The position numbers and the translations under genes are program-made. The notes under the pieces were generated by a model. That model did no database searches. It was not told the DNA's origin and was given only the letters and a program-made list of their open reading frames with translations. This document shows, piece after piece, positions 1-60,950 of a stretch of DNA of 60,950 nt. The stretch's first letter is position 1; each line of letters begins with the position of its first letter. Source of the stretch: Clostridia bacterium (GTDB lineage Bacteria > Bacillota > Clostridia > UMGS1883); contig JAFTOF010000011.1 of NCBI GenBank assembly GCA_017451505.1, forward strand, positions 1-60,950, written 5' to 3'.

Positions 1-537
1 ATTGACAGAATTCTGTTCTCACAAGGCAAGGATGAAGATTTTGATGCAGATGTCTTGTATGCAGAATTTTCTAAAATAAAAGATGAGCATTTGCAGAAAA
101 TTCATGAGGCTATGATTGAACAGAATTGGCATCTTATGATAAAAGAAGACCGGGAAACATTTCTTTCTGAGTGGTTGCCCGAGTTAGAAGAATATTTTGA
201 TATTCTGTCCGATTTCACTTTCAGCGGTTACAGAATTTTAAATGACTTAATTCTGGACATAAGAGAAGCCAATTCCGTAGAGTCATCAAGGCAGTTATAC
301 CGTGACGGAGACACCGAGAATATGGTTGTTATGACAGATGCTTATGTAAATAAACTTGCCTCTGACAGTTATCGTGAAGCAGTGGCAAAAAAATGCCGTG
401 AGATTTTGGAGAAAATTATCAAGCCTGCGGATGCTGTCAAACATGCTGTTGCACTTGGTAAACGAGATTTTATGTGGGATGTACTTATTGATTGTATATC
501 CAAAAATGCATTGAAGGTCAGGGGGGATGATTTATGA
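1..537 (+). CDS. Uncharacterised protein, C-terminal part (gene runs off the left edge)
   Basis: The reading frame is open from the first base of the window to a TGA at 535-537, so about 178 C-terminal residues are visible and the true start lies outside. A TTG at 55 could be read as a start but has no ribosome site and the frame is open before it, so I treat the gene as cut by the window. The product is acidic, probably mostly helical, without membrane segments, signal peptide or any motif I recognise. Its stop overlaps the next start by four bases (ATGA), so the two are translationally coupled. Both genes sit just inside the presumed end of an element integrated at a tRNA-Pro gene, which makes them accessory cargo. 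No function is assigned. Confidence 0.7.
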   Translation: MDRILFSQGKDEDFDADVLYAEFSKIKDEHLQKIHEAMIEQNWHLMIKEDRETFLSEWLPELEEYFDILSDFTFSGYRILNDLILDIREANSVESSRQLYRDGDTENMVVMTDAYVNKLASDSYREAVAKKCREILEKIIKPADAVKHAVALGKRDFMWDVLIDCISKNALKVRGDDL

Positions 538-1376
538 TTAACGAAAGAGAAGAATTTTTAAGTTATATAAATTTTCCTGAATATACTTCACACAGTAAGA
601 CGGACTACGGTTATCTCGGCAGATTCACTCTGAAAATGTTTGAAGATTTAATAGGGTTCGAAAGAGTCCTTACCATTCTTGCAAGAGGATATATGTTTGA
701 CGAAGAAGACAATGCAGATATTGAACGTGCAGAAAAGGCAATCCGTGCTTGGTGCAGTGTTCCGGATAAGAAAAATGCCAAACCTTTAGAGGATTGGCAA
801 TATATAACCGATTTTCGTGCTTTGCATGATGAATTTCCCGAGCTTGTTGATAAGAATGGTAAAGGCTGGCTTTACAGACATATAGCGAATATTGTGGCTT
901 ATGTAAAAAAGAACCCTGACAAGGTCAGCGTAGCTGCAACCACGAAAATGGACGGATATTTGAAGAAATTCGAAAGGAATTGGCGAGAAAAGATTAAGCA
1001 ATTTCATACAACCATTTATGATGTTAATACCATAAACGGTTGGATAATACGATTTGACGGAATTGTTGCCGATGCACTTGAGCTTGGCCCGCTTCGTGAA
1101 GAGAAAATAGAAATTCCTGATTCAATTCTGGATAAGCTACACGAGATTCTTCCAGAGAATTGCATAGAGGGAGTCACTGTTTTAATCAAATATTATATTG
1201 CCAACAGGCAGCCTGACACAGATTGGGTTGTTATCTCGCACATAAATCTTGATGGATTTCTTGGCTACGGCACATTCACAAAGAAACTCCTTGCAACAAT
1301 ACCAGAGGATATTTTAATTCGTTCAACAAATCACGGCGTTAACCGATATAAAATAATGCCGGAATTTTTGCCGTAA
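534..1376 (+). CDS. Uncharacterised 280-aa protein, coupled to the gene before it
   Basis: The ATG lies inside the ATGA overlap with the preceding gene and is preceded by AGGGGGG, an excellent ribosome site, which fixes the start. The product is a soluble, mixed-charge 280-residue protein with no signal peptide or transmembrane stretch. I recognise no catalytic motif. The C-terminal third contains a run of hydrophobic beta-like segments (around residues 225-250) and a basic patch near residues 263-273. It is the last gene before the truncated tRNA-Pro at 1782, so it is probably carried by an integrated element together with its partner. Possible roles include defence or regulation, but the sequence alone does not support any of them. 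Confidence 0.7.
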   Translation: MINEREEFLSYINFPEYTSHSKTDYGYLGRFTLKMFEDLIGFERVLTILARGYMFDEEDNADIERAEKAIRAWCSVPDKKNAKPLEDWQYITDFRALHDEFPELVDKNGKGWLYRHIANIVAYVKKNPDKVSVAATTKMDGYLKKFERNWREKIKQFHTTIYDVNTINGWIIRFDGIVADALELGPLREEKIEIPDSILDKLHEILPENCIEGVTVLIKYYIANRQPDTDWVVISHINLDGFLGYGTFTKKLLATIPEDILIRSTNHGVNRYKIMPEFLP

Positions 1377-1384
1377 AATGAAAC

Positions 1385-1428
1385 AAGCGGAACCGAGATT
1401 TCTTCCGATTTCTTGATTCCGCTTTTTC
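1385..1428 (+). terminator. Probable terminator of the two-gene unit
   Basis: Arms AAGCGGAA (1385-1392) and TTCCGCTT (1417-1424) enclose a longer imperfect stem and are followed by a T-run. It lies 9 bases past the stop at 1376. Confidence 0.6.
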
Positions 1429-1781
1429 TTTGTTTCCACCGTGTCATATTTTGATATGGCGTTTAAGCTATGATTTGTCGTAATTGGCGCAAAAATGTGT
1501 TGTATTGGTTTGTAAAAATAATTGCTGTGCAATTCTGCATTAATTCATTCCATTGTCTTACACTGGCAATTCTGCCTTGTACTATTGCAATTCTATGGAA
1601 TGTATGTTATAATTCCATTAGATTTGTCGTAATGCAGGTAATGTTTTTGACCACATGTTATCCCACAGTTAGCTCTGGAGTATATGGAAACAGTGGAGAT
1701 AAGATGTCTAAAGAGTATATTGAATGTAGCGGAAAGGGCTAAAAAAGGCAAAAACCGCTATATATCAGGCTTTAGAGCGTG
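1429..1781. other. Non-coding end of an integrated element
   Basis: No convincing gene lies here. The stretch holds an exact 13-bp direct repeat GATTTGTCGTAAT (1472-1484 and 1621-1633) and short repeats CAATTCTGC (1530-1538, 1567-1575) with a relative at 1588-1596. There is also an imperfect inverted pair TTATCCCACAGTT (about 1658) and its partner near 1688-1704. Spaced repeats next to an attachment site resemble arm-type integrase sites; that is inference. A good promoter, TTGCAA (1585-1590), 17 bp, TATAAT (1608-1613), points right. The only thing read from it with a ribosome site is a 12-codon frame at 1704-1742, perhaps a beheaded gene. Confidence 0.45.
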
Positions 1782-1826
1782 TTCGGGACGAAGAGGCCGC
1801 GGGTTCAAGTCCCGCCACTCCGACCA
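1782..1826 (+). other. attachment-site remnant: 3' half of a tRNA-Pro(CGG) gene
   Basis: From the anticodon loop (TTCGGGA, anticodon CGG) through the anticodon 3' stem, variable loop, T-arm GCGGG-TTCAAGT-CCCGC, acceptor 3' strand CACTCCG, discriminator A and CCA, the sequence is a normal tRNA. The matching acceptor 5' strand CGGAGTG is absent upstream and the anticodon 5' stem does not pair, so the gene is not functional here. Integrases that target tRNA genes leave exactly this kind of 3' half at the distal end of the inserted element. The intact gene would lie at the other end, to the left of the window. Confidence 0.75.
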
Positions 1827-1830
1827 AAAA

Positions 1831-1875
1831 AAGAGAAGAGGAGTTCCACGAAAGTGGGACTCTTTTTCTCTTTTT
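1831..1875 (+). terminator. Terminator after the tRNA-Pro remnant
   Basis: GAGTTCCAC (1841-1849), loop GAAA, GTGGGACTC (1854-1862), extended by the A/G-rich and T/C-rich flanks and a T-run. It is the usual arrangement just downstream of a tRNA gene. Confidence 0.75.
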
Positions 1876-1881
1876 GCTTTA

Positions 1882-1897
1882 GGCGGGACTTGAACCC
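1882..1897 (-). repeat. Inverted 16-bp copy of the tRNA T-arm
   Basis: GGCGGGACTTGAACCC is the exact reverse complement of 1801-1816 in the tRNA remnant. It is not followed by an acceptor sequence, so it is not a second tRNA. Together with the terminator between them it makes an unusually long nested inverted repeat from 1801 to 1897. Confidence 0.6.
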
Positions 1898-1906
1898 TAA
1901 TAGTGC

Positions 1907-1940
1907 AAAAAAGCTTCCGGAAAATCCGGAAGCTTTTTTA
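1907..1940 (-). terminator. pckA terminator
   Basis: Perfect stem AAGCTTCCGGA / TCCGGAAGCTT with A-run and T-run on the two sides, so it can act on both strands. It starts 13 bases beyond the pckA stop. Confidence 0.8.
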
Positions 1941-1952
1941 CTAATTTTCATA

Positions 1953-3557
1953 TTATAACTGAGGACCTGCAGATACAAGTGCCTTACCAGCTTCGTTGCC
2001 TGTGTATTTAGCAAAGTTCTTTACGAAACGAGCAGCAAGGTCTTTTGCCTTTTCATCCCATTCGGACGCGTTTTCGTATGTGTCACGGGGGTCAAGGATT
2101 CCTGTATCAACACCGGGAAGTGCTGTGGGAACTGCAAGGTTGAAGTAAGGGATTTCCTTAGTTTCTGCCTTGAGGATAGAACCGTCAAGAATAGCATCGA
2201 TAATTCCGCGGGTATCCTTAATGGAGATACGCTTACCTGTTCCGTTCCAGCCTGTGTTTACAAGGTATGCCTTTGCACCGCTCTTTTCCATCTTCTTAAC
2301 AAGCTCTTCAGCATACTTTGTGGGATGAAGCTCCAAAAATGCCTGACCGAAGCAAGCTGAGAATGTGGGAGTAGGCTCTGTGATTCCACGCTCTGTTCCT
2401 GCAAGCTTTGATGTGAAGCCTGAAAGGAAGTAGTACTGAGCCTGCTCGGGTGTAAGGATTGAAACGGGAGGAAGTACGCCGAAAGCATCCGCAGAAAGGA
2501 AGATTACATTCTTCGCATCGGGAGCTGCAGATACGGGGCGAACAATCTTTTCAATATGATCAATGGGATAAGATACACGAGTATTTTCTGTAACGCTGTC
2601 ATCTGCGAAATCGCAAACGCCATTTTCGTCAACAGTTACGTTTTCAAGAAGTGCGTTACGCTTAATAGCTTTGTAAATATCAGGCTCTGATTCCTTGTCA
2701 AGGTTAATAACCTTTGCATAGCAGCCGCCTTCAAAATTGAATACACCCTTGTCGTCCCAGCCGTGTTCGTCATCACCAATGAGAAGTCTCTTGGGATCTG
2801 TGGAAAGAGTTGTCTTACCTGTACCTGAAAGGCCGAAGAAGAGTGCTGTGTTTTCACCGTTCATATCGGTGTTTGCACTACAGTGCATGGAAGCCATGCC
2901 GTTAAGGGGAAGGAAGTAGTTCATCATAGAGAACATACCCTTCTTCATTTCACCGCCGTACCATGTATTAAGAATAACCTGCTCACGGGAAGTGATATTA
3001 AATACTGCTGCTGTTTCGCTGTTAAGACCAAGCTCTTTGTAGTTTTCAACCTTAGCCTTTGATGCGTTGTAGCAAACAAAGTCGGGCTCGAAGTTTTCAA
3101 GTTCCTCTGCTGTGGGGTTGATGAACATGTTCTTAACGAAATGAGCCTGCCAAGCAACCTCCATGATGAAACGGATTGCCATACGGGAATCTTCGTTTGC
3201 ACCGCAGAATACGTCTACAACATAAAGCTTCTTATCGGAAAGCTCCTTGATTGCAAGCTTCTTAAGCTCTGCCCATGCTTCTTCGCTGCAGGGATGGTTA
3301 TCATTCTTGAATTCGTCTGATGTCCACCAAACTGTATCCTTTGAATTTTCATCCATTACGATGAACTTATCTTTGGGAGAACGACCTGTGTAAATACCTG
3401 TCATAACGTTTACTGCACCAAGCTCAGTTACCTGACCTTTTTCAAAACCTTCAAGGGAAGGATCTGTTTCAGCAACGAAAAGTTCCTCGTAGGAAGGATT
3501 ATGAATAATTTCCTTCACGCCTGTGATACCGTACTTAGTTAAATCTACCTTTGCCAT
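1953..3557 (-). CDS. pckA: Phosphoenolpyruvate carboxykinase (ATP)
   Basis: This enzyme interconverts oxaloacetate plus ATP with PEP, CO2 and ADP in the cytosol, and is used for gluconeogenesis or, in many gut anaerobes, for CO2 fixation during fermentation. At 534 residues it has the full length of the ATP-dependent family. Visible signatures are the substrate loop GRSPKDKF (58-65), the P-loop GLSGTGKTT (242-250) and the metal-binding GDDEHGW (261-267). The ATG follows an A/G-rich site (AAGAGGAATG). The gene stands alone with its own promoter (3639-3667) and terminator. A candidate non-coding RNA is transcribed toward it from further upstream. Confidence 0.97.
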
Positions 3558-3638
3558 ACCATCATTCCTCTTTTCTTAAATATGCGTGTGATAATTTTCA
3601 CGAAGACGCGAAAATTTCCCGATTTTACATCTTTTCAC

Positions 3639-3667
3639 ATTATAGCACACGAAAAAACAAAATGCAA
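3639..3667 (-). promoter_or_regulatory. pckA promoter
   Basis: On the minus strand TTGCAT (3667-3662), 17 bp, TATAAT (3644-3639). The leader to the ATG at 3557 is about 75 nt. Confidence 0.75.
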
Positions 3668-3736
3668 TAGTAAAAATAAAAAAATCGCTATTTTGATAAC
3701 GATTAAAATCCACCTCTGTTTTTGAAGCATATATAT

Positions 3737-4143
3737 AAAAAGAAGCGACCCTTGATTGTATTTCTTTACACACAACCAAGGGTCACTTCTGTTCACTCTT
3801 AATATCTAACATCTTTTGTTATCCTCTCTTTCTTTATCTGCCGCTCAACGCATAATCACATCTTTAAAACTTAATCACGAATCTTTACCATTCTCTAAGG
3901 AGAAAACCTGTGCTTTATATGTACTTTTGCTTGAGGGGCGAATTTTGTACTTTTTAATTGAAGTGCTTATTTGATTTGAACCATTCCTTGCTTGTTCCTT
4001 TCTTCCAAACAATCTATATTAAACGTATCACCGTCGTGTTTTAATTATTCACCAATCACTTACAAGGTTCAAATCTTCATTTGCTGCTTCTTTTAAAAAG
4101 TGTTAAATCTTACTTTCTCATTGGAGTGTACCTCTCTTTCCTT
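3737..4143 (-). ncRNA. Candidate ~400-nt non-coding RNA, family not recognised
   Basis: A strong promoter (4150-4178) and a strong intrinsic terminator (3739-3792) bound about 405 nt on the minus strand. Every ATG in it runs into a stop within a few codons. I checked for and did not find the RNase P GAGGAAAGTCC core, a tmRNA tRNA-like end, or an SRP-type apical loop. The transcript contains a direct repeat AAAAGTACA (within 3919-3950) around a G/C-rich bend. It could be a highly diverged member of a known large RNA (6S-like RNAs are usually shorter) or something new. The boundaries are inferred from the promoter and terminator; expression is not shown by sequence. Confidence 0.6.
3739..3792 (-). 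terminator. Terminator of the candidate RNA
   Basis: A 19-bp stem between 3741-3759 and 3772-3790, broken only by two wobble pairs that are G-U when read on the minus strand, followed by TTTTT. The wobble orientation supports minus-strand transcription. Confidence 0.85.
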
Positions 4144-4149
4144 GATTTA

Positions 4150-4178
4150 AGTGTAGCACAGAAAAAAGCCATTTTCAA
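4150..4178 (-). promoter_or_regulatory. Promoter of the candidate RNA
   Basis: Minus strand TTGAAA (4178-4173), 17 bp, TACACT (4155-4150). Predicted start near 4143. Confidence 0.7.
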
Positions 4179-4252
4179 TTGACAAATTCTAAAAATATGA
4201 AAATCACTTTTTGTGTAATAGGGAGAATTTTTCAGAGTATTTCAAAATAGTA

Positions 4253-4281
4253 TTTACAACCGCTTTATTTTATTATATAAT
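4253..4281 (+). promoter_or_regulatory. Promoter of the ZIP transporter gene
   Basis: TTTACA (4253-4258), 17 bp, TATAAT (4276-4281). Transcription would start near 4288, leaving a leader of about 145 nt. It is divergent from the promoter of the candidate RNA. Confidence 0.75.
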
Positions 4282-4287
4282 GAATGT

Positions 4288-4413
4288 GTTGGGCATTGTG
4301 AAAGATGCTCTTTTTTATCGTATAGGAACTGCGTGAATTTAAGACGCGTGCAACTATGTCAACACCAAGCAGATACGCGACGCGGGTGAAGCGGCACGCT
4401 TCTTTTTTATTTA
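4288..4413 (+). promoter_or_regulatory. Leader with two terminator-like hairpins before the ZIP gene
   Basis: Just after the predicted start, GGGCAT/ATGCTC (4291-4310) is followed by six Ts. A second hairpin, GAAGCG-GCA-CGCTTC (4388-4402), is followed by six Ts. Only about 15 nt separate it from the AAAGGAGG ribosome site. This layout is typical of transcription attenuation by a riboswitch or protein. The region between contains CGCGT/ACGCG arms (near 4346 and 4375) that could form alternative pairings. The ligand is unknown; a metal is suggested only by the downstream gene. Confidence 0.5.
4311..4409 (+). repeat. Conserved element A, copy 1
   Basis: About 99 bp matching the reverse strand of 29671-29770. 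The first ~18 bases (around CGTATAGGAA) and the last ~25 (GGTGAAGCGGCACGCTTC plus T-run) are nearly identical; the middle has diverged. Confidence 0.75.
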
Positions 4414-4433
4414 GAAATTAAAGGAGGATTTCT

Positions 4434-5186
4434 ATGAATTTAGTCCTTGTTACTGCCCTTGGCGTAGGCGGGGCAACAGTTTTCGGTGCGTTAATCGGCT
4501 TTTTGTTTAAAAACATATCTCATAAATTTTCCGATATAGTTCTTGCTTTTGCCGCAGGAGTAATGCTTTCAGCGGCTGTGCTGGGGCTGATTCTTCCGTC
4601 CGTTGAATACGGCGGTAAGTACGCTGTGTTAATTACGGTTGCAGGCATTTTCACAGGTGCATTGTGCCTGAATCTCATAGACAAGCTGGTCCCCCATTTG
4701 CATAAAATGGCAGGTACTGATATTGAATCGCATAACAAAACGCATCTGAGCAAGGTTTTGCTTTTTGTTATGGCTATTGCTATTCATAACCTGCCCGAAG
4801 GTATTGCGGCAGGTGTGGGTTTCGGAAGCGGTAACAATGCACAGGCACTTTTGATTGCGGGCGGTATAGCTCTGCAGAATATTCCCGAGGGAATGGTTAT
4901 CATTGCTCCCATGCTTTCGGCAGGCGTCAGTGCAAGAAGGACCTTTATTATCGCAATGCTGACAGGGCTTGTGGAGGTTATCGGTACGTTCATCGGATTT
5001 TATGCGGTAAGCATTGCAAAAATCATTCTTCCCTTTGCACTTGCTTTTGCAGGCGGTACAATGCTTTATGTAGTAAGTGATGAAATGATTCCCAAAACTC
5101 ATGCACACGGAAGCGAGCGTGGGGCAACATATTCCCTGTTGGTCGGCTTTTGTATAATGCTGATAAGCGATATTCTGTTAGGATAA
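4434..5186 (+). CDS. ZIP family metal transporter
   Basis: Inner-membrane divalent-cation transporter of the ZIP family (Zn, Mn or Fe uptake in characterised members). The 250 residues form about eight hydrophobic helices. The paired metal-site motifs HNLPEG (118-123) and QNIPEG (148-153) in helices 4 and 5 are intact. A histidine-bearing loop (residues 88-104) joins helices 3 and 4, and a HAHG sequence lies near the C-terminus. The start follows AAAGGAGG with ideal spacing. A leader with two terminator-like hairpins precedes it. Since manganese riboswitches and a Mn-type CDF lie elsewhere in the window, Mn or Zn are both plausible substrates, but the sequence does not decide. Confidence 0.93.
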   Translation: MNLVLVTALGVGGATVFGALIGFLFKNISHKFSDIVLAFAAGVMLSAAVLGLILPSVEYGGKYAVLITVAGIFTGALCLNLIDKLVPHLHKMAGTDIESHNKTHLSKVLLFVMAIAIHNLPEGIAAGVGFGSGNNAQALLIAGGIALQNIPEGMVIIAPMLSAGVSARRTFIIAMLTGLVEVIGTFIGFYAVSIAKIILPFALAFAGGTMLYVVSDEMIPKTHAHGSERGATYSLLVGFCIMLISDILLG

Positions 5187-5205
5187 ACAGGCGTAAAAAT
5201 AAGAC

Positions 5206-5243
5206 GAGGTGTAAAAAGGTTTAACCTTTTTACACCTCTTTTT
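5206..5243 (+). terminator. Terminator after the ZIP gene
   Basis: Perfect 16-bp stem GAGGTGTAAAAAGGTT / AACCTTTTTACACCTC followed by TTTTT. It lies between convergent genes and may serve both. Confidence 0.85.
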
Positions 5244-5255
5244 CAATATTAAAAA

Positions 5256-6641
5256 TTAAAGGACATTTATTTCCGTTCTATATATCCTTCTCATATAAAT
5301 AACCGAAAGCGTAATGGATGCAATCTCCGCTATAGGAAAGGACAGCCACATATACGTTATATCACGGGTAGTTATTGCTAATAAAAACGCTACGGGAATA
5401 AGCACCACAAGCTGACGGCACACAGAAACAATCAGGCTGAGCACGCCTTTTCCCATTGCCTGAAATACCGAGCCTGCCACAACGCAATACCCAGCAAACA
5501 GGAAGCTTATCGAAATATATCGCATCGTGGGAACACCGATTGCAATAATGTTTTTCATATCGCTTTCCCCTGTGTCAAAGAGCATAAGGAGCTTTTCGGG
5601 AATAAGCTGGAATAAGGAAAAGCCAATAACCATAATTGCACAAGCGTAAATAATGGAAAGCTTAATGGTTTTCTTGATTCTTTCCTTGTTTTTTGCTCCG
5701 TAGTTATAGGCAACTATTGGCACCATACCATTGTTAAGCCCGAATATGGGCATAAACACAAAGCTTTGAAGCTTAAAGTATATTCCGAATACTGCCTGAC
5801 CTGTAGCCGCAGTCGCCGCCCCGAAAATACGCATAATCTGATTCATGCAGACCGTCATAACCGAGCCTATGGAGGCCATGCAAATTGACGGTACTCCTAC
5901 GGAATAAATTCGCTTAATTATTTCTTTATCGGGCTTTAAAACATCAAATTTTGATATGGTAATATCCCTGTTATATCTTCGATTAATTATAATTGCCAGC
6001 AAAAGAGCCACTATCTGCCCCGTTACCGTAGCAATCGCTGCACCCAAAACGCCCATTTTCGGAAATCCGAAATATCCGTAAATCATAATAGGGTCAAGAA
6101 TTATATTAATAACAGCACCCGAAAGCTGGACAATCATACTAAGCATTGTTTTGCCTGTTGACTGCAAAAGCTTTTCATACATTGTCTGCCCGAAAAGACC
6201 TATGGAAAAAAGCATACATACGCTAAGGTATCCGCTTCCCTGTTCTGCTACGGCACTGCTTGCTCCGAATGAATCAAAATACGGCTTTGAAAAAAGCACG
6301 CCTAAAAGCATTATTGCCGCGGCACTTACAATGCTCAGAAACAAACCGTTTGCCGCTACCTTATTGGCTTTCGCAAAATTCTTTTCGCCCAGACTTCTTG
6401 ATAAAAGTGCGTTTGTTCCCACGCCTGTTCCCACACCTATGGCTATCATCAGATTCTGTACGGGGAATGCCAGTGACAGAGCCGTCAGTGCGTCCTGCCC
6501 CAGTCCCGATACAAACATGGTATCAACCACATTATAAAGAGCCTGTGTGAGCATTGAAATCATCATTGGAATAGCCATTGATAAGAGCAGGGAATTTATA
6601 TTTTTTGTCCCCATCTTATTTTCTCTTGTGTTTTGCTGCAT
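5256..6641 (-). CDS. MATE family efflux transporter
   Basis: Multidrug and toxin extrusion type antiporter with 12 hydrophobic helices in two homologous halves, 461 residues with the start chosen here. That ATG is at 6641, preceded by GAGGT eight bases upstream; longer in-frame versions would overlap the HAD gene by 26 bp and have no ribosome site. N-terminal MATE hallmarks include the SMAIPMMISML segment and the ALSLAFPVQNLM segment. The gene lies 10 bp after the HAD phosphatase gene, so the two are probably co-transcribed. The exported substrate cannot be read from sequence. A second, distinct MATE gene is at 58.2 kb. Confidence 0.93.
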   Translation of the reverse strand: MQQNTRENKMGTKNINSLLLSMAIPMMISMLTQALYNVVDTMFVSGLGQDALTALSLAFPVQNLMIAIGVGTGVGTNALLSRSLGEKNFAKANKVAANGLFLSIVSAAAIMLLGVLFSKPYFDSFGASSAVAEQGSGYLSVCMLFSIGLFGQTMYEKLLQSTGKTMLSMIVQLSGAVINIILDPIMIYGYFGFPKMGVLGAAIATVTGQIVALLLAIIINRRYNRDITISKFDVLKPDKEIIKRIYSVGVPSICMASIGSVMTVCMNQIMRIFGAATAATGQAVFGIYFKLQSFVFMPIFGLNNGMVPIVAYNYGAKNKERIKKTIKLSIIYACAIMVIGFSLFQLIPEKLLMLFDTGESDMKNIIAIGVPTMRYISISFLFAGYCVVAGSVFQAMGKGVLSLIVSVCRQLVVLIPVAFLLAITTRDITYMWLSFPIAEIASITLSVIYMRRIYRTEINVL

Positions 6642-6651
6642 TATTATTACC

Positions 6652-7473
6652 TCAAATCTTAATTTTTCCCTCGTCAATATCCCAAATAAGCTTTGCTATT
6701 GCATCTTCTTCATTGCTGACAGTAATTATGTCCGCTGCGTTTTTTGCAGCCTTGCTGGCATTTGCCACGGCAAGTCCCAATCCGCTGCATGAAATCATGG
6801 ATGCATCATTATCGTTGTCCCCGATTGCTACAGTTCTTTTCATATCAATACCGAGAATATCGGCAAGCCTTATTACAACGTTTCCCTTACTCATACCCTT
6901 AGGAAGTATTTCGTAATATTCGGGATGGGAGCGGATAAAATCATACTTCTCTGCCAATGGGTGTGAATTTAACATATCACGAAGCTTAAAAATCTCCTCT
7001 TCCTTATCATGGGCAAAAAGCACCTTTGCGATTGTTTCCTTTACGTCGTAGTAATGGCATCTTATATCCTTAAATCCCGCAACATCTCTGTGTCTTATCA
7101 GGGATTCGTTCATCTTGCAGAAATAACTGTCCTCAAAACCGCAAATCTGTATTGACATTCCGGGGAGATTCTTGTCAATATACTCAACCATCTGGAGGGC
7201 TTCACGGTCAAGAGATTGCGTCCAGACATACTCCTTTTTTTCCATATCGTATATGCCGCCGCCGTTAAAGCACCCTATGGGGGCATTGGGCAACACTTCA
7301 TTATATATATCTCCCACAATTACAGGCGGTCTTCCCGTAACAAAGGTGAATAATCCGCCGTTATTCTTAAAATATTCAATTGCTTCTTTATTTTTATCTG
7401 AAATGGTTTTATCATTTCGAAGAAGCGTATCATCAAGATCGGTAGTGATAAGTATTCCTTCAAATTTTTTCAT
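6652..7473 (-). CDS. Cof-type HAD-IIB family phosphatase
   Basis: Haloacid dehalogenase hydrolase of the Cof subfamily, usually acting on small sugar phosphates or cofactor phosphates in the cytosol. The nucleophile motif DLDDT is at residues 12-16. The C-terminal metal motif GDNDND occurs near residue 218, and between them lies the alpha/beta cap expected for type IIB. Length 273 is typical. The ATG follows AAAGGAGG. It is the first gene of a two-gene unit with the MATE transporter. Specificity in this family is broad, so no substrate is given. Confidence 0.92.
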   Translation of the reverse strand: MKKFEGILITTDLDDTLLRNDKTISDKNKEAIEYFKNNGGLFTFVTGRPPVIVGDIYNEVLPNAPIGCFNGGGIYDMEKKEYVWTQSLDREALQMVEYIDKNLPGMSIQICGFEDSYFCKMNESLIRHRDVAGFKDIRCHYYDVKETIAKVLFAHDKEEEIFKLRDMLNSHPLAEKYDFIRSHPEYYEILPKGMSKGNVVIRLADILGIDMKRTVAIGDNDNDASMISCSGLGLAVANASKAAKNAADIITVSNEEDAIAKLIWDIDEGKIKI

Positions 7474-7495
7474 AGGTAGCCTCCTTTTGTAACTT

Positions 7496-7665
7496 TATGA
7501 AATCGTTCACTTTGTTCACGATGAAATCCAAACAAGTTTGGATGAAATCAAAGCTCTGCGGCTTTGATGAAATTAAATCCGTCTTTAATCGCCCGACAAA
7601 GTCGGATTTCATCTGCAAAGCAGATTTCATCACGGAGTGATTTATTCCGTCTGAAGGACGGATTT
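7496..7665. repeat. Array of GATGAAATC-linked hairpins
   Basis: The nonamer GATGAAATC or a close variant recurs between short palindromes such as CCAAACAAGTTTGG and CAAAGC-N6-GCTTTG. In the right half the inverse GATTTCATC recurs around TGCAAAGCA and similar cores. Each palindrome differs while the linker is conserved. It sits between the HAD gene and the tRNA terminator. Nothing coding is seen. I recall similar arrays in gut Clostridia genomes, but this cannot be checked here. Confidence 0.75.
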
Positions 7666-7670
7666 AGTTG

Positions 7671-7707
7671 AAAAGACGGTAGATTCTATTAGAATCTACC
7701 GTCTTTT
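7671..7707 (-). terminator. Terminator downstream of tRNA-Pro
   Basis: Perfect inverted repeat of 18 bp per arm (7671-7688 with 7690-7707), A-run and T-run at the ends, two bases past the CCA end of the tRNA. Confidence 0.8.
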
Positions 7708-7708
7708 C

Positions 7709-7785
7709 TGGTCTGAGTGGGGAGACTTGAACTCCCGGCCTCTTGAACCCCATTCAAGCACGCTACCAAACTGCGCTACACCCAG
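7709..7785 (-). tRNA. tRNA-Pro (anticodon GGG)
   Basis: Complete 77-nt cloverleaf on the minus strand: acceptor CTGGGTG with CACTCAG (one G-U), D-arm with GGTA, anticodon stem CTTGA/TCAAG around ATGGGGT, T-arm GGGAG-TTCAAGT-CTCCC, and a genomically encoded CCA. It is distinct from the CGG remnant at 1782. Confidence 0.95.
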
Positions 7786-7870
7786 ATATGCTACTCGACT
7801 ATTATAACCAAAGAAACCTTAATTGTCAAGTAAAAAAATCAAATTTTTTAAAAAAGAAAAGAAAAAGCTG

Positions 7871-7917
7871 AAAACCGAGCCTTTAAAGCCGTTAATAGAC
7901 TTTATTGGCTCGGTTTG
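7871..7917 (-). terminator. Terminator of the thyA operon
   Basis: Stem AAACCGAGCC / GGCTCGGTTT with a 25-base loop region, followed on the minus strand by a T-rich stretch. It lies just after the LTA-synthase-like gene. Confidence 0.65.
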
Positions 7918-7921
7918 TCTG

Positions 7922-10036
7922 TCAATTTTTAACTTCTGCTTGTTCCTCGCTGACGGGAACCATGTGCAATTCTTCCTCATATATAATGGGTGCGGAATAG
8001 CTGAGAACTTCTTTTTTACTGGAGGTCTGACCTACAGTTATCTCATCACCTGCATTGAGCGTCACATCTTTTGCCATCAGACTGTACTGACTGAGCATCA
8101 CAGTTTTTTGCTTCTTTCCGTTTATGAAGATTTTACTCTTTGTGGTAAATCCTTCTCCCTGTACATATACGATGTTTTCCATAACTTTAAGCCCCGTTGC
8201 AGTAATGGGAAGCGTTCCCATTCTCATATCAACGAGTGCATATGGCTTTTCACCGCCAAACTGGAAATTATCTCCGTAAAGCATATCATATGCCAGATAC
8301 TTAATCTGTCTTTGAAGCTCCTTTTCTGAAAGAGGAGAGTTTTCGCTGCTTTTAAGCTGATGAAGCTTCACCAGATTTCCGTTATTATAGCCAAGCTGCT
8401 TCATAATCTCTCCCTGAAGCTCGTAGGTGCGAAGGTCACGGTCTTTTTTCTCTAAGCCAAAGTTGTTCCATGTTACATATTCTGTTTTGTATATATTGCC
8501 CGACTCAAGATCCTTCGGTTGAATATTAAGAGCAGGAAGATGGTCGCCATATGCAATCAGCATTGTAGGCTTTCCACGCTGTTCAAGTGCGGCAATAAGA
8601 TTTCCCAGAAACATATCCATCTCATAAAGCTGGTTTATATAATACTCCAGAGAACACAACTCTTCCTCTGTAAAGCTTTCACTCTCAATTTCTATTACCG
8701 TATCTACACCTTCAATAGGCTCTGTAGGATATGCTCCATGTCCCTGTACGGAAACTGTCCATACAAATCTGGGTTTGTCGGCAGTAATTCCATTTTCCTC
8801 GTCCGTATAGTTAAGGGCGGTCATTATTTCTTTTGTAAGAACCGCATCCTTACACCAATCATAATAGGTGGTGTCATAATCATACATATATTCCTTTGAC
8901 TGGAAGCTGTCGAATCCCATATGGGGATATACCTTATCTCTGTCGTAGAAATTACCTGTATGGTTGTGGATTGCATGGGCACTGTAACCAAGCTCCTTGA
9001 GGTTATATGCCATGGTTTCACAGGTTTCTTCCAAAAGAATTGTCTTATAAGGGTATTCGCCTGCACCGAAGTAGTCAAGGTTCATACCTGTCAAAACCTC
9101 AAACTCCGTGTTTGCAGTGCCTCCGCCAAAGGAGGGCACCTCCAGACGCCCCGTTGAATAATTATCCCTCAAGTACGAGAAAATCGGTGCCGGGTCATCG
9201 GAAAAAGTCATGTCCTTAAGATTCTTTGCATCAATAAAGGATTCAAGCTGAATCAGCACTACATCGGGCTTTATCATTTCCTCTGTTTCATTGGTCTGGG
9301 GAAGCTCTGCTAAAATTTCCTCCATACCCTTTTGGCTGTAGTCATCGGGTTTATCGATACCGGTATCAATAATACTGCTGGTAAAACAGTATACAAAGCC
9401 GTAATTATCATAAGCACCTACGAGATTACCAAAATCAGTGCTTAAAATTCTGAACTGATGTGCAAGCCCCGTCATAACCATAACGGCCGCCAGACTGCCT
9501 GCTATTGCGGCAGTATTTTTTCCGTACTGCATTTTTCCCGTAACCTTGGGTCCGAGAAGCCACAGGGAAATAATTGAAACAATAAAAATCCCCACTCCCA
9601 CATATAGCATAATACGCTGCACGGGACTAAGATACATAAGTATCAAGCCGAACCTTGCAATCTGAAAGTCTATTGCCCCGAGCGGTGTTACTCTATAGGT
9701 AAGAATAACGCTGTTAATAAAGCCGCAGATAATCCAGGGCATAGAAAATAAAACCGTTCCGAACAGACGTCTTCTGAAGAGAAGAGCGAATGAAAGGGTA
9801 AACATTATGATAAGGGAGTTGTAAATAAACACCAAGGGATGGCTTACTATATGCTCAAAACCCTCTACCACGCTATGTCTGCTCAAGCTTTCTATGGCAA
9901 AATTTTCAATGACACTGAGCACAAGAAAGAAAATCAGCGGATGCTCTCTGAGTGCTTTTCCCAAAAACAAAAAGAATCTCTTAAATCGGGAAACCTCCGC
10001 CTTTTCCTTATTTTGATTAGATTTAACCTCTTTCAA
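7922..10036 (-). CDS. LTA-synthase-like membrane sulfatase-fold protein
   Basis: Predicted glycerol-phosphate (or related) transferase of the lipoteichoic acid synthase family: about five N-terminal transmembrane helices (residues ~30-195) followed by an extracellular sulfatase-fold domain. The first metal ligand is in QLESF (E265), the nucleophile is most likely T307 in GGGTANTEF, and the late GDH motif is present in AYGDHLPAL. After the catalytic domain there is an additional ~100-residue C-terminal segment with IPT/TIG-like beta-sandwich character (GEGFTTKSKIFINGK). At 704 residues the protein is longer than typical LtaS. It is the last gene of the thyA-folA-zinc ribbon run. It could instead modify another cell-wall polymer. 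Confidence 0.88.
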   Translation of the reverse strand: MKEVKSNQNKEKAEVSRFKRFFLFLGKALREHPLIFFLVLSVIENFAIESLSRHSVVEGFEHIVSHPLVFIYNSLIIMFTLSFALLFRRRLFGTVLFSMPWIICGFINSVILTYRVTPLGAIDFQIARFGLILMYLSPVQRIMLYVGVGIFIVSIISLWLLGPKVTGKMQYGKNTAAIAGSLAAVMVMTGLAHQFRILSTDFGNLVGAYDNYGFVYCFTSSIIDTGIDKPDDYSQKGMEEILAELPQTNETEEMIKPDVVLIQLESFIDAKNLKDMTFSDDPAPIFSYLRDNYSTGRLEVPSFGGGTANTEFEVLTGMNLDYFGAGEYPYKTILLEETCETMAYNLKELGYSAHAIHNHTGNFYDRDKVYPHMGFDSFQSKEYMYDYDTTYYDWCKDAVLTKEIMTALNYTDEENGITADKPRFVWTVSVQGHGAYPTEPIEGVDTVIEIESESFTEEELCSLEYYINQLYEMDMFLGNLIAALEQRGKPTMLIAYGDHLPALNIQPKDLESGNIYKTEYVTWNNFGLEKKDRDLRTYELQGEIMKQLGYNNGNLVKLHQLKSSENSPLSEKELQRQIKYLAYDMLYGDNFQFGGEKPYALVDMRMGTLPITATGLKVMENIVYVQGEGFTTKSKIFINGKKQKTVMLSQYSLMAKDVTLNAGDEITVGQTSSKKEVLSYSAPIIYEEELHMVPVSEEQAEVKN

Positions 10037-10067
10037 AAAAACACCTTCTTAACCCTAAAACAACTTC

Positions 10068-10277
10068 TTAAAAAGACATATCTCCATCGGGTGCCGAACA
10101 TCCGCTAAGAATTAAAACTGCCACTACAACAACAATTATTGCCAGAACAACTGCAAATTTCCAGACCTTTCCCTTTTTTGAGGGTGCCTTCACAATATTT
10201 TCGCCAAGAGGTGCGTTGCAGCCGCTGCACTGTGTATTATTATCAGGGTTGATTTTACCGCATTTTGGACAAAACAT
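10068..10277 (-). CDS. Small zinc-ribbon membrane protein
   Basis: A 69-residue protein starting at the ATG at 10277, which has AAAGGTGG at good spacing. Longer in-frame reading would enter folA and lacks a site. The N-terminus is a zinc ribbon, CPKCGKINPDNNTQCSGC, with the four cysteines expected for one metal. One transmembrane helix (about residues 42-62) and a short tail follow. Such zinc_ribbon_2-type proteins are common in Clostridia and their role is unknown. It lies between folA and the LTA-synthase-like gene in one transcriptional run. Confidence 0.82.
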   Translation of the reverse strand: MFCPKCGKINPDNNTQCSGCNAPLGENIVKAPSKKGKVWKFAVVLAIIVVVVAVLILSGCSAPDGDMSF

Positions 10278-10326
10278 AATATAGCCACCTTTCTGTATAT
10301 GTATTATACTCCCTTTGGCAAATTTG

Positions 10327-10830
10327 TCAAGAGAGTGATTTTTTTGTTTTTCTGTATACACAAAATGAGAACTTTGTTCCCTCGTAGTCCATTAAATCGC
10401 TTTCACTGTAAAGCTTCCAGTCACCATCCTCATCTATGTTGAAAAGGAAGGTGTCACAAGGGCAAGTCTTCCTGACCTTTGTAACAATGGCCTCATCGCA
10501 GTCATCTCTGAACATCTCGTAAATCTGTCCGCCACCTATTACAAACACGTCATCTGCGGGAAATTCTTTAACGTAATTAAGTATTTCCTCCTTGGAATTA
10601 AAAACAACAACGCCCTCGCGGACAAGGTTTTTATCACGCGTTAAAACCACATTCGTTCTATTTTTAAGGGGCTTTCCGCCCGGAAAGGAATCAAGAGTTC
10701 CCCTGCCCATAATCACAACCTTGCCCAAGGTTGTTTCACGGAAGAACTTCATATCGGGAGGAAGGGAAAAAAGCAGATTGTTATCTTTCCCGATACCCCA
10801 GTTTTCCGAAACGCAAACTATCATTTTCAT
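10327..10830 (-). CDS. folA: Dihydrofolate reductase
   Basis: Reduces dihydrofolate to tetrahydrofolate with NADPH, regenerating the cofactor consumed by thymidylate synthase. The N-terminus VSENWGIGKDNNLLFSLPPDMKFF carries the Met20-loop region, and the downstream NADPH-binding IMGRGTLDSFP and GGGQIYE motifs are intact. Length 167 is normal. It starts 14 bases after the thyA stop, the classic thyA-folA pairing. Confidence 0.97.
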   Translation of the reverse strand: MKMIVCVSENWGIGKDNNLLFSLPPDMKFFRETTLGKVVIMGRGTLDSFPGGKPLKNRTNVVLTRDKNLVREGVVVFNSKEEILNYVKEFPADDVFVIGGGQIYEMFRDDCDEAIVTKVRKTCPCDTFLFNIDEDGDWKLYSESDLMDYEGTKFSFCVYRKTKKSLS

Positions 10831-10844
10831 TGCTTATTCCACCT

Positions 10845-11675
10845 TTATATTGCTACAGGGATTTTCTTACCGAGGGTATGGAACTTATAGTCCTCAAACC
10901 GGAAGCTGTCTACGGTAAACTTATAGAAATCGTCAACTGATTTATCCATTACAAACATAGGTGCATCGTAAGGCGTTTTTGAGAGGATTTCCTCAACAAG
11001 GGGGATGTGCCTGTCATAAATGTGTGCATCGGCAATTACATGCACAAGCTCCCCTGCTTTAAGCCCGCTTACCTGTGCCATCATATGAACCAAAACAGCG
11101 TACTGGCATACATTCCAGTTGTTGGCTGTAAGCATATCCTGTGAACGCTGATTTAAAATTGCGTTCAGAGTGTCACCGCTTACATTAAAGGTCATGGAAT
11201 AAGCACAAGGATAAAGCCCCATTTCGTGAAGGTCGTTATGATTATATATATTAGTCATAATTCTTCTGCTCTGGGGATTATTTTTAAGGTCAAACAAGAC
11301 CCTGTCCACCTGATCAAACTCGCCTTCCTTATACTTATGCTTTACCCCGAGCTGATAACCGTATGCCTTTCCTATAGAGCCGTTCTCATCAGCCCATGAA
11401 TCCCATATATGACTGGAAAGGTCTTTAATATTATTACTCTTTTTCTGCCATATCCACAAAAGCTCGTCTACCGCGGCAGAAAGATTTGTCTTTCTAAGGG
11501 TAATAACGGGAAATTCCTCCTGAAGATTGTATCTGTTTACAATACAGAACTTCTTAACCGTATGTGCTTTGGCTCCGTCCTCCCATACGGGACGCACGTC
11601 CAAAAGCTCATCAGAATAACCGTGATTTAGTATATCCTCACAATTTTGTTTAAATACGATATCAGCATAGCTCAT
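10845..11675 (-). CDS. thyA: Thymidylate synthase
   Basis: Converts dUMP and methylenetetrahydrofolate to dTMP and dihydrofolate. The catalytic cysteine is C157 in LYPCAYS, followed by the nucleotide-binding NQRSQDML segment and the DAHIYDRH substrate motif. The 276 residues match the ThyA type rather than flavin-dependent ThyX. The ATG follows GCGAGGT. It is the promoter-proximal gene of thyA-folA-zinc ribbon-LTA-like. Confidence 0.97.
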   Translation of the reverse strand: MSYADIVFKQNCEDILNHGYSDELLDVRPVWEDGAKAHTVKKFCIVNRYNLQEEFPVITLRKTNLSAAVDELLWIWQKKSNNIKDLSSHIWDSWADENGSIGKAYGYQLGVKHKYKEGEFDQVDRVLFDLKNNPQSRRIMTNIYNHNDLHEMGLYPCAYSMTFNVSGDTLNAILNQRSQDMLTANNWNVCQYAVLVHMMAQVSGLKAGELVHVIADAHIYDRHIPLVEEILSKTPYDAPMFVMDKSVDDFYKFTVDSFRFEDYKFHTLGKKIPVAI

Positions 11676-11703
11676 GGTTTTTTTACCTCGCTTTCACTTA
11701 GTA

Positions 11704-11732
11704 ATTTTACCATTTTTGTATATATAAGTCAA
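11704..11732 (-). promoter_or_regulatory. thyA operon promoter
   Basis: Minus strand TTGACT (11732-11727), 17 bp, TAAAAT (11709-11704), about 28 nt before the ATG. Confidence 0.8.
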
Positions 11733-11768
11733 GTTTATTGGATGATTATTAATTTTTCCTTAAAACAG

Positions 11769-11797
11769 TTGAAGATATTTTCTTTATATGATAAAAT
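11769..11797 (+). promoter_or_regulatory. Promoter of the 11.8-kb secreted-protein gene
   Basis: TTGAAG (11769-11774), 17 bp, TAAAAT (11792-11797), followed by GGAGG before the ATG at 11830. It is divergent from the thyA promoter. Confidence 0.75.
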
Positions 11798-11829
11798 AGG
11801 GTGTAATAATTTTTTCGGAGGGAATACCA

Positions 11830-13686
11830 ATGAAATTCAAAAAAATATTATCTTCTGCTCTTTCGGCAGTTTTCTTGTCGGGAGTATGCTTTACAAATAC
11901 CTTCGCATATAACGTGGGCGATGTTATCGGAAAGGTGCTTTCCACCGACATTGTCACATATATAGACGGCATACGCGTACCGTCATTTAATATTGCAGGC
12001 AGAACTGCCGTGGTTGCAGAAAATCTTAATGCCTGCGGTGTTGGATATTACGTGAGCTACAGTGATGCGGACAGAGCCTTGTCAATTTCTCCCAAAGGTG
12101 GAAAAGATGGTCAGCGTGATTTTTTCCATTTTGATACTAATACCTCATCAAAGCCCGTGGGAACTCCCATTATGAACGTTTTGTATTCCGACATCAAAAC
12201 CTATGTGGACACACAATTAGTTGAAAGCTTCAACATAGGCGGATACACCTGTATTTACACGGATGAACTGGCAAAGCACTGCGGAACTTACTACTGGGAC
12301 GAAGCTGCACGCACCGTAAATATTTTCACGGAGGGAAGAAAAATTCTACCCACTGCCGTTAAAACGGAGTCGGCAAGAACACTTAATGCTGACGAATCCG
12401 TAATTACAAAAAGTGAAACCTTTGAAAGATGGGCATCTCCTGCCAAAAGCCACCTTACATTAACCGAGGACGGCGAATATATGGCGGTGGAGATTTCGGA
12501 GAATATAAATATTGAAACCTACGACGAGGGCTTTAATCTTAAAAATTCCTTTGCTATAAAAAAGGAGCTTCCTCTATTCGGAGGACTGTATTTCGGAAAA
12601 GATTTTAATTATATTGCTTTCGGGCAGGAAAATCTGATGTGCGACAATTCTCGAGAGGTAATAAGAATCGTTATTTACGACAAAAATTTTGTGAAAATCA
12701 GTCAGGTTTCGGTAACCAACTGCAAAACCTCTGTCCCCTTTGATGCTTCATCGGGAGAAATGCACGAAGATGAGCGATACCTCGTTTTACACACATCACG
12801 CACCCAATACCCTGACGAGAACGGCAGCTCGCCGCAGACGCAGCTTACCGTTATTATAGATAAGCATACCTGGCAGGTAAGCAATATTCTGGGAAAATTC
12901 CAGTATAATCACACAAGCCATGCTTTCCGCGAGCTTGTGAGGATTGATGAGGGCAGACTTATTACCGCAAACTATTCAGATGCGGCACCGATTCGAGGTG
13001 CGTTTTTACAGGAGCTTGATTTTGAAGGGGAAATTATTCATACTCAGGGAATATTTAATGTGGGAGGCCCTCTGGGAGCAAACTGCACAGGTGCAATGAT
13101 TGGTAATCTGGAGGTTTCTCCAACAGGGTATTTCGTTCCAATGAGTACTATAGACCACAGCCTTCCTACAGGCTACAGCAACGTAAACATAGACGGTATT
13201 GACCGCGAAAACCGTGATATATACCTTCTGTGGACGGATAAAAACACTTGGGAACAAAAGCACACCTGTCTGGCACGATACACGGGGGTGGCACTTACGG
13301 GAAGCGTACCCTATATAGTAAAGCTTAGTGACGGTAATTTCATGGTGCTGTGGCAACAATTCTCCGATTACAGTGAGGAAAGCGAAAAAATGTGCTTTGC
13401 CTTTATGGACAAAGACGGAAATCAAATCGGGAAAACCCATTCCACAAACGCAATGCTCTCCGAAAGCTGTAAACCCATCGAAAAAGACGGCAAGGTGGTA
13501 TGGTATGTAAATACTGATAGCGGCAGGGATTTTTACAGTCTTGTATCAGACGCAAATGCTTATGACGAAGCTGAAGAGGAGATTATTATTCCTACTATTC
13601 CCGATGAAAAAACGGAGGATATTGCTCTCCCGGAAGATAATGAAAAAGAAGATATTGATAAACCTGTTATTGTAGACGGTATTTAA
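11830..13686 (+). CDS. Secreted protein with two copper-amine-oxidase-N-like domains
   Basis: A signal peptide ends around residue 26 (hydrophobic core then FAYN). Two tandem repeats of the copper amine oxidase N-terminal-like fold follow, at about residues 35-95 and 115-175. Each is recognisable by the DIVTYIDGIRVPSFNIAG-type line and a closing LSISP or VNIFT strand. Such domains are usual extracytoplasmic stalk or adhesion modules in Clostridia and are not enzymatic. The remaining ~430 residues are beta-rich with repeated Trp/Asp strands (TDKNTWEQKHT, IDKHTWQVSN) suggesting a beta-propeller, and end in an acidic tail. No catalytic motif is seen. The gene stands alone between a promoter and a terminator. 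Confidence 0.8.
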   Translation: MKFKKILSSALSAVFLSGVCFTNTFAYNVGDVIGKVLSTDIVTYIDGIRVPSFNIAGRTAVVAENLNACGVGYYVSYSDADRALSISPKGGKDGQRDFFHFDTNTSSKPVGTPIMNVLYSDIKTYVDTQLVESFNIGGYTCIYTDELAKHCGTYYWDEAARTVNIFTEGRKILPTAVKTESARTLNADESVITKSETFERWASPAKSHLTLTEDGEYMAVEISENINIETYDEGFNLKNSFAIKKELPLFGGLYFGKDFNYIAFGQENLMCDNSREVIRIVIYDKNFVKISQVSVTNCKTSVPFDASSGEMHEDERYLVLHTSRTQYPDENGSSPQTQLTVIIDKHTWQVSNILGKFQYNHTSHAFRELVRIDEGRLITANYSDAAPIRGAFLQELDFEGEIIHTQGIFNVGGPLGANCTGAMIGNLEVSPTGYFVPMSTIDHSLPTGYSNVNIDGIDRENRDIYLLWTDKNTWEQKHTCLARYTGVALTGSVPYIVKLSDGNFMVLWQQFSDYSEESEKMCFAFMDKDGNQIGKTHSTNAMLSESCKPIEKDGKVVWYVNTDSGRDFYSLVSDANAYDEAEEEIIIPTIPDEKTEDIALPEDNEKEDIDKPVIVDGI

Positions 13687-13691
13687 AAAGT

Positions 13692-13727
13692 AAGGCGGCA
13701 GAATTTTTATTCTGCCGCTTGTTTTTT
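13692..13727 (+). terminator. Terminator after the secreted-protein gene
   Basis: CGGCAGAAT / ATTCTGCCG stem with flanking AAG/CTT and a T-run. Confidence 0.8.
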
Positions 13728-13785
13728 GCAGTAAGACAAAAAATTATCTTTTTGCATATAATAGGCATAAAGGAGATGATGTATA

Positions 13786-14835
13786 ATGAAAGAAACACCA
13801 AGATTTTTTCTGGGTGCAAATTCAAAAAAGGGCTTTGTTTCCTATTTTGACGAATTGCAGGAAAAATCAAATAATCTACAACTTTTAATATTAAAAGGAG
13901 GCCCGGGAAGCGGAAAGTCCTCCCTTATGAAAAGGGTTCTTAAGCATGCTACCGATAAAGGGAACTGTGTGGAAATAATCCCCTGTGCTTCAGACCCGCA
14001 ATCCTTAGATGCCGTTATAGATTATACGGCAGGGTTTGCGATTATGGACGGAACAGCACCCCACACCCTTGACCCCAATATTCCCGGTGCACGAGGACAT
14101 ATTATGTACACGGGCGATATGTGGGACTGCGGCATGCTTTTAAAAAACACTGATAATATAGAGAAGCTCACGGAAACAATCGGGGATTGTCACAGGGGAG
14201 CTTCATCATATATTAAAGCGGCGGCAACGCTGCTTGATGAAAACAGCTATCTTTCAGGAAAATACATTGATAAAAAAGCCGCACAGAAATTTTCCGAAAA
14301 AATAGCCTCGAATCTTAAAGGCGGAAAAGAATTTAAGGAAAAAAGACGGCTTTTAAGTGCAGTAACTACAGGTGAAATTAAGGCTTTTTACAATACTGTG
14401 CACCTTTATTGCGACAAAACATATGTGATTGAGGATATTTACGGAGGATTTGCAGACTATATCTTTAAAACAGTATATGAATTGGCTGTTTTGAGAAATG
14501 AGGAAATTATTCTTTGCCCCTGCTCCTTAAACCCCGATAAAATTGACCATATTATTTTCCCAAACAGCCGTATTGCACTTTTAAAATCAAATGATTTTCT
14601 GAAATTTGACGGTGATGAAAAAATAAATGCGAAGGAATTTTATTCCTTTATACCGATGTCTCGGAGCATGGAGAATCGGTTGAAAAAGGCGGCAGAGCTT
14701 CTTTCAGATGCGGGCGAACTTATAGCTGATGCAAAACTTCTTCACGATGAGCTGGAGGCTTTTTACGTGGCGGCAATGGATTTCAAACTGGCTGACGGCT
14801 TTTTTGACGAAATAAAAGAACGCTTTTATAATTAG
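13786..14835 (+). CDS. P-loop ATPase of the PRK06851 type
   Basis: A 349-residue cytosolic P-loop protein that I match from memory to the uncharacterised PRK06851 family of Firmicutes. The Walker A motif GGPGSGKS is at 38-45 and is followed by a segment containing CASDPQSLDAVI, typical of the family. The second half repeats a degenerate nucleotide-binding fold without an obvious P-loop, and the C-terminus is helical. The ATG follows GGAGATG. The upstream sequence has a TATAAT but only a weak -35. The role is unknown; the family is sometimes linked to sporulating Clostridia by distribution. Confidence 0.75.
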   Translation: MKETPRFFLGANSKKGFVSYFDELQEKSNNLQLLILKGGPGSGKSSLMKRVLKHATDKGNCVEIIPCASDPQSLDAVIDYTAGFAIMDGTAPHTLDPNIPGARGHIMYTGDMWDCGMLLKNTDNIEKLTETIGDCHRGASSYIKAAATLLDENSYLSGKYIDKKAAQKFSEKIASNLKGGKEFKEKRRLLSAVTTGEIKAFYNTVHLYCDKTYVIEDIYGGFADYIFKTVYELAVLRNEEIILCPCSLNPDKIDHIIFPNSRIALLKSNDFLKFDGDEKINAKEFYSFIPMSRSMENRLKKAAELLSDAGELIADAKLLHDELEAFYVAAMDFKLADGFFDEIKERFYN

Positions 14836-14897
14836 CATTAAACACCCTGTGCCAAACAACAAAATGTGTAAGTTCTGTTAATTTTTCACTAAAACCA

Positions 14898-14926
14898 TTG
14901 ACTTTTTTCGCTATACATTGTAAAAT
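14898..14926 (+). promoter_or_regulatory. Promoter of the 15.0-kb membrane-protein gene
   Basis: TTGACT (14898-14903), 17 bp, TAAAAT (14921-14926), then CGGAGGG before the ATG at 14963. Confidence 0.75.
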
Positions 14927-14962
14927 ATAATGCAGTAGTACTAAATACTTCGGAGGGATAAA

Positions 14963-15439
14963 ATGAAAACACAGCTTAGCAGGCAAGAAAAAGAAAGACT
15001 CAGTAATAAGACTGTACTTTTCACAACGTGCGTACTTTTATATGGGTTGTTACTTTTATTTATAAAGCAGATGATGTCAAATTCGGCAACCGTTCTGGGA
15101 GCATTGAGCCTTATCGGTATTGTTCGCTGGACTTCTCTGGGCGGGGCAATGGCGTGTGCTATATGGAGTGCATATAAAGAAAAGAAGGGCTTCTACCTTT
15201 ATTGTGCTATGTGCTTCTATGTTTTCCTTACTTCGTTCACTATTCAATTCATCAATCCGATAAAGTCTTTTCCTATAAATTATCTTGCACTTGGCTGTGC
15301 GTTTATTTTGGCACAGGCATACTACTATTTAAAAGCTAACGGCAAACTCAGACGTGGAAGCATTCTCGGAAAGCTTTTCATTGGCGTATGCGTTTTGGCT
15401 GCCGCTATGATAGTATTGGCATTTTACATTGCATATTAA
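14963..15439 (+). CDS. Small four-helix membrane protein, unknown
   Basis: 158 residues with a charged N-terminus and four predicted transmembrane helices (about 18-37, 43-66, 76-95 plus 104-122, and 137-157). No conserved motif is recognised. The gene has its own promoter, a good GGAGGG site and its own terminator, so it is probably real and monocistronic. Confidence 0.72.
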   Translation: MKTQLSRQEKERLSNKTVLFTTCVLLYGLLLLFIKQMMSNSATVLGALSLIGIVRWTSLGGAMACAIWSAYKEKKGFYLYCAMCFYVFLTSFTIQFINPIKSFPINYLALGCAFILAQAYYYLKANGKLRRGSILGKLFIGVCVLAAAMIVLAFYIAY

Positions 15440-15475
15440 AAAAAGGAGCTGTGATATTCGCAGCTCCTTTTTTAA
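15438..15475 (+). terminator. Terminator of the membrane-protein gene
   Basis: AAAAAGGAGCTG / CAGCTCCTTTTT stem, 9-base loop, T-run; overlaps the stop codon. Confidence 0.85.
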
Positions 15476-15498
15476 TATGCTTCAAAAACCAATAAAAA

Positions 15499-15534
15499 CA
15501 AAAAACAGGGTGTTCAACGAACACTCTGTTTTCT
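15499..15534 (-). terminator. Terminator of the HU gene
   Basis: AAACAGAGTGTTC-GTT-GAACACCCTGTTT on the minus strand followed by a T-run. Confidence 0.8.
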
Positions 15535-15546
15535 ATTCTGCTAAAC

Positions 15547-15819
15547 TTATTTAACGATGTTCTTAAGAGCCTGTCCAGCCTTGAAAGCAGGAACCTTAGA
15601 AGCAGCAACCTGAACCTTAGCCTTTGTCTGGGGGTTGATGCACTCACGAGCTGCTCTTTCTCTAACTTCGAATGTACCGAAGCCAACGAGCTGAATTTTT
15701 TCACCCTTCTTAAGAGCGTCTTCTACAGCACCAACGAAAGCGTTGAGAGCCTTTTCAGCATCCTTCTTAGAAAGTTCTGCCTTTGCAGCGATAGCAGCAA
15801 CAAGTTCTGTCTTATTCAT
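15547..15819 (-). CDS. hup: HU family DNA-binding protein
   Basis: Histone-like nucleoid protein that binds and bends DNA as a dimer. The 90 residues carry the MNKTELVAAIA start, the GFGTFEVRERAAR arm region and a C-terminal helix, all typical of HU. The ATG follows AAGGAGG. It has its own promoter inside the end of mazG and its own terminator, as expected for a highly expressed gene. Confidence 0.97.
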   Translation of the reverse strand: MNKTELVAAIAAKAELSKKDAEKALNAFVGAVEDALKKGEKIQLVGFGTFEVRERAARECINPQTKAKVQVAASKVPAFKAGQALKNIVK

Positions 15820-15887
15820 GATTTTTCCTCCTTATAGTTTTTTTCTAATATAAATTCGCGATTATATTCGCGATTTATCCTCTTTGT

Positions 15888-15916
15888 ATAATATCACAAG
15901 ATTTTTCCATATTCAA
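15888..15916 (-). promoter_or_regulatory. HU promoter
   Basis: Minus strand TTGAAT (15916-15911), 17 bp, TATTAT (15893-15888). The leader contains a direct repeat ATCGCGAAT (around 15855-15880), a possible autoregulatory site. Confidence 0.7.
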
Positions 15917-16554
15917 GTGTTTTCTTGAATATTCTTGAAATTTTTGATAAATTTTTTCGTAAAAGCCCCTAATTCTTCTTCGGGATCTATACCATTTTTA
16001 TATGCAAGGGCACATATTTCAAATAATTTTCTTCCTATTTCATCTTTTTCGGCATATTCCATGTCCTCTACGCTATAGAGATTCCCCTTGACAGCCTTGC
16101 CGATAATTTTTGTGGTTTTCGTAAGGGCAGGCAGGGATTTTGTCACTGACTGCATAGCTTCGTAAACGGTTTTCTGTCCTCTTTGGGCTTTTTTTATTTC
16201 CTCCCAGTTTGAAAGGACTTCATCGCTGTCTTTCACCCGAACATCTCCAAAAACGTGAGGGTGACGCTGTATCATTTTTCTTGAAACCGCATCGGTAACA
16301 TCGTCAATGGTAAAAGTTCCTTCCTCTTTTCCTATCTGGGCGTGCATAACCACCTGCAAAAGCACGTCCCCCAATTCGTCTGCTATCTTCATGGGGTCCC
16401 CCTCATCAATGGCGTCGCTTGCCTCGTAAGCCTCCTCCAAAAGACATTTGGTAAGACTTTTATGCGTCTGTTCCCTGTCCCACGGACATCCGTCGGGGGC
16501 ACGAAGCTTTTCTATAATATCGCAAAACTCATAAAATTTAATTTTTTCTTCCAT
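15913..16554 (-). CDS. mazG: MazG family nucleotide pyrophosphohydrolase
   Basis: All-alpha NTP pyrophosphohydrolase that converts nucleoside triphosphates to monophosphates, a housecleaning role. The metal-binding helices carry E40, E41, E44 (LLEEAYEA) and E60, D63 (DELGD). The start DGCPWDREQTH is the family signature. It is a single-domain 213-residue form; the tandem B. subtilis type is longer. Its ribosome site (AAAGGAGG) lies in the end of the SpoVB-like gene one base upstream. The neighbouring spoVB/yabM-like gene and HU match the yabM-yabN order in bacilli. Confidence 0.93.
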   Translation of the reverse strand: MEEKIKFYEFCDIIEKLRAPDGCPWDREQTHKSLTKCLLEEAYEASDAIDEGDPMKIADELGDVLLQVVMHAQIGKEEGTFTIDDVTDAVSRKMIQRHPHVFGDVRVKDSDEVLSNWEEIKKAQRGQKTVYEAMQSVTKSLPALTKTTKIIGKAVKGNLYSVEDMEYAEKDEIGRKLFEICALAYKNGIDPEEELGAFTKKFIKNFKNIQENT

Positions 16555-16555
16555 A

Positions 16556-18025
16556 TTAAAGCTCCTCCTTTGTAATACATCGGCTCATAATTACCAGAAC
16601 GCCGTAAATGACTGCGGCAAACGCAATTGCCAAAAGCAGAGTAACCGGTCCCTGATGAACAGTGTATATAAGCCGTGCTGCCAAGCATGAAATCCCTGCA
16701 CTTAGTAAAAGTTTTATTGTTACGGGGATTGCCCCTCTGATGCTCGTTTTTTTGCCAAGCATAAAAGAGTTCATAAGCATAGCAGGCAAAAATGCCAGAA
16801 TGGTTGCAAGAGGTGCACCCTCTACCCCTATTTTTGCCACGAAAATAAAGTTAAGAACAATCTTAAGTATTATTGAGCATACCGTTACAATTATCGGCTG
16901 CCATACCTTTCCCAAGGTTTGAAGCATTGCCGTGGTGGTCTGTACAAAGGGCATAACAACTATCATTCCCCCTGCCAATGCCAAAAGCTCATAATGAGAG
17001 GAGGAATTATAAAGGAGTGTCAGGATTTCTCCCGAAAACAGTGCCATTCCCAATGCACAGGGAAACGCCGCCAGAAAAATAAGCTTTATTGCCCGCTGAG
17101 TATTCTCGCTTAGTTTTTCGGCATTTTCTTTTACCGCTGCAATAGCGGGAACTGCACTTGCCGTAAATGCCGTTATTATGGTTGCAGGGAGATTGTACAC
17201 CGTATTGGCACGGGTGAGGTATCCAAACATTTTAAGTCTTTGGGCCTCGGAAAAACCTCCCTCGGCAAGAAGCTTAGGAACGGTAAGGGTATCTGCCAGC
17301 ATAACTGCCGTAAAACCAAAGGCTCCCAATGTGACGGGGATTGAAATTTTAAGAACCTTCATTGCCATTTTCATATTAGCTTTGCCATGTGCTCCCTTTG
17401 CCTTTCTGAAGCTGATTTCAAGAACCACCGCCGATGCAAAAGCACCGAGCGTTACACCCGCTATTGCTCCTGCCGCACCATATTCTATTCCCGAGCGGTA
17501 AGTAAGAGCACATATTCCTATTCCCAAAGCCACTTTTACAAGGCTTTCAAAAAGCTGGCTCACTGCAGAAGGTGTCATAAGGCTTTTCCCCTGAAAATAT
17601 CCACGCCGCGAGCTTATTATACCCATAACCAAAAGGGCAGGCGAAAGAATCCGAAGTGACTTTGCCGCCACGCCGCTGCCACCGCCTGAAAGGAGCTTTG
17701 CAAGGGGGGTAGCAAAAAGAAACAATCCCGCCGCCGATACCACTGAAAACCACGTCACCAGCACAAAAGTGGATTTAGCAAGAGAGGACGCCTCCTCCTC
17801 GCTTTTGCTGCTTGCAATAAGACCTGACAGTGCAATAGGAATACCTGTCACGCAAATTGCCAAAAACACATTATAAATAGAATAGGCACTCTGGTACACG
17901 CCTATTCCGTCCTCGTGGAGGAAAAATCTGTCCAGAGGAATTTTTAATGCCGCACTCATTATTTTACATATGATTGAGGCGGCGGCAAGTACCGCCGCCC
18001 CGTACACAAAGCTTTGCTTTTTCAT
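16556..18025 (-). CDS. SpoVB/MurJ-like lipid-linked oligosaccharide flippase
   Basis: Polytopic membrane protein of the MVF/MOP superfamily with about 14 hydrophobic helices over 489 residues. The N-terminal GAAVLAAASIICKIMSAALK and the following LDRFF-EDGIGVYQSAYSIYNVF region resemble SpoVB and YabM, which move lipid-linked wall precursors across the membrane. Position directly before mazG supports the YabM/SpoVB assignment rather than a drug pump. It is separated from the DUF624 gene by 12 bases. Which substrate it flips, and whether it is sporulation-specific, is not shown. Confidence 0.87.
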   Translation of the reverse strand: MKKQSFVYGAAVLAAASIICKIMSAALKIPLDRFFLHEDGIGVYQSAYSIYNVFLAICVTGIPIALSGLIASSKSEEEASSLAKSTFVLVTWFSVVSAAGLFLFATPLAKLLSGGGSGVAAKSLRILSPALLVMGIISSRRGYFQGKSLMTPSAVSQLFESLVKVALGIGICALTYRSGIEYGAAGAIAGVTLGAFASAVVLEISFRKAKGAHGKANMKMAMKVLKISIPVTLGAFGFTAVMLADTLTVPKLLAEGGFSEAQRLKMFGYLTRANTVYNLPATIITAFTASAVPAIAAVKENAEKLSENTQRAIKLIFLAAFPCALGMALFSGEILTLLYNSSSHYELLALAGGMIVVMPFVQTTTAMLQTLGKVWQPIIVTVCSIILKIVLNFIFVAKIGVEGAPLATILAFLPAMLMNSFMLGKKTSIRGAIPVTIKLLLSAGISCLAARLIYTVHQGPVTLLLAIAFAAVIYGVLVIMSRCITKEEL

Positions 18026-18037
18026 TTTGAGATCACA

Positions 18038-18955
18038 TCAATCTTCGTAAATTTCTTCAAATTCTTCGTCTTTGTCCTCTACGTCATACTCGCTGCTTTT
18101 CTTCTTTTCGCTGTCTTTTTTCATGTCGTCAATGAGATATTTCTGAATGAATTTACGCGTCATAAACATCTGGGCAAGGGTAACTGACGAGAAGAACACA
18201 AGCATGGTTATTATGAAAGTGAATATGAGCATACTGGGAGGCACACTCATTGCAAGGGAACACATAAAATAAAGAAGCATCACGCTGATAAAGGCTACCC
18301 CTATATTTGTGGGAAGCTTTATAATTGTGAGAATTGCACTGTTTTTATAAAGCTCTTTAAGCGTGAGCCTAAAGCTCACCATAAGCTGATATGTGTACAT
18401 CTGCATCATGAGAAATACCAGTGATACCGTAAAAATAACCACGCTCAGAATCTGCATATCGGGCATAAGGTATCTATAGAAAAGAAAGCTTCCCACTGCA
18501 AACACTGTGTATGCCATATTTATAAAATATATGCCGAGAGCTTGTTTCCAGTTTTCCTTCATTCCGCGGACAAAGTCTGCCCATATCCACGCGTGCTTGT
18601 CATTTATATATTTTCGCAAAATATGGTTAAGACCCGCCGTTGCGGGGCCTGCTCCGCAAAACTGTATTATAATCGCCGTAAGTATGGGCGTAAGCCGAAT
18701 CGCAGCCCTTACAGCCTCCGTGTTTTCTGGGCTGATGCCTGCAAGCTGCATATAAAAGATAAGTGCATACTGCACAAATTTATAGCTTATAAAAATTGCA
18801 GGGATTGAAACGATCATATATATGAGGTTAAGCAGTACAAGCTTCCAGAAACGCCTGAAATAAATATCCAGAAAAAGCATAAAGCCTTTTCTTTTATTTA
18901 CCTGCTCTTTAGTTACGCCTTTCCCCTCTTTTGTAACATCAAAAAGCTTCGCCAT
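18038..18955 (-). CDS. DUF624 (YesL-like) membrane protein
   Basis: 305 residues with about six transmembrane helices and a highly acidic C-terminal tail (about 20 Asp/Glu in the last 40 residues). The cytoplasmic segment GPATAGLNHILRKYINDK, then DFVRGMKENWKQ, is the DUF624/YesL signature. The start at 18955 is chosen because AAAGGAGG lies seven bases upstream; the longer form would overlap the previous gene. YesL-type proteins often sit in sugar-uptake loci but their function is not settled. Here the gene is embedded between radical-SAM-associated genes and the flippase. Confidence 0.85.
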   Translation of the reverse strand: MAKLFDVTKEGKGVTKEQVNKRKGFMLFLDIYFRRFWKLVLLNLIYMIVSIPAIFISYKFVQYALIFYMQLAGISPENTEAVRAAIRLTPILTAIIIQFCGAGPATAGLNHILRKYINDKHAWIWADFVRGMKENWKQALGIYFINMAYTVFAVGSFLFYRYLMPDMQILSVVIFTVSLVFLMMQMYTYQLMVSFRLTLKELYKNSAILTIIKLPTNIGVAFISVMLLYFMCSLAMSVPPSMLIFTFIITMLVFFSSVTLAQMFMTRKFIQKYLIDDMKKDSEKKKSSEYDVEDKDEEFEEIYED

Positions 18956-18971
18956 TACAATGCCTCCTTTG

Positions 18972-19601
18972 TCAAATAACATTCATATCAATATCATAAA
19001 TCTGTTTCCTGTGATAAGAACATTCTCCGCTTTCATAGCCGTCCATATACTTGTTCATGGCGGCAATTACTACCTCAGGCTTAAGATTATTTCGGCTTCC
19101 TGCAGAAAGGGTCATTTCTATTTTTCCTAAGGTAACCTTTATATCCTTTATGTCGGGGCGAATATCACATTCCTTTATTCCGCTTTTTGTCTTTTTGTCA
19201 ATAAGGATTTCTTTCATTGACAAAAAAGCGGCTATTCCCGAAGGCGTTTTTTCGGGGAAAACATTATACACTGCAATATCGAGCTTTTTCATATTACTCT
19301 TCCCCTCGTGTGCGGAAAGGATTTTTATTCCGTCGGGTAAAACGGCGTTAAGCCTTTCTTGAAGCTCGTCGGGGGCTATTTCTTCCGAAAGAGCTATCTC
19401 AATTATTTCACACTCGCTTGTATATCCAACCGAAAGCGGCAGTGCAAAACCTAAAAGCGGATGGGGGTTAAATCCCTCAGAATACGCCACAGGAATATGT
19501 GCTCTGCGGATTGCTCTTCCGAACACCCTTACAAAGTCCAGATGTGAAACGTACTTTACCCTTTCGTCTCTTTCATAACGAAGATAATAATTACTGTTCA
19601 A
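18972..19601 (-). CDS. TIGR03936-type radical-SAM-associated protein (DUF2344)
   Basis: Small partner protein usually encoded right after, or fused to, a TIGR03960 radical SAM protein. The family start YYLRYERDERVKYVSHLDF is at the N-terminus, so I choose the TTG at 19601, which has AAAGGA ten bases upstream and overlaps the radical SAM stop by 11 bp. The ATG at 19709 would add a 36-residue low-complexity tail lying wholly within the upstream gene. The 209 residues contain the conserved EGFNPHPLLGFALPLSVG line. Function is unresolved; an RNA-modification role is often suggested. Confidence 0.88.
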   Translation of the reverse strand: MNSNYYLRYERDERVKYVSHLDFVRVFGRAIRRAHIPVAYSEGFNPHPLLGFALPLSVGYTSECEIIEIALSEEIAPDELQERLNAVLPDGIKILSAHEGKSNMKKLDIAVYNVFPEKTPSGIAAFLSMKEILIDKKTKSGIKECDIRPDIKDIKVTLGKIEMTLSAGSRNNLKPEVVIAAMNKYMDGYESGECSYHRKQIYDIDMNVI

Positions 19602-21447
19602 AGCACACACATCCTTTCTTTGTCTTGCAAAGTGATGCCGCTCCGCAGCCTGAGCACTTTTCACGGCAGTTGGGTGTTGTTGCTGCCTGTTTTGCTTTTT
19701 CGTTTTCATTTTTCATGAAATCGCGTGACACGCCAATATCCACAAAATCCCATGGAAGAACTTCGTCATAATCTCTTTCTCGGGTATAAAAAGCCATATC
19801 AATTCCGCAATCAGAAAATGCTTTTTTCCACTTTTCAAGGTCAAAGCACTCATTCCAGCCGTCTAATTTACAGCCTAATTCGTGAGCACGCAGAAGCACT
19901 GCCGAAAGCTTCCTGTCACCACGGGCAAAAACGCCCTCAAGCACGCTTATATCATTCTGATGATAGTTATATTTAACCTTACGGCTTCTTATCTCGTTTT
20001 TAAGGAACAGCTGTTTTTCGTAAAGCTCGTCCATACTGTCCTGCCTTGCCCACTGAAAAGGCGTATGGGGCTTGGGAACAAAGCTTGCCACACTGAGGGT
20101 TACGTTAACACCTCGGCGTTTATTAGTCTTTTCGCTTTCATAGAAGCAGTCCACAACCTTATGTGCAAGGTCTGCAATGCCTGCAATATCGGAACATTCT
20201 TCATAGGGAAGCCCTATCATGAAATAAAGCTTAACGCCATTCCAACCGCCCTCAAAGGCAAGGGTAGCCGACTTTATAAGGTCTTCCTCGGATACGTTTT
20301 TGTTTATAACGTCACGCATTCTCTGGCTTCCTGCTTCGGGAGCAAAGGTAAGTCCGCTTTTTCGTACCTTCTGCACTCTTTCCATAAGGTCAAGGCTGAA
20401 ATTATCCACACGAAGCGACGGAAGTGAAAGGCTGACCTTTTCCTTTTCCGTAACCTCCAAAAGCTTGTCCGTAAGAGCTTCAAGCTGAGTATAATCACTG
20501 GTGGAAAGGGAGGAAAGTCCCATTTCCTCGTACCCCGTTGACTCGATGAGAGAACAAGCGTCCTTTAAAAGAGTGTCGGCACTCTTTTCCCTGACAGGGC
20601 GGTAAATCATTCCTGCCTGACAGAATCTGCATCCGCGTATACAACCGCGGAACACCTCGATATTGCTTCTGTCATGAACAATGTCCGAGAAAGGCACAAT
20701 GAATTTATCGGGATAGCTTACTGCGTCAAGGTCAGATATAATACGCTTTCTGACCTTTTTTGGTGCTTCGGGGCAGTTGGGAGTCATGCTTTTTATTGTT
20801 CCGTCTTCGTTATATTCAACATCATAAAGAGAGGGAACATAAATACCCTCAATCCTTGCAATCTTACGAAGATAGTCCTCTCTTGTGCCGCCCTCTTTTT
20901 TCCATTCCTTGAAAGCATCCATCAATTCCCCGATAACTTCCTCTCCCTCACCCATAGTGAAGAAATCAAAAAAGTCTGCAAGTGGTTCGGGGTTATACGC
21001 ACAGGGGCCGCCACCGTTTACAAAGGGGTCGTCCTCGGTGCGGTCTTTGGCAAGAAGCGGAATTTTTGCAAGAGAAAGCATATTTAAAATATTGGAATAG
21101 CACATCTCATACTGAAGAGTTATACCTAAAAAATCAAACTCCTTTACGGGAGTAAGCGTTTCGTTTGTAAAAAGGGGTACGTCCTGCTTTTTCATTTCTT
21201 CTTCCATATCAAGCCAGGGGGCAAATACCCTTTCGCAGTAGGTATCCTCCCGCTGATTTAAGACGTGGTAAAGGATTTTCATACCAAGGTGACTCATTCC
21301 CACCTCGTAGGTATCGGGAAAGGCAAAAGCATACCTGATTTGTACTTCGTCGGGGTTTTTTATTACACTGTTAAGCTCGCCTCCGCAATAATGTGTGGCT
21401 TTCTGCACCTTTCTAAAAAGTGCATCGGGGTTTTTAATAGTACTCAT
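19591..21447 (-). CDS. TIGR03960 family B12-binding-like radical SAM protein
   Basis: 618 residues: an N-terminal B12-binding-like Rossmann region (about 1-200), then a radical SAM core with the Fe-S cysteines C269, C273 and C276 in CIRGCRFC, followed by YRPVREKS. A cysteine-rich C-terminal tail (CREKCSGCGAASLC) could hold a further cluster. Its substrate is unknown. The tight overlap with the TIGR03936 gene is the standard pairing; in many Firmicutes the pair precedes rng and rplU, which are not here. Confidence 0.93.
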   Translation of the reverse strand: MSTIKNPDALFRKVQKATHYCGGELNSVIKNPDEVQIRYAFAFPDTYEVGMSHLGMKILYHVLNQREDTYCERVFAPWLDMEEEMKKQDVPLFTNETLTPVKEFDFLGITLQYEMCYSNILNMLSLAKIPLLAKDRTEDDPFVNGGGPCAYNPEPLADFFDFFTMGEGEEVIGELMDAFKEWKKEGGTREDYLRKIARIEGIYVPSLYDVEYNEDGTIKSMTPNCPEAPKKVRKRIISDLDAVSYPDKFIVPFSDIVHDRSNIEVFRGCIRGCRFCQAGMIYRPVREKSADTLLKDACSLIESTGYEEMGLSSLSTSDYTQLEALTDKLLEVTEKEKVSLSLPSLRVDNFSLDLMERVQKVRKSGLTFAPEAGSQRMRDVINKNVSEEDLIKSATLAFEGGWNGVKLYFMIGLPYEECSDIAGIADLAHKVVDCFYESEKTNKRRGVNVTLSVASFVPKPHTPFQWARQDSMDELYEKQLFLKNEIRSRKVKYNYHQNDISVLEGVFARGDRKLSAVLLRAHELGCKLDGWNECFDLEKWKKAFSDCGIDMAFYTRERDYDEVLPWDFVDIGVSRDFMKNENEKAKQAATTPNCREKCSGCGAASLCKTKKGCVCFEQ

Positions 21448-21461
21448 AAGTTTCTCCTGTG

Positions 21462-21665
21462 TTAAAATGGGATAAGCTCCCTTGCGGTATCTGTAAGAAG
21501 AACTATCACCTTTTTAAAATCTGTATTTTGCGTCCATACACTGCTGATGCTCTGTGTTATATCCGGCGTTAAAAAATTAATTGCCGCTATCACAATTAAA
21601 ATTACAGCCGCCGCTACGGCTCTGTACGCCGTCAGAATCAAAAAATCTTTTAGCTTGTCATTCAT
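21462..21665 (-). CDS. Small single-span membrane protein
   Basis: 67 residues with one clear transmembrane helix (about 10-30) followed by a polar tail. The ATG is preceded by GAGGTGAGCG, and the gene ends 14 bases before the radical SAM gene in the same direction, so it looks translated. No family recognised. Short length keeps confidence moderate. Confidence 0.6.
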   Translation of the reverse strand: MNDKLKDFLILTAYRAVAAAVILIVIAAINFLTPDITQSISSVWTQNTDFKKVIVLLTDTARELIPF

Positions 21666-21750
21666 TTTCGCTCACCTCATTACAAGGTATGCACCGTAGC
21701 CGAAAGATAGTAATCCGAGCCATGTTTTTTGCTTCCTCTTTTTCGGCTAA

Positions 21751-22872
21751 TTACTTAAAATACTGATAAAGGTAGCATTTAAGCATTCCGTTATACAGCT
21801 TGCGTTTTTTATCGGCACTTCTGCCATAGCACTGCTCAAACTTCTCGTGGGAGGTGAGAATGTATTTGCCGATATTGGGGAAGTCTGAAAAATGCTTGCC
21901 GATTTTCCTGTAGAGGGATTCACAGCTTGTATTATCCATCAGTCTTTCACCGTAGGGCGGATTTGAAACAAGGACGCCTTTTTCCGAAAAAAGCGGTGCT
22001 TTTGCCGCATCGCATACGGAAAAATGAATATACTTATCAATGCCTGCACGCTTTGCATTTTCCTTTGCAAGTGCGACTGCCACTTCGTCAATGTCGCTTG
22101 CGTAAATACACGGCTCGATTTCGGTATCAATAAGGCTTCTTGCCTCCTCGCGGATTTCATCGTAAAGCCCGCGCGGCATTATTCTCCACTTTTCACTGAC
22201 AAAGCTTCTGTTAATTCCGGGGGCAATCTTTTTTGCGTAAAGAGCCGCTTCAATGGGGATTGTGCCGCTGCCGCAAAAAGGGTCTGCAAAGGGGCGGTCT
22301 CCCCTCCACCTTGTAATATCAATCATTGAAAAAGCCAGCGTTTCACGCATGGGAGCCGCAACGCCCTGCGTCCTGTAGCCGCGTTTATAAAGCGGCTCGC
22401 CCGTAGTGTCAAGATAAATTATTGCTTCATCACGCATCAGCGAAAAGGAAATACGCATCATAGGACCTGTTTCCTCAAAATGCTCAATGCCATATTTTGC
22501 CCCAAGCCTTTTTACAACGGCTTTTTTCACAATGCTTGTACAGGCGGGAACGCTTGAAAGCACACTTTTAAGACTGCTTCCCTTAACGGGGAATGCACAG
22601 TCTGCCTGAATGAAGCTTTCCCATTCTATGTTGTACACACCCTGAAACAATTCCTCAAAGGTTGTGGCACGAAACTGTGCCATTTTAATCAGCACACGCT
22701 GTCCCGAGCGGATGTTTACGTTTGCCAGAGCTATTGCCTCCAAGTCGCCCTCAAAGGTAATTCTTCCGTCGGTAACCTCGGTGGTTTCATATCCGAGGGA
22801 ACGTATTTCGTGAGCAAGAGTTGCCTCCGTGCCGAAAAAAGTGGGGATTGTAAGAAGTAATCTGTCCGCCAT
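21751..22872 (-). CDS. THUMP-domain class I SAM-dependent RNA methyltransferase (RlmL-like)
   Basis: 373 residues: THUMP RNA-binding region (about 45-155) followed by a Rossmann methyltransferase domain. The AdoMet loop DPFCGSGTIPIEAAL and the catalytic SNPPYGERL motif, typical of N2-guanine methyltransferases acting on 23S rRNA, are intact. It corresponds to the B. subtilis YpsC group. The ATG follows GGAGGA. It opens the minus-strand run and has its own promoter; an 85-bp gap separates it from the next gene. Confidence 0.93.
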   Translation of the reverse strand: MADRLLLTIPTFFGTEATLAHEIRSLGYETTEVTDGRITFEGDLEAIALANVNIRSGQRVLIKMAQFRATTFEELFQGVYNIEWESFIQADCAFPVKGSSLKSVLSSVPACTSIVKKAVVKRLGAKYGIEHFEETGPMMRISFSLMRDEAIIYLDTTGEPLYKRGYRTQGVAAPMRETLAFSMIDITRWRGDRPFADPFCGSGTIPIEAALYAKKIAPGINRSFVSEKWRIMPRGLYDEIREEARSLIDTEIEPCIYASDIDEVAVALAKENAKRAGIDKYIHFSVCDAAKAPLFSEKGVLVSNPPYGERLMDNTSCESLYRKIGKHFSDFPNIGKYILTSHEKFEQCYGRSADKKRKLYNGMLKCYLYQYFK

Positions 22873-22903
22873 GGATTGTCCTCCGAAAATAGTATTTCAT
22901 CTT

Positions 22904-22932
22904 ATTATACATTAGAAAAGTGTATTTTACAA
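22904..22932 (-). promoter_or_regulatory. Promoter of the RlmL-like methyltransferase gene
   Basis: Minus strand TTGTAA (22932-22927), 17 bp, TATAAT (22909-22904). Confidence 0.75.
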
Positions 22933-22940
22933 GAATTTTA

Positions 22941-22969
22941 TTGCCCTTTTACATAAAATGGATTATAAT
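22941..22969 (+). promoter_or_regulatory. Promoter of the GH13 gene
   Basis: TTGCCC (22941-22946), 17 bp, TATAAT (22964-22969), back to back with the methyltransferase promoter. Confidence 0.7.
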
Positions 22970-23003
22970 GTAGTCATTGAAGTAGCATTTGAGGTGACAG
23001 AAA

Positions 23004-24953
23004 TTGCATATTGAACATAATTCAGGTAATTTGATATACAGAAATCCTTTCGGAGCATGCAGGGTAAATACCTTGGTTACTATCCGTCTTTGCGTGGAAT
23101 CCTTTTCAGAACCCGAAAAGGTTACCCTTGTTATGGGAGAAACCGAAATCCCCATGAGCTTCGCCTTTGAATTGTCGGGCAGACGTATGTATGAATGCAG
23201 TGTGGAGATGCCCTGTGAGGAGGGACTTGTTTTCTATTATTTCTATGTTTGTGCCGACGGAATTACAATGTATTACGGCAACAATTCCCTGCACCTTGGC
23301 GGTGAGGGCGAGTGCTGTTATAACGTTCCCGAAAGCCGTTATCAGATAACGGTTTACTCTAAAGAATATACCACCCCCGACTGGATGAAAAACGCCGTGG
23401 TTTATCAGATTTTCCCCGACCGCTTTAACAGGGGAAAGGAAACCCCTTTCCACGGAATAAGACGGCAGTGGGGCGAGGAGCCTTTCTACCGTGCCGAGGA
23501 GTTTGGCGGAGAGTATCTGTCCAATGACTTTTTCGGAGGAAATTTTGACGGTATCAGACAAAAGCTCCCCTATCTTTCTGATTTGGGCGTAACGGCACTT
23601 TATTTAAACCCCATATCAAAGGCTTTTTCAAACCATCGCTACGACACAGGCGATTATGAAACTCCCGATGAGCTTTTGGGCAGCACGGAGGATTTTGAAA
23701 TGCTGGCAAAGGAAGCAAAAAAGCACGGAATCCGCATTATTCTTGACGGTGTTTTCAGCCATACGGGTGCTGACAGTAAGTATTTTAACAAATATAATAA
23801 TTATGGCGGTGAGGGTGCTTTTCAAAGCAAAAATTCTCCCTTTTACAGTTGGTACAATTTCATTAATTATCCCGATAAATACGAATCCTGGTGGGGCTTT
23901 GAAACCTTGCCCAATGTAAATGAGATGGACGAAAATTTCATAAATTACATTGCATCGGGAAAAGACAGCGTTATTAAAAAATGGCTTCACCGCGGTGCTG
24001 CGGGTTTCAGGCTTGACGTGGCTGACGAGCTTCCCGATGAATTTATCAAAAAGCTCCGCAGTGCTTTGAAAAAGGAAAACCCCGATTCCCTCCTCATTGG
24101 CGAGGTATGGGAGGACGCCAGCAATAAAGTGAGCTACGGAGAGCAACGTGAATTTTTATGGGGAAAAGAGCTTGACAGCGTAATGAACTACGTTTTCCGT
24201 GAGGCGGTTCTTTCCTACCTTACGGGCTGTGACGGAAAGCTTTTTTCAATGCGTATTCACTCCCTGCTTGAAAACTATCCCAAGGAGTCCCTTTACTCAG
24301 CAATGAATCTTATTTCCTCACACGATGTCCCCCGTGCAATGACGGTTCTGGCAGATGCTCCCGATTTCCGCACACTTTCACGCAATGAGCAGCACGACTA
24401 TGTAATCTCCGACGAGAAAAAAGAGCTTGCGAAAAGGCGAATGGTCCTTGCTGCTGCTCTGCAGATGACACTTCCGGGAGCACCCACAATATACTATGGT
24501 GACGAAATGGAAATGATGGGCTTTGCAGACCCCTTTAACCGTGCTCCCATGGACTGGAATCACGGCGAAAGCGAGGTTTTCCGTCAGATAAAAATGTTTG
24601 CTAATCTTAGGAAAGAAAAGGCGGCTCTCCGCACAGGCTTCTACACCCACATTTGTGCAGAGGACGGCGTGGTTTGTTATATGCGAAGTCTTGAAAATGG
24701 TACCGACGCCTTCGGCAAAAAAGCACAGGGTGAGGATATTATAGTAATAATGAATCCCGCCGACTGCCACAGGTATATAAATATTAACCTTAGCCGTTTT
24801 GGCGTGACGCAGGTAAAAGACACGCTTTCGGGGGACACTGTTTCCCCGTCGGCGGTACTTTCTATGGAGCTTGCTCCCTATTCTTACAGAGTTCTTACCC
24901 CTGAAAGGAAGACAGTTCAATGTACAAAAATACAATCCACACAGCAGAAATAA
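23004..24953 (+). CDS. GH13 glycoside hydrolase (neopullulanase/maltogenic-amylase type)
   Basis: Cytosolic alpha-glucan hydrolase (no signal peptide). An N-terminal beta-sandwich of about 115 residues precedes the catalytic barrel. The catalytic triad is visible: nucleophile D338 in GFRLDVAD, acid E367 in GEVWED and D441 in SSHDVPR; ILDGVFSHTG is conserved region I. At 649 residues it fits cyclomaltodextrinase or neopullulanase. It starts with TTG at 23004, eight bases after GAGGTG. Its end overlaps rlmD by 34 bp. Likely substrates are maltodextrins or pullulan fragments. Confidence 0.93.
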   Translation: MHIEHNSGNLIYRNPFGACRVNTLVTIRLCVESFSEPEKVTLVMGETEIPMSFAFELSGRRMYECSVEMPCEEGLVFYYFYVCADGITMYYGNNSLHLGGEGECCYNVPESRYQITVYSKEYTTPDWMKNAVVYQIFPDRFNRGKETPFHGIRRQWGEEPFYRAEEFGGEYLSNDFFGGNFDGIRQKLPYLSDLGVTALYLNPISKAFSNHRYDTGDYETPDELLGSTEDFEMLAKEAKKHGIRIILDGVFSHTGADSKYFNKYNNYGGEGAFQSKNSPFYSWYNFINYPDKYESWWGFETLPNVNEMDENFINYIASGKDSVIKKWLHRGAAGFRLDVADELPDEFIKKLRSALKKENPDSLLIGEVWEDASNKVSYGEQREFLWGKELDSVMNYVFREAVLSYLTGCDGKLFSMRIHSLLENYPKESLYSAMNLISSHDVPRAMTVLADAPDFRTLSRNEQHDYVISDEKKELAKRRMVLAAALQMTLPGAPTIYYGDEMEMMGFADPFNRAPMDWNHGESEVFRQIKMFANLRKEKAALRTGFYTHICAEDGVVCYMRSLENGTDAFGKKAQGEDIIVIMNPADCHRYININLSRFGVTQVKDTLSGDTVSPSAVLSMELAPYSYRVLTPERKTVQCTKIQSTQQK

Positions 24954-26275
24954 CGGCATTCGGAGCAGACGGAGAGGGCATTGCAAAGCCTGAGGGCTTT
25001 ACCGTTTTTGTCCCCTCCGCAGTAAAAGGAGATACGGCAGAAATTCTGATTGTGAAAGAAAAAAAGAATTTCGGCTATGGAAAGCTTCTCAGTGTGACAG
25101 AGCCTTCCCCCCTCCGCACAGAGCCACAGTGCGATGTTTTCGGGAAATGCGGCGGCTGCAGTATGCAGAGCGTAAAATACGAGGCACAGCTTGAGTATAA
25201 AAAGAACAAGGTTCAGGATGCCTTAAGGCGTATCGGCGGATTTGAGGGGGCAGTGGTTTCCTCCGTCACAGGAAGCGACCCTTGCTATCATTACAGGAAC
25301 AAGGCACAGTTCCCCGTGGTTTTGACGGACGAAGGAGTTAAGGCAGGGTTTTATGCACCCCACAGTCACAGGGTAGTCGTGCCTGAGGAATGCAGTTTGC
25401 AGGATAAACGTACAAACCGCATTGCTAAGGCGGTTTGCGATTGGGCTACCGAGAATAATATTCCCGTGTATGATGAAGCAAGCGGAAGCGGAAACCTTCG
25501 CAGAATTTGTATGCGAATAGGAAAAGACGAAGCTGTTTTGGTGCTTGTTGCCAAAAAGAATCTTCCCTGCACAGAAAGCCTTGTGGATAAAATAACGGAA
25601 GAATTTCCTTTTGTGAAAGGCATTGTAATAAACATAAATCCCGACCGCACAAATAGCGTATACGGCGAAAGGGATAAGGTAATATACGGAGTCCCCTATA
25701 TTTATGACAACATCGGAGATATAAAATATAAAGTGCATTATAAAAGCTTTTATCAGGTAAATCCCTATACCACAAAGCTTCTTTACGAAAAGGCTCTTTC
25801 CCTTGCAAATCTTGATAAAACACAGACCGTGTTTGACCTTTACTGCGGCACGGGCAGCATAAGCCTTTTCCTTGCAAAAAAGGCTAAAAGGGTAATAGGA
25901 ATTGAAATCGTGGAGGATGCAGTTAAAAATGCAGTGGAGAACGCCAAGCTCAACGCCATTGAAAATGCAGAATTTTTCTGCGGCGAGGCGGAAAATGTTG
26001 CTCCAAAGCTTATAAAAGAGGGCGAAAGGGCTGATGTAGTAGTCCTTGACCCGCCCAGAAAAGGGTGCGAGGAAAAGCTACTCTCGGCGATTGCAGGCAT
26101 GAAGCCCGAAAGGATTGTCTATGTTTCCTGCGACTGTGCGACTATGGCAAGAGATTGTAAATTCCTTTGCGAAAACGGCTACGGGCTTAAAGAAGCTCAC
26201 GCTTTTGACCAGTTTCCGATGACGAGCCATGTTGAATCCGTCGCACTTTTGGTGCAGACGGATTCATCGATATAA
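24920..26275 (+). CDS. rlmD: 23S rRNA (uracil-5-)-methyltransferase RlmD
   Basis: Methylates C5 of a uridine in 23S rRNA using AdoMet. An N-terminal TRAM domain (1-60) is followed by the Fe-S cysteines C71, C77 and C80 with a fourth near 155, then a Rossmann domain with FDLYCGTGSISLFLA, DPPRKGC and the catalytic cysteine in VSCDCATMARD. Length 451 is typical. It starts within the end of the GH13 gene, with AAAGGA upstream of the ATG, so the two are co-translated. A homologous enzyme (TrmA group) acting on tRNA is less likely because the TRAM and Fe-S parts are present. Confidence 0.93.
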   Translation: MYKNTIHTAEITAFGADGEGIAKPEGFTVFVPSAVKGDTAEILIVKEKKNFGYGKLLSVTEPSPLRTEPQCDVFGKCGGCSMQSVKYEAQLEYKKNKVQDALRRIGGFEGAVVSSVTGSDPCYHYRNKAQFPVVLTDEGVKAGFYAPHSHRVVVPEECSLQDKRTNRIAKAVCDWATENNIPVYDEASGSGNLRRICMRIGKDEAVLVLVAKKNLPCTESLVDKITEEFPFVKGIVININPDRTNSVYGERDKVIYGVPYIYDNIGDIKYKVHYKSFYQVNPYTTKLLYEKALSLANLDKTQTVFDLYCGTGSISLFLAKKAKRVIGIEIVEDAVKNAVENAKLNAIENAEFFCGEAENVAPKLIKEGERADVVVLDPPRKGCEEKLLSAIAGMKPERIVYVSCDCATMARDCKFLCENGYGLKEAHAFDQFPMTSHVESVALLVQTDSSI

Positions 26276-26320
26276 ATCTCTGCCGAGATTTATACACTAC
26301 AGATTTTTATTATTTTCACC

Positions 26321-26362
26321 TGTCAAGGGCTATTTAGAATTTTATCTAAATAGCCCTTGACA
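26321..26362. repeat. 42-bp perfect inverted repeat containing the sdpR -35 box
   Basis: Arms of 18 bp (26321-26338 and 26345-26362) around ATTTTA. The right arm ends in TTGACA, the -35 hexamer of sdpR; the left arm therefore carries the mirror image TGTCAA. The inner part is the first SdpR-like operator. Confidence 0.85.
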
Positions 26363-26407
26363 TCGTTTTACGCACATGCTATAATCTATTTAGAAATATT
26401 TCTAAAT
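26332..26407 (+). promoter_or_regulatory. sdpRI promoter flanked by two operator palindromes
   Basis: TTGACA (26357-26362), 17 bp, TATAAT (26380-26385). Palindromes ATTTAGAATTTTATCTAAAT (26332-26351) and ATTTAGAAATATTTCTAAAT (26388-26407) lie on both sides. They share ATTTAGA-N6-TCTAAAT, as expected for ArsR-type autorepressor sites. Two sites 56 bp apart could allow cooperative or looping repression. Confidence 0.8.
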
Positions 26408-26430
26408 TCCTCGCAGGGAGCGTGATATTA

Positions 26431-26700
26431 ATGGGAATGAACGAAACCTTAAAGGCTATTTCCGACTCTGTCAGGCGAGATATATTGCAGATGTTAAAAA
26501 GCGGAAGAAAGTCGGCAGGGGAAATTGCAGAACATTTTGATTTGACAGGTGCTACTGTTTCTTATCATCTGGCAAAGCTTAAAAATGCAGACCTTATTTC
26601 AGAACAAAGACACAAAAACTTTATTTATTACGAGCTTAATACCTCCGTGTTCGAGGAAGTATTAACATGGATTTACGCATTAGGAGGGGAAAGAAAATGA
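26431..26700 (+). CDS. sdpR: SdpR-like ArsR family autorepressor
   Basis: Winged-helix repressor of about 90 residues. The start MNETLKAISDSVRRDILQML and the recognition helix GATVSYHLAKLKNADLI are typical of SdpR. I choose ATG 26431 because AGGGAG lies ten bases upstream; GTG 26422 and ATG 26437 are alternatives. In B. subtilis SdpR represses itself and sdpI and is sequestered by SdpI when the SdpC toxin is present. Its stop overlaps the sdpI start (ATGA). The flanking operator palindromes support autorepression. No sdpABC genes are nearby. Confidence 0.88.
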   Translation: MGMNETLKAISDSVRRDILQMLKSGRKSAGEIAEHFDLTGATVSYHLAKLKNADLISEQRHKNFIYYELNTSVFEEVLTWIYALGGERK

Positions 26701-27314
26701 AATTTATAAAATGGAAAATTCTTATTATAACCTGTCTTGTATGCCTTTCGTCAATTCTTTTAGGACTATACTTATGGGATGACTTACCCGATAAAGTGGC
26801 AATTCATTTTAACATTTACAACGAGGCTGATAATTTTGCCTCCAAGGGATTTGCGGTGTTCGGACTGCCGATTATGATGGTGTTTTTGCAGATGTTCTGC
26901 TGCATTATTAATGACCTCAACTCCCATAAACACGGCAAGCGAATAAAGCTTGAAACGGCAACAAAATGGATAATCCCCATTATGACTATAATTTTGCAAA
27001 TAATCACATTCGGATATAGTCTGGGGTGGAATATCGACATAAGAAAAGCCGTTGCAATAATTATTGGTGTAATGTTCCTTGTGATAGGCAATTACCTGCC
27101 CAAGCTTGATTATGTAAAAAATTATAACCTCGACACCGAAAAAGCAAGGAAAATAAACCGATTTATAGGGTATGAAACAGTTATTATGGGCGTTCTGATG
27201 CTTATAACAATATTTTTACCTCCTATTGCTACAGCCATATGGCTTGTTTTGTTGATACCCTACACTATCATAAGTGTTATATATGGAATTAAAGTCGGTC
27301 GAAAAACTGATTGA
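26697..27314 (+). CDS. sdpI: SdpI family membrane protein (DUF1648)
   Basis: 205 residues, six predicted helices, with the DUF1648 signature LPDKVAIHFNIYNEADNFASK near residue 35 and an SdpI-type C-terminal half (IGNYLPK). SdpI gives immunity to the SdpC peptide and captures SdpR at the membrane. The ATG at 26697 has AGGAGGGG upstream and overlaps the sdpR stop. Without toxin genes in the window, the pair may sense an exogenous peptide. Confidence 0.88.
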   Translation: MKFIKWKILIITCLVCLSSILLGLYLWDDLPDKVAIHFNIYNEADNFASKGFAVFGLPIMMVFLQMFCCIINDLNSHKHGKRIKLETATKWIIPIMTIILQIITFGYSLGWNIDIRKAVAIIIGVMFLVIGNYLPKLDYVKNYNLDTEKARKINRFIGYETVIMGVLMLITIFLPPIATAIWLVLLIPYTIISVIYGIKVGRKTD

Positions 27315-27471
27315 CAAATCCGCATTTCTATGATAGACTTATTCCCAATGAAAGGGAGTAGCGGCGGATTTATCCGTTACAACGGCGTCAGTACGGTAAG
27401 TTTATTACCCGCTTTTGTATGAAACAGCGAGACTTTTATTGCATTTTTGTGCAATAAAAGTCTCTTTTTTT
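27311..27471 (+). promoter_or_regulatory. yybP-ykoY manganese riboswitch, copy 1, with promoter and terminator
   Basis: Promoter TTGACA (27311-27316), 17 bp, TAGACT (27334-27339). The aptamer starts near 27346 with the hallmark AAAGGGAGTAGC, then ACGGCGTCAGTACGG, the CCGCTTTTGTA internal loop and GCGAGACTTTT closing the first stem. The closing strand is shared with a long terminator hairpin (27429-27464, 15 bp per arm) plus seven Ts. In known members Mn2+ stabilises the aptamer and frees the transcript from termination, turning on metal exporters. Confidence 0.92.
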
Positions 27472-27518
27472 GTTTTCAAACCGCTTCCTGTCGACTATAA
27501 TATTTAAAGAGGTGCGTT

Positions 27519-28463
27519 ATGGATTATTTAATTAACTTAATTCTTCTTTTGGGCGGATTTTTCTTTCTCGTAAAGGGTGCTGACCTTTTCGTGGACGGAA
27601 GCAGCAGCGTGGCCAAGATTTTTAAGATTCCCTCAGTTATAATCGGTCTTACCATTGTTTCAATAGGCACAAGCCTTCCCGAAGCGGCGGTAAGTATCAC
27701 TTCATCACTTCAGGGAAGCTACGACCTTTCCATCGCTAACGTAATTGGCTCCAACCTTTTTAATTTGCTTGTGGTTGTAGGTGCGTCTGCACTTATCTGC
27801 CCCTTTGTTGTGGACAGAATGATAATGAAAAGGGACTTTCCCATTTGCATAGGGCTGACAATACTGCTTGCGATTATGCTTCTTGATAATACTCTTTCAC
27901 GCCTTGAGGCAGGGGTTTTATTTATCCTTTTCATAGCTTATATTGTCCTTTTGGTTGTATCGGCACTTAAGGACCGCCACGATACAGAGTCGGAGGATAA
28001 GCCCATGCCCATCGGAAAAAGCCTTCTTTTTATACTTGTCGGCGGTATAGGAATTGTTTTGGGCGGAACCTTTACGGTTGACAGTGCCAAATTCTTTGCC
28101 CGTGAGTTTGGCATGAGCGAGATGCTCATAGGCCTTACCGTGGTTGCTTTGGGAACGAGCCTTCCCGAGCTTGTGACAAGCATTGTTGCCGCTAAAAAAG
28201 GTGAAAGTGAAATTGCACTGGGTAATGTTGTCGGCTCCTGCATATTTAATATTATGTTTATTTTGGGCATGAGCGGTCTTGTACATCCTCTTTTCTGCGG
28301 AAGTGAAGCCCTTATTGATACAGCCATTCTTATCGGGGTTAATATTCTTATGTATATTGCCTGTGTTACAAATAAAAAAGCATCACGCCCCGAGGGAGCA
28401 GTATGCGTGGTACTTTATCTGATATATGTTGCATATACTATATTAAGAGCCTTTGGGTTTTAA
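27519..28463 (+). CDS. CaCA-superfamily cation antiporter (YrbG-like)
   Basis: Inner-membrane cation/Na+ or H+ exchanger of about ten helices in two inverted halves. The paired alpha-repeats GTSLPEAAVS (about 51-60) and GTSLPELVTS (about 215-224) supply the ion-binding glutamates; both are intact. The 314 residues are full length. Control by a manganese riboswitch suggests that it exports Mn2+ or protects against it, whereas annotations of this family often say calcium. The tandem neighbour is a close paralogue. Confidence 0.92.
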   Translation: MDYLINLILLLGGFFFLVKGADLFVDGSSSVAKIFKIPSVIIGLTIVSIGTSLPEAAVSITSSLQGSYDLSIANVIGSNLFNLLVVVGASALICPFVVDRMIMKRDFPICIGLTILLAIMLLDNTLSRLEAGVLFILFIAYIVLLVVSALKDRHDTESEDKPMPIGKSLLFILVGGIGIVLGGTFTVDSAKFFAREFGMSEMLIGLTVVALGTSLPELVTSIVAAKKGESEIALGNVVGSCIFNIMFILGMSGLVHPLFCGSEALIDTAILIGVNILMYIACVTNKKASRPEGAVCVVLYLIYVAYTILRAFGF

Positions 28464-28475
28464 TTATAAATCTGA

Positions 28476-28642
28476 TTGACATTTTTTCAAGGTTATGGTA
28501 AAATCAAAACATAAAAGGGAGTAGCTAACGCATCAGTGATGCGGTACAACGGCGTCAGTACGATGATTTTTCATCCGCTTTTGTATACCTTTTGGTACTG
28601 CGAGACTTTTATTGCATTTTTGTGCGATAGAAGTCTTTTTTT
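28476..28642 (+). promoter_or_regulatory. yybP-ykoY manganese riboswitch, copy 2, with promoter and terminator
   Basis: Promoter TTGACA (28476-28481), 17 bp, TAAAAT (28499-28504). The aptamer begins AAAAGGGAGTAGC at about 28513 and keeps ACGGCGTCAGTACG, CCGCTTTTGTA and GCGAGACTTTT. The variable stems differ from copy 1. The terminator (28604-28635) pairs with two G-U wobbles where copy 1 has Watson-Crick pairs, then seven Ts. It precedes the frameshifted antiporter. Confidence 0.92.
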
Positions 28643-28719
28643 GTGTCAAAGGGGGTGCAAATCGGAAAAAGGACTTCACCACAAACAATTTTATTAATAT
28701 TTTTTGAGGTGAATTTTTT

Positions 28720-29672
28720 ATGGATTACGTACTGAATTTATTTTTGCTGGTTTTAGGTTTTTTCTTTTTGATTAAAGGTGCTGACCTTTTCGTGGACGGA
28801 AGCAGTTCCATTGCAAAATTACTCAAAATCCCCGCAGTAATTATCGGGCTTACAATTGTTTCCATCGGAACAAGCCTTCCCGAAGCGGCGGTAAGTATTT
28901 CAGCATCGCTTAAGGGGGCTTATGACCTTTCCATTGCCAATGTTGTCGGAAGTAATATTTTTAATCTGCTGAGTGTTGTAGGAGTTTCTGCTTTTATCTG
29001 CCCCTTTGTCGTTGATAAAGTAATTATGAAAAGGGACTTTCCCATAAGCATTTTTGCGGCTGCGATTCTGGCTGTGATGCTCCGTGATTTTACCCTTTCC
29101 CGTATGGAAGCTCTGATTCTTTTTGTTCTTTCATTTCCTATATTCTGCTCCTTGTACGCTCCGCACTTAAAAGCAGAACCGAAAATGGCGAAGAATACAA
29201 AGCCCTTTCCCTCACCAAAAGCCTTTTATTTATTGCAATCGGCATTGCGGGAATCGTAGCAGGCGGTACACTGACAGTTGATGCGGCAACCTTCTTTGCC
29301 GAGGCTCTCGGTATGAGCGAGCTTTTGATAGGGCTTACAATCGTTGCTGTCGGAACTTCTCTCCCCGAGCTTGTAACAAGCGTTGTTGCGGCTAAAAAAG
29401 GTGAAAGCGAAATCGCACTGGGTAATGTTGTAGGCTCAAACATTTTCAACATTTTCTTCATTCTCGGTATGAGCGGCATCGTTCATCCCCTGATTTGCGA
29501 CCCCGGTGCCCTTATAGATACAATTCTTTTGATAGCGATGAGTGCCCTGATGTTCTTTCTTTACAAAGCTAATGACCGTGTAGGACGCGTTGTAGGATTT
29601 TCAGGAATTGCGATTTATGTAATTTACGTAATATATATAATTTTAAGAGCATACAATATGCTTCCATTCTAA
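28720..29672 (+). pseudogene. Second CaCA cation antiporter, broken by a one-base frameshift
   Basis: Alignment with the upstream paralogue runs without a gap across two reading frames. The first frame ends at 29259; the correct continuation is in the other frame from about 29127 to the stop at 29672, with no stops between. One T seems to be missing at 29128-29131 (CTTTC where the paralogue pattern demands CTTTTC), changing LFVLFISYILLL into LFVLSFPIF. Both alpha-repeats survive, one in each frame. The full protein would be about 317 residues. Either the gene is decaying while its riboswitch remains, or this is an assembly or sequencing error in a T-run. Confidence 0.9.
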
Positions 29673-29770
29673 AAAAGAAGCGTGCCGCTTCACCCATGTT
29701 GCACTCTAAATGAAGTGCGAACATAGTTTCATGCGAATTAATTTTACGCAAATTCCTATACGGTAAAAAA
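29671..29770 (-). repeat. Conserved element A, copy 2
   Basis: Reverse-strand relative of 4311-4409. Read on the minus strand it begins TTTTTTACCGTATAGGAA and ends GGTGAAGCGGCACGCTTC plus T-run. It fills the whole gap between the broken antiporter and the CDF gene. The middle folds as ATGTT-C-GCACT / AGTGC-AACAT. Confidence 0.75.
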
Positions 29771-29782
29771 CGGAGGATTATT

Positions 29783-30946
29783 ATGATTTCCCTGCTTCTC
29801 AGGCGTTTTCTTCCCGAAAATGCTGATAACAAAACAGCCAGAACTGTATACGGTTATGTCTGCGGAGGAGCAGGGATTTTTTTAAACCTGTTTCTGTTTG
29901 CCACAAAGCTTATTGCAGGCATAATAAGCTCCTCTATTTCCATCACTGCCGACGCATTTAATAACCTGACCGATGCAGGTTCATCAATAATAAGCCTGTT
30001 CGGATTTATCCTTTCATCGCAAAAGCCTGATCAGAAACACCCCTTTGGCCACGGCAGAATTGAATATATTGCAGGGATAGCAATTTCCTTTGCCATTATT
30101 TTAGTAGGCGGTGAGCTTCTTAAAAGCTCCGTAAGAAAAATTATAAATCCTGGAGAATTTATTTTTAACAAAGCCTTGGTGCTTGTGTTAATTATCTCCA
30201 TTGCGGTTAAACTGTATATGGCGTACTACAACAAAAAATACGGCAAAAAAATTGATTCCGCTTCAATGAAAGCTGTTGCCACCGATTCTCTCAGCGACGC
30301 CATCGCTACGAGTGCAATACTTGCTTCTTCCCTTGTTATGCACTACGGGGGAATATATATTGACGGATATGTAGGTACACTGGTTTCCATTATGATTATA
30401 AAAACAGGCATCAGTTCCGTTATGGAGGCTTCTTCCCCGCTTTTGGGCGGTGCTCCCGACGGTGAGTTTGTAAAAAAAGTGGAATCAATTGTCCGCGAAA
30501 ACCCCGAAACCTTGGGAATCCACGACCTTGTAGTTCACAACTACGGCCCTGACAAAGTTTTTGTATCTCTCCATATGGAGGTTGACGGAAGCAAGGAAAT
30601 TTTTATTCTGCACGATGCGGCAGACACAGTTGAGCGGCGTATCTCGGAGGAGCTTGGCTGTGAGGCGGTTATTCATATGGACCCCATTGATGTGAATAAC
30701 CCCGTTTTGAAAGAAATTTATACTATTCTTCAGGAAAAGCTATCCGAGGTTTGCCCCGATGGAAATGTACACGATTTAAGGATTGTTCCGGGACCTACTC
30801 ACACAAACGTGATTTTTGATTTGATTCTTCCTCCCCACATCTTCCACGAAAAGGATAAAGTGTTGTCCGAGCTGGAAGAATGTATCAAAAACATCAATGA
30901 GAATTATTATGCCGTTATTACGGCAGAGGTATCATATTTGGGATAG
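29783..30946 (+). CDS. Cation diffusion facilitator, probably manganese type
   Basis: Six-helix membrane domain plus a cytoplasmic C-terminal domain, 387 residues, exporting divalent metal against protons. The helix-2 site reads N60-x3-D64 (FNNLTD) and helix 5 reads D-x3-D (ATDSLSDA). Zn/Cd CDFs usually have H-x3-D at one or both places, while the N/D-D-D pattern is described for MntE-like Mn exporters. The GHGRIEYIAG signature is present. The ATG follows GGAGG. The gene directly follows two Mn-riboswitch antiporter genes, which supports Mn. Confidence 0.88.
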   Translation: MISLLLRRFLPENADNKTARTVYGYVCGGAGIFLNLFLFATKLIAGIISSSISITADAFNNLTDAGSSIISLFGFILSSQKPDQKHPFGHGRIEYIAGIAISFAIILVGGELLKSSVRKIINPGEFIFNKALVLVLIISIAVKLYMAYYNKKYGKKIDSASMKAVATDSLSDAIATSAILASSLVMHYGGIYIDGYVGTLVSIMIIKTGISSVMEASSPLLGGAPDGEFVKKVESIVRENPETLGIHDLVVHNYGPDKVFVSLHMEVDGSKEIFILHDAADTVERRISEELGCEAVIHMDPIDVNNPVLKEIYTILQEKLSEVCPDGNVHDLRIVPGPTHTNVIFDLILPPHIFHEKDKVLSELEECIKNINENYYAVITAEVSYLG

Positions 30947-30975
30947 AGTTTAAGTGACGAAAGGATAGAAAGCAC

Positions 30976-32232
30976 ATGAAACTTACATTTGACAAAGAAG
31001 CTTTTACCAAGGATTTAAAAACGCTTATTTCCATCAACAGCATTAACGGAAATTGCGGTGAAAAAAGCGAAAACGCACCCCTTGGCAAGGGCATAAATGA
31101 TGCAATAGAGGCATTTCTTGAAATAGGAAGACGTTTTGGCTTTAAAACGAAAAACCTTGGCGGCTACTGCGGATGGATTGAAATGGGCGAAGGTGAAAAA
31201 ATGCTTGGAATCATCGCCCATACGGACACCGTGGAAACGGGTGACGGCTGGACATATCCCGCCCTCCGCTGCACCGAAACCGAAGACGGATACTTCGGCA
31301 GAGGCGTTATTGACGACAAAGGCCCTGCCCTCCTTGCCCTCTATGCAATGAAAGCAATTTGTGACAGCAAAATTAATCTTGACAAAAGAGTTCGCCTTAT
31401 TATCGGCGGCGACGAGGAATCGGGCGGCTGCAAATGTATAGCACGCTATAAGGAAACCGAGGAAATTCCGTCGATTTCTTTCTCCCCTGATGCGGATTAT
31501 CCCGTAGTTTTCGGGGAAAAAGGACTTCTTCGGGTAAAGATTTCGGGAAAAGAAACCTCTGCCCCCTCCGATTTTAAATTTGAGGGAGGAACGGTTGTAA
31601 ATATAGTTCCCGACGAAGCAAGGGCTATTATAGACGGGAAAGAATACTTTGAAAAAGGCAAGGCGGCACACGGAAGCCTTCCCGAAAATGGCGAAAACGC
31701 TATATTAAAGCTTGCTGAGAAAATTATCCCTATGATAAAAGACAGCACCTTTGCACGCCTTATGAGCCTTACTACGGCACAGTCCATGAATATTGATATA
31801 AAAGACGAAATCACTGTTCTCAGCATCAACCCCTCAGTGATTTATGCCGACAGTCAGAAATGTGAGCTTTCCTACGATATACGATACCCCATTACGGCAG
31901 ATGGAGAAACGGTAATTGAAAACATCAAAAAAGCGGCACAGGAAAAAGGGCTTGCGGCGGAAATCTATTTCCATGAAAAACCGCTCTATGTTCCCACTGA
32001 CTCACATCTGGTATCCACGCTTTCCTCAATTTACAAGGAGCATACGGGTGATGACACAATGCCCATGGCAATTGGCGGTGGCACATATGCAAAATCCTTT
32101 AAAAACTGCGTTGCTTTCGGCGTAATGTTCCCCGACCAGCCCTCTACTATGCACGCCCCCGACGAATTCTGGAGTCATAAGGACGTGGCAACGAATTTTG
32201 ATATTTTAACAGATGCAATTATAAAACTGTAA
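30976..32232 (+). CDS. Sapep family Mn2+-dependent dipeptidase (PepV-like, M20)
   Basis: M20 metallopeptidase that hydrolyses dipeptides in the cytosol. Metal-binding and catalytic motifs are HTDTVETGDGW (about residues 79-89), DDKGPALL and GGDEESGG, with a late H near HAPDEFW. Length 418 is slightly shorter than typical PepV. It starts 29 bases after the CDF gene and ends at a strong terminator. Confidence 0.92.
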   Translation: MKLTFDKEAFTKDLKTLISINSINGNCGEKSENAPLGKGINDAIEAFLEIGRRFGFKTKNLGGYCGWIEMGEGEKMLGIIAHTDTVETGDGWTYPALRCTETEDGYFGRGVIDDKGPALLALYAMKAICDSKINLDKRVRLIIGGDEESGGCKCIARYKETEEIPSISFSPDADYPVVFGEKGLLRVKISGKETSAPSDFKFEGGTVVNIVPDEARAIIDGKEYFEKGKAAHGSLPENGENAILKLAEKIIPMIKDSTFARLMSLTTAQSMNIDIKDEITVLSINPSVIYADSQKCELSYDIRYPITADGETVIENIKKAAQEKGLAAEIYFHEKPLYVPTDSHLVSTLSSIYKEHTGDDTMPMAIGGGTYAKSFKNCVAFGVMFPDQPSTMHAPDEFWSHKDVATNFDILTDAIIKL

Positions 32233-32239
32233 AAAGAGC

Positions 32240-32280
32240 AAAAAAGTCAAAGAAAAGCTTGTTTTTTCTTTGACTTTTTT
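32240..32280 (+). terminator. Terminator after the dipeptidase gene
   Basis: AAAAGTCAAAGAAAA / TTTTCTTTGACTTTT hairpin. Its right arm also supplies the -35 hexamer of the miaB promoter. Confidence 0.85.
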
Positions 32281-32297
32281 AATTAAATATTATATAA
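32269..32297 (+). promoter_or_regulatory. miaB operon promoter inside the terminator
   Basis: TTGACT, 17 bp, TATAAT just downstream of the dipeptidase. The -35 lies in the right arm of the preceding terminator hairpin. Confidence 0.65.
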
Positions 32298-32327
32298 TAA
32301 AGTGTACTCTTATATTAGATTGGATGA

Positions 32328-33737
32328 TTGTTGTTGACAGAGAGAAACATACACATCTCGCCCGAGCAAATTAATGAGCAAAGGCAGATTATGGCTCAAA
32401 TTAAAAACTCAATAAAAGGACAAGCTATGTTTGCCCTGGTTGAAACCTTCGGCTGTCAGCAAAACGTTAACGATTCACAGCGTATTGAGGGAATGCTTTT
32501 AGAAATGGGCTACGCCTTAACCGACGACAGGGAAAAGGCTGACGTTATAATTTTCAACACCTGTGCAATCCGCGAAAATGCACATACCCGTGTATTCGGA
32601 AATTTGGGTGCACTGAAGCATTTAAAGGCGAAAAAGCCCTCGCTTATAATCGGCATATGCGGTTGTATGGCACAGCAGGAGCATATTGCAAAGCGTATTA
32701 AATCAAAATACCGCCATGTAGGGCTGATTTTCGGCACTCATGCACTTTGGAAATTCCCCTCCCTTTTGCTTGATGCCATAGAGCAAAATGAAAGAGTGAT
32801 TGATATTTCGGAAAATGAAAATATTGCCGAGGGTCTTCCCGTGAATTACGACGGCGGAGCAAGGGCATTTGTTTCCGTAATGTACGGCTGTAACAATTTC
32901 TGTTCCTACTGCATAGTCCCCTATGTAAGGGGCAGGGAAAGAAGCCGTCTGGAGGAGGATATTTTGGAGGAAATTTCCTCCCTTGCAAAAACAGGCGTTA
33001 AGGAAGTAATGCTACTGGGACAGAACGTAAACTCCTACGGCAAAGACAGGGGCGAAAAGGACGCTTTCGCACTTCTTCTTAAAAAGGTGTGCCAAATTGA
33101 CGGAATCGAAAGAATCCGCTTCATGTCCAGCCACCCCAAGGATATTTCGGAGAAGCTTCTTCAGACCATGGCGGAGGAAGAAAAAATCTGCAATCAGCTT
33201 CACCTCCCCCTGCAATCGGGAAGCAGCAAGGTTCTTTTGGATATGAACCGCCATTATGACAGGGAAAGGTATCTCTCAATAGTTAAAAAGGCTAAGGAGC
33301 TTATGCCCGATATTTGCCTGACCACGGACATTATTGTGGGCTTCCCAACGGAAACTGAGGAGGATTTTGAGGACACGCTTTCCATTCTTCGGGAAGTGGA
33401 ATATGACTCGCTATTTTCATTTATCTACTCCCCCAGAGTGGGCACAAAAGCGGCAGAGTGGGAAAATGCTTCTTCCGAGGAAGAAATTGATGCACGCTTT
33501 AAAAGGCTTCTTGACCTTCAGAACACAATAAGCTATAAAAAGAATCTTCGCCACGAGGGGAAGATTGAAAAGGTCCTCGTTTCGGGAAAAAGCAAAACTG
33601 ACAGCGAAATGCTTAGCGGAAGAAACTACGCTAACAAGATTGTCAATTTCCGCGGTGATGAATCTTTAACAGGAAAAATCATTGACGTAGAAATCACAAA
33701 AGCACAAACATGGATACTCTATGGAGAATTAGTTTAA
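32328..33737 (+). CDS. miaB: tRNA-2-methylthio-N6-dimethylallyladenosine synthase
   Basis: Radical SAM methylthiotransferase modifying A37 of tRNAs that read UNN codons. An N-terminal UPF0004 domain supplies three cysteines (GCQQNV, NTCAIREN, GCMAQQ), the radical SAM domain has CNNFCSYC, and a C-terminal TRAM domain follows. The start is uncertain: three in-frame TTG codons at 32328, 32331 and 32334, with only a weak GGATG; the family permits a short N-terminal tail. It heads the conserved miaB-YmcA-mutS-mutL-miaA-hfq order. Confidence 0.95.
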   Translation: MLLTERNIHISPEQINEQRQIMAQIKNSIKGQAMFALVETFGCQQNVNDSQRIEGMLLEMGYALTDDREKADVIIFNTCAIRENAHTRVFGNLGALKHLKAKKPSLIIGICGCMAQQEHIAKRIKSKYRHVGLIFGTHALWKFPSLLLDAIEQNERVIDISENENIAEGLPVNYDGGARAFVSVMYGCNNFCSYCIVPYVRGRERSRLEEDILEEISSLAKTGVKEVMLLGQNVNSYGKDRGEKDAFALLLKKVCQIDGIERIRFMSSHPKDISEKLLQTMAEEEKICNQLHLPLQSGSSKVLLDMNRHYDRERYLSIVKKAKELMPDICLTTDIIVGFPTETEEDFEDTLSILREVEYDSLFSFIYSPRVGTKAAEWENASSEEEIDARFKRLLDLQNTISYKKNLRHEGKIEKVLVSGKSKTDSEMLSGRNYANKIVNFRGDESLTGKIIDVEITKAQTWILYGELV

Positions 33738-33790
33738 AAATCGACTTAGGCCGATGAAAATATAAATTACAAAAAGGATGGTAAAACAAA

Positions 33791-34183
33791 ATGGCAGAAA
33801 TTTTTGAAAAAGCAAGAGAACTTGGCGAAGCAATTATCGAGAGCAAGGAATATAAAGAGCTTAAAGCTTGTGAGCTTGCACAGGAAAATGACGAAGAAGC
33901 ACTCGCACTTTTAAAGGAATACAGCGAGGTACGTTCAAATCTCGCCGCTGAAATCCAGAAGGGTGACGTTTCCGAGGAAAGAATTGCCCAGATTCGAGAG
34001 GAGCTTGAGGAAGCATATTCCAAAATGACAACAAACGATACTATTACGGCATATATAAATGCACAGAGAACATTCCAGTCTATTATTGACCAGATGAACA
34101 GCATTATTTCCTTCCACATTACAGGCAAAATGCCCGGTGGTTGCAGCGGAAACTGTTCTTCCTGCGGCGGTGACTGCCACTAA
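33791..34183 (+). CDS. YlbF/YmcA family regulator with a C-terminal cysteine cluster
   Basis: Helical 130-residue protein of the YlbF/YmcA family. In B. subtilis YlbF, YmcA and YaaT form a complex that binds Fe-S clusters and steers RNase Y and development. The gene lies between miaB and mutS, as ymcA does. The body (about 1-110) is coiled helices; the tail MPGGCSGNCSSCGGDCH has four cysteines that could hold metal or an Fe-S cluster. The ATG follows AAAGGATGG. Confidence 0.85.
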   Translation: MAEIFEKARELGEAIIESKEYKELKACELAQENDEEALALLKEYSEVRSNLAAEIQKGDVSEERIAQIREELEEAYSKMTTNDTITAYINAQRTFQSIIDQMNSIISFHITGKMPGGCSGNCSSCGGDCH

Positions 34184-34226
34184 TTAACTACGACAAGGTC
34201 ATCGTTTTGAAAAAGGAGGCGTACCT

Positions 34227-36821
34227 GTGGCAGAATTAACACCAATGATGAAGCAATACATGGAAATAAAGCAAAAATGCCCCGACACAATTTTAATGTT
34301 TCGGTTGGGTGATTTCTACGAAATGTTTTTTGAAGATGCAATCGTTGCTTCAAAGGATTTGGAAATAACCCTTACAGGGCGTGACTGCGGTCAGGAGGAA
34401 CGTGCACCTATGTGCGGTGTTCCCTTTCACGCCGCAGATACATATATAGCACGCCTTGTTGCAAAAGGGCATAAGGTTGCAATCTGCGAGCAGATGGAAG
34501 ACCCCAAGGCGGTAAAGGGAATCGTTAAGCGTGACATAATAAGAATCGTTACCCCCGGTACGATTATTGACGATGCACTTCTTAATTCCCGCAAAACAAA
34601 TTACATGGCTTCCATATGCCGAATAGGTAACGACTGCAGTGTAACCTTTGTGGACGTTTCCACGGGTGAGCTTTTGGGAACTACTCTTTATGATGACGCC
34701 TCCTGTGACAAGCTTATAAACGAGCTTGCACGCTTTTCCCCTGTTGAGATTGCCTTGGGCGGCAATTCATATCAGAACAAGAAAATCACCGAATATATAC
34801 AGAGCCGCAGCGATGCACTCACATTCACATATGAATACACCGATGTTGAAAAGGATGCAAAGGAGATTTTGTTCTCTCAGTTAAAAAACAGCAATGATAT
34901 TTCAGAAAACATGCTGAAAGTTTCCACAGCGGCACTGATAAACTATATCCTTGAAACGCAGAAAGCAAAAATGGCACATATCCACACTATTAATATCTAC
35001 ACCTCACAGGAATTTGTAGACCTTGATGCGGCAACGGTAAGGAATCTGGAGCTTGTGGAAACAATGCGTGACAAGACCAAACGCGGTTCGCTTTTCTGGG
35101 TGCTGGATAACACCAAAACCTCCATGGGAACAAGAATGCTCAAGCAGTGGATTCTCCGCCCCTTGGTTAATGCAGCGTCTGTAAATAACCGTTTGTGCGG
35201 CGTTGAGGAGCTGGTAAACAACCTTGGTCTTCGTGAGGATCTGGAAGATGCCCTTACAGGCGTAAATGACATTGAACGCCTTATGAGCAAGGTATCAATA
35301 GGTACGGCAAACGCCCGCGATATGCTGGCACTTTGTGCGTCCTTTGCAAAGCTTCCGTTCCTGTCGAAAATTCTTTGTAAGACGCGTAGCACCATTCTCA
35401 GTGTTCAGGCGGCAAATCTTGATACGCTGGAGGATGTCTGCGACCTTCTTGAAAGAGCAATCAATCCCGACGCCCCCATTTCACTCAGAGAAGGAAACAT
35501 AATCCGCAAAGGATTTTTGGAAGAAATTGACCGTCTTCGTAATATACAAGAGGGCGGAACAACCTTTATAGCGGAGCTTGAAGCAAGGGAAAGAGAAAGA
35601 ACGGGGATTAAAAACCTTAAGGTTAAATTTAACAAGGTTTTTGGCTATTTTATAGAGGTTTCCTCCTCTCAGCTGTCTAAGGTCCCCGATGATTATATGC
35701 GTAAGCAGACACTGACAAACGGCGAGCGTTTTATAACGGCAGAGCTTAAAGAGATTGAAAGCAGTGTCTTAGGTGCAAGCGAAAAGCTGGTTTCTCTCGA
35801 GTATGAGGAATTCCAGAAAATCCGTGAAGCCGTTTGCGAGCATATGGAGCGAATTGAAAAAACTGCCCACGCAATCGCAGTTACCGATACAATTTATTCG
35901 CTGGCGGAGGCCGCCGTTAAAAACAAATATACAAAACCCGAGGTCAATCTTGGGGACAAGCTTGAAATCCGCGAGGGCAGGCACCCCGTTGTGGAAAAGG
36001 TGCTTTCCCACTCCCTTTTCGTTCCCAATGATACCTATCTTGACTGCACGGATAACCGCATGGCGGTAATTACAGGCCCTAATATGGCAGGTAAGTCCAC
36101 CTATATGCGTCAGACGGCAATCATTGCCCTTATGGCACAGATTGGCTCTTTTGTCCCTGCACAAAGCTGTGTTACGGGAATTATTGATAAAATCTTTACC
36201 AGAATAGGTGCTTCCGACGATCTGGCATCGGGACAAAGTACCTTTATGCTGGAAATGAACGAAGTCAGCTATATACTTAAAAACGCAACTAAGAAAAGCC
36301 TTTGTATACTGGACGAAATCGGCAGAGGAACAAGCACCTTTGACGGTCTTTCTATTGCATGGGCGGTTATTGAGCATATTGCAAAGAAAATCGGTGCAAA
36401 AACCCTTTTCGCAACTCACTATCATGAGCTTACCGCACTTGAGGGCAGCGTGGACGGAATTGTGAATTATAACACCGCCTGCAAAAAACGCGGTGATGAT
36501 ATTACTTTTCTCCGCAGAATTGTCCGCGGAGGAACTGATGATAGCTTTGGTATCGAGGTTGCCAAGCTCGCAGGAGTACCCGAAAGCGTTATCAAAAGAG
36601 CAAAGGAAGTTCTTAAAACCGTTGAGGGCGAAACACGCGGCAGTGAGGCAGGCTCAAAAATTGCATCTAAGATGGAAACGGAAAGCGGAGATTCCATGCA
36701 AATAGGCTTTGCGGATATGGGAAGCAATAAGCTTCGCGATGCACTTAAAGCAATCGATGTAACTACACTTACACCCATCGAAGCTATGAACAAACTTTAC
36801 GAATTACAAAAATTATTATAA
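34227..36821 (+). CDS. mutS: DNA mismatch repair protein MutS
   Basis: Recognises mismatches and recruits MutL. The N-terminal mismatch-contact loop GDFYEMF, the clamp and lever domains, and the ATPase with Walker A GPNMAGKST (about 617-625) and the Walker B LDEIGRGTST are all present. 864 residues. It starts with GTG at 34227 after AAAGGAGG. It is followed at 66 bases by mutL. Confidence 0.98.
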   Translation: MAELTPMMKQYMEIKQKCPDTILMFRLGDFYEMFFEDAIVASKDLEITLTGRDCGQEERAPMCGVPFHAADTYIARLVAKGHKVAICEQMEDPKAVKGIVKRDIIRIVTPGTIIDDALLNSRKTNYMASICRIGNDCSVTFVDVSTGELLGTTLYDDASCDKLINELARFSPVEIALGGNSYQNKKITEYIQSRSDALTFTYEYTDVEKDAKEILFSQLKNSNDISENMLKVSTAALINYILETQKAKMAHIHTINIYTSQEFVDLDAATVRNLELVETMRDKTKRGSLFWVLDNTKTSMGTRMLKQWILRPLVNAASVNNRLCGVEELVNNLGLREDLEDALTGVNDIERLMSKVSIGTANARDMLALCASFAKLPFLSKILCKTRSTILSVQAANLDTLEDVCDLLERAINPDAPISLREGNIIRKGFLEEIDRLRNIQEGGTTFIAELEARERERTGIKNLKVKFNKVFGYFIEVSSSQLSKVPDDYMRKQTLTNGERFITAELKEIESSVLGASEKLVSLEYEEFQKIREAVCEHMERIEKTAHAIAVTDTIYSLAEAAVKNKYTKPEVNLGDKLEIREGRHPVVEKVLSHSLFVPNDTYLDCTDNRMAVITGPNMAGKSTYMRQTAIIALMAQIGSFVPAQSCVTGIIDKIFTRIGASDDLASGQSTFMLEMNEVSYILKNATKKSLCILDEIGRGTSTFDGLSIAWAVIEHIAKKIGAKTLFATHYHELTALEGSVDGIVNYNTACKKRGDDITFLRRIVRGGTDDSFGIEVAKLAGVPESVIKRAKEVLKTVEGETRGSEAGSKIASKMETESGDSMQIGFADMGSNKLRDALKAIDVTTLTPIEAMNKLYELQKLL

Positions 36822-36887
36822 AGATTTTCGCCACGGCGAAAATCCACCTTCATTTTGCATTTGCAACGACGAAAGGAGGAAGCAGTC

Positions 36888-38837
36888 TTGGGAAAAATAA
36901 ACGTACTTGATAAATTCACTGCTGAGAAAATTGCGGCAGGTGAAGTTGTGGAGCGTCCTGCCAGCGTAATTAAAGAGCTTGTGGAAAACTCCATAGACGC
37001 AGGAGCAACCACCGTTACAATAGAAATAAAGGACGGCGGTACTTCCTACATACGCGTTGCCGATAACGGCTCGGGCATGGAAAAGGACGATGCAAGGACG
37101 GCTTTCCTCCGCCACGCCACCAGTAAAATAAAAACCGATAAGGACCTTGAGAGTATATCAACCCTCGGTTTCAGAGGGGAGGCACTCTGCTCCATTGCTG
37201 CAGTAAGTAAAACAGAGCTTTTCACCAAGCAGCGTACTGACCTTGAGGGAACACACGTTGTTGTTGAGGGCGGAGTGGAAAAGGTTTTTGAGGGTGCAGG
37301 TTGCCCCGACGGTACTACCATTGTTGTAAAAAATCTTTTCTATAACACCCCCGCTCGAATGAAATTCCTTAAAAAAGACAGCGTTGAGGCGGCAGCTGTT
37401 ACCGATGTTTGCAACAAGCAGGCATTAAGCCACCCCGAGGTTTCAATCCGTCTTATTCGTGACGGAAAGGACATTCTTTTCTCCCCCGGTGATAACATTC
37501 TTAAAAATGCAGTTCACGCTGTATTCGGAAAGGATATTGCAAACTCCACCGCAGAGGTTGATTTTTCAAAAAACGGCATCCGCATCAGTGGGCTTACGGG
37601 CAAGAATAATCTTTCACGCCCCAACCGCCTGATGCAGATATTCTTTATAAACGGCAGATTCATAGTTAATAAGACGCTTCTTGCCGCAGTCAGTGAGGCT
37701 TATAAAAACGAGCTTATGACAGGGCGTTTCCCTGTTTGTGTGCTGAATGTGGAAATAGACCCCTCCCTTGTGGATGTTAACGTACACCCTGGGAAAACAG
37801 AGGTTAAATTTGCAAGCGAGCAGGATATTTATGAATGTGCCTACTGGGCAGTTAAAAACGCACTTAGTAAGGTTGCCGCACCCCGTGAGGTGGGCATTAT
37901 TAAAAACAAGGATTCCTACAAAATGCCCTTTACGATTAAAAGTGCCGAGCAGATTTCCTTTAATCCGCCAAAAGCGGCAAAGCCCTCGGCATTTAAACCT
38001 TATGTGCCTGATACCACTGCAGAGAAAAAGGCGGCAAAGCCCCTTGGGATAAATCAAATCCGTGAGGAAGTAAAGCCCTACGAGGGAAAGCTTCCCGTAA
38101 GGGAAATTGAGGGCATTGATAAAATTCCCCCGAAAAAGGAAGTTCCCGAAGCACCGCTTTTTGAAAATGAGTCTGTTAAAGCGGACTCTCCTGCCAAAAA
38201 GAGCATGGCAGACGAGATTGCGGAGATTAAAAAATCCGTATCAAAGCAGTCTGTTCCCGATGCTCCTTTAGATGTTCGGATTATAGGACAGCTTTTTGGC
38301 ACCTATATTTTAGCCGAGGGTGACGGTGAATTTTTTCTTATGGATCAGCACGCCGCCCATGAGCGTATACGATATGAAGAAATCCGCCAAAGCGGATATA
38401 AAACAGATACACAGCTTCTTTTAATGCCCATCACGCTGACGCTGACGCCCGCTGAAAAGGCATTGGCACTGGAAAATGCAGCAGCACTTCTTGATATGGG
38501 CTTTGAAATTGAGGATTTCGGCACATCGAAGGTAATTCTCCGTTCGCTTCCTGCTGACTGCCCCTATGAGGAGGGCGGTGACCTTTTCGTAGAGGTTCTG
38601 GAGGTTTTATCGGGCGGTGAATCGGGCGAGGTTCTGGCAATGCTTGATAAGGCGGTCTACACCATTGCGTGCAGAAGTGCCATAAAGGCAAATCAGTCAC
38701 TTTCCCTCCCTGAGCTTGAAAAGCTTTATGCACAGGCACAGGCGTTAGACTCGGTTACAACTTGCCCTCACGGCAGACCCATCAGTGTTAAGCTGACCAA
38801 ATATCAGATAGAAAAGATGTTTGGCAGAATTGTCTGA
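36888..38837 (+). CDS. mutL: DNA mismatch repair protein MutL
   Basis: GHKL ATPase with ENSIDAGA, DNGSGM and GFRGEAL in the N-terminal domain, a variable linker rich in Lys/Pro, and a C-terminal dimerisation domain. That domain carries the endonuclease motif DQHAAHERIRYEE (from about 486), so this MutL can nick DNA, as expected in bacteria lacking MutH. The start is the TTG at 36888 with AAAGGAGG eight bases upstream; a TTG at 36855 would add eleven residues. Confidence 0.97.
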   Translation: MGKINVLDKFTAEKIAAGEVVERPASVIKELVENSIDAGATTVTIEIKDGGTSYIRVADNGSGMEKDDARTAFLRHATSKIKTDKDLESISTLGFRGEALCSIAAVSKTELFTKQRTDLEGTHVVVEGGVEKVFEGAGCPDGTTIVVKNLFYNTPARMKFLKKDSVEAAAVTDVCNKQALSHPEVSIRLIRDGKDILFSPGDNILKNAVHAVFGKDIANSTAEVDFSKNGIRISGLTGKNNLSRPNRLMQIFFINGRFIVNKTLLAAVSEAYKNELMTGRFPVCVLNVEIDPSLVDVNVHPGKTEVKFASEQDIYECAYWAVKNALSKVAAPREVGIIKNKDSYKMPFTIKSAEQISFNPPKAAKPSAFKPYVPDTTAEKKAAKPLGINQIREEVKPYEGKLPVREIEGIDKIPPKKEVPEAPLFENESVKADSPAKKSMADEIAEIKKSVSKQSVPDAPLDVRIIGQLFGTYILAEGDGEFFLMDQHAAHERIRYEEIRQSGYKTDTQLLLMPITLTLTPAEKALALENAAALLDMGFEIEDFGTSKVILRSLPADCPYEEGGDLFVEVLEVLSGGESGEVLAMLDKAVYTIACRSAIKANQSLSLPELEKLYAQAQALDSVTTCPHGRPISVKLTKYQIEKMFGRIV

Positions 38838-38851
38838 CGGGGGTGCTTGCG

Positions 38852-39781
38852 ATGAATAATAAAATACCCCTTGTGATAATTGCAGGAGCTACAGCTTCGG
38901 GGAAAACCTCCCTTGGCATAGAGCTTGCAAAGAAGTTTTCGGGAGAGGTTATTTCCTGTGACAGTATGCAGATTTACAAAAATCTTGACATCGGCACGGC
39001 AAAGCCAACCAAGGAAGAAATGCAGGGTGTTGTTCACCATATGATAGATGTGATTGACCCGACCGAGGCTTTCAGCGTGGAAAGATATTGCTCTATGGCA
39101 CACGAAATTATACGCGATATTTATTCGCGTGGGCATCTTCCCATTATGGTAGGCGGAACGGGGCTTTATGCGGATAACACGGTGTATAATACCACGTTTT
39201 GTGCACCCATTCGTGACGAGGCACTCTCAGGCGAGCTTTTGAAATATGCACAAACCCACGGCAACGATGCACTTTTTAAAATTCTTCAGGAAGAAGATCC
39301 CGAAAAGGCAAAAACACTCCACCCCAATGATGTAAAAAGGGTAATTCGTGCGATTGAAACAAAACGCACCACAGGGAAAACCAGAGAGGAGCTTGACTCC
39401 TTAAGCCGTCCCGAAGAAAGCCCCTATGACTATATTTATATAGCCATTGATATGGATAGGAAGCTTCTTTATGAAAGAATTGAAAAGCGTGTGGATATTA
39501 TGCTGAAGGACGGTCTTTTGGACGAGGTTAAAAAGTATATTCTCCCCCATCTTCCCAAAATGTCCACTGCCGCTGCGGCAATAGGCTATCGGGAGGCTGT
39601 ATGGTACTTTAAAGGGCTTTGCACATATGAGGAAATGGTGGAGCTTTTAAAAAGGAACACACGCCGATATGCCAAGAGGCAGCTTACATGGTTTCGCAAA
39701 AATCCCGACATTAATCACTTAGCTTTTGATTCTCTGCCGGAAAAAGCGGCAGAGCTAATTAAAAACAAATTCAAAATATGA
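38852..39781 (+). CDS. miaA: tRNA dimethylallyltransferase
   Basis: Adds the dimethylallyl group to A37, the step before MiaB. The P-loop GATASGKTS is near the N-terminus, followed by the DSMQIYKNLDIGTAKP substrate-binding line and the VGGTGLY motif. 309 residues from the ATG at 38852 after GGGGGTG; a GTG at 38843 is possible. It sits between mutL and hfq, the common order. Confidence 0.97.
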   Translation: MNNKIPLVIIAGATASGKTSLGIELAKKFSGEVISCDSMQIYKNLDIGTAKPTKEEMQGVVHHMIDVIDPTEAFSVERYCSMAHEIIRDIYSRGHLPIMVGGTGLYADNTVYNTTFCAPIRDEALSGELLKYAQTHGNDALFKILQEEDPEKAKTLHPNDVKRVIRAIETKRTTGKTREELDSLSRPEESPYDYIYIAIDMDRKLLYERIEKRVDIMLKDGLLDEVKKYILPHLPKMSTAAAAIGYREAVWYFKGLCTYEEMVELLKRNTRRYAKRQLTWFRKNPDINHLAFDSLPEKAAELIKNKFKI

Positions 39782-39794
39782 AAGGACAAAACAA

Positions 39795-40046
39795 ATGAAA
39801 ACACAAACAAACTTACAGGATGTATTTTTAAATCAGGTACGCAAAGAAAAACAGGCAATTACGATATTCCTGTTAAGCGGTTTTCAGATAAGAGGCCTTG
39901 TAACGGGCTTTGATAATTATACCGTGGTTCTGGACTGCGACGGAAAGCAGGAGCTTATTTATAAGCACGCCATTTCCACGATTATCCCTACACGCCCCGT
40001 AAATTTCATGGCGGCGGAAAAGGCCGAGGAAGAAGCGGCACAATAA
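39795..40046 (+). CDS. hfq: RNA chaperone Hfq
   Basis: Sm-like protein that forms a hexamer and helps small RNAs act. The 83 residues hold the Sm1 region (FLNQVRKEKQAITIFLLSGFQIRG) and the Sm2 YKHAIS motif. The C-terminus is short and acidic, as in Gram-positive Hfq. It starts 13 bases after miaA. Its presence matters for the candidate RNA at 3.7-4.1 kb. Confidence 0.97.
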   Translation: MKTQTNLQDVFLNQVRKEKQAITIFLLSGFQIRGLVTGFDNYTVVLDCDGKQELIYKHAISTIIPTRPVNFMAAEKAEEEAAQ

Positions 40047-40077
40047 GATTATTTTGTATTTAAGAGGAGGTGCACCA

Positions 40078-41277
40078 ATGAATAAAATATTGAAAAGATG
40101 CCTTATAGTGTCAATGCTTATAGCGTTTATCAGTATGATAAATTATTGCAGTGCACCCTATGATACTGAAACGGCAAAGTCCGTTTCCATCCGAAAGACA
40201 ATAACGGGAAGCGGCTTTATTCTGAGAAAAGAAACCGTTATTTCCCAAAGTGCAAACGGTGTGTTTGAGGTGACGGCAAAGGACGGAGAGCGAATTTCCA
40301 GAGGAAGCAGCGTAGGCGTTGCAATCAGCGGCAACCTTAATGACGCTCTTGCAAACGAGCTTTCCGAAGTTACAACACGCATTGATGAAATCCAGCAATC
40401 GGGCAGCTTTGCAGACATATATTCCTCCGACGAAGCACGTATTTACACGGCTCTTAAGGATTTTTCGTTAAATATAAGAACCGCTGTGTATTCCGAAAAT
40501 TATTCTTCTGCCACAGATGTTGCGTTGCAGCTTGCGGCACTTCTTGAGAAAAAATATGCTCCTGAAAACGGGCTTGCGGCAGATAAGCTTTTGCTGGATT
40601 TAAAGAAACGAAAGTATGAGCTTGAGCAGCAGCTCGGAGGAATCCGCGAGGACGTTAAAGCCCCTGCATCGGGCATCTTCTTCCGCAATCTTGACGGTCT
40701 TGAAAACAGCGGAACAGAAGAAGATATATCCATGCTGTCAGCATCAAAAATAAACGGTTTTTCAAAAAAGCTTGAAAGCTACACCCCGAAAATAAAAGAT
40801 GTGGCTAAAATAACCGATACCTATGTGTGGTATCTGACCGCTTCAGTGGATAAAGATGAAGCAAAAAAGCTTACCGTGGGAAAATCCGTTACAATATCTA
40901 TCGACGATTCTGCCCCTGCACTTGCAAGTGTTCTTGCCGTAAATCATAAAGAAGGCGAAGATGAAGCGGCAGTAATTATTAAATCCACTCGAAACATTAC
41001 GGGTGTTTTTGAAAAGCGTACGGCAGAATTTGAAATCTGTTACGAAGAATACAGCGGACTTTATGTTCCTGCTGCCGCAATCAGGGTAGTGGATAACGTT
41101 ACGGGAGTATACGTTATCAGCAGAACAAAATCCGTGGCATTTAAATGTGTAGATATTCTTCACAAGGAAAAGGACTATTACATCGTAAGGAAAAATTACA
41201 CTCCCCCCGAAAAAGTAAAGTATTCTCCCCTAAAGCTTTATGATGATATCTTAGTGAATCCCGAGGTGGTAAACTGA
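40078..41277 (+). CDS. HlyD-like membrane-anchored periplasmic adaptor-type protein
   Basis: 399 residues from the ATG at 40078 after AGGAGGTG. One N-terminal transmembrane helix is followed by a split lipoyl-like beta domain (SGFILRKETVISQSANGVFE, then KAPASGIFFR), a helical hairpin and a beta-barrel (YVWYLTASVDKDEAKKL, YVPAAAIRVVDNVTGVYVI). It resembles HlyD/MFP adaptors but no pump gene is adjacent. In Clostridia such a gene commonly sits just before YggS and sepF, so an envelope or division role is possible. Confidence 0.8.
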   Translation: MNKILKRCLIVSMLIAFISMINYCSAPYDTETAKSVSIRKTITGSGFILRKETVISQSANGVFEVTAKDGERISRGSSVGVAISGNLNDALANELSEVTTRIDEIQQSGSFADIYSSDEARIYTALKDFSLNIRTAVYSENYSSATDVALQLAALLEKKYAPENGLAADKLLLDLKKRKYELEQQLGGIREDVKAPASGIFFRNLDGLENSGTEEDISMLSASKINGFSKKLESYTPKIKDVAKITDTYVWYLTASVDKDEAKKLTVGKSVTISIDDSAPALASVLAVNHKEGEDEAAVIIKSTRNITGVFEKRTAEFEICYEEYSGLYVPAAAIRVVDNVTGVYVISRTKSVAFKCVDILHKEKDYYIVRKNYTPPEKVKYSPLKLYDDILVNPEVVN

Positions 41278-41278
41278 C

Positions 41279-41944
41279 ATGGCATTAAAAGACAATCTTA
41301 AAGAAATACACCAAAAAATTTCTGCCGCCGCAAAAAGATGTGGCAGAAATGAAGATGAAATCACCCTTATCTGCGTAAGTAAAACCATCGATGCCGAAAC
41401 AATTAACGAAGCATTTAATTTAGGCGAAAGGGTTTTCGGGGAAAACCGTGTGCAGGAGCTGACCGAGAAGTATCCTTTGGTAAATAGCGATGCTAGGTGG
41501 CATCTTATTGGTCACTTACAAACAAACAAGGTAAAGTATGTAGTTGGAAAGGCAGAGCTTATTCACTCTGTTGACAGTCTGCATCTGGCAAAAGCCATAA
41601 ATGCACAGGCGGAAAAACAGGGTATATGCCAGAAAATTCTTCTGGAAGTAAATATTTCGGGAGAAGAAAGCAAATATGGTTTGACAACACAAGAAATCCC
41701 TACTATAATTAAAGAGATAGGTAATATGAAAGGACTCTCGTTTAGGGGCTTTATGACAATGGCACCTCTGTACGCTGAGGAAAATGAGATCAGAGATATT
41801 TTTTCCAAGGCGAAAAGGCTTTTTGATGAGTACAAGCCCTATGGCAGCGAGGTCCTATCCATGGGAATGAGTCAGGATTTTGAAATTGCCGTGGAGGAAG
41901 GTGCTACCTGCGTAAGAGTAGGTAGGTCCATATTCAAAAAATAA
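41279..41944 (+). CDS. YggS family pyridoxal-phosphate-binding protein
   Basis: PLP homeostasis protein with an alanine-racemase-like barrel and no known catalysis. The PLP lysine is K35 in ICVSKTID; the C-terminal MSQDFEIAVEEGATCVRVGRSIF carries the phosphate-binding part. 221 residues. Starts one base after the HlyD-like gene stop. The YggS-sepF order matches ylmE-sepF of bacilli. Confidence 0.95.
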   Translation: MALKDNLKEIHQKISAAAKRCGRNEDEITLICVSKTIDAETINEAFNLGERVFGENRVQELTEKYPLVNSDARWHLIGHLQTNKVKYVVGKAELIHSVDSLHLAKAINAQAEKQGICQKILLEVNISGEESKYGLTTQEIPTIIKEIGNMKGLSFRGFMTMAPLYAEENEIRDIFSKAKRLFDEYKPYGSEVLSMGMSQDFEIAVEEGATCVRVGRSIFKK

Positions 41945-41976
41945 TTGGCTTTCAGCCATTTAAGGAGGAATTTAAC

Positions 41977-42420
41977 ATGTCAATCTTAACTAAATTCAAC
42001 GAGCTTATTTTCGGACCGGAAGACGATGAGGAAATAGAATTCGCTTCCGAAAGCAACGAACCGGAGTTTGATTTCGATCAGCCCCCCGCTATGCCTGCTG
42101 CAAAAAAGCCCAAGGTTGTAAATATTGCGGCAACAACCCAGCTTAAGGTTGTGGTTGTATCTATCGAGGAATTTGACGAAGCAAGAGAGGTTGCTGACCA
42201 TCTCCGCAGCAAGAAGCCCGTTGTAATCAATCTTGAAAAGCTTGAAAAGGACGTAGCTCGCAGAGTTATCGACTTTATCAGCGGTAGTGTTTACGCTCTG
42301 GGCGGCTCTATCCAGAAGGTTTCCGGTGGAATCTTCCTTATTGCTCCCTACAACGTAGATATTATGTCCGATGTCCGCGACGAGCTTAAGAACACGGGGA
42401 TTTTTCCGTGGGAGGAATAA
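41977..42420 (+). CDS. sepF: Cell division protein SepF
   Basis: Membrane-attached FtsZ partner. The N-terminal amphipathic stretch MSILTKFNELIFG, an acidic linker and the C-terminal SepF core (VVVSIEEFDEAREVADHL through KVSGGIFLIAP) are visible. 147 residues. The start follows AAGGAGG. Confidence 0.97.
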   Translation: MSILTKFNELIFGPEDDEEIEFASESNEPEFDFDQPPAMPAAKKPKVVNIAATTQLKVVVVSIEEFDEAREVADHLRSKKPVVINLEKLEKDVARRVIDFISGSVYALGGSIQKVSGGIFLIAPYNVDIMSDVRDELKNTGIFPWEE

Positions 42421-43184
42421 CGGATAAAAAGAAATTTACCCATTCTCTCGATTCCCGTCACACCTTGATGTTTGCCCATATTTACGATATGGCAACTCAA
42501 AGGGATAAATATTCGCGTGCTGTTTACGGAGATTTTTTGTCCGAAAACAGCACTGCACTTGTTTTATCAAGGGCACACTTGCTTCCCTCTGTGCCCATCT
42601 TTTTCGGAGGATATGACGGAGCACAAAGGCAGATGATTGCCTTTGTGCCCGAATATGAGGAGGCTATTTTTCCCATGTCTGCAATCAGGGTAGACACCCC
42701 TAATCTTAAAAGGCTTTCCCATCGTGATTTTTTGGGAAGCGTGCTTGGACTTGGGATAAAAAGGGAAAAATGCGGAGATATTATTATAAATGAGGATTGT
42801 GCATTCATTTTTCTTGACAGCGATGTGGCATCCTTTGTTGCAAATGAGCTTACAAAGGTAGGCAGAGAAGGAGTAAAAGCTACTCTTATCCCCCTGTCGG
42901 AAGTAGTAGTCAGGGAAAAAGAATTTAAAAGCATTACGGGAACTGTATCTTCACTCAGGCTTGACAGTGTGGTTTCCCTTTTTACAGGCAAAGGAAGAAG
43001 CAAGGCGGCAGAGGCAGTTTCGGGCGGTCTTGTATTCGTAAACGGAATCTGCATCCAAAAAAGCGATGCTCACCTAAAAGGCGGTGATGTTATTTCCGTC
43101 CGCGGCAAAGGAAAGGCAACGCTTAACATAGGCGGGAAATCAAAAAAAGACAGGATTTTTATCACCTTAGATGCGTGGGTCTGA
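42408..43184 (+). CDS. YlmH-like RNA-binding protein with S4 domain
   Basis: 258 residues starting with GTG at 42408 inside the last codons of sepF. The N-terminal ~170 residues are a YlmH-type RRM-like region; the C-terminal S4 domain covers about 185-245 (LRLDSVVSLFTGKGRSKAAE). The family includes ribosome-quality-control factors that bind obstructed 50S subunits. YlmG and DivIVA, which often sit beside it, are absent here. Confidence 0.9.
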   Translation: MGGITDKKKFTHSLDSRHTLMFAHIYDMATQRDKYSRAVYGDFLSENSTALVLSRAHLLPSVPIFFGGYDGAQRQMIAFVPEYEEAIFPMSAIRVDTPNLKRLSHRDFLGSVLGLGIKREKCGDIIINEDCAFIFLDSDVASFVANELTKVGREGVKATLIPLSEVVVREKEFKSITGTVSSLRLDSVVSLFTGKGRSKAAEAVSGGLVFVNGICIQKSDAHLKGGDVISVRGKGKATLNIGGKSKKDRIFITLDAWV

Positions 43185-43197
43185 AAGGAGCGAAAGT

Positions 43198-43668
43198 ATG
43201 TATATTTATATTATCTTGGCACTTGCCATGGTCGCTCTTGACCAGATTAGTAAAATCCTTATTACCTCAAATCTGAAACTGTATGAAATCAGAGAGTTTA
43301 TTCCAAACTTTTTAAGTCTTACATACATTCGCAACGAGGGTGCGGCGTTTGGTATGCTTAAAGGTGCACGCGTGTTTTTCATTATCCTTACCGTTTTAGT
43401 AATTGCCGCACTTATAGCATACATTAAAAAATCACGCCCCTCCTCAAAGCTTGAAATGCTTTCCCTCAGCTTTATTGCAGGCGGTGCGATTGGAAACTTT
43501 ATAGACAGGGTGCTTTTTGGCTATGTGCGTGACTTTATAATGACGGATTTTATGGACTTCCCTGTGTTTAACATTGCCGATTGCTTTGTTTGCATTGGTG
43601 CAGGTCTTTATATTCTTTATGCACTTTCGGACTTTTTCCCGAAAAAAGAAAAAGGAGGAAGCACATGA
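43198..43668 (+). CDS. lspA: Signal peptidase II (lipoprotein signal peptidase)
   Basis: Aspartic protease cleaving lipoprotein signal peptides. Four transmembrane helices; the catalytic aspartates are D103 in NFIDR and D128 in FNIAD. 156 residues from the ATG at 43198, which has AAAGGAG upstream; the longer reading frame lacks a site. It may process the GH3 lipoprotein encoded downstream. Confidence 0.97.
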   Translation: MYIYIILALAMVALDQISKILITSNLKLYEIREFIPNFLSLTYIRNEGAAFGMLKGARVFFIILTVLVIAALIAYIKKSRPSSKLEMLSLSFIAGGAIGNFIDRVLFGYVRDFIMTDFMDFPVFNIADCFVCIGAGLYILYALSDFFPKKEKGGST

Positions 43669-44594
43669 GTGAGGAAAGGCTTACCCTTATTTGTGATAAA
43701 GAAGCTCGTGCTGATGTCTATATAGCTGAAAATACCGAGGGAATTTCAAGAAGCTTTTTAAAGAAGCTTTTTGACGGGGGAGAAATTTTTGTAAACGGCA
43801 AAGCCGTCCGTGCATCATATAAGCTTAAATGCGGTGATGAAATCAGCTTTTCTCTGCCCGAGGTCAAACCTCTTGACGTCACGCCTCAAAATATCCCCAT
43901 AGACATTGTGTATGAGGACAGTGAGATTCTTGTTATCAACAAAGCACGGGGAATGGTTGTTCACCCTGCGGCAGGAAATGAGGACGGGACACTGGTTAAC
44001 GCACTGATGTATCACTGCGGTGATACTCTTTCGGGAATTAACGGCGTGATGCGACCGGGAATCGTCCACAGAATAGATAAGGATACGACGGGGCTTTTAG
44101 TGGTGGCGAAAAATGATAATGCCCACCAGAAGCTGACCGACCAGCTATCCGACCATACTCTTTCGAGAGTATACTATGCCATAGTTCACGGCAATATAAA
44201 AGAGGATAATCTTACCATTGATGCTCCCATTGCCCGTGACAGTAATGACAGAAAAAAAATGACGATTGCGAAAAAAGACGGGCGTGATGCCCTTACACAT
44301 ATATCGGTGCTTGAACGCTTCGGAAAGTATACGTTTATCAAGTGCCGCCTTAAAACGGGACGCACACATCAGATTCGTGTGCATACAAAGTCCATTATGC
44401 ACCCTATTTTAGGGGACAAGACATACGGACTGAAAAAAGAGGAGTTTGCCCTTGAGGGACAGCTTCTCCATGCGGGGGAAATTGGATTTATCCATCCTGC
44501 AAGCGGTCAGTTAGTGTCTTTTAAAGCACCGCTTCCCGATGACTTCTCCCAGACACTTGAAAAAATCAGAGCAAAATACAGCTCGGAAATATAA
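43665..44594 (+). CDS. RluA family pseudouridine synthase (RluD type)
   Basis: Forms pseudouridine in 23S rRNA. An N-terminal S4 domain (about 15-75) precedes the catalytic domain with D138 in HRIDKDTTGL. 309 residues. The ATG overlaps the lspA stop (ATGA) and follows AAAGGAGG. The lspA-rluD pairing is common in Firmicutes. Confidence 0.95.
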   Translation: MSEERLTLICDKEARADVYIAENTEGISRSFLKKLFDGGEIFVNGKAVRASYKLKCGDEISFSLPEVKPLDVTPQNIPIDIVYEDSEILVINKARGMVVHPAAGNEDGTLVNALMYHCGDTLSGINGVMRPGIVHRIDKDTTGLLVVAKNDNAHQKLTDQLSDHTLSRVYYAIVHGNIKEDNLTIDAPIARDSNDRKKMTIAKKDGRDALTHISVLERFGKYTFIKCRLKTGRTHQIRVHTKSIMHPILGDKTYGLKKEEFALEGQLLHAGEIGFIHPASGQLVSFKAPLPDDFSQTLEKIRAKYSSEI

Positions 44595-46528
<1,934 letters not shown>

Positions 46529-46529
<1 letters not shown>

Positions 46530-47296
46530 TGCTTTTTGATACACATGCACATTATGATGACAAGCAGTTCGACCCTGACAGGGAGGAACTGCTTTCCTCT
46601 ATGGAGGAAAACGGTGTGGGCTTCATAGTAAATGCAGGTTGCAGTATAGATTCCACTAAAAGGGGAATTGCTCTTGCCGAAAAATATAACTTTATGTATG
46701 CCACGGCAGGAATCCATCCCAACTGCGGAGGGGATATGACCGAGCAGGGTTTTAACGAAATCAGGGAGCTTGCAAAGCACCCGAAGATTAAGGCAATCGG
46801 TGAAATCGGTCTTGACTATTATTGGGACAAGGTGGAAAAAAAGCTTCAACAGGAAGCCTTTGCCCGGCAGATTCACATTGCCGGCGAACTTAATCTCCCT
46901 TTCGTGATACACACCCGTGACGCCTGCAAGGACACACTTGATATTTTAAAAAGCGAATACAAAGGTGGCGGTGCACTGATGCACTGCTTCAGTGAAAGCC
47001 GCGAAACTGCAAAAATTGTGCTTGATATGGGGCTTAAAATTGCTATCGGCGGCACAGTAACCTTTAATAACAACGTACGCACCGTGGAAGCGGTAAAATA
47101 TATCCCTCTTGAGGATTTAGTGCTTGAAACGGACGCTCCCTACCTTTCCCCCGTTCCCAATCGGGGCAAGCGTAACAGCAGTCTGAATATTCATTATACG
47201 GCGGAGAAAATTGCTGAAATAAAAGGTGTTTCCCCTGAGCTTGTAGAGGAAATTACCACACTCAACGCCATGAAATTTTACAGAATTGAGGGCTGA
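46529..47296 (+). CDS. TatD family hydrolase
   Basis: Metal-dependent deoxyribonuclease/amidohydrolase fold. The metal motif DTHAHYDD opens the protein; later ligands are in GEIGLDYYWD, HTRDA, MHCFSE and ETDAPYL. 255 residues. The ATG overlaps the metG stop as TGATG; metG-tatD is a standard pair. Confidence 0.95.
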
Positions 47297-47297
47297 T

Positions 47298-48401
47298 ATG
47301 AAAAAGCTTATACCTTTACTCTTGTCCCTTTGCCTCTTTTTAGGGGGTTGCTCTGATACGCCCCAGAAAGAGGCTGACACGATAGATTATTCCAAGGCTC
47401 AAACCGAGGAAATTTTGCAGACGATGACGCTTGATGAAAAAATCGCACAGCTTTTTATTGTCAGCTTTCCTACAGTTGATGCTCCGATTTATACAAAAAA
47501 CTACAATTTCGGAGGATATATATTTTTTGGAAATCATTTTAAAAATTCCGATCCTGAAGCCTTTAAAAAGAGCATAGACGATTGTATGGGAAGCTCAAAA
47601 ATTCCGCTCTTTACGGCAGTGGATGAAGAGGGCGGAATTGTTACCAGAGCCAGCCGCTATCCGCAGTTTCGAAAGACTTCATTTGCCTCACCCCATGCTT
47701 TGTACAATCAAGGCGGATTTAAGCTGATTGCCGAGGACACGGCAGAAAAATGTGAGTTTCTCAAAAAGCTGGGAATCAACCTTAACCTTGCCCCCGTTTG
47801 CGACATATCGCAAAACAGTGAGGATTTTATTTATGAACGCACTTTAGGGCTTGATGCCGAAAAAACAAGCGAATATGTGAAAACGGTTGTTAGCGAAATG
47901 AACAGCTTTAGCATGGGAAGTGCCCTTAAGCATTTTCCAGGCTATGGAGGAAACGTTGACACACATATTGGACTGTCCGTGGATTCAAGAGAGCTTGAGG
48001 ATTTCTATGAAGCTGATTTTAAGCCCTTTAAAGCAGGGATTCAGGCGGGGGCAACAATGGTTATGGTTTCCCATAACATTGTCACATGTATGGACAAAGA
48101 TATGCCTGCCTCTCTTTCCCCGAAGGTGCACGACACCTTGCGTGAGGATTTGGGTTTTTCCGGCATCATTATTACCGACGACCTTTCCATGGGGGCAATT
48201 AATAAGTTTACGGATAAAGAAAATCCTGCCGTAAGTGCAATAATGGCAGGAAATGATATGATTTGCGTTTCGGGAGATTTTAAGCCGATGATACAGGCTG
48301 TAAAGGATGCCGTTAAAAACGGGAAAATCTCGGAAAGCCGTATTGATGAATCGGTTAAGCGAATTATAGAAGGCAAACGCACTTTAGGATTATTCGGATA
48401 A
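47298..48401 (+). CDS. GH3 beta-N-acetylhexosaminidase-like lipoprotein
   Basis: A lipoprotein signal peptide ends at LFLGGC, so the enzyme is anchored outside the membrane. The GH3 core carries KHFPGYGGNVDTHIG, the NagZ-type motif, and the nucleophile Asp in ITDDLSMGA. 367 residues from the ATG at 47298. Likely role: release of GlcNAc from muropeptides during wall turnover. The GH3 H-D motif of the loop supports a NagZ rather than beta-glucosidase type. Confidence 0.92.
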   Translation: MKKLIPLLLSLCLFLGGCSDTPQKEADTIDYSKAQTEEILQTMTLDEKIAQLFIVSFPTVDAPIYTKNYNFGGYIFFGNHFKNSDPEAFKKSIDDCMGSSKIPLFTAVDEEGGIVTRASRYPQFRKTSFASPHALYNQGGFKLIAEDTAEKCEFLKKLGINLNLAPVCDISQNSEDFIYERTLGLDAEKTSEYVKTVVSEMNSFSMGSALKHFPGYGGNVDTHIGLSVDSRELEDFYEADFKPFKAGIQAGATMVMVSHNIVTCMDKDMPASLSPKVHDTLREDLGFSGIIITDDLSMGAINKFTDKENPAVSAIMAGNDMICVSGDFKPMIQAVKDAVKNGKISESRIDESVKRIIEGKRTLGLFG

Positions 48402-48415
48402 AGAGGAGAGTTTTT

Positions 48416-49483
48416 ATGTCACTTGCAAATTTTGACCATAATATGCTTCCAAACACGCTTAAAAACGAAGTTGATTACGATTTTTACGATGCATCAAAGT
48501 CGCCTTTTCGTGTATGCGGACTGATTAAAGATACGGACGGCGTTTTCCGCCGTATTCCAGACGGGGTTGCAAAAACCGTCAGCGACGGCGTAGTTTACAC
48601 CAACGGTTATACCGCAGGCGGAAGATTTATTTTCCGTACCAATGCAAACAAGCTTGCAATAAAGACTTCCATGCCGCTGATGGAGCTGCAAAGAAACGTA
48701 AACTTTATGAACTGCTGCGGTGCAGATTTGTATAAATACGAAAACGGTAAACAGACGCTTCTTCGCAGCATTACTCCAGAAATCAATATAACAAAGGGCG
48801 GTTACAGTGCAGAGGTTGACCTTTATGATGACAGTGAAAAGGACATTATCCTCTATACCTCCTGCCACGCTACATTGAAAGATATTTTTATCGGGATTCC
48901 CAAGGGCTGTTATATTCGTGAAGCGGAAAATGACTATACATACAAAACACCCGTTGTTTTCTACGGCTCGTCCATTACTCAGGGCACAAGTGCAAGCAGA
49001 GGGGGTGTTTCCTATTCCGCACTTCTTTCACAAGCTCTTGATTTTGATTTCATAAACTTGGGCTTTGCAGGAAACGGCAAGGCGGAAAAAGAAATTGCAG
49101 ACTACGTTGCTTCTCTTGATATGAGCGTATTTGTGTATGATTATGACCACAACTCCCCTACCCCTACGCATCTTAAAGAAACACACGAAAGAATGTATCT
49201 CACATTCAGGGAAAAGCACCCCGAAACCCCTGTTATTATGATGTCAAGACCGCAATGGCATCAGATAGGTGACAAAGAAGCAGCAGAAAGATTTGAAATA
49301 ATAAAAGAAACCTACGATAAAGCACTTGCCCGCGGAGAAAAAGTGCATCTTATCGACGGCAGGCATTTCTATGACAAATACGGCTACAGTAACTGCGTTC
49401 AGGATAATTCCCACCCCAACACCTTGGGACACTATGCAATGTACGAAGCTATACTGCCCGTACTTAAAAAATGCCTTGGTTAA
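48416..49483 (+). CDS. SGNH/GDSL hydrolase
   Basis: Two-domain protein: an N-terminal beta-sandwich (about 20-165) and a C-terminal SGNH esterase domain. The nucleophile is S186 in YGSSITQG, block III is GFAGNG, and the late Asp/His is in QDNSHPN. 355 residues, no signal peptide. The layout matches SGNH_hydro_3-like carbohydrate esterases in Firmicutes. The substrate is unknown. It is the last gene of the long plus-strand run. Confidence 0.87.
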   Translation: MSLANFDHNMLPNTLKNEVDYDFYDASKSPFRVCGLIKDTDGVFRRIPDGVAKTVSDGVVYTNGYTAGGRFIFRTNANKLAIKTSMPLMELQRNVNFMNCCGADLYKYENGKQTLLRSITPEINITKGGYSAEVDLYDDSEKDIILYTSCHATLKDIFIGIPKGCYIREAENDYTYKTPVVFYGSSITQGTSASRGGVSYSALLSQALDFDFINLGFAGNGKAEKEIADYVASLDMSVFVYDYDHNSPTPTHLKETHERMYLTFREKHPETPVIMMSRPQWHQIGDKEAAERFEIIKETYDKALARGEKVHLIDGRHFYDKYGYSNCVQDNSHPNTLGHYAMYEAILPVLKKCLG

Positions 49484-49500
49484 AAATAACACACACTAAA

Positions 49501-49534
49501 AAAATCGGATGTGAAAATTTCACATCCGATTTTT
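49501..49534 (+). terminator. Terminator of the plus-strand run
   Basis: ATCGGATGTGAAA / TTTCACATCCGAT hairpin between an A-run and a T-run; usable on both strands. Confidence 0.85.
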
Positions 49535-49563
49535 GATTTTATTTTTCAGCACTTCCCGAAATC

Positions 49564-49791
49564 GCTCAAAAATGGTGCAGAATTCACGAACTGAACCCTT
49601 TAGGGCTTGCCCGAAGGCGTACGTGGGTACGTCGAGGGTGAAGTTCGTGGATAGCAAAACGTTTATATCGCAAAAAGAATCCGCTTTCGCGGATTCTTTC
49701 ATTAAACAATTAAAGAGATAATGTCAGCTTTCTTAATAAAAGCCGATTCCCTTATTCTTTTTGCGTTTTGCGGTCGGTGCCATTTTTCAGC
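49564..49791. repeat. Structured element B, copy 1
   Basis: 228 bp ending in inverted repeats (GCTCAAAAATGGTGC and GTGCCATTTTTCAGC) and extended by GAAATC/GATTTC at both sides. Inside are CACGAACT/AGTTCGTG, GGGCTTGCCC, GCGTACG-type and CGCAAAAAGAAT/ATTCTTTTTGCG stems. It lies between convergent genes, directly at the end of the sugar operon. Copy 2 is at 56268-56489. Non-Watson-Crick steps in the outer stem are G-U only when read on the plus strand. Confidence 0.75.
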
Positions 49792-49795
49792 GATT

Positions 49796-51280
49796 TCACT
49801 CAAACATCTCGTTGATTTCCTTTACTGTTCTGCGTACTAACAAATCTCCGCCCTCATGTCCTACATTACCGCTGGTAATATATGCACTGTAGTGGCTTCC
49901 TTTTTCCGCCTTTTCTGTAGGAAGATAGCCTCCCCTTCCGCCTGTAAGCTGGAATATAAATGTCTGCTGTGCTTTGCTTCTTGCCTTTATTCTGTTACCA
50001 TAATCAAGGAACAGCTCAAAGGGATTTGTTGCAAAAGCAACATCGCCCAGCCTTACAATATGTGTTTCAATGGGGAAAATTTCACTCTCCTGCTGTTTGC
50101 GATAACGAAGAATCGTCCCTGCATAAACATACATTGCGGCGTTATCTTTGAAATTAAATGTGTCCTTATCACGGTTCTTGTTCACATAATACTCAATTTC
50201 ACGCACCGCCTGCTCATATTCTGCAATAGTAGCCTTTCTGAGAGGAAGGTCAAAGGTAAGTGCCTTATGTTTAAAGATAGGCTCGATCTTTATTTCTTCA
50301 TCTTCAAGTGCCTCGAACACGTCTATAATTTCGTTTGTTACACGCTTTGCAATAAGCTTACATCCCTTAATGTCAAACATAGATGGGTCGGCTTTGCGTA
50401 AAACTGTGTTCTCACGTGTAATATGAGGGTCTTTTACAGGCTGCTCGGGGTCAACCCAGCGAACCATATCTCTGGGGCACTGGTCGCCTGCAGCTCCGAT
50501 AAAGGGAATAAGGAAAATATCCTTGCCATACTTTTCACGCAGATTCTGCTTGGTGTATCCCCAATAGTCTGCAGAGATAAAGTAGTGATGCTCCAGAACC
50601 TGTGCGGGGCAGGCAATGTTTGCCATAATTCCCGTGAGCTTTTTATCTCTGTCAAAGAAGTAGATAAGCTCTATACCGCTGTCGCTTCCGCCCTCTACCT
50701 CGCTGAAGTTGGCATGGTTGGTGTCGCCCCACATTTTTGCACTGCCGTCATTATAGCAAACTCTGCGGCAATGACCTACAACAGCTCTGCCGAAAGCATT
50801 TGCATATTTTGCTTCAGCTCTGTTATCCCACGCAGTTTTTGCGGCTTTCGCAATTTTATCTGCAAGGAATATGAGTGCCTCTTCACCTTCGAAAATATCA
50901 TCTCGTTTTTTCTCGATAGATGTATATTTTTTTCCTTCGGGAAGAAACTCATTTAGAATGCCTTTTGTAACAGACACTGGTGTCCCGTAACCAAAAGCAG
51001 TATGGGTATGTATTGCACCGATAATTATTTTTTCCGGAGAAACCTCTCCGCCCAACTGCACAAATTTTTCTCTTGCCAGTTTAACAAGGTCATTACTTAC
51101 ACTTGTCAGGTCACAGGAAACAGCAATCATCTGCTCTGCTCCCGACTCTATAGCAAGTGCTGTAACGGTAATTTCAGTTTCTACTTTGTCGGAAATTCTT
51201 TCATAAAGCTGACCCACAATATTGACAGGTCTGCCCGGAACAATAGACTCTTCCGCCCAACCAACTAAAAACTTGCTCAT
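49796..51280 (-). CDS. Neutral/alkaline ceramidase-N-domain-like hydrolase
   Basis: 494 residues from the ATG at 51280, seven bases after AGGAGG. The N-terminal region matches the neutral ceramidase fold: GWAEESIVPGRPVNIVG, then HTHTAFGYG with the metal histidines, and GAAGDQCPRD. There is no signal peptide, so unlike true secreted ceramidases it would act in the cytosol. Members of this fold in sugar loci may be lactonases or amidases on unknown sugar derivatives. It is the last gene of the sugar operon, 18 bases after the aldolase gene. Confidence 0.8.
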   Translation of the reverse strand: MSKFLVGWAEESIVPGRPVNIVGQLYERISDKVETEITVTALAIESGAEQMIAVSCDLTSVSNDLVKLAREKFVQLGGEVSPEKIIIGAIHTHTAFGYGTPVSVTKGILNEFLPEGKKYTSIEKKRDDIFEGEEALIFLADKIAKAAKTAWDNRAEAKYANAFGRAVVGHCRRVCYNDGSAKMWGDTNHANFSEVEGGSDSGIELIYFFDRDKKLTGIMANIACPAQVLEHHYFISADYWGYTKQNLREKYGKDIFLIPFIGAAGDQCPRDMVRWVDPEQPVKDPHITRENTVLRKADPSMFDIKGCKLIAKRVTNEIIDVFEALEDEEIKIEPIFKHKALTFDLPLRKATIAEYEQAVREIEYYVNKNRDKDTFNFKDNAAMYVYAGTILRYRKQQESEIFPIETHIVRLGDVAFATNPFELFLDYGNRIKARSKAQQTFIFQLTGGRGGYLPTEKAEKGSHYSAYITSGNVGHEGGDLLVRRTVKEINEMFE

Positions 51281-51298
51281 TTTTATTCCTCCTGACAA

Positions 51299-51973
51299 TT
51301 AAAAATCAAGGATTGTCTTATTTCCATAGACGCTCTCCCAATCCTTGTCAAAGCCTTCTATTGCAGCATCTGTCATGGGATGAGAAATTACAGTCTTTAA
51401 AATATCTGCGGCTACCGTTACGCTGTGACAACCTACACTTGCACATTTATGTACCTGCTGGGCATTCTTGAAGCTTGCTGCAAGCACCTTACAATCCAGA
51501 GCGTAAAGGTCAAGCTGATCTGTGATTTCCCGAACCACTTCGCAGCCGTCTCCTATAATATTATCCAATCTGTTTACATAGGGGGCAACAAAGCTCGCAC
51601 CTGCCTTTGCGGCAATGAGTGCCTGTGCAGGAGTGAAAATAGCCGTCATGGTAACACCGATACCCATTTTTTTAAGCTCCATTGTTGCCTTAAGGCCTTC
51701 TTCTCCGATGGGGATTTTAATATAGAATTCTCCGCCAAGCTTTTCTTTAAGAAGCTTAGCTTCCTCAATAATACCCTCGGCTTTTTTCTGTGTTGTCTGA
51801 ACGTGAAGCATTTTATCAGGACCGATAATGCTTCTGATTTCGGTAACAATTTTCCAGAAATCCCCCTTTGCCTTTGCAATGATTGAAGGGTTTGTGGTAA
51901 CTCCTGCTAAGGGGTAAAATTCATTACAATGACGAATAGCATCAAGATCCGCCGTATCTAAAATATAAATCAT
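51299..51973 (-). CDS. Transaldolase-family aldolase, fructose-6-phosphate aldolase type
   Basis: Class I aldolase barrel. The Schiff-base lysine is K86 in FYIKIPIG. Y132 in APYVNR occupies the position that is tyrosine in FSA and phenylalanine in transaldolases, so aldol cleavage rather than transfer is expected. 224 residues is the FSA/TalC length. It would cleave a ketose (phosphate), giving glyceraldehyde-3-phosphate plus a ketone, which fits the TIM-like gene upstream. Confidence 0.88.
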   Translation of the reverse strand: MIYILDTADLDAIRHCNEFYPLAGVTTNPSIIAKAKGDFWKIVTEIRSIIGPDKMLHVQTTQKKAEGIIEEAKLLKEKLGGEFYIKIPIGEEGLKATMELKKMGIGVTMTAIFTPAQALIAAKAGASFVAPYVNRLDNIIGDGCEVVREITDQLDLYALDCKVLAASFKNAQQVHKCASVGCHSVTVAADILKTVISHPMTDAAIEGFDKDWESVYGNKTILDF

Positions 51974-51985
51974 CTTTCGTTCTCC

Positions 51986-53335
51986 TTATCTGATAACCTG
52001 TATACCGAGCATATCACAAAGATTTGTGATAGCCTCTGTGTTGTCCCCATAGGAAATGATGTAATGCTGACACATTACGTTCTGTGCAAAGCTTTCCACG
52101 TCGTCAAGAAGAATTTCAAGACCGGGAAGCTGAGGTGCGGGCTGTGTCCAGCCGGCTTCCTCCCACTTACGGGGTGTGATGCCCTCTCCTGTAACCATGT
52201 GCATATAATACATACCGTCGTCGTATGTAAGTCGGCACATTGTAACAATGCCGCTCTTAACCTTGCTTACGTTAAGAATACCCTCGGAAAGCTCGCCGAA
52301 TGCCGCAGGCATAACGGTTACATCGCCGTCAACCACTTCTGCGGGAACATAGTCGGGAACGCCTGCCAGAACTCTGTCTGTGAAGAATTCATAGAATTCA
52401 AGATAAAACGCACACTGACCTGTTAAGTATTTCACCATAAGCTGTGTGATGTTACCTAAAGAGTCATTTTCGGGAATTGTGCAAAGACCTGCTTCGTCAG
52501 AAAGAAGCATAAAGATAGGTGCAGGAGGGAAGCCAAGGAGCTTCTTCATTCCGTCAACGTCCTTGAGGGAAATTGCATCGTATCCTCTTTCGTCACAAAT
52601 GGACTTAACCGCAAGGTAATAGCCTGCCGCCTTCTTCATGCTTTCGGGGTTTGCAGGTTTTACAAAGTTCCACTTTGACATGCACTTATCGATAACTTCC
52701 TGAATTTCCGCGTCGGAAAGCTTCTGATAACGCTGCTCAATTTCAAGCATCTCAAAGGTTTCGATTTCGGGACCTATTTCTCTCTTTAAAGAGGGTCCGT
52801 CCACCTGTGTACCATAAAGATTCATATCACGGTAGCCTGCCATACCGCTTCTTGCATGGCGGAGCTTAGCTGCTGCCGATGCTGCTAAGGCGTAGTTATA
52901 AACAGTCTTTGTTTTTGAGGGAAGACCGATAATGTCATAGACATACTTAAAGGTATAGCCAAGGTCATAAAATGTCTTACGGATTGCAGTTGTACCTGCC
53001 TGATCAGCAGTTGTAACAAGGCGGTCGCCTTCAATCCATCCGCAAAGTCCCCAAAGCACCATGGGCTTATGACGGAAATGCTCTGTCACCTTTACCACTG
53101 CATGAGTGGGAATCCAGCCTGCAATGCAGACAACAAGCACATCAAAGCTCTTGTTTTCAAGTGCCGCTACAGCTTTTTTAATGTCCTTTTCCTCGCAATC
53201 GTCTGTTACGGGATAAACTTCAATCAGCTCCATGCCCTCTTTTTTGAGGCTTTCCGCTGCGTTTTTACATTTATCTACTATAATTTCATAAGGTGTATTT
53301 ACTTCACCAAATCCGACAAATGCCGCTTTAACCAT
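51986..53335 (-). CDS. L-fucose/L-arabinose isomerase family protein
   Basis: 449-residue member of the FucI/AraA superfamily (COG2407-like), which isomerises aldoses to ketoses with Mn2+. The N-terminal Rossmann-type domains and the C-terminal barrel are recognisable; PENDSLG (around 290) is the likely first metal region. It is clearly shorter than E. coli FucI (591). Which aldose it uses is not readable. It starts 2 bases before the kinase ends, typical of a coupled pair. Confidence 0.83.
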   Translation of the reverse strand: MVKAAFVGFGEVNTPYEIIVDKCKNAAESLKKEGMELIEVYPVTDDCEEKDIKKAVAALENKSFDVLVVCIAGWIPTHAVVKVTEHFRHKPMVLWGLCGWIEGDRLVTTADQAGTTAIRKTFYDLGYTFKYVYDIIGLPSKTKTVYNYALAASAAAKLRHARSGMAGYRDMNLYGTQVDGPSLKREIGPEIETFEMLEIEQRYQKLSDAEIQEVIDKCMSKWNFVKPANPESMKKAAGYYLAVKSICDERGYDAISLKDVDGMKKLLGFPPAPIFMLLSDEAGLCTIPENDSLGNITQLMVKYLTGQCAFYLEFYEFFTDRVLAGVPDYVPAEVVDGDVTVMPAAFGELSEGILNVSKVKSGIVTMCRLTYDDGMYYMHMVTGEGITPRKWEEAGWTQPAPQLPGLEILLDDVESFAQNVMCQHYIISYGDNTEAITNLCDMLGIQVIR

Positions 53336-53337
53336 AT

Positions 53338-54744
53338 TTATCTCTCCTTTACGTTTAAAATAGTGTCGTATTTAACAAAATTTGCATAAACACCGCTGTA
53401 GTCATTTCCCTGCGGAGTATATACTTTATCTGTTTGAATCATACTGCACGCTTCTTTAACAGAGTCAAAAATCCCTGCCCCTACACCTGCGAGAATTGCA
53501 CCGCCAAGACACGCCGTTTCCTTGTTTTTAAGAGTGATAAGGCGTTTTTTTGTAATGTCGGACTTCATATTGCACCAAAGGGGGCTTTTTGCACCTCCGC
53601 CCATAACGCGGATTTCCTCCACATCGCAATTAAGATAATCAAGATTGCTCTTTAGCATACAGGCAACCGATTCCATAATACTGCGTGCAAAATGAGCGGG
53701 GGTATGCTCGGGAGTAAGCCCTGTAAAGCTTCCCCGTGCATCGGGATTATATTTGGGCATGGTAGAGCCGCAAAGATAAGGAAGGAAGGTTACTCCGTCA
53801 CTTCCTACAGGGATTTTTTCTGCCATGCGGTTTATTTCGTCAAAGGAAACATCCTTTAAAAACGCTTCCTTAAACCATTTCAGTGCCATTCCCGCAGTAG
53901 GGCTCCAGGAAAGAAGTGCATAACTTCCGTCATAGCTGTAATGGCAGGGAACAAAGCTGTCCTCTCTATATTCGGGGACAGTATCCGTAGGCATATAAAT
54001 TGCCATAGTTGTACCCGTCATAACACTGCAAACGCCCTTTTCTATAACACCTGCACCGATTGCTCCTGCCACCTGATCCATTGCAGAGGTGACAACCTTT
54101 ATATCGTCGTACTTTCCTATGTACTCTCCGCTGCCTAAAAGGGCAGGAAGCTGTGATTTCTCTACGCCGATAAAATCAAGCATCTCATCCCAATAGCAGG
54201 ATTTATTGATGTCAAAGTAAATGGTAGAGGACTGAAGCGTCATTTCCGTTACAAATTCACCCGTAAGCTTGTAAAGAAGATAGTCCTCAAGGAGAAAAAT
54301 TTTCTTCGTCCTTGCCCACACGTCTCCCTCATTCTTTTTAACCCACAAAAGCTTGCTTGCAGGCCAGGTTGCCGTAATTTCAGGCTGTCCCGTAATTTCG
54401 TACACCTTTTTTCTGCCGAAATGTGCCTCTATTTCCCTTGCTTCCTCCTCCGCACGGTTGTCAAGCCACACAATGGCATCTCGAACGGGATTTCCGTCCT
54501 CATCTGTAAGGATAAGGGTTTCGCACTGGGTATCTATGGAAAGGGCATCTACCGTGTTTTCCTTACGGATATTTGCAAGAGCGTTTTGGAGAAGCTCCCA
54601 ATATTTTTCTGCCTCAAGCTCTACAATATTTCCGCTTGTTTTTACTGTATAATCCTCCGTATATGAGCAAAGCTCGTTTAATTTATCGTCAAACAAAACT
54701 GCCTTTACGGAGGTTGTTCCAAAATCAATTCCTAAAAGATTCAT
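53338..54744 (-). CDS. FGGY family carbohydrate kinase
   Basis: Two-domain sugar kinase, 468 residues. The phosphate-binding loop GIDFGTTSVKAVLFD opens the protein, AIVWLDNRAEEEA is the substrate line, the catalytic base is the Asp in SAMDQVAGAIGAG (about 236), and GGGAKSPLW is the adenosine motif. It would phosphorylate the ketose made by the adjacent isomerase. Xylulokinase-like by sequence, but specificity in FGGY kinases is diverse. Confidence 0.92.
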   Translation of the reverse strand: MNLLGIDFGTTSVKAVLFDDKLNELCSYTEDYTVKTSGNIVELEAEKYWELLQNALANIRKENTVDALSIDTQCETLILTDEDGNPVRDAIVWLDNRAEEEAREIEAHFGRKKVYEITGQPEITATWPASKLLWVKKNEGDVWARTKKIFLLEDYLLYKLTGEFVTEMTLQSSTIYFDINKSCYWDEMLDFIGVEKSQLPALLGSGEYIGKYDDIKVVTSAMDQVAGAIGAGVIEKGVCSVMTGTTMAIYMPTDTVPEYREDSFVPCHYSYDGSYALLSWSPTAGMALKWFKEAFLKDVSFDEINRMAEKIPVGSDGVTFLPYLCGSTMPKYNPDARGSFTGLTPEHTPAHFARSIMESVACMLKSNLDYLNCDVEEIRVMGGGAKSPLWCNMKSDITKKRLITLKNKETACLGGAILAGVGAGIFDSVKEACSMIQTDKVYTPQGNDYSGVYANFVKYDTILNVKER

Positions 54745-54749
54745 AACAG

Positions 54750-55370
54750 TTATCTCTTAAGCTGAAGGTCGTAATGAACGTCATACGCCTTTTCCTCGTC
54801 TGTATACTTACGCTTTGTATCGATAACCTCGCCGTTGTTCCACTTTCTGTCCTCAACAGCTTCGGTAGTACCCATAACAGTTACGTTAATCTGTCTTCTT
54901 CTTGCACGAACATGGTCCCAGTCAATGAAGTAAACATGTGCAAATTCGCCGCCGTCAAGAACGCCGTCCTTGATTGTCATAGCTTCGCTTCTGCCGAAGA
55001 AAACACTGCGAAGATGTCCGTCTGTGTTCATGCTTGTGTAGTCACCGGGCTCGTTTACATATCTGCCGAACTGTGAGTGGATAGGACCGGGATGACGGTA
55101 CTGATGCTCCTCTGCAAAATCGGGAATCATCTTTCTCATAATATCGAGAAGGTCATGCTGAAGATACTCAAGGTCGAAAGAATCGATGTCATGAGAACAT
55201 TCCTGAACCATAACTGAGCATGTTGTATGATGTGATGCAATTGTAACGGTACCGTTCTTAACACCTGAAGCCGCTACGATTTCCATAACCTCTTTTGAAA
55301 TGTCGTGGAATGTGGGGATCCAACCTCTTGACTGAACTTCTAATTCCTTTTGAAATACTTTAAATTCCAT
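54750..55370 (-). CDS. YjbQ (UPF0047) family protein
   Basis: 206 residues with the family signature HHTTCSVMVQE and the later GPIHSQFG and HVYFIDWDH motifs. Some YjbQ proteins complement thiamin-phosphate synthase mutants, but the physiological role is unclear. Its place inside a sugar operon suggests a metabolite-handling job. The protein is longer than the ~135-residue norm because of an insert after residue 70 and a C-terminal extension. The ATG follows AGGAGG. Confidence 0.85.
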   Translation of the reverse strand: MEFKVFQKELEVQSRGWIPTFHDISKEVMEIVAASGVKNGTVTIASHHTTCSVMVQECSHDIDSFDLEYLQHDLLDIMRKMIPDFAEEHQYRHPGPIHSQFGRYVNEPGDYTSMNTDGHLRSVFFGRSEAMTIKDGVLDGGEFAHVYFIDWDHVRARRRQINVTVMGTTEAVEDRKWNNGEVIDTKRKYTDEEKAYDVHYDLQLKR

Positions 55371-55379
55371 AATAAAATC

Positions 55380-55620
55380 CTCCTGAAAATTTTTATATTT
55401 CTCCCATTTAGGGAATTACACTTGTGGGGATTGTTAAGGGACCACCCTTAACAATTAAATTCGTTAAAATCGGGGGCGTGTACCTCGATTTTAACTCCTT
55501 GCGTGGGCTGGTGCGGTGAGCACCGCGCGAGCGTAAGCCCACTTTTCGAGAGTAAATGTTTTGCAGAGCAAAACTTTGCTTTCGAGAGGATGACCTTGTC
55601 ATCCGTTTAATCTTTCGCCT
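55380..55620. repeat. Array of four or five perfect hairpins in the operon
   Basis: TTGTTAAGGG-ACCA-CCCTTAACAA (55431-55454); GTTAAAATCG/CGATTTTAAC (55463-55495); GTGGGCT/AGCCCAC (55503-55542) enclosing GCGGTG/CACCGC; TCGAGAGTAAA...TTTGCTTTCGA (55546-55585) enclosing GTTTTGC-AGA-GCAAAAC; GGATGAC-CTT-GTCATCC at the SIS stop. It occupies the 228-bp gap between the SIS and YjbQ genes. No coding potential is seen. Confidence 0.8.
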
Positions 55621-56192
55621 ACTGCACCGCCGGGATGAACAAGGGCAAACTGTTCATTCTTAAAATCGGTTTCTTCAATAAGCATGGTTTGCAGCACATG
55701 GAAAATTACTGCAAGTGATGTTGACGATGTTGTTCCCTGGCAGTTGTACTTGTCCGTTTCACGGTTTACATACTGCTTTAAAACTACATCTGCCGCCTCG
55801 GCTAAGGGTGATTCAAGATTTTCCGTAACAGTGATGATTTTTACACCTTTTCTTTTGCAAATGTCAACAAGCACCATAAGTTCCTTGGTCTTTCCGCCGC
55901 GTGATGCAAATACCATTACATCGCCTTCCTGCAAAAATCCTGTTGCCCCGTGTGGACCCTCCGCAGGGGAAATAAATCTTGCAGGCTGTTCTATGCAGCA
56001 CATTAAATGTGCAAAATGCTGGCAGATAATGCCGCTGTGTCCGCACCCGCTTGTACCTATTCTCGGTGCGTTTTTAAGAAGCTCCACGGCCTTTCCGTAG
56101 GTTTCCTCGTCAAAATATTTTGCCATTTCACTAATACACTGGCTTTCCGTTATGTAGGCCTGTTTTGCCATTTCAAGTGCTTCTTTTTTCAT
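55599..56192 (-). CDS. SIS-domain sugar isomerase (KdsD/GutQ-like)
   Basis: 197 residues, one SIS fold binding a phosphosugar. GTSGCGHSGIICQHFAHLM and ASRGGKTKELM are the substrate loops, and HPGGAVGERL near the C-terminus is the arabinose-5-phosphate-isomerase tail. CBS domains are absent, so it is the short type. The stop lies in a perfect hairpin. It probably interconverts an aldose/ketose phosphate of the pathway. Confidence 0.87.
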   Translation of the reverse strand: MKKEALEMAKQAYITESQCISEMAKYFDEETYGKAVELLKNAPRIGTSGCGHSGIICQHFAHLMCCIEQPARFISPAEGPHGATGFLQEGDVMVFASRGGKTKELMVLVDICKRKGVKIITVTENLESPLAEAADVVLKQYVNRETDKYNCQGTTSSTSLAVIFHVLQTMLIEETDFKNEQFALVHPGGAVGERLNG

Positions 56193-56267
56193 AGTATGTA
56201 TTTCCTTTACATTGGTTTTTTAAGTGCTGCTTTTCAGACCTTGAAAAGGGCTCTGATGGGAAAGGGT

Positions 56268-56489
56268 GCTCAAAAATGGTGCGGAATGCACAAACTGAGC
56301 CACGGCTTGCCGTGGGGTACCCGAAGCTGTACATAGGTACAGCGAGAGGCGAAGTTTGTGTATAGCATAAGGCGTATACAATCAAAATTCGCCACCGCGA
56401 ATTTTTTACCGCCTCACTCTTTCCGAAAAGAACACTATTTTACAATAATTATTATTTCACGCCTTATGCGGTTAGTGCCGTTTTTCAGC
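56268..56489. repeat. Structured element B, copy 2
   Basis: 222 bp with the same end GCTCAAAAATGGTGC and the mirrored GTGCCGTTTTTCAGC. Stems CACAAACT/AGTTTGTG, CGGCTTGCCG, GCTGTAC-ATAG-GTACAGC and GCATAAGGCGT/ACGCCTTATGC replace those of copy 1 with compensating changes. The end overlaps the stop codon of the TIM-like gene. It fills most of the gap to the SIS gene. Confidence 0.75.
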
Positions 56490-57189
56490 AGCCGTGCAAT
56501 TCGTCCCACGCTTTACGGAGATTATAAAGCATTTCCTCAACCATTTCATAAGGTCTGTCAGACTTCATAATACCGCTTGTTGTTCCTGTTGCCTGAGCAC
56601 CAAGCTTAATTGTATTATAAACGTCCTGACCATTGGAAATACCTGCACCCTGAAGTACCATAATCTCGGGATTGATTTCACGTACAGTCTTAATTGTTTC
56701 AATTACATAGTTGCTGTCGCTTGTCTGACCTGTTCCGATAAGGTCTGTAGGCTCTGCCACGATAAGATTGGGACCCATTTTTGCAATCTGCTTAACGTCC
56801 TCAACAGTATTTGCACAAACTATTGTTCCAAGACCAACCCCGTCGGCTCTTTTGATTGTCTTTTCAATTTCTTCCATAGTAATGGGCTTTTCAGCGTGGT
56901 TGAGCATTACACCAACTGCACCTGCAGCCTTAACAGCTTCAGGAAGAACGCTACCTAATCCCCGACCCGGTGTAAGGTAGTCCATATGCTGTGCAAACAC
57001 CAAAATTCTTTCGGTGTTATCCGCAAGAAGCTTAATATCAGTATACTGAGGAGTAACGATTACGTCAACATCGTACTTCTTTGCTGTTTCGTCAATTACT
57101 TTTGCCAGTGCGAGCATTTTCTCGCCGTATAAAAACGCTTTGGGACCAACCTCAAAAAACGGAGGCTTTATATTGAGTCCTTTGTACAT
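56485..57189 (-). CDS. Triose-phosphate isomerase family protein
   Basis: 234 residues from the ATG at 57189, nine bases after AGGAGA; an in-frame GTG three codons earlier lacks space for a site. TIM-barrel features: LNIKPPF (Asn-Lys), the electrophilic His in LNHAEKP and the catalytic Glu in VAEPTDLIGTG. The short length resembles archaeal-type TIMs and EryH-like tetrose-phosphate isomerases. It is the first gene of the operon; the glycolytic TIM is presumably elsewhere. Confidence 0.85.
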   Translation of the reverse strand: MYKGLNIKPPFFEVGPKAFLYGEKMLALAKVIDETAKKYDVDVIVTPQYTDIKLLADNTERILVFAQHMDYLTPGRGLGSVLPEAVKAAGAVGVMLNHAEKPITMEEIEKTIKRADGVGLGTIVCANTVEDVKQIAKMGPNLIVAEPTDLIGTGQTSDSNYVIETIKTVREINPEIMVLQGAGISNGQDVYNTIKLGAQATGTTSGIMKSDRPYEMVEEMLYNLRKAWDELHGC

Positions 57190-57226
57190 TTTTTCCACTC
57201 TCCTAAACTATATTATCTTAATCTAT

Positions 57227-57255
57227 ATGATATAATACGCTCAAAAAAATGTCAA
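57227..57255 (-). promoter_or_regulatory. Sugar operon promoter
   Basis: Minus strand TTGACA (57255-57250), 17 bp, TATCAT (57232-57227). It lies divergent to the DeoR promoter; the 64 bp between the two -35 boxes probably hold the operator. Confidence 0.75.
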
Positions 57256-57319
57256 TAAAATCTTTCGGTTTTTTTGTGTTTTTTTCATTTGCACAATCTA
57301 TTTGAAAGGCTTGTGTCGT

Positions 57320-57348
57320 TTGACATAATTTTGCAAATATGCTATAAT
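57320..57348 (+). promoter_or_regulatory. DeoR regulator promoter
   Basis: TTGACA (57320-57325), 17 bp, TATAAT (57343-57348); GGAGG before the ATG at 57382. Confidence 0.85.
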
Positions 57349-57381
57349 AGGGAAGTGAAATTGAAAATCGGAGGTATTTAT

Positions 57382-58137
57382 ATGGCTACCGATAACAGAA
57401 AGCAACAAATACTTGACCTTATAAAAACAAACGGTTCGGTAAAGGTTACAGAGCTTAGTACCCTTTTGGATGTTTCCGAGGTTACAATCCGAAACTACCT
57501 TGCAGATATGGAAACCAAAGGGCTTTTATCCCGTGTCCACGGCGGTGCCGTAAGCTCCTACAAGCCGTATTACAGTATGAATATGACCCAGAGGCTTGAA
57601 ACCAACCAGACAGAGAAGGTAGAAATAGCACAAAAAATTGCCGCTATGATTGAGCCGAATGATACTATTATGCTTAATTCTGGTACAACGACGCTTTTAA
57701 CCTTCAGAAAATTCCCCGTTGATTATAACCTTAATATTGTCACCAATTCAATCGCCATTGCTTTGGAGGCTTCAAGCAATCCAAACTACAATGTTGTCCT
57801 TATAGGCGGCAGTATCAATACGAAGTACCAGTTTTCATATGGCAGCGATGCAATAGCACAGCTTAGAAATTATCATGCAGAAAAACTGATTTTGTCAGTG
57901 GACGGTATTGATTTAAAACATGGGTTTACCACCTATTACGATAAGGAATCCCCTATTGACAGGGCAATGACCGAGCAAAGTGATTACTGCATTATTGCGG
58001 CGGACGATTCAAAATTCGGCAATAACGCCTTTGCAAAGATTTGCGACCTTTCCGTTGCCGACTGCATTGTTACAAATGACAATGCCACGGACGATATTTT
58101 AACGGATTTCAGAAAATCAGGAATTAAAATAATTTAA
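57382..58137 (+). CDS. DeoR/GlpR family transcriptional regulator
   Basis: 251 residues from the ATG at 57382. An N-terminal winged helix-turn-helix (KVTELSTLLDVSEVTIRNYLADM, about 19-41) and the linker GLLSRVHGGA precede a sugar-phosphate-binding domain with LNSGTTTL and LIGGSIN. Divergent from the sugar operon, it most likely represses it until a phosphorylated intermediate accumulates. Reads into a strong terminator. Confidence 0.94.
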   Translation: MATDNRKQQILDLIKTNGSVKVTELSTLLDVSEVTIRNYLADMETKGLLSRVHGGAVSSYKPYYSMNMTQRLETNQTEKVEIAQKIAAMIEPNDTIMLNSGTTTLLTFRKFPVDYNLNIVTNSIAIALEASSNPNYNVVLIGGSINTKYQFSYGSDAIAQLRNYHAEKLILSVDGIDLKHGFTTYYDKESPIDRAMTEQSDYCIIAADDSKFGNNAFAKICDLSVADCIVTNDNATDDILTDFRKSGIKII

Positions 58138-58145
58138 GCTTTACT

Positions 58146-58187
58146 AAAAACGAGATGCAAAAAGTAATTTTTTGCATCTCGTTTTTT
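58146..58187 (+). terminator. Terminator between DeoR and MATE genes
   Basis: AAAACGAGATGCAAAAA / TTTTTGCATCTCGTTTT hairpin with A- and T-runs; bidirectional between convergent genes. Confidence 0.85.
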
Positions 58188-58188
58188 A

Positions 58189-59556
58189 TCATTTAAAACA
58201 CTGTCGTTTTGCGTTTCTGAATACTATCACGAACATAATGGTATGTAAAATCGATACCCCCAGCCAGGACAGAGGATAACAAAGGTATAACGATTCAAAG
58301 GTTCCCATAGATTTGAACGCCGTCATAACCCACACAATACGAATTCCGCACACACCTATAATGGATGTTATCATATTGATAATTGATGCACCCATACCGC
58401 GAAGTGCACCGCTTAAAACATTGGAAAAACCAAGCAGTCCATAGCAGTATCCGAGAATAGCGAACTTACGCATAGCCATTTCTATGACCTTCGGGTCGGT
58501 GGCATAAAGCTTTATGAGATCTATGCCGAAGAAATACGTGGTAAGCGACTGCAATACCCACACAAGAACCGAATAAATTATGCAAATTCTAAAGGTCCTT
58601 TTGATGCGGTCAAATTTTTTTGCTCCGTAATTTTGACTGGTGAACACAATAGAGCTTTGATAAATGCTGTTAAACATTACATTATAAAATTCTGTTATAC
58701 TTGTGCAAGCGGCACTCCCTGCAATAGCGGCAGACCCAAAGCCGTTCACGCTTGATTGCACAATTATATTGGAAAATGAATAAACACCGCTCTGTACCCC
58801 AGATGGGATGCCTAATTTTAAAATCCGTAAAAACGGCTTTTTATAAACATGTATTTTTTTCAGATTAATTCTTGTAGCATCATTTTCATTACAAAGAACA
58901 TACAAAACTACCACTGCATTAAAAACCTTTGAAATAACTGTAGCCGCTGCAACACCGCTTGCCGTCATTTTGAAACCACAGACAAACAAAAGGTTAAGCA
59001 CAACGTTAATTATCCCCGATGCCAACACTATGTACAGCGGCCTTTTTGTGTCCCCTTTCGCACGCAGAATCCCTGCACCGAAATTATATATGAGTGACGG
59101 CACATAGCCAAGAGCCATAACCCGAAGATATATCTTTGCCTCACTCATAACATCTTCCGGAACGCTTATAAGATTAAGCAGAGGCGTTGCGAAAAACAGG
59201 CACACGGCAGTAATGGCAAGGCCGCAGTATATTGCCAGTGCAATGGCGGTATGGGATGCTTGGCTTACACCATCATTCTTTGCATCATCACGGTTTCTTC
59301 CTATTGCCTGACCGAGAACAATGGTTACTCCTGCCGCCAGACCCATGATAAAGTTGAGGAACAGATTCACAAGAACACTGCAGGTACCTACGCCTGCTAA
59401 AGCTTCTTTTCCGGCAAATCTGCCTACAACCATAACATCTGCCGCGGAATACAGTTGCTGAAGCACCGCCGTCAGCATATATGTCAAAGTGAATTTGAGT
59501 ATTTTATTCCAAAGTGGCCCATTTACCATATCAACACTGTTTGCCCTCGTTGCCAC
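58189..59556 (-). CDS. MATE family efflux transporter (second)
   Basis: 455 residues, twelve helices. The start is taken as GTG 59556 after AAAGGGGTGAG; a TTG at 59574 and an ATG at 59529 are alternatives. N-terminal SADVMVVGRFAGKEALAGVG is a MATE hallmark. It differs from the first MATE gene by only moderate identity in the shared motifs, so it is not a recent duplicate. Convergent with the DeoR gene and divergent from an AraC regulator that may control it. Confidence 0.92.
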   Translation of the reverse strand: MATRANSVDMVNGPLWNKILKFTLTYMLTAVLQQLYSAADVMVVGRFAGKEALAGVGTCSVLVNLFLNFIMGLAAGVTIVLGQAIGRNRDDAKNDGVSQASHTAIALAIYCGLAITAVCLFFATPLLNLISVPEDVMSEAKIYLRVMALGYVPSLIYNFGAGILRAKGDTKRPLYIVLASGIINVVLNLLFVCGFKMTASGVAAATVISKVFNAVVVLYVLCNENDATRINLKKIHVYKKPFLRILKLGIPSGVQSGVYSFSNIIVQSSVNGFGSAAIAGSAACTSITEFYNVMFNSIYQSSIVFTSQNYGAKKFDRIKRTFRICIIYSVLVWVLQSLTTYFFGIDLIKLYATDPKVIEMAMRKFAILGYCYGLLGFSNVLSGALRGMGASIINMITSIIGVCGIRIVWVMTAFKSMGTFESLYLCYPLSWLGVSILHTIMFVIVFRNAKRQCFK

Positions 59557-59657
59557 ATCCTCACCCCTTTGCACTTACCATTATAGCACCAACAGAATAT
59601 ATGTACATAGATTAACCACAACAACATGGATTTTTCGCAACAAATTTATTAAACTTA

Positions 59658-59686
59658 TTGAAATAACTTTTGGAATATGTTAGACT
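59658..59686 (+). promoter_or_regulatory. AraC-family gene promoter
   Basis: TTGAAA (59658-59663), 17 bp, TAGACT (59681-59686), followed by AGGAGG before the ATG at 59721. Confidence 0.75.
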
Positions 59687-59720
59687 TTAAATAGCGTTTC
59701 AAATATCAGGAGGCAGATGT

Positions 59721-60485
59721 ATGTTTGAAAACATAGAAAATTTGAAAATAGTTAATATTGTTTCCGGCTTTACAAAGAACCGTCATAATTTTGTTCCCTG
59801 CAGAAAAAACCACGGATTTATATTGCGTAAATCAGGACATACACGCTATTCGTTTGAGGGGTTCCGCATAGACCTTAATCCGGGAGAAGTCATTTTTTTG
59901 CCAAAGGGTGCAAAATATGAATTCAGTGTGCTGACAGAAGACCCCTGCGAATACTTTATCATAAGCTTTGAAGGGGAAATTACAGATGCGACTGTGGCAA
60001 GCTATTCCTTTGACGGCTTTCAGGAGGCGGAGGAATTTATAAACGACCTTCCTTCTTTGTGGAGCTTCGGCGGTAAGGCAGAAAAATACAAATGCTATGC
60101 AGTTTTCTACAATTTTTTATGCTATTTAGAGGGGCTTCGTAATCAGACTTATATTGATAAAGGTAAGTTCAACATTATATCCCCTGCGGTTTCATATATG
60201 AAAGCTCACATTTATGACTGCGAGCTGAACATTGAAACTCTCCACAAGCTATGCGGCATATCGGGTACTTATTTTCGCTATATTTTTGAATCGCACTATG
60301 GGGTGAGTCCCCAAAAATATATTTCTTCAAAACGGCTTTCACATGCAAAAGCCGTTATTGACAGCGGTGATTATAACAGCATTTGTGAAATTGCCGAAGC
60401 CGTAGGTTACAGCGACCCTCTGTATTTCAGTCGTGCATTCAAAAAGAAATACGGAATTTCTCCGAAACAGTACTCAAAAGGATAA
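59721..60485 (+). CDS. AraC family transcriptional regulator
   Basis: 254 residues: an N-terminal cupin-like sensing domain (about 15-85, with LNPGEVIFLPKGAKYEF) and a C-terminal double helix-turn-helix (about 155-254). The C-terminus has LCGISGTYFRYIFESHYGVSP and the signature VGYSDPLYFSRAFKKKYGISP. The cupin suggests a sugar or small ligand. Divergent from the MATE gene, which is a candidate target. Confidence 0.93.
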   Translation: MFENIENLKIVNIVSGFTKNRHNFVPCRKNHGFILRKSGHTRYSFEGFRIDLNPGEVIFLPKGAKYEFSVLTEDPCEYFIISFEGEITDATVASYSFDGFQEAEEFINDLPSLWSFGGKAEKYKCYAVFYNFLCYLEGLRNQTYIDKGKFNIISPAVSYMKAHIYDCELNIETLHKLCGISGTYFRYIFESHYGVSPQKYISSKRLSHAKAVIDSGDYNSICEIAEAVGYSDPLYFSRAFKKKYGISPKQYSKG

Positions 60486-60488
60486 TAA

Positions 60489-60620
60489 GCATATTATAGC
60501 ACATACTCACTGATAGAAATGGGAAGAGGAAATATATTTATCAGCGACTTAGTAGGACTTCAACAAATTTTTAATGTAGACTATGCTGAATTTTTTAAAG
60601 GAATAGCAATTCAAAGATAA
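60489..60620 (+). pseudogene. C-terminal remnant of an XRE-type HTH regulator
   Basis: Immediately after the AraC stop, an open stretch reads LIEMGRGNIFISDLVGL, then FNVDYAEFFKGIAIQR and stop. This matches the third and later helices of XRE/Cro proteins (IENGKRN...LFKG). The first helices and any start codon are missing. Confidence 0.5.
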
Positions 60621-60702
60621 TCTTTGCATAGCAAATGAAACTTCGGCAAAGGTTATATAACGTAAAAATATCACTCGCTACAAACGAATAAAACTGAACA
60701 AA
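60621..60702. other. Short non-coding gap before the rRNA terminator
   Basis: Only a weak inverted pair CTTTGC/GCAAAG (about 60622-60651) is visible; no gene. Confidence 0.4.
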
Positions 60703-60738
60703 AAAAGAACAAGTCAATTGACTTGTTCTTTTTTTTGT
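60703..60738 (-). terminator. rRNA operon terminator
   Basis: Perfect palindrome AAGAACAAGTCAATTG ACTTGTTCTT with A-run and T-run, just past the 5S 3' end. Confidence 0.9.
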
Positions 60739-60739
60739 T

Positions 60740-60853
60740 CCGGCGACGACCTACTTTCCCAGGCGGCTTCCCACCAAGTATCATCAGCACTGCAGAGCTT
60801 AACTACCGTGTTCGGAATGGGAACGGGTGTGACCTCTGCGTTATAGTCACCGA
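60740..60853 (-). rRNA. 5S ribosomal RNA
   Basis: About 114 nt on the minus strand. The conserved CCGAACACGG loop and the terminal helix TCGGTGAC...GTCGCCG(G) are clear. The gene is at the end of an rRNA operon; 23S would lie beyond the right edge. The last ~97 bases of the window are the 23S-5S spacer and contain a processing-type stem (CAGATTG/CAATCTG). Confidence 0.95.
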
Positions 60854-60950
60854 AGATTTAGCTTAAGGTAGAATACCTCTTTCAGATTGTGTTTTGCAAT
60901 CTGAAAATTGAATAATGCTAACTTTGATTTAATAACTCACTTTATCAAAG

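Follow-up and report, generated by a model that had tools for sequence, protein, structure and literature searches.

What kind of element has placed two structured copies of about 225 bp at the stop codons of minus-strand genes within the window, i.e., the whole stretch of 60,950 nucleotides analysed here? The sequence-only reading placed these copies at 49564-49791 and 56268-56489 and suggested that they could be "a MITE or a mobile structured RNA" whose copies start at the stop codon. Both copies were found at these positions with the ends described. Sequence and folding, however, extend copy 1 to 49558-49797 (+ strand, as for all features of the copies), i.e., by 6 bp of outer helix on each side: GAAATCGC (49558-49565) pairs with GCGATTTC (49790-49797). 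Its outer helix is formed by a 5′ arm (49558-49578) and a 3′ arm (49777-49797), and the latter enters the stop codon (TCA, 49796-49798) of the minus-strand R gene (49796-51298). The last bases of copy 2 include TCA (56485-56487), the stop codon of a triosephosphate-isomerase-like gene (56485-57198, minus strand). Thus the copies do lie at stop codons of minus-strand genes, but they meet them with their right-hand (3′) end, not with their start.

The + strand of copy 1 folds with -85.4 kcal/mol (z -7.3) and that of copy 2 with -77.1 kcal/mol (z -5.6); none of 200 shuffles was as stable in either case, and in both copies the minus strand folds worse. In the fold, an outer helix encloses P1, P2 (which is optional), the invariant core P3 and a domain of P4 and H2. 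P1, the first covarying helix (49581-49592 with 49642-49652 in copy 1, and 56285-56296 with 56353-56363 in copy 2), contains a tandem GA/GA and changes between the copies from CACGAACT/AGTTCGTG to CACAAACT/AGTTTGTG. The P2 hairpin (49596-49605; in copy 2, from folding and the alignment of copies, 56300-56315) varies in length across the family and is lacking in L044/L231; in copy 1, GGGCTTGCCC (49603-49612) offers a pairing alternative to P2. The P3 core, CCCGAAG-hairpin-CGAG(N)GG (49610-49638 and 56320-56349), changes from GCGTAC/GTACG to CTGTAC/GTACAG. P4 is formed by 49654-49661 and 49764-49771 in copy 1 and by 56365-56375 and 56459-56469 in copy 2, and folding places a hairpin, H2 (49674-49699), in the variable right domain of copy 1. 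The compensating stem changes proposed earlier hold for P1, the P2 region and P3, but for GCATAAGGCGT/ACGCCTTATGC the helix had been misassigned in copy 1: the counterpart there is GCAAAACG/CGTTTTGC, the two strands of P4, and CGCAAAAAGAAT/ATTCTTTTTGCG is an additional copy-1 pairing that competes with the hairpin AAAGAATCCGC..GCGGATTCTTT.

The same fold was found throughout the family. Over 111 copies, 97.8% of the predicted pairs are formed, with double changes at 17 of 25 pairs; double-change cells number 386 against 99 in shuffles, and slid controls are only 29-45% paired. An additional covarying pair is A-U in 67 copies, G-C in 38, G-U in 3 and broken in none, and P4 was found in 66/66 copies. 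The helices change sequence freely yet stay paired, and the unpaired core bases CCCGAAG, CGAGNGG and UGA are kept in three phyla. In the copy alignment G-U outnumbers A-C by 153 to 11 cells (46 to 15 in the outer helix), and therefore the folded strand is the + strand, the strand on which the wobbles of the window copies had correctly been noticed. Long imperfect palindromes are known substrates of palindrome correction, in which template switching between arms makes compensating changes without selection. Such a process would eliminate G-U and A-C alike, which is at odds with the G-U bias, and it would not keep the unpaired core bases in three phyla, so that we give it almost no weight.

The two window copies are among ~20 in the genome to which the window belongs. 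Matches were found in 28 of 60 related genomes, with up to 50 copies per genome, and P3-type cores are also present in Bifidobacterium, where one copy is that of nusG, and in one Helicobacteraceae MAG. No Rfam (release 15) family reached its gathering score on the window and 20 loci scanned, as the novelty claim required, and the relaxed hits of copy 1 were all far under threshold. A literature search with the core sequence and similar repeats found no account of the family among open-licence papers. Phage and plasmid collections gave no match at blastn sensitivity; in IMG/VR, matches fell on four contigs, three of which carry the same locus, and hence there is no sign of a phage element. The family is a previously unnamed one, present in three bacterial phyla.

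The position of the copies relative to genes is strongly biased. The element's 3′ end touches the stop codon of the 3′-side gene, and this gene is on the opposite strand in 73/82 cases (p 1.4e-13), about 10% of copies breaking the rule; the strand of the 5′-side gene is unbiased (45:42). The Bifidobacterium and Helicobacteraceae loci show the same polarity at the stop codon in 10/10. Relative to the gene at whose stop codon the element lies, the folded strand is the antisense one. These genomes also contain a second, different family of structured repeats with identical position and polarity at stop codons; its copy in the window (55421-55605, + strand), for which no sequence relation to the element was noted, overlaps with its 3′ end the stop codon TCA (55599-55601) of a minus-strand gene (55599-56192).

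In three phyla the element follows the stop codon directly and in one orientation, which could mean that it acts in the sense direction, as a part of the abutting gene's 3′ UTR that serves RNA stability, processing or termination; the polarity would then reflect a function in the mRNA. The Helicobacteraceae copy, a long hairpin between an A-tract and a T-tract, fits this explanation. On the mRNA, however, the G-U pairs of the other strand become A-C mismatches (153 versus 11), and the minus strands of both window copies fold less well, so that a sense element is unlikely. A dedicated antisense small RNA with its own promoter would account for the conserved, covarying, strand-specific fold and for the defined 3′ U-tract. 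Upstream of the + strand, however, no promoter-like signal was found: scores were below those of shuffled sequence (5.73 vs 7.07), and 10/12 was reached in only 1/93 copies. Hence a + strand RNA would need read-through or pervasive transcription, and we regard a dedicated small RNA as improbable.

The family is dispersed, duplicates and forms tandem arrays. The G023 genome carries about 50 near-identical copies at many different genes, among them tandem arrays of the form (E a)n; n=0 forms were found as well. Tandem arrays adjoin a terminator palindrome, and the direct repeats left of the element are copy-specific (0/5000 permutations). Left of copy 1 lies a bidirectional terminator-like palindrome (49500-49534, + strand); after it comes ATTTTTCAGC (49541-49550), which directly repeats the end of the 3′ arm of copy 1 (49782-49791). 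Left of copy 2, GTGCTGCTTTTCAG (56224-56237, + strand) is the 3′-arm remnant of an older element, present also in G002 and degraded in G005. At C72 of G005, a second element sits between the stop codon and an older one. At tpiA, the site filled by copy 2 in the window genome is near-empty in the G005 orthologue.

Copy number, near-identical copies at different genes, arrays and this pair of sites support the dispersal that a mobile element, as suggested at the outset, would show; simple MITE-like target-site duplications were not found, the direct repeats being terminator-arm repeats of variable length. The element is small, non-coding and multi-copy, and its arms are terminal inverted repeats, as in a classical DNA-transposon MITE, which should also show fixed target-site duplications. 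Yet the outer arms within one genome belong to several different sequence types, no fixed duplication was seen in the recent copies in G023, and stop-codon polarity and RNA-like internal covariation are foreign to such an element; we consider a classical MITE to have little probability.

Candidate partners were searched for in key genomes. No reverse transcriptase (RVT_1) of the retron or group II intron type was found in G000, G001, G002, G003, G006, G022 or G023, draft assemblies with 14-50 copies each, the genome of the window being among those searched. For movement as RNA, one of the possibilities suggested at the outset, support came neither from a promoter nor from a reverse transcriptase in the genome of the window or in G023. 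Y1 (HUH) transposases of the IS200/IS605 or REP/RAYT type were absent from G023 (98% complete, 50 copies), G001, G002, G003 and G006, and one was present in G000. No DEDD transposase of IS110, as a bridge-RNA partner, was found in G023, G022, G000, G005, G060 or G063, and the Rfam HEARO model (HEARO/OMEGA RNA) was not matched. At C71 of G023, the only candidate pair of end hairpins from an end-pattern search, considered as the ends of an autonomous element, encloses ordinary genes.

Orthologous copies are 96-99% identical in the core, compared with 82-91% in the adjacent coding DNA; they retain locus-specific stem sequences, and at tpiA show double compensations between L010 and L198. The structure of resident copies is thus under purifying selection, at the same genes across species; together with the covariation, the G-U bias and the constancy of P4, this strongly supports the selection on structure suggested by the two window copies. 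It also bears on a purely selfish element acting at the ssDNA level, whose + strand fold would be a recombinase or transposase signal (cf. attC and IS200/IS605 ends) with no host role. A strand-specific fold without a promoter, arrays with direct repeats, the near-identical G023 copies and helices that vary freely while pairing is kept all speak for such an element. Decay of relics, however, would not leave this core identity across 9-18% coding divergence, nor locus-specific stems, and the five genomes lacking a Y1 transposase also count against it. We consider this explanation doubtful.

The copies have multiplied and formed arrays, but from species to species the same genes retain them intact, so that they look like mobile elements that have acquired a job at gene ends. 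We therefore favour, with a probability of about 0.45, a non-autonomous, structure-recognised mobile repeat that serves, once resident, as a 3′-boundary element; the mobility enzyme and the function are inferred. An enzyme encoded elsewhere would recognise the strand in its folded state, either as ssDNA or as RNA, and the element would enter at the 3′ ends of genes beside terminator palindromes and may there pick up or duplicate a terminator arm. Transcription running backward from the 3′ side of the gene would then yield a folded + strand RNA whose final U-tract lies at the stop codon, where it may terminate; read in the sense direction, these arms would become part of the mRNA 3′ end. Several observations weigh against this reading. 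The searches above found no partner enzyme, the + strand has no promoter-like signal upstream and about one copy in ten is off-polarity. An efficient sense terminator would harm operons, yet 38/84 gene pairs flanking copies are same-strand and some copies lie inside operons. The complex conserved core exceeds the needs of a plain terminator. The outer helix reaches into the abutted coding end in copy 1 and, by eye, in Bifidobacterium L383 and L386, but over 69 Clostridia copies this reach exceeds that of permuted pairs only marginally (63-113 of 5000).

More tentatively, these repeats may represent a class of mobile elements common to Bacillota, Actinomycetota and Campylobacterota, whose defining feature would be a conserved nucleic-acid fold and not their ends or a transposase, targeting gene 3′ ends in one orientation with the folded strand antisense, and repeatedly domesticated as boundaries; at least one other family, that of 55421-55605, would be alike. 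If the boundary reading is true, it offers a testable account of how mobile DNA gives bacterial genes 3′ boundaries, with a cross-phylum structured element seeking gene ends in a single orientation and then being preserved at them. A putative protein or ligand partner common to the copies is suggested by the invariant P3 core, and since genes beside resident copies include, as we read them, atpE, secA, RNase Y and tpiA, an effect would be measurable on important genes. The two window copies alone could not reveal the polarity at stop codons across the genus, the occurrence in three phyla, the terminator palindrome beside the element or its conservation in situ.

Integron attC sites lie just after a stop codon, recombine as a folded strand antisense to the ORF, keep structure while sequence varies, and form arrays. 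The element likewise lies at a stop codon with its folded strand antisense, keeps structure while sequence varies and forms arrays. Unlike attC, its fold is much larger and has an invariant core, and it is flanked by ordinary chromosomal genes and operons instead of cassettes; no attC core boxes (RYYYAAC/GTTRRRY) were noticed at its ends. The REP/BIME sequences are described in the cited passages as extragenic palindromes tied to Y1 transposases, for which roles in termination and in stabilising mRNA have been proposed (PMC2817692, PMC3733652). REPs are 20-40 bp long and RAYT (Y1)-linked, whereas no Y1 was found in G023 or most same-genus genomes. ERIC, RUP, BOX, CIR and Correia are, according to the cited passages, MITE-like repeats dispersed between genes, whose two ends pair and which have an RNA secondary structure (PMC2229807). 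The element shares their intergenic dispersal and end-to-end pairing; each of them, however, belongs to one group, mostly with TA-type ends, whereas the element has one core in three phyla and arms that change freely while paired.

The nearest analogue appears to be the YPAL/RU-2 repeats of Yersinia. In the parts of the published accounts cited, these are small non-coding mobile repeats of about 168 bp with internal inverted repeats and no TA termini; their targets span or adjoin dyad symmetry, with duplications that vary from 3 to 26 bp, and they show a fusion at the 3′ end of one gene, co-transcription with upstream genes, and both filled and empty sites (PMC2229807, PMC2759123). When folded, the published RU-2 sequence gives a branched interior enclosed by an outer helix. 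RU-2, from another phylum, was compared by eye and by folding; by eye, no CCCGAAG..GTAC..CGAGNGG core was seen in it, and the same passages report neither covariation specific to one strand nor tandem arrays nor a strict polarity towards stop codons. What the two appear to have in common, as far as those passages go, is an element beside dyad symmetry, near gene 3′ ends, with a duplication of variable length (PMC2229807).

The two copies of the element lie at 49564-49791 (copy 1) and 56268-56489 (copy 2), where the sequence-only reading had placed them, and the ends it assigned to them are indeed common to both. Each folds far more strongly than shuffled sequence. The outer helix of copy 1 is longer by 6 base pairs, extending to 49558 and 49797, where it enters the minus-strand gene's stop codon, and copy 2 encloses a stop codon (TCA, 56485-56487). 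One of the stem replacements read between the copies was misassigned: the helix of copy 1 that corresponds to GCATAAGGCGT/ACGCCTTATGC is GCAAAACG/CGTTTTGC, not CGCAAAAAGAAT/ATTCTTTTTGCG. To the left of copy 1, between convergent genes, lies a perfect bidirectional terminator-like palindrome (AAAAATCGGATGTGAAAATTTCACATCCGATTTTT, 49500-49534).

With copy 1 as DNA query, ~15 copies were detected in the window's own genome (1.31 Mb, 78% complete), and the genome-wide count by covariance model that had been proposed, made with a model of the left domain (R1), gave 20 copies (E < 1e-13). Of 60 related genomes, counting the own one, R1 matched 28, with a maximum of 50 matches per genome; 6 of 6 same-genus genomes were among them. 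Among the matches listed, the core pattern was present in >117 stretches, chiefly from gut Clostridia/Oscillospiraceae MAGs, and also in Bifidobacterium pullorum, B. leontopitheci and one Helicobacteraceae MAG. A model of the core only (R2) matched 18 times in B. leontopitheci, 34 times in the Helicobacteraceae MAG and 40 times in a Eubacteriales MAG; it also matched 47 of 101 Bifidobacterium genomes, many of these being partial 25-nt candidate matches. The spread is patchy, because in an even sample across the window's phylum, under strict filters, 1/398 matched, the own genome only. Rfam holds no matching family, in keeping with the novelty first claimed, and no description of the element family was found in the open-licence literature. 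We conclude that this is a real family of repeats.

In the R1 alignment of 111 copies, 97.8% of cells were paired, two-sided changes occurred at 17 of 25 pairs, and double-change cells numbered 386 (99 in shuffles); these counts lean toward structure, since the alignment had been fitted to it. When partners were slid as a control (111 copies), pairing fell to 29-45%. The covariation expected of genome-wide copies was also found in a structure-free first alignment (15 copies), with double changes already at 13 of 25 pairs. An extra pair outside the model (alignment columns 22 and 117) was A-U 67 times, G-C 38 times, G-U 3 times and broken 0 times. The P4 helix was seen in 66/66 copies examined, whereas P2 differs in length between copies and some lack it. 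P3 is the invariant part (CCC-GAA-G(hairpin)C-GA-G-N-GG, with UGA flanking either side). One copy (L208, G001:C132) carries an insertion, TCCCTCAGTCACTTCGTGACAGCTCCCTTTACACAAGGGAGCC, within its variable right domain, which looks like another dispersed repeat.

Over the helices of the R1 alignment, G-U cells numbered 153 and A-C cells 11 (cells are non-independent, but several pairs contribute to the excess). In the outer helix the counts were 46 and 15, which bears out the plus-strand wobbles noticed in the two copies. The G-U excess recurs, by eye, in Helicobacteraceae copies; P4 and P2 are almost wholly Watson-Crick and uninformative on strand. Given this excess, the folded strand is the element's + strand.

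ORFs were predicted mechanically around 94 distinct copies found within the window's genus. Of the 82 3'-side genes scored, 73 lay on the strand opposite to the element (p 1.4e-13), and the strand of the 5'-side gene was unbiased (45 vs 42). The element's 3' end either supplies the abutted gene's stop codon or lies 0 to ~20 nt from it, and the median core-to-stop distance is 182 (80% range 166-191). The same polarity was observed at 10/10 Bifidobacterium and Helicobacteraceae loci, the nusG ones below included, and, when spurious ORFs inside the element are disregarded, in the last unit of every tandem array in a related genome (G023). Since the 3'-side gene is on the opposite strand and the + strand is folded, the folded strand is antisense to the abutted gene. 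From their sequences, we take abutted genes in the own genome to encode triosephosphate isomerase (tpiA, at copy 2), SecA (beside release factor 2), RNase Y, PheA and ATP synthase subunit c (beside subunit b). In three Bifidobacterium species (L380, L381, L109) the element stands at the same stop codon of a gene that, read likewise, is presumably nusG, and its arms differ yet pair. At the Bifidobacterium loci L383 and L386, the 5' arm is an inverted copy of the abutted gene's last 6-8 coding nucleotides plus the stop codon, as if derived from the target.

Many genes of G023 carry near-identical copies, and arrays with two and with three tandem units occur. Followed in the direction of the abutted gene, they run from the stop codon through arm a', an element and further (a', element) repeats to a' - loop - a, the last being a near-perfect terminator-type palindrome. 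Solo palindromes (n=3) carry end variants as expected from element loss by direct-repeat recombination. Within the genus, an element's left flank matches the 3' arm of that same copy better than it matches other copies' 3' arms (9.53 vs 7.42; 0/5000 permutations), in part because of older tandem-unit remnants. At tpiA, the element is present in the own genome (G000) and two relatives (G002, G003); the short intergenic region of G005 contains a degraded arm only. Elsewhere in G005 (C72), an element resembling that of G006 at the same gene is separated from the stop codon by a second one.

Selection also acts on copies where they reside. At loci with orthologous flanks, core identity was 98% vs 82% for adjacent coding DNA (L005/L197), 96% vs 91% (L044/L231), 99% vs 88% (L048/L212) and 96% vs 87% (L222/L234). 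Homogenisation between copies was ruled out as the cause, because locus-specific stem sequences are kept. Between the tpiA copies L010 and L198, P1 shows two double compensations, two wobble changes and 0 broken pairs (manual count). Orthologous genes at L208/L217 and L205/L227 carry elements of unlike arm types, which indicates that element replacement or re-insertion also happens.

RVT_1 was not found in the own genome or G023, nor were Y1 and IS110 transposases in G023 despite its recent copies; these are draft MAGs, in which absence is no proof. A Y1-type transposase domain occurs once in the own genome, within an ORF of 259 aa (G000:C20:51211-51546). No sigma-A-like promoter was found upstream of the element's + strand. 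The likeliest account is a mobile but non-autonomous element that would be recognised through its folded strand, a resident copy being kept as a 3'-boundary element. Position, strand, U-tract and conservation suggest that such a copy may terminate or insulate antisense transcription, and this suggestion is strengthened by a second structured multi-copy repeat (55421-55605, + strand, fold z -11.1) that shares the stop-codon placement. Its 3' end and the stop codon of minus-strand gene 55599-56192 overlap, and 14 distinct copies were present among the loci examined, with the same polarity in 10/10 close cases. No sequence relation to the element was seen, and G-U and A-C were even (68 vs 62) in a noisy alignment.

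As a small structured repeat the element is ordinary. What is unusual is a core shared across phyla, a fold on the antisense strand, a strict polarity toward stop codons and preservation in place. In behaviour it is nearest to YPAL/RU-2 of Yersinia. The YPAL/RU-2 reports describe internal inverted repeats, variable-length duplications, targets adjoining dyad symmetry, one fusion at a gene 3' end, and co-transcription with upstream genes (PMC2229807, PMC2759123).
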